Virus record (IMG/VR): IMGVR_UViG_3300020160_001256
Span: 1 to 32,166 of that record
Strand: one strand, 5' to 3'
From: a virus
Length of the DNA: 32,166 bases
Shown here: in pieces, positions 1 to 32,166 of the stretch
Position numbering within the stretch: position 1 is the stretch's first letter
How the letters are laid out: each line of letters starts with the position of its first letter
Position numbers and translations under genes: made by a program
The notes under the pieces: generated by a model
Told to the model about the DNA's origin: nothing
Seen by the model: only the letters and a program-made list of their open reading frames with translations
Databases searched by the model: none

Positions 1-3000
1 AGTTTATTAGATATTGCAAATAATAGAGGGTTGAAAGACGGCGATACAGTCTGGGTTGGATTTAAATCTAACGGAGACTGGGGAGTTTACAGATATACAC
101 AAATACCTTCAAGGGTTGCTGATGTAGAAATCTATGTTCCTGGAACTTCTTTACTATTAACAACTGACTATTATCATAATCTATCAGTCGGTGATATTAT
201 TAGTATAAGTCAATTTGATTCTCAAATTGACGGAGTTTATACAGTTAATTCTGTACCAGAATTAAATCAAATAATTGTTAGTGCGTTGCTCACTGATCTT
301 ACAACACCATTTTCTCCTGCAATTGGATTAATCTTTAAATTTGTAAGTTCTAGGTTTGACAATATTGATGATATATCTAATCTCATTACCATTGAAAAAT
401 TTCAATTTGGGGAAAAACTTTGGATTGACGACACAGACGGAAAATGGACAGTTTATCAAAAGAACAAAAATTTCTCTGCATCTGCAATTTCTGCACCTTA
501 CTATTCTAAGGTTTTAAGTAGTAACCAGCAATTTGGGCATACAGTATCTGGAAATTCATTAGGAACTAAAATAATAACAAGTTCTCCAAACTTCATTGAT
601 TCTAACGGTAAAGTATTTGCTTATAGAAAAAATGGAACAGGAACTGATAGTTTATTTCTTGTTTCAACAATTGATCCTAATCCGTCAAATGTTTTATCTT
701 ATTATTCTACTGCAACAATGGCAAATTTTGGTGCATCTCTGGCATTTGATAATGATAATGATTATATTTTTATTGGAGCTCCTAATGCATCAAATGTTAA
801 ACATACATTAGTATCAAACAAATTTAGCACTGTTAGCCTAATTGGTTCTTCTTCAGGCCTGTCAAATCAAGGCCTTGTAAAATTACAAAGGGTAGATTTT
901 GATCGTGCAGAAGATGTGCATGAATTAGTAATTGCTAGCCCTCAACCACAGGCTAATGCAGAGTTTGGCTACGACATTTTTGTTGGGAATATTTCCACAT
1001 CGTCAAAAGTATTGTTTGTTTCAAGTCCTGGCCAAAATAACAAAGTAGGAGCGGTACATCATTCTATCTTTAATATAACTAGTGCTACAGGAATAACTAA
1101 TCAAACAAGTGCAGTAACGAACGGATTATTACCATTGCCGTCGTTGACACCGGACAGTAAATTTGGTCATAGTATTGCTGGCAATTATGAAGCAACTAGA
1201 ATTGCAGTTTCTGCCCCTGGATATTTTACGTCAACTGGTGCGGTGTATGTGTACACTTCAGTTAACAGAGATGTATACACTCTAGCACAGACAATATCTC
1301 CGTTTAACACTGACATTTCATCTATAATTGAGTCTAATTCCGGATTCGGAGAAAAAGTAGTAATGGATAGTACAGGCGAATATTTGTATATATCTGTTCC
1401 TAAGACATCTTTAAATTCTACTAGATTTGGAAAAATTTTAGTCTTCAAGTACGATCAGAATTCAACTAGTTTCAAATTTGATCAGACTATAGAAAATCCT
1501 TATAGCAATAACGGGTACGATTTTGGATCAGAAATGGCCATTTCTCCTAACGGAAAAACATTAATTGTTTCTAGTTTAGGGTCTAGTCATAGGCCTTATG
1601 TCAGCTTTGATACCTATGTTTCTCAAACTGTGGAGAATAGATATGTGCTTGATCCAACAAGTGATTTTAGAGAATCAAACACTACATTTGATTCTGATAC
1701 TACAAAATTTTATTCAGTAACAAAAAATTCAGGTTCGTCTTTTGCCTTTACAAGAGAAAATACTAAATTTATTTTTGGGGAAGAATTATACGATCAAATT
1801 GCCGATGTTGGGAATCTTTATGGAAATTCTTTATTTGCTTCTGATTCTTTCATTGCAATAGGTGCCCCGGGACTAGAAGAAATTTCTTCACAAGTTGGTT
1901 CTCTGTACTTGTATGATTCTCTTACATCATCGTTGAACAGTTGGGCTGTTCATAGACAAGAAGAAGAACTAATAGACCTTGAAAAAATAAAGCATATTAG
2001 AACAATAGATACTGAAAAAGAAGAAGTTATAGATTATCTTGAAGTAATTGATCCTATAAAAGGAAAAATATCTGGGTTTGCAGATCAAGAATTAACATAT
2101 AAATCTTTATTCGATCCTGCAATTTATAGCATAGGAGTAAGCGGAGTTGTTACCAATACTAACGCTAACTGGTTAGATGAACATGTGGGAGAATTATGGT
2201 GGGATCTAAGTTCAGTTAAGTATGTTTGGTATGAACAGGGCGATCTAGAATTTAGAAGAAATAATTGGAATACAATATTTCCTGGTTCAATGATTGATGT
2301 TTACGAATGGGTTAGAACTCCTTATCTTCCTAGTCAGTGGAGTGTAATTGCCGATACCAACGAAGGATTAATACAGGGAATTAGTGGTCAACCTAAATTT
2401 GTTGACAATTCTGTTGTATCCGTAAAACAAGTCTGGGATCCAATTTCAAACTCTTTTAGTAATTTGTATTTCTATTGGGTAAAAAACAAAACTACAATAC
2501 CTACAGGAACTACTAGAGAATATAGTGCATATAATGTTGCATCTTTGATTGCAAACCCTAAAGCACAAGGAATTAAATTTGCATCTATTATTGCTAATAA
2601 TGCAGTAATGTTAACAAATATGCAGAGTTCAATAATAGGAACTAAAATTAATCTTTCTATCGATATAGACACTGATGGAAATGGAATTAATAAACATACA
2701 GAATGGTTACTATTACAAGATGGAAATGAATCTAGTGTTCCTAATACAATGTTAGTTAGAAAAACTATAGATAGTTTATTAGGAAAAGATTCTCTAGGAA
2801 ATACTGTTCCTGATCCTACTTTATCTGATAGAAACAAGTATGGTATTAATTTTAGACCTCGTCAGTCTATGTTTAAAAATAGGACAGGTGCCCTTAGGAC
2901 ATTGATAGAATATTCAAATTCTATATTAAAGAAAAACAATATTGTTGATTCAGTTAACTTAGAAAAATTTAATAGTAAAGATGAAATTCCTAACAGTATT

Positions 3001-6000
3001 CTAGGAGAGTATGATGTTGCAGTCGAGGACATAATTGAAAGAGATTTTTCTATTATTACTCGTAATTTAAAAAGAGGATACCTTTCTTGTACAGTAACTA
3101 ACGGAAAAATTGCCACCGTTAGTATTGACAATCCTGGATTTGGATACGGAACACAAGATTTAAAATCAGTTGCATCTAACGTTGACTCTAAAAATTATAT
3201 AGGACCAACTGTTATTGTTGAAGGTAACGGCATTGAAGCAATTATAGAAACTGAAGTTAATATTGTAGGAGAAATTGTTAAGGTAGTGATTAAAAATCCA
3301 GGGTCAGGTTTTACAGAACCTCCGATATTAACTGTTCGACCATTTACTGTTTTAGTCAATACAGATGAAACAGTAAACGGAAAGTGGAGTAAGTATGTAT
3401 GGAATTATGACTTGAAATCTTTTTCTAGATCTTACACACAAGCGTATAACACTCCTGATTTTTGGAACTACATTGATTGGATCGACTCTACTTACAATGA
3501 TGCACAAGATATTATTTCAACAATTAATTCTCCGTATCAACTTGCTTATATATCAGGTATACCTGCAGGAGGTTACGTAAAAATTAGAAATGGCGGAGAT
3601 GGTCGATATATTGTTATTAGAAAAATATCCTCTGATCAGCTGATAGGAACATACAACGATTCTTATGACCTAATATATCAGGAAAAAGGTACAATTCAAA
3701 TTAGTACAGCAATATGGAATTATCAAGATTCTGTATACGGTTGGGATCAGGTATCGGGTTGGGATCAAACATCATTTGATCAACAACCTGCAAAAGAAAC
3801 TGAAAAAATAATCTACGGATTATTAGAAGATGTATTTGTTGGACCATTAAAAGTTTATTACAATAAATTATTTTTTAAATTAGTAAAATATGCTTTTACT
3901 GAACAGAAATTTTTAGACTGGGCATTTAAAACATCTTTCATTGATGTATATAATCGAGCAGGGGCGTTAGACCAACGACCTGTCTATAAACTTAATAATG
4001 AAAGTTATTATCAAGATTATATTAATGAAACAAAGCCTTATCATACTAAAGTAAGAAACTTTACAAACAATTATACAGCAACTGATGTAACTCAGTCTGT
4101 TATAACAGACTTTGATTTACCTAGTGTTTATAGTGCTTCTCAAGGAAAGTTTGTCCCTGTAACTTTTGGAAGGCCAGAATTAACAAAATATCCTTGGAAA
4201 TCTTGGTTCCAGAATTACACCTATTCAGTTGAATCTATAGAAGTATACGATGGAGGACTAGGCTATGATATTCCTCCTATTGTTGAAATTGTCCCTCAGG
4301 TAGGAGATTTAACAGGTACCGGCGCCAAGGCAATTGCTTATATTGCATTAGGTAAAGTATCAAAAATTATAGTAACAGATCCCGGAAGTGGATACATTGC
4401 AACTCCTATTGTTAATTTGATAGGTGGCGGTCCAACAGATCTAACTAAGGCTAGAACCAGTATTAGAATGTCTAACAATCAAATTCGTTCTAACAAAATT
4501 ACTATGAAGTTTGATAGAGTTTCCGGATACAATGAAATTACAACATCGACTGCCTATGATAGTTTTGTTGCCTCTGGATCAACTAGAGAATTTAAATTAA
4601 CCTGGTCACCCAATCCTGATAAGAATAACATTACTGTTAAAGTTAATGGAATTAGAAAACTATCTGGCAATTATTCTATTGAAAAATACACAGAAAAATA
4701 TAATGGCTATACTAAGCAATATGGAACTTTAGTGTTAGACACTATTCCGGCTAAGTTGGCAACTGTTACAATAGAATATCTAAAAGATCATTCTTTATAT
4801 CATGCTGTAGATCGTATCAGAGATTATTACAGCCCTACATCCGGCATGCCTGGTAACACATCAACAATGTTAATGAACGGCTTAGAGTATCCTGGTGTAA
4901 CTATTGATACACTACCATTTGAAGTGTCTAAAGGATGGGATACTTTACCGTTTGGTGAAAGCAACTGGGATGATTATACTCCAGAAATTGGAGCATATGA
5001 AACAAAAGGAAATAGAATTACCGCAACAGTAGCGGCATCTACAAGTCTAAGTGCTTCTACGTTATTTTATTTTAATATAGTTGCTAATCAAGATGTAGTA
5101 AATGTTAAGACATCTGCTACCTACACAGTAGGAGTTACTACTTATGTTGTTACCACTTCTACAATTGATCCTGCAGATTTAACACAATGGCAAGTTGGAC
5201 TTTCTCCTGCGGTATCGGTGGGTGTAGGATCGAATATTGTATTTGACAATCCTAACCCTACAAGATATAGTTTACCATTTGTTCCTTCTAATACAACAAC
5301 ATTAAATGTTTATGTAAACGGAGAAAGAATTTCTGGATACACATCCCCTACTACATTCACAAATGTAATATCTCTAGTCAATGGTAGAGGAACCGGAAAC
5401 AATTATATTAATGTTATAGATGTTGGAACTATTACTAATTCTACAAGCGTTGTAACAATACGTCCTGAAACCAGCGACGGATCTGCACCAGTTGTTGATT
5501 TAGATCTCGATACCTATATTAGAGGCGGATATTTTGAAGTAGTTAACGGAAAATATCAGCCAACAAAATCAGATGATTATGAAGATATAAACATTGATGG
5601 AGATGAATTTGTAAGTCCTACAAACAGTTACGGCCCAGAAGAAAACGTTCCTGGAAGAGTTTCAGACAGTCTTGGAATTAATGTTTATACATATCCAAAA
5701 GCTGGATCGGCACTAATGGTTAATAAAAAATACATTAGAGATCCGAACTATGAAACACGATATCCTATAGGATTTACTCCGTCTAGCACCAATTCTGTTG
5801 AAGTGATGCTAGATAATCAAAAGTTAACATACGGCACAGACTATACAATTGATTTTCCTACAAATGAAATTGTGATGTTAGAAGACGCAGATCTTGCAAT
5901 CAAGGGACCGTATTTTAGCTCGTCAGATGTGTTACCTCGAAGGCAAGGAACAGTTATTGCTTCAACTGCGGGGGACGATACATATACTGGCCCGTACCCA

Positions 6001-8496
6001 CTCGGATTTGAGTGGAACATGTTTGGTACAAAATACACAACTGTTTATGTTGGAACTAACGGATATCTAACATTTGGAGGAGGCGATAGCTCTTGGACTC
6101 CTTTAAACTTAGGTCAATTATTATATCCTGCAATATATATTGAATATTGCGATTTATGGCAAGGGTACGGAACTAGCAATAATAATACCACACCACTGTC
6201 AACTGGTGAAACTCCTGGATTATTCTTAAGCAACGGAACAGTTGGAAATTTTATATATTGGAGATTACGTTTCCAAGGAACCCACTATAACAAACGTGGT
6301 TCAGTTCCTTCAGTACCTGCATATCAATATGAGGTAACATTGTACAGTGATGGCACTAATCAATACATTGAAATGATCTATGAGAATACATGGAGAGAAG
6401 CAAACTTTAACGGAGATTTTGGATTTATCACAGGTGTAGCGTTAGCTCGTTCTGGAAGCACATTAGGAACTGGAATTTTAGTCGACGATGCACTGATTGA
6501 AAATAATACTAGTCATGTTTTCTATAGTACCAGCAATGGAGGTGATTGGAAATATGCCGGTAGAGGAAGTTTTGATCCGTTTAAAAATCAAGACCTGCCT
6601 TTGCAAGTATTGTCAATTACTTCTACTAGTGTAGGCGGTAAGAACCTTATTGAAACTAATTCGACTACTATTAATTATATAACGGGCCAAAAAGTTTTTG
6701 AATATGCTTCTAAATACAGCGACGTTAATAGTGCTTACATTACTGTAAACGGAATAAAACGTAGCGACTATACATTATCTGGCACCAACGGAACAAATGG
6801 CAGATTAAAATTAACTTTTGCTAATAATTTAAACATTGGCAATATATTACAGGTATGGTTCTTTGCCGCTAACCATAAAGCGTTTAGTGAAATCAAAGAA
6901 CAGGTCATTTCTGCTAGTTCAGGAACACGGTCATTTACATTATCAGAACCACCAGCAAATATTAAACCATTGCATGGGCAGGTTATTGTTGAACAAAATA
7001 ATACAAGGTTAAGTCCTCCTGACACACTGTATTATTCTGCATCTAACGGAACACGAAGATTTTCTTTAGATAATCACTATGATTATCCACAGGGACTTCC
7101 GGACATGGAAAAGTTAGAAGTGTATGTTAACGGAGTCAGAACACCGTTCGGTGAAACTCTGCGATTAATACAAGATGAAAATATAATTGAATTTGATCAA
7201 TTGGCACTATCTAATACTGATGTAGTTGCAATTACATTATTACGAGATCACGATTATTATATTGACGGATCAAAATTAATTTTAACTAATAGAGTATCTG
7301 TTGCTAATTCTAGCACAATCAAAGTTACAACGTTTACAAATCATGATAATTCCTTGTTTAGACGTGAAAGATTCCCTGGGAATTTTTCAAGAGTCTTTAG
7401 ATTATCAAGAAATGTACTTAACAGCAATTATCTTTGGGTAGAACTAAACGGAAGACTATTAACAAGAGATACAGAATATAGACTTGAATTAGATAAAAGA
7501 ACCGTTATATTGAACGAATCTTTTACATTAACTTCCGAAGATACAATTGTTATAATGAGTGTTGTTGATCAGACGAGTGAGTCTTTAATAGGTTATAGAA
7601 TATTCCATGATAACCTAGGAAGAACTCACTATAAGCGGTTGAGTCAACAAAACTCTACGCAACTTGCGGCAGACTTATTACCAACTGACACAGAAATGAC
7701 AGTTGAAGATGCCAGTGTTTTAACAGTTCCTGATGTATCTAAATATCGCCCTGGCGTAATTTTGATTGACGGAGAAAGAATAGAATTTTTTAATGTTGAA
7801 GGAAATAAATTAACCAGCTTGCGTAGAGGAACACTCGGAACAGGAGTGAAATCATTACACAAGGAAGGATCTGTGGTAGTAGATCAAGGAGCTATCCAAA
7901 ATATTCCATTAGCTGAATATAAGCAAATTGATAAGTTTAAAATTAACAGTACAACAACTACCCTATTAACATTAACTAATGTAACGTTTACTTCTACTAC
8001 AGTTGAAGCGTACAACAGAATTGAAGTTGTATATCAAGGCCGTCCGTTAAGAAAACCTCTTTCTAATACATATAAATCTACCTGGGTCAGCGGAGACAGA
8101 GTTAAAGTTACTAAAAATACAACTTCAACTTATCAAATGACTGACAGATCTATTGCTTACGACTCTAACGAAATTAGCAGTACAGGATCAGTAAGTACAT
8201 ATAGTTTAGATCCAGAATTTACAATCAATACAACAACTAATGTCATTACTTTAGCATTTGCTCCTAGGGTCGGCGCCGAAATTAATGTTATTAAATCTGT
8301 ATCTCAGCAGGTAGGAATTGAATATTCTGATGTACATTCCAAGGATATTGAACAGGTTAAGTTCTTGTTAGATCGCCCATCTTTCCTACCAGATAAATAC
8401 TATTATGGTCAGAATACGACTACAGATCAATATTTGGTGTTAGAGACCGGAGATACATTAGACAGCGAAACAGGAGATCCTTTAATAGGTCAATAA
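1..8496 (+). CDS. Giant multidomain virion/adhesion protein, 5'-truncated by the window
   Basis: The frame is open from base 1, so the TTG at 31 is not a real start; 2831 codons are visible and the N-terminus lies outside. Seven FG-GAP-like repeats begin with Phe/Tyr-Gly at visible residues 178, 243, 322, 388, 449, 508 and 607, each followed by a strand such as IFIGAP, IAVSAPG or IAIGAPG. This predicts a seven-bladed propeller as in integrin alpha chains. Further on, PGSGY/PGSGF-type segments recur near nt 3100, 3290, 4250 and 4370. A region at nt 5970-6470 ([13 protein letters not shown]) resembles nidogen-like surface domains. About seven modules with a VNGxR-like core follow (near nt 4630, 5300, 5800, 6740, 7110, 7430, 8020). 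The stop lies one base before the collagen-fibre gene. A structural or fibre/adhesin role is inferred from repeats and neighbours; no enzyme motif was seen. Confidence 0.85.
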
Positions 8497-8497
8497 T

Positions 8498-10642
8498 ATG
8501 GCAAGAATATCACAACTTACAACTTTAACCAACGTATCGGATCAAACGATTTTTCCGGTTGTTTCTAGCGGAACAAGCTATGCTGTTACTTTTGGAACAT
8601 TTAAAACACAATTACAAGAATCAGCTCAAGGATCAACTGGCGCTACTGGATTAACTGGCGCAACTGGCGCTACTGGGCTTGGATCAACAGGCGCTACTGG
8701 CCCACAAGGCGTTACAGGAGCTACTGGACAAAGTGGATTAAATGGGGTTGACGGGTCAACAGGTGCTACCGGTCCTAATGGAGCAACAGGTGCTACTGGT
8801 CCTAATGGAGCAATAGGTGCTACAGGGCAAGGCAGTACAGGTGCTACTGGTCCTCAAGGTGCTACTGGTAGTCAAGGTGCTACTGGTCCTGCTGGTGCTA
8901 CTGGGTTGGGTATCCCCGGATTAGTAGGTGCTACTGGTAAAGGTTTTGAAAGTTTATTATCTAATTCAATATTAACAATGCAATCCGGAACCGCAACATT
9001 TATTGTAGATAAATCTGCATCTGTGTCTGCTTTTACCACATCTAGTAGAGTTCGTGCAACTGCTCTTACAAGCACAAATTTAACCGCGATTTTTGATGGA
9101 GTTATTCGTAGCTATTCGGGCAATACTTTGGAATTATCTCCTTTGGTAGTTTTAGGAACTGGAACTTATAACGAGTGGGCAATAACTTTAGTAGGTTCAG
9201 GAGGACTTACTGGTTCAACTGGCCCGACTGGCTCACTTGGCGCTCAGGGATATCAAGGAAGTACAGGTGCAACTGGTTTAGGTGCAACTGGTGCAACTGG
9301 ATTAAAAGGAGATCCTGGAGATCCTGGAGGTGCTACTGGACAAAGAGGTGCTACTGGTGCAACTGGCCCGCAAGGTGCTACTGGTCCTAACGGAGCAACA
9401 GGTGCTACTGGACAAAGAGGTGCTACTGGTGCAACTGGCCCAGCAGGTGCCACAGGATCTCCGGGAAGCTTTGGTGGACTTACTGTAAATTATCGATTTT
9501 CAGCAGACGCAACGGAAGAAGACCCAGGCCCGGGCAAAGTTAGATTTAATAATCAAACACTACCAGACGCAACTGAATTATATATAGACGATGCCGACAT
9601 TAACGGAACAGATTTACAGAGTTTTTTAAGAACAATTGATGACAGTACAAGTCCTTTAAAAGGACATTTTAGAATAGGACTAGCAAATACTCCAGGTGTA
9701 TATGCAATTTTTACAATTACATTAATTGAAGAAATTGAAGGGTACTTTAAGGTTACATGTGCCTACATTGACGGTGTGTATAGATTTGATGACCAAGCCG
9801 AAGTAATTTTAACTTTTGCTAGAACAGGAGACATTGGCCCTCAAGGTGCTACTGGCCCTCAAGGTGCTACTGGTCCTGGATTTGCTGGCCTTGTTTCGAC
9901 AAGCACACACGAAATCAGTACTGCTACTAAAACATTTGTTACCAACAGGAGTGCAGTTTCTGAATCTGCATTTATGGGCGGCAATTATGTCTATGCCTAT
10001 GCAACTTCTGCAAGTATTTACGGACAGATTATAAGTTTTTCAAATAAAAATCTTGTTCTTAGACCTATTAATACTGTAGGAACAGGAACATATAGTAATT
10101 GGTTATTTGATCTAACAGGGGAACTAGGACCAGTTGGTTCTACAGGTGCTACAGGTCCTCAAGGTGCTACAGGTAGCACTGGCCCTGACGGGTCAACTGG
10201 CAGCACAGGTCCTCAAGGATCAACTGGTGCTCAAGGCGACCCTGGAGGTGCTACAGGTCCTCAAGGTGCTACAGGTGCTACCGGTCCTAATGGAGCAACA
10301 GGAGTTACTGGTGCTACTGGAGCATTTATTGGAATTACATGGAACTTAACAAGCAACGGTACAATTGCCTGGACATTCAGCGGCCCGGGAATAGTTGCAG
10401 GTAACACTGACGATCCTGTTTTATATCTTTATAAAGCACATACCTATGTGTTTGTTAATAATGCAGGAGGCACACATCCTTTTGCAATAAGAGTTAGCAA
10501 TGGAGGTGCGGCATATACTAATGGTGTTTCCGGTAGTAGCACAGGAACAACAGTATTTACTGTTCCTATGAATGCTCCTTCAACGTTGTATTATCAATGT
10601 ACTGCACACGCTAGCATGGGTAATACCATTAACATAGTATAA
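8498..10642 (+). CDS. Collagen-like tail fibre with C-terminal cupredoxin-like domain
   Basis: The 714-aa product has four Gly-X-Y blocks (about residues 46-148, 236-324, 446-462, 542-608; units such as GATGPQ and GATGPN) separated by globular domains. The domains at about 149-235 and 463-541 are duplicates of each other (shared ...VGTGTYxxW... end). The one at 325-445 ([20 protein letters not shown]) is a module often found in phage collagen-like proteins. Residues about 610-714 look like a blue-copper fold: H660 in THPFAIR, then C701-x2-H704-x2-M707 in [11 protein letters not shown], the ligand order and spacing of amicyanin. The start ATG is one base after the upstream stop. A trimeric, surface-exposed fibre is expected from the collagen repeats; copper binding is inference only. 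Confidence 0.88.
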
Positions 10643-10665
10643 AATAATATTGGATAAGTACGAAC

Positions 10666-11313
10666 ATGCAAGAAAATAATAAATCAGAACAGGTAGATCA
10701 AAAAAAACAAACTCCAGATGAAGTTGGAGGAATAAGTCTCCAAGGACATATTAAAATTTTTGACCCTAAAACTAAAGAAGTTTTTGTCAATAAAAGAAAT
10801 GCCATTCACTATGAAAATTTCAGTCTTGCATTAGTTAACAGCGTAGGTAATCAAGGTTACGGATGGGTAAGCAAAATGGCTTTTGGCAACGGTGGAAGCA
10901 GAGTTGATCAAACAGGAATCATTACTTACTTAACACCAAATTCTATAGGTCAAAATGCCACTCTTTATAATCAAACCTATGAAAAAATTGTAGATGCGGC
11001 AAGTTCTTCTAATCTAGACCCTACTAGAAACTACATGGAGACTAGACATAGTGTTGGAGCAACCTATAGTGATTTGCTAGTTACATGTTTATTAGATTTT
11101 GGAGAACCTAGCGGCCAACTTGCTTTTGATAACAGTAGTAATTTAGACGGACAATATGTATTTGATGAGTTAGGACTTGTAGGCTACGATAGCACTGGAA
11201 ACGAATTATTGTTGACACACGTTATATTTCACCCTGTTCAAAAATCTTTGAATAGAATGATTCAAATTGATTACACAGTAAGGATACAAAGTATTAGTGG
11301 AGTAGGAGCATAA
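10666..11313 (+). CDS. Conserved structural-type protein of marine T4-like phages, 215 aa
   Basis: The product starts with a polar segment rich in Gln, Lys and Glu, then GHIKIFDPKTKEVFVNKRNA and a Gly-rich FGNGGSRVD patch near residue 72. I recognise this arrangement (a 'GH..I.D..T.EV..NKRNAIHYEN' opening and a 'FGNGGS' patch) from uncharacterised proteins next to fibre genes in marine myoviruses. It lies in the fibre operon, 23 bases after the collagen-fibre gene and one base before the next fibre gene. No enzyme motif, signal peptide or membrane segment is seen. The ribosome-binding site is weak (GGATAAG about 8 bases upstream). A fibre-attachment or baseplate accessory role is plausible but unproven. 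Confidence 0.8.
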   Translation: MQENNKSEQVDQKKQTPDEVGGISLQGHIKIFDPKTKEVFVNKRNAIHYENFSLALVNSVGNQGYGWVSKMAFGNGGSRVDQTGIITYLTPNSIGQNATLYNQTYEKIVDAASSSNLDPTRNYMETRHSVGATYSDLLVTCLLDFGEPSGQLAFDNSSNLDGQYVFDELGLVGYDSTGNELLLTHVIFHPVQKSLNRMIQIDYTVRIQSISGVGA

Positions 11314-11314
11314 C

Positions 11315-13543
11315 ATGTCTTACACCGTTTATTTTACCGACCCTACAAAATATAGCAGTGCATTAGTCATTGAAGACAATGTACTTAATACTGTTCAAAC
11401 AAGTTTAACATTTGTTGGAAAAAATGCATCAAACTATTCGTCTGCTATTTCTACAAATTTTTTACATCTTTTAGAAAATCATGCAAATACACTTCCGCCT
11501 AACAATCCTATTGAAGGTCAGTTATGGTATGATTCGGGAACAAATAAATTAAAAATTAATGATGGCACTAGTTCTGGTGCAAATTGGAAATCAATTAATG
11601 GAGTTTATCAAGAAACTGAAGAACCCTCTGCGGCAGTTACTGGTGACATTTGGGTAGATACTATTTCTTTCCAAATTAAAGTTAAAAATGCTGAAGGGGA
11701 CTGGGTACTAGTAGGTCCGTCACTCGACGGCGGAACTAAATCTGGATCAATCCCAGAAACTGTTAATGACACATTTGGTAACCCGCACACTATAATTTCT
11801 AACTATTTAGACGGTCAGATTGTTGAAATTATAAGTGCTGAACAATTTACTCCGCAAATAAAGATTGATGGCTTTGATATTATCAAAGCAGGATTAAATG
11901 TTACATCGGCTAACGGTGCTATACTTAATGCAACATCTTATGCATCTCAAAATATTTTAGTTACAACTCCTATTAGATCTTATGTAAATGGAAATTATTT
12001 TGTTAGAAACGATATCGATAATTCAATCAGCGGAATTCTTAATGCAAAGAGCGGAATTACTATAGGAATTGATCCTACTTTTATTATACAAAAGGAAGGA
12101 ACTTTTAAAAATAAGTTTGTAAATGCAGTAGACGGTGGAAGTTTTGTATTCCAAGTAATTAAAGATGAAATTTATAATGATCTATTAATTATAGATGGAA
12201 ATACAAAAAGAGTAGGAATTAATAATGCTAATCCTCAGGTTGCATTAGACGTTACTGGATCGGCTAGATTTTCAGGAACAGTAACTATTACAACCAACGC
12301 CGACGATGCCTTAATTATTACCGGCTCGGCATCATTTGGTCGTGCTGTAACAATGAGCAGTACAGCAACATTTGCTACATCTGCTACTTTTTCTTCAGGA
12401 ATGTATGTAGGTAAATCTACTGACGAATTGTACACTACAAAACAAATAATAACCCCAGCATTAAACAGAACTTATACAATTGGTAGTACATCGACTGCAT
12501 TTAAAGAAGTTCATGCTACAAGTTTTGTAGGTAATTTAGTTGGCAATATATATGGTGCAGGCGGCGTTGCTGATAAAGCAAAAGAATTAACTACAACTGC
12601 CACTATAACAATTGCTGGAGATATTGCCAGTGCAGGAATACAGTATTCAGGCAAAGGCGATCCTAAACAATTTTCAACAACATTGCAGACACAGGCAATT
12701 ACATCAAGAAATACAGTTACTTCAGTCTCAACAGATGACGAGCTACTAGTTGCTGTTAAACCAGTTAATTACACGGATATTCCAGTAGCCGGTGGCTCAG
12801 GTAATGGAGCAACATTTGATCTTCGAAGAGAAGATGGTACCTATGTTAATCTTGAAATTAACAATACAGGAACTAACTACGCCGCAAATGATTTGCTAAC
12901 AATTTCTGGAACTTATTTAGGTGGAACGTCTGTAAATGATATCATTATACAGGTTAATAGTGTTAATGTAATTGGTAGTATTACTTCATCTACTAAAGTG
13001 TCAGGAGTTGCTGTCTCGGGATTAAACAAAACAACCAAAGAGGGATTCTTATCAGACGTACTAGATTATCTAATTCCTGCAGGTACAATTGTTCCTTATG
13101 CAGGGTTAGATGTACCAAATCCTGCAACTACGCTTAGTCCTGGTTGGTTATTCTGCGATGGTTCAGTAGTCAGTAAGTCTGAGTATCCTAGATTGTTCTC
13201 AGCAATAGGATACATATACGGAAAAACTTTAGTTAATGGACAATTTAGATTACCTGATCTTAGAGGTAGAACATTAATCGGTTATGATGATATGAGTAAC
13301 GGATTTGTTAGCAGTGGTGGTGTTGCAAATAGAGTAGTTGGAGCAAACACTCCCCCTTCTTCGGCAGTATCAGTGGGAACAACTCCTCCAGTAACAGGCG
13401 GATCAACTACTGCAACTAGCACAGCTTCGTATTCTGCACAGTATCCAACAAGACCTATTGCTGGCTTTGGTGGAACATCTACTGGTTTAATATCAACAGT
13501 AATGAATCCGTACTTGGCTATTAACTATATTATCAAGGCTTAA
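11315..13543 (+). CDS. Tail fibre with shared N-terminal domain and tail-collar domain
   Basis: The product is 742 aa. Residues 1-140 carry the domain shared by four consecutive genes here: a TSLTFVGKNASNY core, then NFLHLLENHAN, then GQLWYDSGTNKLK and a second GDIWVDT strand. The middle contains a GINNANPQVALDVTGSARFSG-like stretch typical of fibre shafts. Residues about 584-742 form a phage tail-collar domain (PF07484 type): PAGTIVPYAG, GWLFCDGSVVSKSEYPRLF, FRLPDLRGRTLIGYDD, ending in PYLAINYIIKA. Collar domains of this kind end short tail fibres and microcystin-dependent-protein-like proteins. It is the only collar-bearing member of the cluster, so it is the best candidate for the distal receptor-facing tip. 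Confidence 0.88.
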   Translation: MSYTVYFTDPTKYSSALVIEDNVLNTVQTSLTFVGKNASNYSSAISTNFLHLLENHANTLPPNNPIEGQLWYDSGTNKLKINDGTSSGANWKSINGVYQETEEPSAAVTGDIWVDTISFQIKVKNAEGDWVLVGPSLDGGTKSGSIPETVNDTFGNPHTIISNYLDGQIVEIISAEQFTPQIKIDGFDIIKAGLNVTSANGAILNATSYASQNILVTTPIRSYVNGNYFVRNDIDNSISGILNAKSGITIGIDPTFIIQKEGTFKNKFVNAVDGGSFVFQVIKDEIYNDLLIIDGNTKRVGINNANPQVALDVTGSARFSGTVTITTNADDALIITGSASFGRAVTMSSTATFATSATFSSGMYVGKSTDELYTTKQIITPALNRTYTIGSTSTAFKEVHATSFVGNLVGNIYGAGGVADKAKELTTTATITIAGDIASAGIQYSGKGDPKQFSTTLQTQAITSRNTVTSVSTDDELLVAVKPVNYTDIPVAGGSGNGATFDLRREDGTYVNLEINNTGTNYAANDLLTISGTYLGGTSVNDIIIQVNSVNVIGSITSSTKVSGVAVSGLNKTTKEGFLSDVLDYLIPAGTIVPYAGLDVPNPATTLSPGWLFCDGSVVSKSEYPRLFSAIGYIYGKTLVNGQFRLPDLRGRTLIGYDDMSNGFVSSGGVANRVVGANTPPSSAVSVGTTPPVTGGSTTATSTASYSAQYPTRPIAGFGGTSTGLISTVMNPYLAINYIIKA

Positions 13544-13549
13544 AGAAAT

Positions 13550-15994
13550 ATGTCATATACGATCAAATTTACAAATGGAAAGACACTAGCAGTAATTGCA
13601 GACCAATCTATTGACCGAGTTTCTACAAGTGTAACATTAGTGGGAAAAAATGTTAATAATTACGGTGAATATCTAAACAATAACTTAGTTGGATTATTAG
13701 AAAATTTTGCTAATTTAATTGAGCCACTAAGTCCGGTTGTAGGACAAACATGGTTTGATACAAGTGAAAATAGATTAAAAGTATATTCAACAGGTACATT
13801 TAAACCAGTTGGATCACCGATTATCAGTACTTCCGAACCAGCCGGATCTGCAAGAGGCGATCTATGGGTAGATACAACTAATAATTTATTAAAATGGTAC
13901 GACGGAACTGAGTGGCAATCTACTACAAAACAATATTCTGATCTAACAGGCAAAGAAGGTTGGGTAGTTGAGACAATCCAAGACGTATATAATAATGACT
14001 ATCAAGTAACTAGTTTTTATTCTGAAGGTGTTAAATGGGCAGTAATGTCTACTTCTACTATTTCTTTAAATGTAGGCAGCGGAACAGAAGGCGCATTTAC
14101 ATGGTTTAATACTAATACAATTAGGCCAGGGTTGATTATTAACCCTGCAATTGGTGCAAAGTTCTACGGTACTGCAACCAGTGCAGAGTCTGTTGCAGGT
14201 CTTAATACAGGCTCATTCTTGTTAAGAAATGTCAACAACCAAGTAACAACTGGAGACCTTTGGTTTAATACAGATGAAGGAATTTATGTTGGAACAGCTA
14301 CTAATTTAAGATTATATGTAACCGGCACAACAAAAACGTCTGTTATTGCCGGAACAGTAGCTGATCAACCTTTAGAAATTAGATATAATAGTGTTAGTTC
14401 AGGCACAAATGCTGTTGCTATGCACATTGACAGTGCTAATAATCGACTTGGATTTAGAACAAATAATCCGCAAGTAGATATTGATATGAACGGAAACGTG
14501 CATATTCGAGGCAATCTAACAGTGTTAGGTACACAGGTCAGTCTTGAAACATCTATTATTAAAGTTAATGATAAAAATATTGAGTTAGCTACAGGGCAAA
14601 CAACAGCTACAGATGCTTTTGTAGACGGCGGCGGATTAATCCTGCACGGCACAACTGATCACACTTTTGTTTTTGATGATTATAGTCAAGCATGGAAATC
14701 TAGTATTAACTACAATGTAGCATCTGGATTTGGCTACCAAATTACCGATGATGTTGTAATAGAGGCAGACCCGTTACGTGCCGGATATTATCAATTAGGT
14801 CAGCTAGTAACAGCAGCCCCAGGGCTTACACATCTTCCTGTAATCCCTATCCTTACAGTTACTAATATAGTATTAACTGGCAATACAATTTCTACAGCAG
14901 ATTTTACTGATGATTTATATCTAGCACCTCTTACAAATAGAGTTTCTTTAGATAACGCTACAAAAATTGTTGACATGCCAGATCCTTCGGATGCTCAAGA
15001 CGGTGCAACAAAGAATTATGTAGACAGTGAAATTACACTAAGAACAGGTGGTGTGTTAACTACACGTAAGCCATATGTATTTTCGTTAGATGTTACTGAT
15101 TTTGTAGACTTAGAAGATGATATTTTAACTTGGTTAGAACTAACATTACCAGTTGATGGTTTTGGAGACCCTTATTATGCACAGCCCGATGGATCTCAAT
15201 GCTCTGTAGTTTGTACCAGATATATACAAAATCCGGTAACAGAATTTTTAGATTTAAATTTTAATACTGGAACTACAACAATAAATTATGTACAAGATAT
15301 TGCATATACTGCTACATCAACAACTACTTCTTATATTAGTACAATCACAACTGCTACTGTAAGTTTCTTAAAAGATGACTTTTCTATTGCCGGTAGTGTA
15401 ACACTGACTCCTACAAATCCTATAATTCAAAGAATTGTTAGAGTTTACAAAGTAATTTCTGGTGCATGGACCTATGTCTTTAGTGCAGATAATGAATATC
15501 TAACATCATCAGAATCAATATATGTTGCAAATATTGATCGAGCAGTTAAACAAAATTCTATAACTCCTAGCACTTCTTCTTTATTCTCTATTACATTATC
15601 GTCAATTGCAGGAGTTAAGGTAGGACATAAGGTGCTAGGAGGCACAATTAGTACAGGTTCGACTGCAACAACAGTTACAAATATTTTAACTGCTACAAAT
15701 AGTGTAGAAGTTTATCCAGCACTAACTGGATTAATGCCAGTAGCAACCACTGTTACATTTGCATATCTTCCAGGATCTTTTGTGTTCTTAAATGCTAAAG
15801 GACCGGCAACATTAAATACCGGGGCTAATGCAGTATTGTTTGATAAACAGACTAATTTGAACACCATTAACGGAATTTTAGCAAAGGGAACAACATCTTC
15901 ATTTGCTTCGACTACATCAGTGGCCGTTTTTGTATCCAGTGTAAGTATTTCTTCAACAGGAACATCAACAAATTGGCGACTATCATTATCATAA
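13550..15994 (+). CDS. Tail fibre/virion protein with shared N-terminal domain, 814 aa
   Basis: The first ~130 residues repeat the cluster's N-terminal domain (STSVTLVGKNVNNYGEYLN, LLENFANLIEP, GQTWFDTSENRLKVY, GDLWVDTTNNLLKWYDG). A fibre-shaft motif follows near residue 307 (VDIDMNGNVHIRGNLTVLG), then VNDKNIELATGQTTATDAF and a DGGGLILHGTTDHTFVFD segment. The latter kind of segment recurs in structural proteins of marine T4-like phages. The C-terminal third is Ser/Thr-rich with beta-strand periodicity and has no collar or other recognised tip domain. It is preceded by AAGGC-type Shine-Dalgarno bases inside the previous gene's end and is separated by six bases. It is probably a virion fibre; its exact position in the particle is unknown. 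Confidence 0.85.
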   Translation: MSYTIKFTNGKTLAVIADQSIDRVSTSVTLVGKNVNNYGEYLNNNLVGLLENFANLIEPLSPVVGQTWFDTSENRLKVYSTGTFKPVGSPIISTSEPAGSARGDLWVDTTNNLLKWYDGTEWQSTTKQYSDLTGKEGWVVETIQDVYNNDYQVTSFYSEGVKWAVMSTSTISLNVGSGTEGAFTWFNTNTIRPGLIINPAIGAKFYGTATSAESVAGLNTGSFLLRNVNNQVTTGDLWFNTDEGIYVGTATNLRLYVTGTTKTSVIAGTVADQPLEIRYNSVSSGTNAVAMHIDSANNRLGFRTNNPQVDIDMNGNVHIRGNLTVLGTQVSLETSIIKVNDKNIELATGQTTATDAFVDGGGLILHGTTDHTFVFDDYSQAWKSSINYNVASGFGYQITDDVVIEADPLRAGYYQLGQLVTAAPGLTHLPVIPILTVTNIVLTGNTISTADFTDDLYLAPLTNRVSLDNATKIVDMPDPSDAQDGATKNYVDSEITLRTGGVLTTRKPYVFSLDVTDFVDLEDDILTWLELTLPVDGFGDPYYAQPDGSQCSVVCTRYIQNPVTEFLDLNFNTGTTTINYVQDIAYTATSTTTSYISTITTATVSFLKDDFSIAGSVTLTPTNPIIQRIVRVYKVISGAWTYVFSADNEYLTSSESIYVANIDRAVKQNSITPSTSSLFSITLSSIAGVKVGHKVLGGTISTGSTATTVTNILTATNSVEVYPALTGLMPVATTVTFAYLPGSFVFLNAKGPATLNTGANAVLFDKQTNLNTINGILAKGTTSSFASTTSVAVFVSSVSISSTGTSTNWRLSLS

Positions 15995-16012
15995 CACTTG
16001 GAGTTAAAACAG

Positions 16013-17701
16013 ATGCCTTATAATTTAAATTTTTTCGACGGTAGATCATTTATTACACTGTCAGATGGTGTTGTAGATCAACAGGCATCGTCAAGTCTTT
16101 ATCTTATTGGAAAAGACGTAACAAGTTATGGTACCTATCAAAATGATAATTTTTTATGGTTGTTAGAAAATTTTGCAGGAACAATTGAACCTGTTAATAA
16201 AGTACAGGGACAAATTTGGTATGACAAAAATACAGGTATCTTAAAACCTAAGATATATGATGGTGGCGAATGGAGATCTTTGGCATTATTAACCACAGAT
16301 GATACAGCATCAACAAATGCAACATTAGGCGATCTTTGGTACAATTCTGCAAATGATCAACTATTTGTTAAAAATACATTATCGAATTATACATTAATTG
16401 GTCCTGAAAAAGTTGTAGGATACGGTAAAACTAGAATGTCCTCTACAGAAGTTTTAGATACTTCTAACGAAGGACATGCTTGTATTATAATGTATGTTGA
16501 CGGTGTAATTGTAGGTGCTATGTCAAATGATGAGTTTGATGTAAAATCGTCTGAAGAGGTTTATCTTGCAGGAATTACACACATAGGAAAAGGATTTAGT
16601 CTTGTAAGTGGAGCAATTATAGCATCTGATAGTGTCTATGCTAGTCAACCGTTAGATGAAGTAATTACAGGACATTGGACATTTACAGATGAAAACGGTA
16701 TTTCTATAAATTCGGCAACAATATTTACAACTGAATCCGGAGACTTAACTTTACAATCAGCACAGGGACAAGATCTTGTAATTGACGCAGATTACATATT
16801 GCCGTTTTCAGTTAATTCAATTATAGGAAGTTCGTCAAAGAAGTTTGCCAAAGTTTACACTTCTGAGATAAATGCTGGATCTAGCATAACCTCAATTAAT
16901 TTAACAGGAAAATATATTTTAACTAGTGGTAGTAAACTAGAACCTGGGGTAGACGGAACTATAGCCCTAGGAGCCGCTAATGCAAGATGGAGTACAGTAT
17001 GTACAAAAGCAATTAACTCTGGCGGGAACACCGAAGAAGCCCAATTAGTTGGAACATTTAAATTAAATGCAGACAGCACATTGGATTTAACTGCTGGCAC
17101 AGTATCAATTAACTCGTTAACTGCTCAAACATCTTTAAGAACATCACTACTTACAACAGGTGCACCGAGCACATACGGTGAATTTATCGGCCAGTGGCAT
17201 TTTAAATCTGGATCTAGTTTAACCTTTGACAATGGATCTAATTTAAGTATAGGCAGTGGTGCAAACTTTTCGTTAGGTGCCGGCGCAAACTTTTCGTTAG
17301 GTGCCGGTACTCAGCTAACGGCTACCTATGCCGACATTGCAGAAAAATATTCATCTGACCAAGATTATGAGCCTGGTACAGTAGTAATGTTTGGCGGGAC
17401 TAAAGAAGTGACTATTTCTTCATTTCCTAGCACTCCAAAAGTAGCAGGAGTTGTAACTACGAATCCTGCACAAATTTTAAATTCAGAATTAGAAGACTCA
17501 GTAGCTATTGCTCTAGTAGGACGAGTTCCGTGTAAAGTTACTGGTAAAATTGAAAAGGGAGACCTGTTAGTTACTAGTCATATTCCTGGAGTAGCAACAA
17601 CCTCAGATTTTCCTAGACCCGGATCATTGGTTGCTAAAGCATTAGAAGATTATAATTCAATTGAAGTTGGTGTAATAGAAGTAATGGTATTAAGAGGATA
17701 A
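16013..17701 (+). CDS. Tail fibre with shared N-terminal and ADIAEKY-type C-terminal domains, 562 aa
   Basis: I place the start at ATG 16013 (MPYNLNFFDG) because TTGGAG lies about eight bases upstream and the alignment with its paralogues starts there. A TTG at 15998 would add five residues. The N-terminal domain (SSLYLIGKDVTSYGTYQ, LLENFAGTIEP, GQIWYDKNTG, GDLWYNSANDQL) is shared with three neighbours. The C-terminal ~125 residues (ADIAEKYSSDQDYEPGTVVM ... VAGVVTTNPA ... GRVPCKVTGKIEKGDLLV) are shared only with the next gene. That domain resembles C-terminal intramolecular-chaperone or autoprocessing domains of fibres, but I cannot see a catalytic residue. A 24-bp unit is duplicated at 17261-17308. 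Confidence 0.85.
   Translation: MPYNLNFFDGRSFITLSDGVVDQQASSSLYLIGKDVTSYGTYQNDNFLWLLENFAGTIEPVNKVQGQIWYDKNTGILKPKIYDGGEWRSLALLTTDDTASTNATLGDLWYNSANDQLFVKNTLSNYTLIGPEKVVGYGKTRMSSTEVLDTSNEGHACIIMYVDGVIVGAMSNDEFDVKSSEEVYLAGITHIGKGFSLVSGAIIASDSVYASQPLDEVITGHWTFTDENGISINSATIFTTESGDLTLQSAQGQDLVIDADYILPFSVNSIIGSSSKKFAKVYTSEINAGSSITSINLTGKYILTSGSKLEPGVDGTIALGAANARWSTVCTKAINSGGNTEEAQLVGTFKLNADSTLDLTAGTVSINSLTAQTSLRTSLLTTGAPSTYGEFIGQWHFKSGSSLTFDNGSNLSIGSGANFSLGAGANFSLGAGTQLTATYADIAEKYSSDQDYEPGTVVMFGGTKEVTISSFPSTPKVAGVVTTNPAQILNSELEDSVAIALVGRVPCKVTGKIEKGDLLVTSHIPGVATTSDFPRPGSLVAKALEDYNSIEVGVIEVMVLRG
17261..17308 (+). repeat. 24-bp tandem duplication inside fibre gene
   Basis: Two adjacent 24-bp copies (17261-17284 and 17285-17308) differ only at the last base. 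Each begins GCAAACTTTTCGTTAGGTGC and encodes ANFSLGAG. The near-identity at DNA level points to a recent slippage or duplication that lengthens the shaft just before the C-terminal domain. A third, more diverged unit (NLSIGSG) lies just upstream. Confidence 0.85.
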
Positions 17702-17704
17702 TAA

Positions 17705-19084
17705 ATGTCATATATTATTAATAAGACAAACGGAACAAAATTAGTAACAGTAGAAGATGGTTCTATTAATGTTACTGCCTGCGACCTAACATTAGTAGGT
17801 AAAAATTATGCAGGATACGGGGAAACTATTGCTACCAATTTTATTAAATTGTTAGAAAACTTTTCCAATTCAACACAGCCAACTAGGCCAATCACTGGGC
17901 AAATTTGGTATGATTCTGCAAACAAAAAAATAAAATTTTATAACGGGTCCGCATTTAAAGGACTACCGACAATAGAATCTTCTTCATCTAAGCCAGCAGA
18001 TCTGTTAAAAGGAGATCTGTGGTATAATGAAACAGAAGGAAAATTATATTTTTATGACGGCTCGGGATATGTAATGATAGGCCCCCAAGTAACTGCTAAA
18101 GCCGCATTAAATGCAATGGTTCCAGTCTTACTTCAAAATTCTTCTGCAAATAGTTCTTATAATGTATTAGTACATCAAATACAAGATGAAGATAATTTAA
18201 AAATTACAACACCGGTGGCAATTACTTCGAATGAAGAATTTGTTCCAGGGTCTGAATTATATTCTTCTTACTTTCCTATAATCAAAAAAGGTATAACTCT
18301 AAGTAATGCAGATGCCGCAACTGGAGTGTCTTCTACATCAACAAATGCTGGATATATGATTTGGGGTACCGCCGCAGATAGTATAAGATTAGCAGGAAGA
18401 TTAGAATCTGAATATGTAAGATATGCCAATCCTTTATTCACTTCGCTTGTTCAAATTACATCACAGAATGGGTTAAACATTGCCAGTGACGAATTAAAAC
18501 TTTACAGTAATGTAAATGGTGCTCAAATAACAACTAAAAAACCTAGAATCAGTTTGAGTGCAACCAGTGGCGGAATTCTTTACAATATTGTAAACGTAGA
18601 TGCTAGCGACGGATTAGCATTTTTACCAAGTAGAACACCTGGAGAAGTTGTTAATATAGGTAGTAATGACAATCCTTTTTATACAATTTACTCAAGATAT
18701 CAACAAACTGTTAGTGCAGACTTGGCAGAAAAATATTCATCTGACGCAGATTACGAGCCAGGAACTGTTTTAAAAATAGGCGGCACAGCCGAAGTTACTA
18801 TTTGCAATAGTTACGAGTGTGAGTCAGTAGCAGGTGTTGTAACCACTGACCCTGCTTATCTAATGAACTCGGCATTAAAGGGCGGTGTTGCAATAGCACT
18901 TAAAGGAAGAATTCCTTGTAAAGTAAAAGGTCCAGTTAAGAAAGGAGACATACTCGTTTCTTCTAATATTCCTGGCCATGCCGAAGCAAGACGCTATGGA
19001 AATCGATCAAACCTTATGGCAGTCATTGGAAAGGCACTCCAAGATTTTGACGGCGAATTAGGAATTATTGAAATTAAGGTATAA
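17705..19084 (+). CDS. Tail fibre with shared N-terminal and ADLAEKY-type C-terminal domains, 459 aa
   Basis: This is the shortest and last of the four paralogues. The N-terminal domain shows CDLTLVGKNYAGYGETIATN, LLENFSNSTQPTRPITGQIW and GDLWYNETEGKLYFYDG. The C-terminal domain (ADLAEKYSSDADYEPGTVLK ... VAGVVTTDPAYLMNSALKGG ... GRIPCKVKGPVKKGDILVSS) is closely related to that of the preceding gene. The middle shaft is short and unrelated, so the two genes share both ends but not the centre. The start ATG follows the previous stop by three bases (an extra in-frame TAA lies between). The stop codon abuts a bidirectional terminator, ending the + strand block. Confidence 0.86.
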   Translation: MSYIINKTNGTKLVTVEDGSINVTACDLTLVGKNYAGYGETIATNFIKLLENFSNSTQPTRPITGQIWYDSANKKIKFYNGSAFKGLPTIESSSSKPADLLKGDLWYNETEGKLYFYDGSGYVMIGPQVTAKAALNAMVPVLLQNSSANSSYNVLVHQIQDEDNLKITTPVAITSNEEFVPGSELYSSYFPIIKKGITLSNADAATGVSSTSTNAGYMIWGTAADSIRLAGRLESEYVRYANPLFTSLVQITSQNGLNIASDELKLYSNVNGAQITTKKPRISLSATSGGILYNIVNVDASDGLAFLPSRTPGEVVNIGSNDNPFYTIYSRYQQTVSADLAEKYSSDADYEPGTVLKIGGTAEVTICNSYECESVAGVVTTDPAYLMNSALKGGVAIALKGRIPCKVKGPVKKGDILVSSNIPGHAEARRYGNRSNLMAVIGKALQDFDGELGIIEIKV

Positions 19085-19085
19085 T

Positions 19086-19111
19086 AAAAAAGCACCCTAG
19101 GGTGCTTTTTT
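19086..19111. terminator. Bidirectional terminator between convergent operons
   Basis: AAAAAAGCACC pairs with GGTGCTTTTTT around a CTAG loop, giving an 11-bp stem whose outer pairs are the A and T tracts, so it can terminate in both directions. It fills the gap between the stop of the last + strand fibre gene (TAA ending 19084) and the stop of the first - strand gene (19111-19113). Confidence 0.93.
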
Positions 19112-19725
19112 TATGCTTCAGTTGTTTCTTTTGCTTTCTTTTTTGGCGGATCAATTGTATCTGCTTCTTTACGCAACCTTGAGGCTTCTTTATAAAGAGC
19201 ATCTGCTCTAGACCTCATCTCAGAAGGAGTTAGATCAACACTAGCGGTTGCTTTAACTTCTACTTCTTCTTTAGAAGCAGCCTTTTCTTCTCTGGCCTTA
19301 TCCCATTTTGTTTTTGGTTGTTGAGATTCTTTTTTGTCTGCGGCAGAGTCACTAATGGCAAGATCTTCTAGAGCAACGCCTTTCTGGTCGGCAATTAAAA
19401 GATTTAGTTCGTCTAATTGAATTTGATTTTTAGGATCAAATGTCATTAGTACAATATTTGTTGGAACTTTTTTAAGGTGACCATAAGTATGCATCCATTC
19501 TAGCATATTGCTTCCATCTGGAAATTTTCTAACAGCTAACACATCGGCTAGTTCATTGGCTTGTTGTGTGCTTTCGTTTTCAATAAGACTCATTAATGAG
19601 TCATGATACGAGTCTGTTAGACCGTTAGTGCCTACTACTAGGCAACTGTAAGGATCTCCTGGCAACGTTCTAAAAACAACAGCGACCCTTGCACCATTGT
19701 TTTTCATTTTTCCAACATGTTTCAT
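19111..19725 (-). CDS. Unknown conserved phage protein with charged coiled-coil tail, 204 aa
   Basis: I place the start at 19725 (MKHVGKMKNNGARVAVVFRT): AAGGA sits nine bases upstream, within the end of the preceding gene, whereas the in-frame ATG at 19785 overlaps that gene and lacks a site. The first ~125 residues look globular, alternating strands and helices (VAVVFRTLPGDPYSCLVVGT, then NIVLMTFDPKNQIQLDELN). Residues about 135-204 are rich in Lys, Glu and Ala, predicted coiled coil and disordered. It is the last gene of a late-promoter unit of three. I do not recognise a function; a virion or assembly role would fit late expression. Its stop lies in the T tract of the shared terminator. 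Confidence 0.8.
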   Translation of the reverse strand: MKHVGKMKNNGARVAVVFRTLPGDPYSCLVVGTNGLTDSYHDSLMSLIENESTQQANELADVLAVRKFPDGSNMLEWMHTYGHLKKVPTNIVLMTFDPKNQIQLDELNLLIADQKGVALEDLAISDSAADKKESQQPKTKWDKAREEKAASKEEVEVKATASVDLTPSEMRSRADALYKEASRLRKEADTIDPPKKKAKETTEA

Positions 19726-19729
19726 AATT

Positions 19730-19945
19730 TTATCCTTGTGGTTGTTCTGCAGGCTTCGCCGCATCAGCCGCCGGTGCAGGAACAACTGAATTTAAAAATG
19801 TATCAAGTTTATTGAAAACATTTCCTACAGCGGCCATTTCTGCGGCTTTAAAAGCACCGCGTGTTGCCGCGATGTCAATGATAGCTCTAACATTTTGAAG
19901 ATCAGTAATTGTTAATTCTGAAGCTTTTTGTTCTTGTTCTGACAT
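19730..19945 (-). CDS. Unknown small phage protein, 71 aa
   Basis: The product opens with a helical core (SELTITDLQNVRAIIDIAAT, then FKAAEMAAVGNVFNKLDTFL) and ends in a flexible Ala/Pro tail. AAGGAAT eight bases upstream, overlapping the previous stop codon, supports the start. The compact helices and late-unit position suggest a small virion or assembly factor, but there is no recognised family. It lies between two other genes of the same late unit. Confidence 0.8.
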   Translation of the reverse strand: MSEQEQKASELTITDLQNVRAIIDIAATRGAFKAAEMAAVGNVFNKLDTFLNSVVPAPAADAAKPAEQPQG

Positions 19946-19954
19946 TTTTATTCC

Positions 19955-20233
19955 TTAATTTTTATGCAAAAGTGGGCAGGCTAAGGTTAGCATCGTTAAT
20001 TCTTTAGCATCTTCAAAGCCTACTTCTATAGCAGTAGTTAGTTTATTTTCATCAACTATAGTAGTTTTTCTGATACAATATCTACTATCCAAATTGATAT
20101 AAATCCATTTGTCTAATTCTTTTAAATCAAAAAATCCCTTTAATTGAATCTTGCTAAAGTTTGGAGGAATCCTTTTAAGTCTTCTCATTGAGAGAACATT
20201 TAATGGATTCACCCTTCCTCTAACTAAAGCCAT
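19955..20233 (-). CDS. Unknown small basic phage protein, first gene of late unit, 92 aa
   Basis: The N-terminal third is strongly basic (VRGRVNPLNVLSMRRLKRIP), followed by an alpha/beta stretch (KWIYINLDSRYCIRK, then TTAIEVGFEDAKELTMLTL). No known domain was recognised. The start ATG lies only 13 bases downstream of an exact T4-type late promoter, so the mRNA leader would be a few bases long with a weak AGTAGG ribosome-binding site. The late promoter places this gene with its two downstream neighbours in the late programme, in contrast to the metabolic genes further right. Confidence 0.8.
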   Translation of the reverse strand: MALVRGRVNPLNVLSMRRLKRIPPNFSKIQLKGFFDLKELDKWIYINLDSRYCIRKTTIVDENKLTTAIEVGFEDAKELTMLTLACPLLHKN

Positions 20234-20245
20234 AATATACCTACT

Positions 20246-21511
20246 TTATTTATAATGTGCTGTCTGACCGAAAGGAGAAATGATACTGTCATTGCCGTGT
20301 ACAATAAACAGGGTTTCACAGTAGTTTTCATCACCCCAGCTTCCGCATGGATATCCGTCAGTAAACATAATGAAGCGTTTTGGCTCAATGCCTTGTTCTT
20401 TCATAAAATTCCAATTGGCTTCAAAATCAGTACCACCACCGCCTTTGCATTCATAGCTCATGATCTCGTCTGCGGTGTCGCCTGTAAATTGTTTGTAGCC
20501 GTATACTTCTGTGTCAAAGCACCACAAGTCCAATTTAAAGTCAACGTACTCATCCATAATACCCTTAACTTCACTTAAAAAGTCTTTTGCTTGTTTATCT
20601 GAAATACTACCACTCATATCAATAGCAACAGATACGTCGATAGTTTCTTCGTTCATCATGCCGGGAAGTACAGCACCACAATGTTGTGACTTGCGGTTAG
20701 GACGGCTAAAGCTGAAGTTGCTCTTAAGAATACTTTGGATATTCATACGCAACATCTGCCGCCAATCCATTTTAGGTTCTGTGAACGTTTGGATCATACG
20801 CTGTACACCCGCAGGCACCCTGCCAGCACCTGCGGCTTGAGCGGCCGCAACCATTGCTTCCTTGATCTCGTCTTTAATGGCTTTCTTTTCTTCGGCAGTT
20901 AAGCGAGGGCGACCTTTGCCGCTACCGTCAACTTCTTCACCGTCTTTATCCCCGGCACCTCCGTCGTCGCCTTCACCGTCTAGGTGCTCGTCAAGGAGTT
21001 CGCCTAATGTGCTCATATCGATTTTAATGGCTTTAGATTCTACATCTTCGTAGATCTGTTCATAGCTCATTCCGCGATATTTGTTATCTTGATAAATTTT
21101 AATCCAACTAGGCACTTCGCCAATTTTTTCATCTACTAGAATTTGATTAGTAGCATAGTCGGCGGCAATATTTGACAAAACAGGATCTCGATGATCGCGT
21201 CGTCCCATATGGTCAAATACATTATGAAGAACTTCGTGTGCAAAGCCGAATTCTGCTTCTTTAGGTTTAAGTTTATTTACAAAGTCGTTATTGTAATAGA
21301 AGTTACGACCATCAGTGGCTAGCGTAGAGCACCAATCGCTTGCATCGATTAATTTTAACCTAGTAGCAAGATTACCAAAAAATGGATGTCTTAGCAAAAG
21401 ACCAATACGGGCTGTAATTAATTTTTCTACAATTTTTGCTTTTTCTGCGGCAGAGTATTCTTTAGTAGAAACAGGCTTTTTAATTTTTTCAGTTTTCATT
21501 ACTGCTGACAT
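20246..21511 (-). CDS. Metallopeptidase-like/VWA protein, partner of the MoxR-type ATPase
   Basis: The 421-aa product combines a zinc-peptidase-like N-terminal half with HEVLH at residues 92-96 (context GFAHEVLHNVFDHMGRR) and a C-terminal VWA domain. The VWA domain has a complete MIDAS-like site: D298-x-S300-x-S302, T361 in GGGGTDF and D385 in FTDGYP. A Gly/Asp-rich linker (about 175-200) joins them. This is the architecture of the DUF2201 pair (PF13203 plus PF09967). Such proteins usually work with the MoxR-class AAA+ ATPase, which is the gene immediately upstream. The start is supported by AAAGGA eight bases upstream. It has its own promoter and is separated from the ATPase by a terminator. 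Peptidase activity is predicted, not shown; the substrate is unknown. Confidence 0.88.
   Translation of the reverse strand: MSAVMKTEKIKKPVSTKEYSAAEKAKIVEKLITARIGLLLRHPFFGNLATRLKLIDASDWCSTLATDGRNFYYNNDFVNKLKPKEAEFGFAHEVLHNVFDHMGRRDHRDPVLSNIAADYATNQILVDEKIGEVPSWIKIYQDNKYRGMSYEQIYEDVESKAIKIDMSTLGELLDEHLDGEGDDGGAGDKDGEEVDGSGKGRPRLTAEEKKAIKDEIKEAMVAAAQAAGAGRVPAGVQRMIQTFTEPKMDWRQMLRMNIQSILKSNFSFSRPNRKSQHCGAVLPGMMNEETIDVSVAIDMSGSISDKQAKDFLSEVKGIMDEYVDFKLDLWCFDTEVYGYKQFTGDTADEIMSYECKGGGGTDFEANWNFMKEQGIEPKRFIMFTDGYPCGSWGDENYCETLFIVHGNDSIISPFGQTAHYK
20247..20254 (-). promoter_or_regulatory. T4-type late promoter (TATAAATA)
   Basis: The - strand reads TATAAATA exactly, the core recognised by the T4 late sigma factor gp55. 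It starts in the last sense codons and ends in the TAA stop of the VWA-peptidase gene (TAT AAA TAA). The next gene starts 13 bases further, so a transcript starting about seven bases after the core would have a very short leader. No second exact copy was found in the window by eye. Confidence 0.75.
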
Positions 21512-21536
21512 AATATTCCTTTGTTGCTAATGTTTT

Positions 21537-21565
21537 ATTATACACTAAAATTTACCAATGAGCAA
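21537..21565 (-). promoter_or_regulatory. Sigma70-like promoter for the VWA-peptidase gene
   Basis: TTGCTC (21560-21565) and TATAAT (21537-21542) are separated by exactly 17 bases on the - strand, between the ATPase terminator and the VWA start. The -35 box is weak (three of six), but the -10 is perfect and preceded by TG as in the two other promoters found here. Confidence 0.65.
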
Positions 21566-21567
21566 GT

Positions 21568-21591
21568 AAAAAGGGCTCCGAAGAGCCCTTT
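21568..21591 (-). terminator. cUUCGg terminator after the AAA+ ATPase gene
   Basis: On the - strand GGGCTC-TTCG-GAGCCC forms a 6-bp GC-rich stem closed by the very stable C(UUCG)G tetraloop, followed by TTTTT (21572-21568). The A tract before the stem can pair with the T tract. It begins just after the ATPase stop codon (21593-21595). CUUCGG hairpins are a known feature of T4 intercistronic regions. Confidence 0.9.
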
Positions 21592-21592
21592 T

Positions 21593-22675
21593 TTAGCCTT
21601 CCATTGCTGTAATAATATATTTTCCAAACTTGTCGTGGAATCGATCAAAGTGCTGAAGTTTACTGGCATCAAACGGCAATGCATAGTTAGTGAGGGCAAC
21701 CTTGGCACCCATAACAACCAATTCAGTTGGAAAATTATCCATCATAAATTTGAAGAAATTATCTGCCTGTTGATCCCAATTTTTGGCTTTCTTTTTATCT
21801 GCTTCTTGAAGTTCGTAGCACAGGCTAGTGGTCAAAGAATACATTGCAGAGATTTCTTTAATTGAAATCTTTTCAATTTTGCCGCTAAGAATATCTTCTG
21901 GAGCCGGCATCTGTTTTGCTACCTTACGGTGTGCCATAAACTTAACAGCAAGACCCTCGCCAATAGCACCACTTACTAAATCAGTAAGTGTGTTTTCTTC
22001 CAAGTCATCGTCAATAAGCAAGTCGCTAACAAATGACCAGCTACGCGGAGTAGCAAAGGCACGTGAGCTAGACTTTGGATCAAAATCGTACAAGTCTTGT
22101 TTGGCAAATGACACATATCCAACAACCTGTTCGTGCAATTTATTTTTAGTAGCCCACATCAACCAGTCGTCAAAATCAGTTTTGAGTTCTAGATGAAGGA
22201 AACGATTAGCCAACGGAGCTGGCATACGATAAGTTACACCTTTGTCAGTTTCACGGTTACCTGCGGCTACAATGCTAACACCGTCTGGCAATTTATAAGT
22301 ACCTACACGACGATTTAGCACCAATTGGTAAGCCGCCGCCTGTGTAGCAGGAGCCGCCGAGTTCAATTCATCCAAGAACAGGATAGCAGTAGATTCGGGA
22401 TCTGTGGGCAATTCTGCAGGCGGAGCCCAAGTCATAGTATTTGAATTAGAATTGTAATATGGAATACCTTTGATGTCAGTGGGTTCCCACAAACTCAAAC
22501 GAACGTCAATAACTTCACGATTTTGTTCGTCTCCAATTTGTTTTACAATATCAGATTTACCAATGCCAGGTGCACCCCACATGAAAACAGGACGCTTAAT
22601 TTTGACACATTTACGAATTGATTTTTTAGCTTCGTTTGGAGTAACTGCACGATTGCCGCTAAGTGATTCTGCCAT
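21593..22675 (-). CDS. MoxR-type AAA+ ATPase
   Basis: The 360-aa product has Walker A GAPGIGKS (34-41), Walker B ILFLDELN (98-105), sensor-1 region AAGNRETD (N140) and a likely arginine finger in ANRF (R158). This is the AAA_5/MoxR layout. MoxR ATPases act as chaperones that remodel partner proteins together with VWA-domain proteins; the next gene is exactly such a VWA protein. The start has AAGGTA about seven bases upstream. Transcription comes from a near-consensus promoter inside the end of the preceding gene and ends at a cUUCGg hairpin. The C-terminal ~150 residues are helical and not recognised; they probably bind the partner. The cellular target in infection is unknown. Confidence 0.9.
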   Translation of the reverse strand: MAESLSGNRAVTPNEAKKSIRKCVKIKRPVFMWGAPGIGKSDIVKQIGDEQNREVIDVRLSLWEPTDIKGIPYYNSNSNTMTWAPPAELPTDPESTAILFLDELNSAAPATQAAAYQLVLNRRVGTYKLPDGVSIVAAGNRETDKGVTYRMPAPLANRFLHLELKTDFDDWLMWATKNKLHEQVVGYVSFAKQDLYDFDPKSSSRAFATPRSWSFVSDLLIDDDLEENTLTDLVSGAIGEGLAVKFMAHRKVAKQMPAPEDILSGKIEKISIKEISAMYSLTTSLCYELQEADKKKAKNWDQQADNFFKFMMDNFPTELVVMGAKVALTNYALPFDASKLQHFDRFHDKFGKYIITAMEG

Positions 22676-22705
22676 TTTGATACCTTAAAAAGTGTTGAAT
22701 TAATT

Positions 22706-22724
22706 ATGCGTTTCTCTAACGCAT
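22706..22724 (-). promoter_or_regulatory. 5'-terminal stem-loop in the ATPase mRNA leader
   Basis: On the - strand ATGCGTT-AGAGA-AACGCAT forms a perfect 7-bp stem with a 5-base loop. It starts within one or two bases of the transcription start predicted from the -10 box (about 22725), so the transcript would begin with the hairpin. Such a position is known to protect mRNAs from 5'-end-dependent decay; that role is inferred here. Confidence 0.65.
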
Positions 22725-22731
22725 GTATATT

Positions 22732-22760
22732 ATTATACAGAGATTTAGGTAAAAAGTCAA
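22732..22760 (-). promoter_or_regulatory. Strong sigma70-like promoter for the ATPase gene
   Basis: TTGACT (22755-22760), a 17-base spacer and TATAAT (22732-22737) match the bacterial housekeeping consensus at 11 of 12 positions. The promoter overlaps the last codons of the preceding gene, pointing to recognition by unmodified host RNA polymerase (early or constitutive phage expression). Confidence 0.85.
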
Positions 22761-23152
22761 TGATTTTTTTGTTGTTCTCTTGCCACAGCCATTGCTCTAG
22801 AAAGTCCAAATTTTTGAATATTTCCAGAAAACAATACTAGTTGTACAGCCATCCTTTCAGTAAAAACATAAATGGCTTTTTTGGTTAGATAAAATGGAGA
22901 GTCAATAAACTGGTCCAGTCTAATAATTAATTGGTTAGTCCACTCTATTTCTTTTGGAAGATCAATTTGGTAATATTTTATTCCGGCGTTATTAAGCCAT
23001 GTCCACCCTGAATCTGTTAGACGCATACCGCCTTTTTCTTTATTTCTTGGGTTCATCCAAAATGCCGAAAGCATTTTTTTTACATGCACATCGTCGTGCG
23101 GCTTGCCAGCCTCTTTTAAGACATATCTAGTTAATTCAAATCTTTGATTCAT
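22757..23152 (-). CDS. Unknown phage protein, 131 aa
   Basis: No known domain was recognised. The N-terminal half contains LKEAGKPHDDVHVKKMLSAF and a Trp-containing GWTWLNN turn. The rest is mixed helix/strand with a YLTKKAIYVFTERMAVQLVL stretch near the C-terminus that is amphipathic rather than membrane-spanning. The start overlaps the end of the preceding 99-aa gene by 17 bases and has no strong ribosome-binding site, suggesting translational coupling. The last bases overlap the -35 box of the ATPase promoter. Confidence 0.75.
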   Translation of the reverse strand: MNQRFELTRYVLKEAGKPHDDVHVKKMLSAFWMNPRNKEKGGMRLTDSGWTWLNNAGIKYYQIDLPKEIEWTNQLIIRLDQFIDSPFYLTKKAIYVFTERMAVQLVLFSGNIQKFGLSRAMAVAREQQKNH

Positions 23153-23435
23153 TATCTAGTTTTTTGCCAGTTGTTAATTTATAAACAGAAAAATCCTGGC
23201 AATTAAACATTTTGTTTAGACGTTCTGCTAAATTAAAGGCATGACCGCTGTTTGAAAAACTGACTTTTTTATATTTTGGACCTACATCCTGTGCCACAAT
23301 ACTAGAAGTTTTTAAATTAACAGGCTTGTCTTTGTAAAAAACGGCCCATATAGCATCAGCTTCTAAGACTTGTTCTGTTTTGTAATTTTTTTTATTAGTT
23401 AGTTCTAATAATATATTTGGTTTAGGTCTGCTCAT
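23136..23435 (-). CDS. Unknown phage protein, 99 aa, with hairpin-embedded ribosome-binding site
   Basis: The product is basic (MSRPKPNILLELTNKKNYKT at the start) and alpha/beta in character, with a VSFSNSGHAFNLAERLNKMF segment near residue 58 and a short strand FSVYKLTTGKK near the end. No family is recognised. Its start ATG directly follows the base of a 10-bp RNA stem whose loop holds GGAGAG. It is translationally coupled to the following 131-aa gene by a 17-bp overlap. Confidence 0.75.
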   Translation of the reverse strand: MSRPKPNILLELTNKKNYKTEQVLEADAIWAVFYKDKPVNLKTSSIVAQDVGPKYKKVSFSNSGHAFNLAERLNKMFNCQDFSVYKLTTGKKLDNESKI

Positions 23436-23465
23436 AATGCGTATACTCTCCGTTATATACGCATT
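23436..23465 (-). promoter_or_regulatory. RNA hairpin with Shine-Dalgarno sequence in its loop
   Basis: On the - strand AATGCGTATA pairs perfectly with TATACGCATT (10 bp) around the loop TAACGGAGAG. The GGAG in the loop is the only plausible ribosome-binding site for the 99-aa gene, whose ATG is the next base after the stem. Unfolded, the GGAG is 12 bases from the ATG, which is long. The structure may set initiation efficiency, or act as a site for a repressor or RNase. Confidence 0.7.
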
Positions 23466-23479
23466 TATTTAGTTAGAAA

Positions 23480-23716
23480 TTAGCGAAATCCACCACCGTC
23501 CATTGATACTTGAATAACATCTTCTTTTGTAGATTGTTGAGACTGAAGTAGATAGTCTTCTAATTTTCCCGAAAGTCGTGTCATTACTAGAGCAAGGCTA
23601 TCTGATAATGCGACGGCATCTTTTATATCTAAAACAACAGTTTTTTGACCAGATTTACTAGCAATTCGAGCCTTTTCTAGATAGTTTTCGATGGCTAATG
23701 TATTAATTTGTTTCAT
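23480..23716 (-). CDS. Unknown small phage protein, 78 aa
   Basis: The product is mostly helical (YLEKARIASKSGQKTVVLDI, ALSDSLALVMTRLSGKLEDY) with a Gly-rich end (MDGGGFR). No family was recognised. It starts within the last 14 bases of the preceding gene, so it is part of the exonuclease operon. It is followed by a 44-base gap holding the SD-in-loop hairpin of the next gene. Confidence 0.75.
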   Translation of the reverse strand: MKQINTLAIENYLEKARIASKSGQKTVVLDIKDAVALSDSLALVMTRLSGKLEDYLLQSQQSTKEDVIQVSMDGGGFR

Positions 23717-24188
23717 TATCTTTTTTACTTAATGTTGACAGTATCTGTTTCATTTCCATTTCAGTTTTAAAAGGACCATGCAATGGATATCGTTCTAATG
23801 TAATCAGTTTAGGACAAAATGATTTGACCCATCCTTTACGGAATTTAATAACATAATACCCTGCACAATATTGGCTTTTGCTTTTAGTACTTTTGGCATA
23901 TATAGGTAATTTTTTTCTTATGTTATATACACTTCCAAAAGGTTTTGAACCGCAAGGAAAATCATAAACAGAATTCTCTGGGTTACTAACTTTTTCTGAT
24001 TTTTGTTTTTCGTTAAATGTTATACCTAGTTTTTCTTTTACATCTTTAACTGTACCAATAGAAATTTTCTGTCCATTCTTAAGAATAGAATAAGACGATC
24101 TCTCTTTGTTTAAAGTGCCAATTTTTAATCCGTCAGTTTCAAGTAACCAACTCTTATTTGGAATTAATGGTTTTGCAATTGTAGTCAT
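23703..24188 (-). CDS. Unknown phage protein, 161 aa
   Basis: A basic protein with an N-terminal strand-rich half (SWLLETDGLKIGTLNKERSS, then GQKISIGTVKDVKEKLGI) and a C-terminal half with Cys residues in PCGSKPFG, QYCAGYYVIKFRKGW and FCPKL. The two-part pattern suggests a small DNA- or RNA-associated protein, but no domain is recognised. It follows the exonuclease with an ATGA overlap and so is co-translated with it. Confidence 0.75.
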   Translation of the reverse strand: MTTIAKPLIPNKSWLLETDGLKIGTLNKERSSYSILKNGQKISIGTVKDVKEKLGITFNEKQKSEKVSNPENSVYDFPCGSKPFGSVYNIRKKLPIYAKSTKSKSQYCAGYYVIKFRKGWVKSFCPKLITLERYPLHGPFKTEMEMKQILSTLSKKDNETN

Positions 24189-25171
24189 AGTATATACCTC
24201 GCATTTAATGGGTCAGCGTAGCTTTGAACCTGCTCAGATACTTTGACAAGATCGTAGGACGCACAAAATTTTAACAGTCTAATACCAACCTGGCTGATAT
24301 TTTTATCTGCGGTTGTTGCTGTTTTAATTGTATCATTTATAATTTGTCGTATTTCTGCAGGCTGTGCAGTAAGATCGCAGAGCAATTGGTTGCGTTCATA
24401 ACACTCTTTTACTCGTTGTTCTTTACCTTCATGGTCCATCCATTTTTGGAGCATCATGTTATTCCAATTATATCCCCTATTGTTCCTGTCGGCAAATGCT
24501 TCACGGAGACCAATTTTATTCTTTGTGCCTTTTTCACGTACTCCCGGATAAGCACTAAAGATGTTATCTGAGGTGTCACCACGCATACACTTCTCAAAGA
24601 GTAACCATTCTGGGTCCGGTGCGGGCTTTTCTTGTTTAGTTTTCTTATCAACGACACGTTTGCCTTTTTCATCAAAGTATCCTTCGTGTGTAGTGGTAAC
24701 GGCACTGACGCCATTGTATTGTCTTACATTAGATGCAATAAGCTGTGCAAAGTCGCCATCTGTTGAGATAATAACGTGATCGTCATTTGGATGACTTTGA
24801 ATCCATCCAGCAATTAAATCGTCAGCTTCTAGCCGAGGATGTTGTAATACTGTACAGTTAGTTTTGTCAGTAATAAATTCTTTAAACTGATCAAATGTTT
24901 CCCAAAATACACGATCCTCCTCAGCTTCGCGAGGGCTTTGCGAAGCCCGAGCGTCGGTGCGGTTCCTCTTGTAAGGAGCATAATGATCCTTACGCCAGCT
25001 ACGACCTTCGAGGCAGAACACAACATGGGTGCCTTTAAAGTCTTTCCAAGCCTTTCGAACACTGCTTAATACCGTATGAATACTCATACCTACTTTGTCA
25101 TCGAGGGTACCTCTAACAACATGTCGAGCTCGAAAGAATGTATTTGCTGTATCTACTAAAATATATGTCAT
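24185..25171 (-). CDS. FEN/PIN-type 5'-3' exonuclease (T4 RNase H-like)
   Basis: The 328-aa product has the acidic clusters of the FEN superfamily: D7 in LVDTAN, E55 in FCLEG, E115-A-D117-D118 in EADDLIAGW, D138 and D140 in ISTDGDFAQL, and D199/D202 in RGDTSDNI, where a helix-hairpin-helix would follow. A basic arch region (WRKDHYAPYKRNR, residues 59-71) fits DNA threading. These enzymes remove RNA primers and 5' flaps during lagging-strand synthesis, as T4 RNase H does. The DNA encoding residues about 76-86 is an unusually GC-rich palindrome. The gene overlaps both neighbours by ATGA, in an operon with QueE. Confidence 0.9.
   Translation of the reverse strand: MTYILVDTANTFFRARHVVRGTLDDKVGMSIHTVLSSVRKAWKDFKGTHVVFCLEGRSWRKDHYAPYKRNRTDARASQSPREAEEDRVFWETFDQFKEFITDKTNCTVLQHPRLEADDLIAGWIQSHPNDDHVIISTDGDFAQLIASNVRQYNGVSAVTTTHEGYFDEKGKRVVDKKTKQEKPAPDPEWLLFEKCMRGDTSDNIFSAYPGVREKGTKNKIGLREAFADRNNRGYNWNNMMLQKWMDHEGKEQRVKECYERNQLLCDLTAQPAEIRQIINDTIKTATTADKNISQVGIRLLKFCASYDLVKVSEQVQSYADPLNARYIL
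24924..24948. repeat. GC-rich palindrome inside the exonuclease gene
   Basis: GCTTCGC (24924-24930) pairs with GCGAAGC (24940-24946). An overlapping alternative pairs GGGCTT (24933-24938) with AAGCCC (24943-24948) around TGCG. It stands out as GC-rich within AT-rich DNA and lies in the arch region of the coding sequence without breaking the frame. Confidence 0.7.
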
Positions 25172-25614
25172 GAAATTTCGGATTTACCGTTACCTAAATT
25201 GTTAACATTAACGTAACCACTACCTCTACGATCCATACTAATACCTTCCTCAGCACCAATATTTCTACAAAGGTCTTGGAACCATTGATCAACAATAGAC
25301 TCATCTGAGTCACCTTGATAACCATTGCTACGTAATTGTAGCACAAAATATTCATTCCAGTCAAGTTCGAAAAAACCATTCCGAACATTTTCCTTATTTA
25401 CATGTGTTTCTAGCACTGCCACCCAGGGTTCTTTCTTTTCTGTAGCAAGTTCTTTTGGAGTTAATTTAGCTAATCGTTCTGCTTCTTTAGCCCGTTCAGC
25501 TGCCTCAGTTGCTGATTCTGCTAATTTTTTAGCCTCTTCTGCGGCTCTTATACTTGCTTCGGCTTCGGCTTTTACTTTATCAATACCGAACATCTTTTCA
25601 AAAAATTTATTCAT
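25168..25614 (-). CDS. Unknown phage protein with Ala/Glu-rich coiled coil, 148 aa
   Basis: I place the start at ATG 25614 (MNKFFEKMFGIDKVKAEAEA) with GGGGA about six bases upstream; an ATG at 25626 would add four residues inside the queE frame. Residues about 12-55 form a long Ala/Glu/Lys heptad-like coiled coil. The second half is globular (VLETHVNKENVRNGFFELDW, LRSNGYQGDSDESIVDQWFQ). The protein is conserved in appearance with other marine-phage hypotheticals but no function is known. Its start overlaps the queE stop (TGATG) and its stop overlaps the exonuclease start (ATGA). Confidence 0.75.
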   Translation of the reverse strand: MNKFFEKMFGIDKVKAEAEASIRAAEEAKKLAESATEAAERAKEAERLAKLTPKELATEKKEPWVAVLETHVNKENVRNGFFELDWNEYFVLQLRSNGYQGDSDESIVDQWFQDLCRNIGAEEGISMDRRGSGYVNVNNLGNGKSEIS

Positions 25615-26471
25615 CAGGTTCCCCACTCGTTTTTAAATAATGGCACTTGAAGTCTATCACTGTACCGCCATCCTTTTCGCATTGCCATGTCTGCCACTGA
25701 TCTATTATTAAGATGGTACACCCGCTCAACGCCACCGACAGGCATAATATACACATGGCCTTTAAAACCATCTGCACGATATTGTTCAACGGCACGTTCT
25801 GCATCTTTAAGATCCTCCTCTGTTGCTACAACAAACTTCAAATATGCTGTGCCGTAATTTTCATAGTCGCAAACAACTTTGGGTTTGATAGCATCTTTCC
25901 AAGGCTCGCCACTTGCTGGAAGTTTAGCACTTACACTAAATGTAATTTCTCTTTCGTCCCCACCAAATGTCCAGTCTGCTAGATATTCTTTAAACTTTTC
26001 TGTCAATCGCATTGTGCCGTTAGTTTCAAAAGTAATCTCTTTCAATCCTTTCATGCACGGTTGGTTCAACAAGTCCGGGTAAGCCTTTTGCCAACCTAGC
26101 AATGGCTCGCCACCTGTAATAACAAGATGTTCATCTCGCCATTCTTTAAACGGTAGAGTTTCTACAATTGCTTTAGCAAGACCTTCAACTTCAATCATTG
26201 GACTTAGATCTTTAAAAGCAGGATGCCAACTAGCGTAACTATCACAACCAGTAGACACTAGCGGCAATGCTTTATATTCTGTAAATGGTGTAATCATTGT
26301 GTGCTGTGCCGCAATGTCTGTTGCTTCGTGGCTTAATTCGCCTCGGGGCATACCAAACCCTTGACAGGTAAAGTTGCAGCCGTATGTACGTAGAAACACA
26401 GACGGGACGCCCATGTAGCGTCCTTCACCTTGAATAGAATAAAATAATTCGGATACTTTAATTTTGCTCAT
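25614..26471 (-). CDS. queE: 7-carboxy-7-deazaguanine synthase-like radical SAM enzyme
   Basis: QueE converts 6-carboxytetrahydropterin to 7-carboxy-7-deazaguanine on the way to preQ0, using SAM and a [4Fe-4S] cluster. The 285-aa product shows FYSIQGEGRYMGVPSVFLRT (10-29), C32-x3-C36 in GCNFTCQGFG, a third cysteine C76 in STGCDSYASW, the SAM-binding GGEPLL (120-125) and ETNGT (149-153). The usual cluster loop is CX3CX2C or CX14CX2C; here about 39 residues separate the second and third cysteines. The start has GGAAAG upstream and overlaps the previous stop (ATGA). FolE, the first enzyme of the route, is encoded three genes upstream in the same operon; QueD and QueC are not in the window. Confidence 0.88.
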   Translation of the reverse strand: MSKIKVSELFYSIQGEGRYMGVPSVFLRTYGCNFTCQGFGMPRGELSHEATDIAAQHTMITPFTEYKALPLVSTGCDSYASWHPAFKDLSPMIEVEGLAKAIVETLPFKEWRDEHLVITGGEPLLGWQKAYPDLLNQPCMKGLKEITFETNGTMRLTEKFKEYLADWTFGGDEREITFSVSAKLPASGEPWKDAIKPKVVCDYENYGTAYLKFVVATEEDLKDAERAVEQYRADGFKGHVYIMPVGGVERVYHLNNRSVADMAMRKGWRYSDRLQVPLFKNEWGT

Positions 26472-26695
26472 ATAATCTTTCCTAGACCTGCATAGATAAG
26501 TTGATCCAACTCAGTTTGATAATCTGTACGACCCATTCTGCGTTTAAGCCAAATAGCTTCTAACAAGTCCTTAGCATCATATCCGCTGTCAACAGGTAAG
26601 GCACCACGTGACTCTAGTTCGTCTAACAAATCTTCTGTTTCGAAATCGCCCAAGTCGACATCTACTTCAACTTCTGTGTAAATTGTTTTATACAT
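26468..26695 (-). CDS. Unknown acidic small phage protein, 75 aa
   Basis: The product has an acidic N-terminal strand (YTEVEVDVDLGDFETEDLLD) followed by a helix and a basic WLKRRMGRT segment. The 'VDVDLGDFETEDLLDELE' opening resembles short conserved phage proteins of unknown role. It overlaps the MazG-like gene by eight bases and queE by four, so all three are co-translated. Confidence 0.75.
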   Translation of the reverse strand: MYKTIYTEVEVDVDLGDFETEDLLDELESRGALPVDSGYDAKDLLEAIWLKRRMGRTDYQTELDQLIYAGLGKII

Positions 26696-26975
26696 TTTCT
26701 TTGCTTTCGTAAATATTTGACCAAATTTTTAATTTTTCAATCTTTGCTTGTTTAGCAATATTTAGGCCTTCGTCACTGACAACATTATAATATTTTAACA
26801 GATCTATCATTGCAAGTAAATCACCAATTTCGCCTTCTAGATGTTCTGCATTAGTTAACGGTTTTCCCGGCTTGGCATTATCTAATCCAAACCGAAAACA
26901 TTTACTAATTGCTTGTGTAACTTCTGCACATTCTTCTTGTGTAATCAGTAATACTTCTTTTAGTTGCTCATTCAT
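26688..26975 (-). CDS. MazG-like nucleotide pyrophosphohydrolase
   Basis: The 95-aa all-helical product carries the MazG/all-alpha NTP-PPase signature: E14-E15-x-x-E18 in ITQEECAEVTQA and E49-x-x-D52 in EGEIGDLLAMID. These acidic residues bind Mg2+ in enzymes that hydrolyse (d)NTPs or ppGpp-type alarmones to monophosphates. MazG proteins are common auxiliary genes in marine phages, where adjusting nucleotide pools or host stringent signals has been proposed. At 95 aa it is a single-domain, short member. The start overlaps the previous stop by ATGA. Confidence 0.8.
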   Translation of the reverse strand: MNEQLKEVLLITQEECAEVTQAISKCFRFGLDNAKPGKPLTNAEHLEGEIGDLLAMIDLLKYYNVVSDEGLNIAKQAKIEKLKIWSNIYESKENV

Positions 26976-27430
26976 TTTTTTGCTCTTTCTGTGAGATAAC
27001 TGTTGTTATGTATCCATTTGTTGTTTACTAGGAAACCCCATTCACGTGTTTGTGGACCAGGCATGAACATTGTCCAGCAGTCTGTTCCTTCTTTAAGCTC
27101 AACACGGTGATAGCTATTAGCAGGGCAAATACGGAAGTGCCCAGGACCACGCCAATGCCGTGTTTCACTGATCTTGGTACCTTGTGAATTAAAGTTAGGA
27201 GTCCATTCATAATAACCACCTTTAAGTATTAGAGTAGCGTAAGACCATGGATGATCATGCACATCATCGGGGTCTGACTTAAGAAACTTGTGTAAAAAGA
27301 CATTAAAGGGAAAATGTTTTCTGTCTTTAAGAAATAGGTAGTAGCGTTCGAGGTAAGGTTCATTATCTTGTCTATCCATTACTATGCGTTTACGACCAGC
27401 ACGTTCTAAAAACTTTAATAGCCATTTCAT
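26972..27430 (-). CDS. Cupin-like protein B (HDHPW motif), 152 aa
   Basis: I place the start at 27430 (MKWLLKFLERAGRKRIVMDR): GAGG overlaps the folE stop eight bases upstream, whereas the ATG at 27514 lies inside folE. The centre DPDDVHDHPWSYATLILKGG has the closely spaced His/Asp of a cupin metal site, with a second His in ANSYHRVEL. A C-terminal FMPGPQTREWGFLVNNKWIH segment completes the barrel. Its close paralogue lies at 30689-31165; most aligned residues are identical. Function unknown: a metal-dependent dioxygenase/isomerase or a sugar/nucleotide-binding cupin are possible. Confidence 0.82.
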   Translation of the reverse strand: MKWLLKFLERAGRKRIVMDRQDNEPYLERYYLFLKDRKHFPFNVFLHKFLKSDPDDVHDHPWSYATLILKGGYYEWTPNFNSQGTKISETRHWRGPGHFRICPANSYHRVELKEGTDCWTMFMPGPQTREWGFLVNNKWIHNNSYLTERAKK

Positions 27431-27434
27431 TGTC

Positions 27435-28271
27435 TTACCTCGGAGCAAATTCTTGTTGAAGTTTAATGTTATCGAAAAACTCTTTTTTAGTATTTCCATC
27501 TTCTTTAAACGCACCTTTAAGTACTGTAGTCTGTGTTAGACTAGAGTGTGCCATAATGCCACGATTTTCACAGCAACCGTGTACTGCTTGAATGTATACA
27601 CCTAGGTCTTTTGCGCCTGTAGCTTTTTGGATTTCCCTAGCAATGTCATTGCAAAGTTCCTCCTGGAGAGTACCTCGACGGGCACACCACTGAGCGATCC
27701 TTGTATACTTGCTAAGTCCGATGAGTTTCTGAGCCGCAATGATACCAATATAAGCAACGCCAGTAACGGGTTGGTGATGATGGCTACACATACTGCGAAG
27801 CTCGCTACGAACAACCAGCATACCTTCGTAGCGGTCCTCCGTATCATTTGGAAACGCTGTTGCGTCTGGTGCTGGTTCATAACGTCCTGCCATTATTTCA
27901 TTAAAGTACATTTTAGCAAGACGTCTTGCTGTACCTTTACTATTAGGATCGTTTTCACGATCAATAAGCAATGCATCTAAAACTTTTTCAAATGCTTCAG
28001 TTGCTTCGGTAATTAAATGTTCTTTATCACTATCGTGTAAGTAATTACTGATGTTGTCGCCTGCCCAGAAACGTTTGTTATCACGTTTCATCCTCATGCG
28101 GATTGCCCCTGCCAATGTTCCTTCTTGATAGCCTTTGTCAGACATATCTTCGCCTGCTTTTACATATACTTCTTTGCCCAAAGGTTTATATTCGTCTGGC
28201 ACAAATCTATTGTCTGCATCTGAATGGAATACCGGATCTGGTAAAAATTGTTTTGGTGTCGGGTTACTCAT
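27435..28271 (-). CDS. folE: GTP cyclohydrolase I
   Basis: FolE converts GTP to 7,8-dihydroneopterin triphosphate, the first step of folate and of 7-deazaguanine (preQ0) synthesis. In this 278-aa product the zinc ligands are C162 and H165 in SMCSHHHQPV and C233 in HGCCENRG. LIGLSKYTRIAQW (183-195), TLQEEL (201-206) and NTKKEF near the end also match the family. Bacterial family members usually read CEHH with a Val-Pro or similar after; this one reads CSHHHQPV. An N-terminal extension of about 80 residues is absent from the E. coli enzyme. TAGGAG seven bases upstream supports the start, and a near-consensus promoter lies just ahead. Confidence 0.93.
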   Translation of the reverse strand: MSNPTPKQFLPDPVFHSDADNRFVPDEYKPLGKEVYVKAGEDMSDKGYQEGTLAGAIRMRMKRDNKRFWAGDNISNYLHDSDKEHLITEATEAFEKVLDALLIDRENDPNSKGTARRLAKMYFNEIMAGRYEPAPDATAFPNDTEDRYEGMLVVRSELRSMCSHHHQPVTGVAYIGIIAAQKLIGLSKYTRIAQWCARRGTLQEELCNDIAREIQKATGAKDLGVYIQAVHGCCENRGIMAHSSLTQTTVLKGAFKEDGNTKKEFFDNIKLQQEFAPR

Positions 28272-28289
28272 TATTACTCCTATGTTTGT

Positions 28290-28318
28290 ATTATACAGGG
28301 TTATTTAGGTTTTGTCTA
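28290..28318 (-). promoter_or_regulatory. Sigma70-like promoter for folE operon
   Basis: TAGACA (28313-28318), a 17-base spacer and TATAAT (28290-28295) match the housekeeping consensus at 11 of 12 positions, 18 bases upstream of the folE start. The short leader contains the TAGGAG ribosome-binding site. The gap of 58 bases between the oxygenase stop and folE holds nothing else recognised. Confidence 0.82.
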
Positions 28319-28329
28319 CAGTTTATCAC

Positions 28330-28905
28330 TCAAAAGTCTTTGATAAGATTTGCAGACGTTGATTCATAAGTAAAAAATACACTAATGGTATGCCGAACAC
28401 CTTCTGTGACTTTTTTTATGCCGTGTAGATATGGTAAACCAGCAGGATGAATAACCATCATTCCTGGTTTTGGTCTAATTTCTTTGTTCAATTTTGGATA
28501 GAATATTTCTCCACCTGCAAAGTCATCATTCAAATAAATCACCCCTCCATGCGACCTCCAGGGTGTTGCATTGGGAGTAATACCATCAGGCTCACAATTA
28601 TCACAATGTGGTGTTAATTGCCAACCTGCTTCCCACTTTACAAATTGTGGATACTCTGCATATAAAAAGTTTGTGCAAATAATATTATTAGATTTTATAA
28701 TATCTCTCATTTTAATTGTTGATTCAACAACTAAATCTTGAACTTTTTTATTTGAGATTGAATGAAAATAAATGCATCTTTTATTCCAAAACTCATGAGA
28801 ACTTTGATGATAGTCATAGAGTTCCTGTGAGTTTTGGGAATATTGGAGGAGAAAATTCAGTGTATCTTGAGGTAAGAAGTTTTCAATAACAATAGGGACA
28901 TCCAT
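28330..28905 (-). CDS. 2-oxoglutarate/Fe(II)-dependent oxygenase (prolyl-4-hydroxylase-like)
   Basis: The 191-aa product has the double-stranded beta-helix Fe site H100-x-D102 in TPHCDNCEPD, the distal H161 in PYLHGIKKV and R171 in GVRHTIS as the 2-oxoglutarate anchor. GGVIYLNDDFAGGEIFYP is the conserved core strand of the P4H-like (PF13640) subfamily. Such enzymes hydroxylate protein or small-molecule substrates; several kinds are carried by marine phages with unknown targets. No ribosome-binding site precedes the ATG; a -10-like TATAAT lies 9-14 bases upstream, so a leaderless transcript is possible. The next in-frame ATG is about residue 66 and would destroy the fold. Confidence 0.85.
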   Translation of the reverse strand: MDVPIVIENFLPQDTLNFLLQYSQNSQELYDYHQSSHEFWNKRCIYFHSISNKKVQDLVVESTIKMRDIIKSNNIICTNFLYAEYPQFVKWEAGWQLTPHCDNCEPDGITPNATPWRSHGGVIYLNDDFAGGEIFYPKLNKEIRPKPGMMVIHPAGLPYLHGIKKVTEGVRHTISVFFTYESTSANLIKDF

Positions 28906-28925
28906 ATTATACGATTATAGAAAGT

Positions 28926-28944
28926 AGCCGCAACTCTGCCGGCT
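28926..28944 (-). other. Weak hairpin in the gap between the CDGSH-like and oxygenase genes
   Basis: AGCCG and CGGCT pair around a nine-base loop, soon after the stop of the 88-aa gene, but without a clear T tract. It may be a weak terminator or processing site. The 46-base gap (28906-28951) holds nothing else except two overlapping TATAAT-like boxes. Confidence 0.4.
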
Positions 28945-28951
28945 TGTGTTT

Positions 28952-29218
28952 TTAGACAGTATTTCCATCGGTATCTTCTTGGTTAGTTAGGTATTTTTCT
29001 AATGCTTCTTTGTATTGATCTTCATTCAACCCGTGCCAACCAATGCATTTACCATTAGGACTGCGCCCGCAACCGCATTTACCAAAGTCGTTTGTATTTT
29101 CTTTTACTCTTATTTGCATCTTGTCTTTCCTAAAAATATTGTCATAGTTATCACGATACGAATTATTAACACCTTTTGTTTGAATTGTATCGCCGGTGAT
29201 ATCGTTTCTTGCAACCAT
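28952..29218 (-). CDS. Small protein with NDITGD segment and CDGSH-like Cys3His motif, 88 aa
   Basis: Residues 1-33 contain RNDITGDTIQTKGVNN and YRDNYDNIFRK, a short segment I recognise as recurring at the start of small phage proteins. After it, CGCGRSPNGKCIGWHG gives C-x-C-x7-C-x3-H. The 2Fe-2S CDGSH family uses C-x-C-x8-C-x3-H, so this is one residue shorter and reads CIGWH in place of CDGSH. A Zn knuckle is the main alternative. A second ATG at 29119 has a better ribosome-binding site (AGGA eight bases upstream) and would yield a 55-aa form holding only the Cys/His part. The start at 29218 is one base after the previous stop. Confidence 0.78.
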   Translation of the reverse strand: MVARNDITGDTIQTKGVNNSYRDNYDNIFRKDKMQIRVKENTNDFGKCGCGRSPNGKCIGWHGLNEDQYKEALEKYLTNQEDTDGNTV

Positions 29219-29219
29219 G

Positions 29220-29381
29220 TTACTTGCCGTCTTGCTTACGTTTGATTTCGTCTTCCAAATATTTTTTATATTCGGTAAGTGCTTCTACCTTACGTACATT
29301 ACCGCCCGAGGCTTGTAACTCTCGCAAGTCTTTAGTTACTTGTTCTATTTTTTCTTGTAAATATTCTATAGTATTGTTCAT
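29220..29381 (-). CDS. Unknown helical mini-protein, 53 aa
   Basis: A complete frame (MNNTIEYLQEKIEQVTKDLR... to KRKQDGK, stop 29220-29222) fits tightly between its neighbours: the upstream stop is two bases away and the downstream ATG one base away. AGGAAAG lies about six bases before the ATG, inside the end of the membrane-protein gene. The sequence is charged with a heptad pattern, so a coiled-coil dimer is likely. It has a Gly-Gly break (ASGGNV) in the middle, giving a helix-turn-helix hairpin. Function unknown. Confidence 0.72.
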   Translation of the reverse strand: MNNTIEYLQEKIEQVTKDLRELQASGGNVRKVEALTEYKKYLEDEIKRKQDGK

Positions 29382-29383
29382 TT

Positions 29384-29584
29384 TTATTCTTTCCTAAATG
29401 AAGAAAATCTTAATCCAGTAATGCTTCCAAATAGCAAGAAAAATGCCAACCAAGTTTCCCAAGTAAATGGAATTGCCAGTACTGGAAATAATGTATTCAA
29501 ACTCCAAATGCCTGCAATAGGCCCTAAAGTAATAGCAATTACAATTAATGCAATGCCTAGTATAAGTTTAATTAAAACGTTCAT
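29384..29584 (-). CDS. Small two-helix membrane protein, 66 aa
   Basis: The start is set at 29584 (MNVLIKLILGIALIVIAITL): GGAGG lies ten bases upstream and the ATG overlaps the phosphoribosyltransferase stop (ATGA). An upstream ATG at 29620 would add 12 residues inside that gene. Two hydrophobic segments are seen, about residues 3-25 and 44-59, joined by a loop with Pro and Trp (FPVLAIPFTWETW), and a short basic tail (RFSSFRKE). It should sit in the inner membrane. Function unknown; it lacks the length and partner genes expected of a holin. Confidence 0.78.
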   Translation of the reverse strand: MNVLIKLILGIALIVIAITLGPIAGIWSLNTLFPVLAIPFTWETWLAFFLLFGSITGLRFSSFRKE

Positions 29585-30102
29585 GTCCAAAATTCCTCCC
29601 AAGGATAAACCAACCAACAATCTTCTTCTGCTTTGTTAACTTCCCAAACAGAATAGTCTACGTCTTCTTTACTGGCTAAGTTATTAGTAAGTGTAGCAAA
29701 TCTTACATTCTGTCCCCATACGTGATTCCAACGGGCATCGTCGGGTAAACAATTACTGCGCCAATCTTGTTTAATCCATGAAATAGTCGAACCTTGGTCA
29801 TTAATATCATCAACAACTAATATGTTCTTACATAACGGATCACCATCTTTTTCGGCAGCATTAAATCCATATGCATCTTCAGACATGCCACAGTTGCTTA
29901 CACAATCTCCACCATCACGTAGACTTACATCTAAAGACTTCATAGGCACTTCTAAGTATTGACTTAGCATTACGGCAGGAATTAACCCGCCTCGAGTAAT
30001 ACCTACAATATAATCGGGGCGCCAACTACTGTTGTTAATCTGTTTAGCAATGTCTAAACAAGCACCTTGTACTTGTCGCCACGAGTAGTAAATCTTTTTC
30101 AT
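29581..30102 (-). CDS. Type I phosphoribosyltransferase
   Basis: The 173-aa product has the PRPP-binding motif ILVVDDINDQGST (94-106) and an earlier WRPDYIVGITRGGLIPAVML strand-loop (27-46) matching the pyrophosphate-binding loop of purine phosphoribosyltransferases. The C-terminal WLVYPWEEFW resembles the base-hood end of xanthine/guanine (Gpt-like) enzymes. It would join a base to PRPP to make a nucleotide; the base cannot be told from sequence. With FolE, QueE and MazG-like proteins nearby on the same strand it fits purine or 7-deazapurine salvage. The frame overlaps both neighbours by ATGA. Confidence 0.85.
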   Translation of the reverse strand: MKKIYYSWRQVQGACLDIAKQINNSSWRPDYIVGITRGGLIPAVMLSQYLEVPMKSLDVSLRDGGDCVSNCGMSEDAYGFNAAEKDGDPLCKNILVVDDINDQGSTISWIKQDWRSNCLPDDARWNHVWGQNVRFATLTNNLASKEDVDYSVWEVNKAEEDCWLVYPWEEFWT

Positions 30103-30332
30103 AACGTTAATGCATGAGCCAGTTGTTGCAATTCTTCTTTAGTCATAAAGTAATTGTAAGAGCTTGAATCTTTTACGATACCATTAAGATCCAGTGTTTC
30201 ATTAATCAAGTCGATACTAAACAATCCTTTTGGGCTTAATACTTCGTGTTTAACCATGCGTAAACGAAAGCCTTCGCTTTCTTTAATTGTAGATTCAATC
30301 CTTGTGCTTCTAACTGATTCATGTAGTTCCAT
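30099..30332 (-). CDS. Unknown small phage protein, 77 aa
   Basis: I place the start at 30332 (MELHESVRSTRIESTIKESE) because GGAG lies six bases upstream. The in-frame ATG at 30395 lies deep in the previous gene; two more ATGs lie between. The sequence is mixed, with LSPKGLFSIDLINETLDLNG looking like two strands and a C-terminal helix TKEELQQLAHALTL. No family was recognised. It overlaps the preceding gene by 14 bases and the phosphoribosyltransferase by ATGA. Confidence 0.72.
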   Translation of the reverse strand: MELHESVRSTRIESTIKESEGFRLRMVKHEVLSPKGLFSIDLINETLDLNGIVKDSSSYNYFMTKEELQQLAHALTL

Positions 30333-30723
30333 TATCATCTCCTTTAATTGCTTCAAATGTTCTGTACTTACCCAATGCCGCAATGTATTCGTCATACAGC
30401 TTCTTTAGCTTTGGATGCTTCTTTTCTATTCTAACATCTTTTTCAGGAATACTCAAGACTTTTTCGATAGTGTTTAACCGTTCTTCCAAATCAACACCGT
30501 TAAGTACTAGCCGGCCTTTGACTTCTAATTCTGGCGGACTTTGATTAACCTTCAGAACAGTGTCATTTGAATTAGACCATGCCGTGCCGTTCGACCCACT
30601 TGTTAAAAACTGTCCACTAGTTCCGGTGGTAGTATACACTTTTCCAATTGGCAACGGTGGAACTGCACCATATCCTGGAAAAGTTGTATTAACTGTGTTT
30701 ACGGGAATCGAGATATTTGTCAT
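30319..30723 (-). CDS. Small fibre-like protein, 134 aa
   Basis: The N-terminal half is low-complexity and beta-like, with TTTGTSGQFLTSGSNGTAWS, a motif typical of tail-fibre shafts. LEVKGRLVLNGVDLEERLNT and an IEKVLSIPEKDVRIEKKHPK helix follow. The C-terminal KLKKLYDEYIAALGKYRTFE resembles short conserved proteins of marine T4-like phages. A related end (IEKMCKEYPGLKIAYNQF) occurs in the 136-aa gene further upstream. It overlaps the cupin A gene by 35 bases and has no clear ribosome-binding site, so translation is probably coupled. A minor virion component is likely. Confidence 0.76.
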   Translation of the reverse strand: MTNISIPVNTVNTTFPGYGAVPPLPIGKVYTTTGTSGQFLTSGSNGTAWSNSNDTVLKVNQSPPELEVKGRLVLNGVDLEERLNTIEKVLSIPEKDVRIEKKHPKLKKLYDEYIAALGKYRTFEAIKGDDNGTT

Positions 30724-31165
30724 TGTGAATCCATTTATTCTTTACAAGAAATCCCCACTCACGACGTTGCGGGCCAGGCATGAACAATGTCCAAGCAGTT
30801 ACGTCAGGATCCAATTCAATTCTGTGATAACTTTCTGCATTGCACGTTCTAAGATGACCAGGGCCTCGCCATGTGCATATTTCCCCGATCATTTTTTTAT
30901 TGCTATCAAATACAGGTGTCCATTCGTAATAGCCGCCCTTGAGGATTAGAGTGGCATACGGCCACGGGTGATCATGCACATCGTCTGGATCACCTTTATG
31001 GAACTTATGAATAAAAGCATTAAACGGAAACCATTTACGATCTTTTAAGAAAATGTAATAGCGTGTTACTAACGGTTCGTTATTAATACGATCCATGATA
31101 ATACGTTTGCGGTCATGTTTTTCCAACCAATTAAGGCTTAACTCTTTGATCTTTTGGAGTATCAT
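30689..31165 (-). CDS. Cupin-like protein A (HDHPW motif), 158 aa
   Basis: I prefer the start at 31165 (MILQKIKELSLNWLEKHDRK) because AAGAG is six bases upstream; ATG 31171 would add two residues. Key motifs are GDPDDVHDHPWPYATLILKG, WRGPGHLRTCNAESYHRIEL and FMPGPQRREWGFLVKNKWIH. They match the paralogue at 26972-27430 almost block for block, while the first ~15 residues and the 'VFDSNKKMIGEIC' loop differ. The His/Asp cluster predicts a mononuclear metal cupin. Its start lies inside the end of the 136-aa gene and its end inside the 134-aa gene. Function unknown. Confidence 0.8.
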   Translation of the reverse strand: MILQKIKELSLNWLEKHDRKRIIMDRINNEPLVTRYYIFLKDRKWFPFNAFIHKFHKGDPDDVHDHPWPYATLILKGGYYEWTPVFDSNKKMIGEICTWRGPGHLRTCNAESYHRIELDPDVTAWTLFMPGPQRREWGFLVKNKWIHNDKYLDSRKHS

Positions 31166-31541
31166 AATCATCTCTTACTAATGCATAAACTGTTTTAAAT
31201 TGGTTGTAGGCAATTTTTAAACCTGGATATTCTTTGCACATTTTTTCAATTCTTCCAAAGTCTGGAAAACAGTTAACCCACTCTACAGGCATAGTGACAG
31301 TAAAATCACTAATATTAATACTAGAGATAGTATTAACATAGGACGTATTCGAGCCGGATATAGTATAGGTACTGGCAGCACCGCTGATGCTACTAATGGT
31401 ATTACTAGTGTTATGTTGATAATTATAATTAGAATTGATAGTCATGCTATCAAAATCAACACTACCACCAGTTAGCGTGATAGTATCTGAACTATCAACG
31501 AATGTTATCGATGAGTTGTCTTGCGCTGAAGAAGTGCTCAT
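31131..31541 (-). CDS. Small fibre-like protein, 136 aa
   Basis: The first ~85 residues are Ser/Thr/Asn-rich with short repeats (SNYNYQHNTSNTISSISGAA), suggesting an extended beta structure as in virion fibres. From about residue 85 a globular end follows (FTVTMPVEWVNCFPDFGRIE, then KMCKEYPGLKIAYNQFKTVY). This end is related to that of the 134-aa protein, and both sit next to a cupin gene. GGAGG seven bases before the ATG gives a strong ribosome-binding site. The start overlaps the end of the glycosyltransferase gene by 47 bases. A minor virion role is inferred. Confidence 0.76.
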   Translation of the reverse strand: MSTSSAQDNSSITFVDSSDTITLTGGSVDFDSMTINSNYNYQHNTSNTISSISGAASTYTISGSNTSYVNTISSINISDFTVTMPVEWVNCFPDFGRIEKMCKEYPGLKIAYNQFKTVYALVRDDYDTPKDQRVKP

Positions 31542-32166
31542 GTAAAGCCTCCGTTTGTTTGTGTAACAATGGCAATCTAGTCTTGTAGTTTTCCATATGT
31601 TCTATAATTGTTTTACACACATCTGGACGATAAGCTTCGTATGCTTCAAAGCTCTCAGTCCATATGCTTGGATATTTAAATGTATCAAAAGCCATCTCAC
31701 TGTAGCTAAGTCTATCAGGCACCATAGGAATAGCATCTACAATAGCGCCTTCATACCAACTAATACCAAGCGTTTCTTGCAGGTTAGCACTAAACACTAA
31801 CTTAGCTTCGCCTAACAAATTATGATACTCATTTTTTGTCAAGTGTTGATCTTGACACACTACAAATTCGTACTGCGGCAAGTGTTCTTTTAGATCACGG
31901 AAGATTTCAACTTGTTTCTCAGGAGCAATGCGATGCGGAAATAAGATAAGATCACGTTTAGGCATGTTCTTATACATACGCAATGTATCCTTCATATATT
32001 CCATAGGCCAACCTGTGCGTACAATTTTACTTTGATTGGTATAATAGTTTGGCGGAGTAAGAGTATCGTGGAACAAGTTTTCAGTAAACATGTTGATATG
32101 AAACTCTGTAGCAAAGTAGTTATAATCAAACGAGTGAAAGAAACTCTTTTCAGCGTGTCTTACCCA
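31495..32166 (-). CDS. GT-B glycosyltransferase, C-terminal domain, 5'-truncated by the window
   Basis: The frame is open to the right edge (visible product 223 aa, beginning WVRHAEKSFFHSFDYNYFAT), so the N-terminal acceptor domain is missing. The visible part has a GT4-like nucleotide-sugar domain: ILFPHRIAPEKQVEIFRDLK, then FVVCQDQHLTKNEYHNLLGE, and the E-x7-E signature in QETLGISWYEGAIVDAIPMV. Retaining glycosyltransferases of this kind add a sugar from a nucleotide-sugar to DNA, protein or lipid glycans. In phages they may decorate DNA or virion proteins, or change host lipopolysaccharide. The target cannot be told here. Confidence 0.8.
   Translation of the reverse strand, partial: WVRHAEKSFFHSFDYNYFATEFHINMFTENLFHDTLTPPNYYTNQSKIVRTGWPMEYMKDTLRMYKNMPKRDLILFPHRIAPEKQVEIFRDLKEHLPQYEFVVCQDQHLTKNEYHNLLGEAKLVFSANLQETLGISWYEGAIVDAIPMVPDRLSYSEMAFDTFKYPSIWTESFEAYEAYRPDVCKTIIEHMENYKTRLPLLHKQTEALHEHFFSARQLIDNIR

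Follow-up and report, generated by a model that had tools for sequence, protein, structure and literature searches.

A MoxR ATPase and a metallopeptidase-VWA protein encoded side by side in an uncultured phage as probable halves of one remodelling machine

The stretch of viral DNA analyzed here (32,166 nt, referred to as the window) encodes a MoxR-type ATPase next to a VWA protein with an HExxH motif, which raises the question of whether the two proteins act together and, if so, on which client. ORF calling in the window returned both genes on the minus strand at exactly the coordinates given in the original prediction, and their identity as a MoxR ATPase beside an HExxH-VWA protein was confirmed by Pfam, PHROG, and the motifs (Table 1). 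The pair itself is not new: N4 gp24/gp25 are known core genes of N4-like phages (PMC4193335, PMC2784036), a MoxR pair is on record for Bacillus phage 0305phi8-36 (PMC2147016), and the MoxR/metallopeptidase-VWA pair of jumbo phages was described by Iyer et al. 2021, who proposed a role in virion assembly (PMC7824862). The earlier remark on an unknown phage role still stands, although a function for the pair had already been put forward. The window represents a further case, from an uncultured virus related to PA5oct that is probably a jumbo phage, because close relatives of the window lie on contigs of up to 328 kb. Our reading, to which we assign a probability of about 0.7, is that the two proteins are halves of one phage-dedicated, ATP-driven remodelling machine of the early/middle, DNA-metabolism phase. 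To what was known we add the HQILH motif of the Atu_ph07 homologue ASV44728.2, the loss of HExxH in bacterial relatives, a resemblance to minigluzincins, and a misleading PHROG label.

Table 1. Positions of the two genes, their motifs, and the regulatory signals in the window
Feature	Position	Strand	Basis
MoxR-type AAA+ ATPase, 360 aa	21593..22675	-	ORF; Pfam AAA_3/AAA_5; PHROG 1297, E 2.6e-105
VWA cochaperone with N-terminal zincin (DUF2201_N), 421 aa	20246..21511	-	ORF; PF13203 and PF09967; PHROG 1314, E 1.4e-107
MoxR Walker A, GAPGIGKS	22556..22579	-	Sequence
MoxR Walker B, LFLDEL	22367..22384	-	Sequence
Zinc-binding/catalytic motif HEVLH, residues 92-96	21224..21238	-	Conservation; N-domain model
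MIDAS DMSGS, residues 298-302	20606..20620	-	Conservation; VWA/I-domain fold matches
MIDAS T361 (completes the site with D385)	20429-20431	-	
MIDAS D385 (completes the site with T361)	20357-20359	-	
Sigma-70-type promoter for MoxR, TTGACT-17-TATAAT	22732..22760	-	Sequence; 90-locus enrichment
Intrinsic terminator after MoxR, GGGCTC-TTCG-GAGCCC-TTTTT	21568..21588	-	Sequence; 90-locus enrichment; compensated stems
Sigma-70-type promoter for VWA gene, TTGCTC-17-TATAAT	21537..21565	-	Sequence; 90-locus enrichment

The MoxR protein matched the Pfam models AAA_3 (33.9 bits, 3e-8; cut-off 27) and AAA_5 (28.7 bits; cut-off 22). It contains the catalytic set of Walker A, Walker B, sensor 1 (N140), arginine finger, and sensor 2, including R158 and R211, and residues K40, S41, D102, E103, N140, R158, and R211 were invariant in an alignment of 18 diverse phages. 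By prediction, the protein assembles into a hexameric AAA+ ring with ATPase activity. Against bpMoxR (PF20030), the Pfam model of vWA-MoxR ternary conflict systems, it scored 13.2 bits, under the cut-off of 27, and no third component of such systems was identified adjoining the pair. Membership in a defence system was rejected, as PADLOC gave generic AAA matches only, and neither PADLOC nor NCBIfam yielded a specific family.

In the partner protein, a DUF2201_N metallopeptidase domain (PF13203, 136.9 bits, 1.3e-39) is followed by a DUF2201 VWA-like domain (PF09967, 56 bits, 5.7e-15), both scoring above the Pfam cut-offs. Among 76 relatives, both histidines of the HEVLH motif were invariant (H92 and H96, 76/76 each) and E93 was retained in 75. 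The likely third metal ligand is the invariant D118 in the next helix. The MIDAS residues D298, S300, S302, T361, and D385 were invariant in 16 diverse phages. The model of the whole protein (mean pLDDT 74) resembled VWA/integrin-I domains, BatB, and the MIDAS domain of Midasin. For the isolated N-domain (pLDDT 87.6), the top matches were the archaeal minigluzincins selecase and jannalysin, with a probability of 0.98 at an E-value of only 0.013, and other zinc peptidases ranked below them with weaker scores. A sequence search of solved structures with the VWA protein returned nothing significant. The protein belongs to PHROG 1314, which is labelled 'HNH endonuclease'; we rejected this assignment, because Pfam detected DUF2201 and no HNH domain. 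The members of PHROG 1314 are DUF2201 metallopeptidase-VWA proteins, and its name is misleading. The label has spread to RefSeq records of phages (N4 gp25, PA5oct gp144, and RaK2), so its correction would mend many phage annotations.

The conservation of the two motifs differs among lineages. Nearly all phage homologues sampled retain HExxH, whereas ASV44728.2 of Atu_ph07 (L084:7394-8614; also L207) carries HQILH and thus lacks the catalytic glutamate, even though it is the exemplar that was cited when the peptidase-plus-chaperone role was put forward. Three bacterial relatives have also lost HExxH (L176, HQTLH; L181, HTVMH; L183, NGAMH) but not the MIDAS, which was retained in all homologues examined. 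This pattern argues that the adaptor function is conserved and that proteolysis is dispensable in those lineages. Because ASV44728.2 has lost the glutamate whereas the MIDAS is constant, the chaperone and protease hypotheses can be told apart, and each is open to direct test.

A gene-neighbourhood survey had been set beforehand as the refuting test for a functional partnership, and in this survey the two genes stayed together in both search directions. Of 80 IMG/VR loci selected by MoxR, 74 have the VWA gene immediately downstream in the same orientation; of the remaining six, five run into the contig edge, and one (L029) carries an inserted gene. This insert, a radical-SAM gene (L029:2961-3983), follows right behind the MoxR terminator, at the usual position of VWA. 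Conversely, MoxR was found upstream in 69 of 70 newly fetched loci selected by VWA, some of which share contigs with the MoxR-selected set, and the exception begins at a contig edge. In a subset consisting mostly of new contigs (L131-L160), the count was 29 of 30. This near-total co-occurrence bears out the partnership. The neighbouring genes at 19955-20233 (46/55 loci) and 22757-23152 (62/70) were considered as a third partner and rejected: within this phage group, they are conserved no differently from every other neighbour, which suggests general synteny rather than a third subunit. Five bacterial loci (L170, L178, L182, L184, and L186) encode a helical protein of ~310-330 aa between MoxR and VWA, with an N-terminus resembling (I/L)SxWxARKxD and no Pfam match. 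It is possible that this protein is a third subunit in the bacterial versions.

Among sequenced phages, the pair occurs in ~700-800 records, which include podoviruses, jumbo myoviruses, and cyanophages; the VWA family was detected in 713 and the MoxR family in 809, with near-equal numbers for most host genera. Phages of Rhizobium and Pseudomonas seemed at first to lack VWA, but N4 queries recovered identical counts in the MoxR and VWA lists (20 and 112, respectively). Both families occur together in N4, 121Q, RaK2, PA5oct, Phosso, Atu_ph07, SCTP-2, S-TIM5, and phiFa, and they are also found in bacteria and on plasmids such as pSYSA. In 4MG, Bacillus phage G, and PA5oct, the two genes are kilobases apart. 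Within the short stretches sampled (2.5 kb flank), VBP32, Pra-JY27, and 'nom' gave no match to the MoxR profile; in Pra-JY27, an AAA gene ~2.2 kb upstream is cut by the edge of the stretch, and in 'nom' the adjoining gene is annotated 'anti-sigma factor'.

By sequence, the closest isolated phage is PA5oct (Arenbergviridae), whose gp149 and gp144 are 52% and 47.5% identical to the window proteins. It has the same upstream QueE-exonuclease order, but its two genes are split by a 2.9 kb insert that encodes a putative homing endonuclease. The Atu_ph07 proteins ASV44729.1/ASV44728.2 (group 2.2 jumbo phages) share families, order, and strand with the window pair and are 36% (MoxR) and 42.5% (VWA) identical over nearly the full length (tblastn). 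The window differs from Atu_ph07 in having HExxH where ASV44728.2 has HQILH, and in the terminator and second promoter that separate its two genes. N4 gp24 (AAA ATPase) and gp25 (vWFA) match both window families over nearly their full length, and gp25 retains HELWH and the MIDAS, but N4 is a podovirus with a virion RNA polymerase, and its identity to the window pair is ~27-31%. The bacterial systems NorQ/NorD, CbbQ/CbbO, and RavA/ViaA share with the window pair the logic of a MoxR ring and a VWA adaptor, although the N-terminal domain of the window partner differs from theirs. In NCBIfam, the window proteins matched none of these systems, and Pfam likewise gave no match to RavA or ViaA. The predicted VWA domain consists of core elements without an extra hairpin, so that the pore-entering finger of NorD is absent from this single-chain model, and the coupling to the ATPase may differ.

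The original prediction also gave the genes separate promoters, with a terminator between them. The window alone could not decide this, because matches to the promoter consensus were no commoner in it than in shuffled sequences (38 vs 40.4); an automated scan missed both the VWA promoter, whose -35 element matches at only 3/6 positions, and the hairpin. In 90 related loci, whose counts are not independent, a GC-rich hairpin with a T-run just past the MoxR stop was present in 67, compared to 15 of 900 random stretches. Sigma-70-type promoters preceded MoxR in 83 of these loci (random, 116/900) and VWA in 73 (random, 214/900). The terminator stems vary widely among relatives, but compensatory changes preserve their pairing, which argues for selection despite the kinship of the loci. 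Independent transcription units were thus supported. Inserts in the intergenic space (L029, L064, L065, and PA5oct) are consistent with two transcription units, and it is a fair inference from these signals that the MoxR:VWA ratio can be set independently. Three lineages (L077, L078, and L080) have gaps of 12-30 nt between the genes and look operonic.

The genomic context points to the phase of infection. The pair lies near exonuclease and QueE genes in the window and PA5oct, and near dCTP deaminase, helicase, and DNA polymerase genes in N4-like phages; in N4, gp24/gp25 are middle transcripts (PMC4193335). Since the window pair lies in a DNA/nucleotide-metabolism block and each gene has its own host-type (sigma-70) promoter, with a terminator between them, early/middle expression is the most likely timing. 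Such timing argues for a replication/transcription or host complex as client rather than a virion structure; we slightly favor the former and consider the latter a weaker, though appreciable, possibility. Elsewhere in the window, positions 25614-28271 contain a QueE-like radical SAM gene, a GTP cyclohydrolase gene, and a PHROG match to 'cysteine dioxygenase', which suggests that a 7-deazaguanine pathway is encoded there, perhaps to modify DNA.

NorQD provides the mechanistic precedent for a remodelling machine of this kind (PMC9976466, PMC13036017). MoxR would assemble into its hexameric ring, and the partner would serve as client adaptor, with the metal of the VWA MIDAS gripping an acidic patch on the client. 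The minigluzincin-like N-domain would bind client segments and, in this lineage, probably cleave them. ATP hydrolysis would then pull or twist the adaptor and thereby remodel the client, with the protease domain of this phage chaperone being retained but dispensable. A bolder version, which we regard as speculative, is that phages at large use the pair as an AAA+/zincin machine of the middle phase, acting on DNA-bound replication, transcription, or host complexes to remodel them or to clear them by proteolysis. If true, a VWA-MIDAS domain passing clients to a fused minigluzincin would make this an ATP-coupled metalloprotease distinct from FtsH and Lon, one whose protease part may disappear without loss of the chaperone function. 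None of the papers found reports interaction, ATPase, or protease measurements on a tailed-phage pair.

The strongest alternative, though still a tentative one, is that the pair acts as a chaperone-protease in virion assembly, building tail or other virion parts while the metallopeptidase trims structural proteins. Iyer et al. based this role on the analogy with ATV p618/p892, tail chaperones of an archaeal virus (PMC7824862). ATV p618 belongs to the virion, with tail proteins and the VWA protein p892 as its binding partners, and direct interaction of p618 and p892 with stimulation of the ATPase was reported (PMC4124505). However, the ATV pair, which is likened to the window pair as viral MoxR plus VWA proteins, lacks the metallopeptidase domain (PMC7824862). 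Virion preparations from three jumbo phages also contained MoxR: PA5oct (gp149, record note), phAPEC6 (gp265c), and S. aureus DC4 (one peptide). The phAPEC6 protein (49.52 kDa, 6 peptides) has a counterpart of matching mass in 121Q (49.51 kDa). These detections favor a virion-linked role, but the same lists name thymidylate synthase, exonuclease, or UvsX, likely contaminants, and the VWA partner is missing from them. Virion genes do lie near the pair in 121Q, RaK2, and S-TIM5, as does thymidylate synthase, whereas most neighbours overall are DNA-metabolism genes. Further points against this role are the missing glutamate of the exemplar ASV44728.2, the middle rather than late transcription of the N4 homologues, and the plasmids that carry the pair without a virion.

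Less probable is a device for host takeover or counter-defence that would take apart or cut proteins of the host or its defences. The sigma-70-type promoters, which suggest early/middle expression, and the relatives of the pair on bacterial plasmids would suit this role, but no counter-defence cluster was identified nearby, and the PADLOC matches were generic AAA ones. Moreover, the core status of the pair in N4-like phages of many hosts argues for a general rather than a strain-specific target.

Very unlikely is a maturase whose task, by analogy with NorQD and CoxDE, would be to insert or activate a metal in an enzyme of the phage or its host: NorQD is a precedent for metal insertion and genes resembling those of metalloenzymes (QueE, GTP cyclohydrolase) are close by, but the pair adjoins replication and nucleotide genes in N4-like phages, DUF2201 proteins have a zincin domain unlike NorD, and no cupredoxin or other metal-protein domain was found in the tail proteins of the window. 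The suggested maturation of a cupredoxin-like fibre was rejected for want of a cupredoxin domain in these tail genes, and the phages, plasmids, and bacteria that carry the pair have no such fibre in common.

The pair belongs to the core genes of N4-like phages, and N4 is readily tractable as a model in E. coli K-12; the available CRISPRi-ART fitness data do not include a genome-wide N4 screen. In the tail region of the window, the adjoining proteins encoded at 15998-17701 and 17705-19084 share a C-terminal domain with the motif EKYSSDxDYEPG, possibly an autoproteolytic or chaperone domain, and positions 8498-10642 encode a tail fibre protein with collagen repeats.
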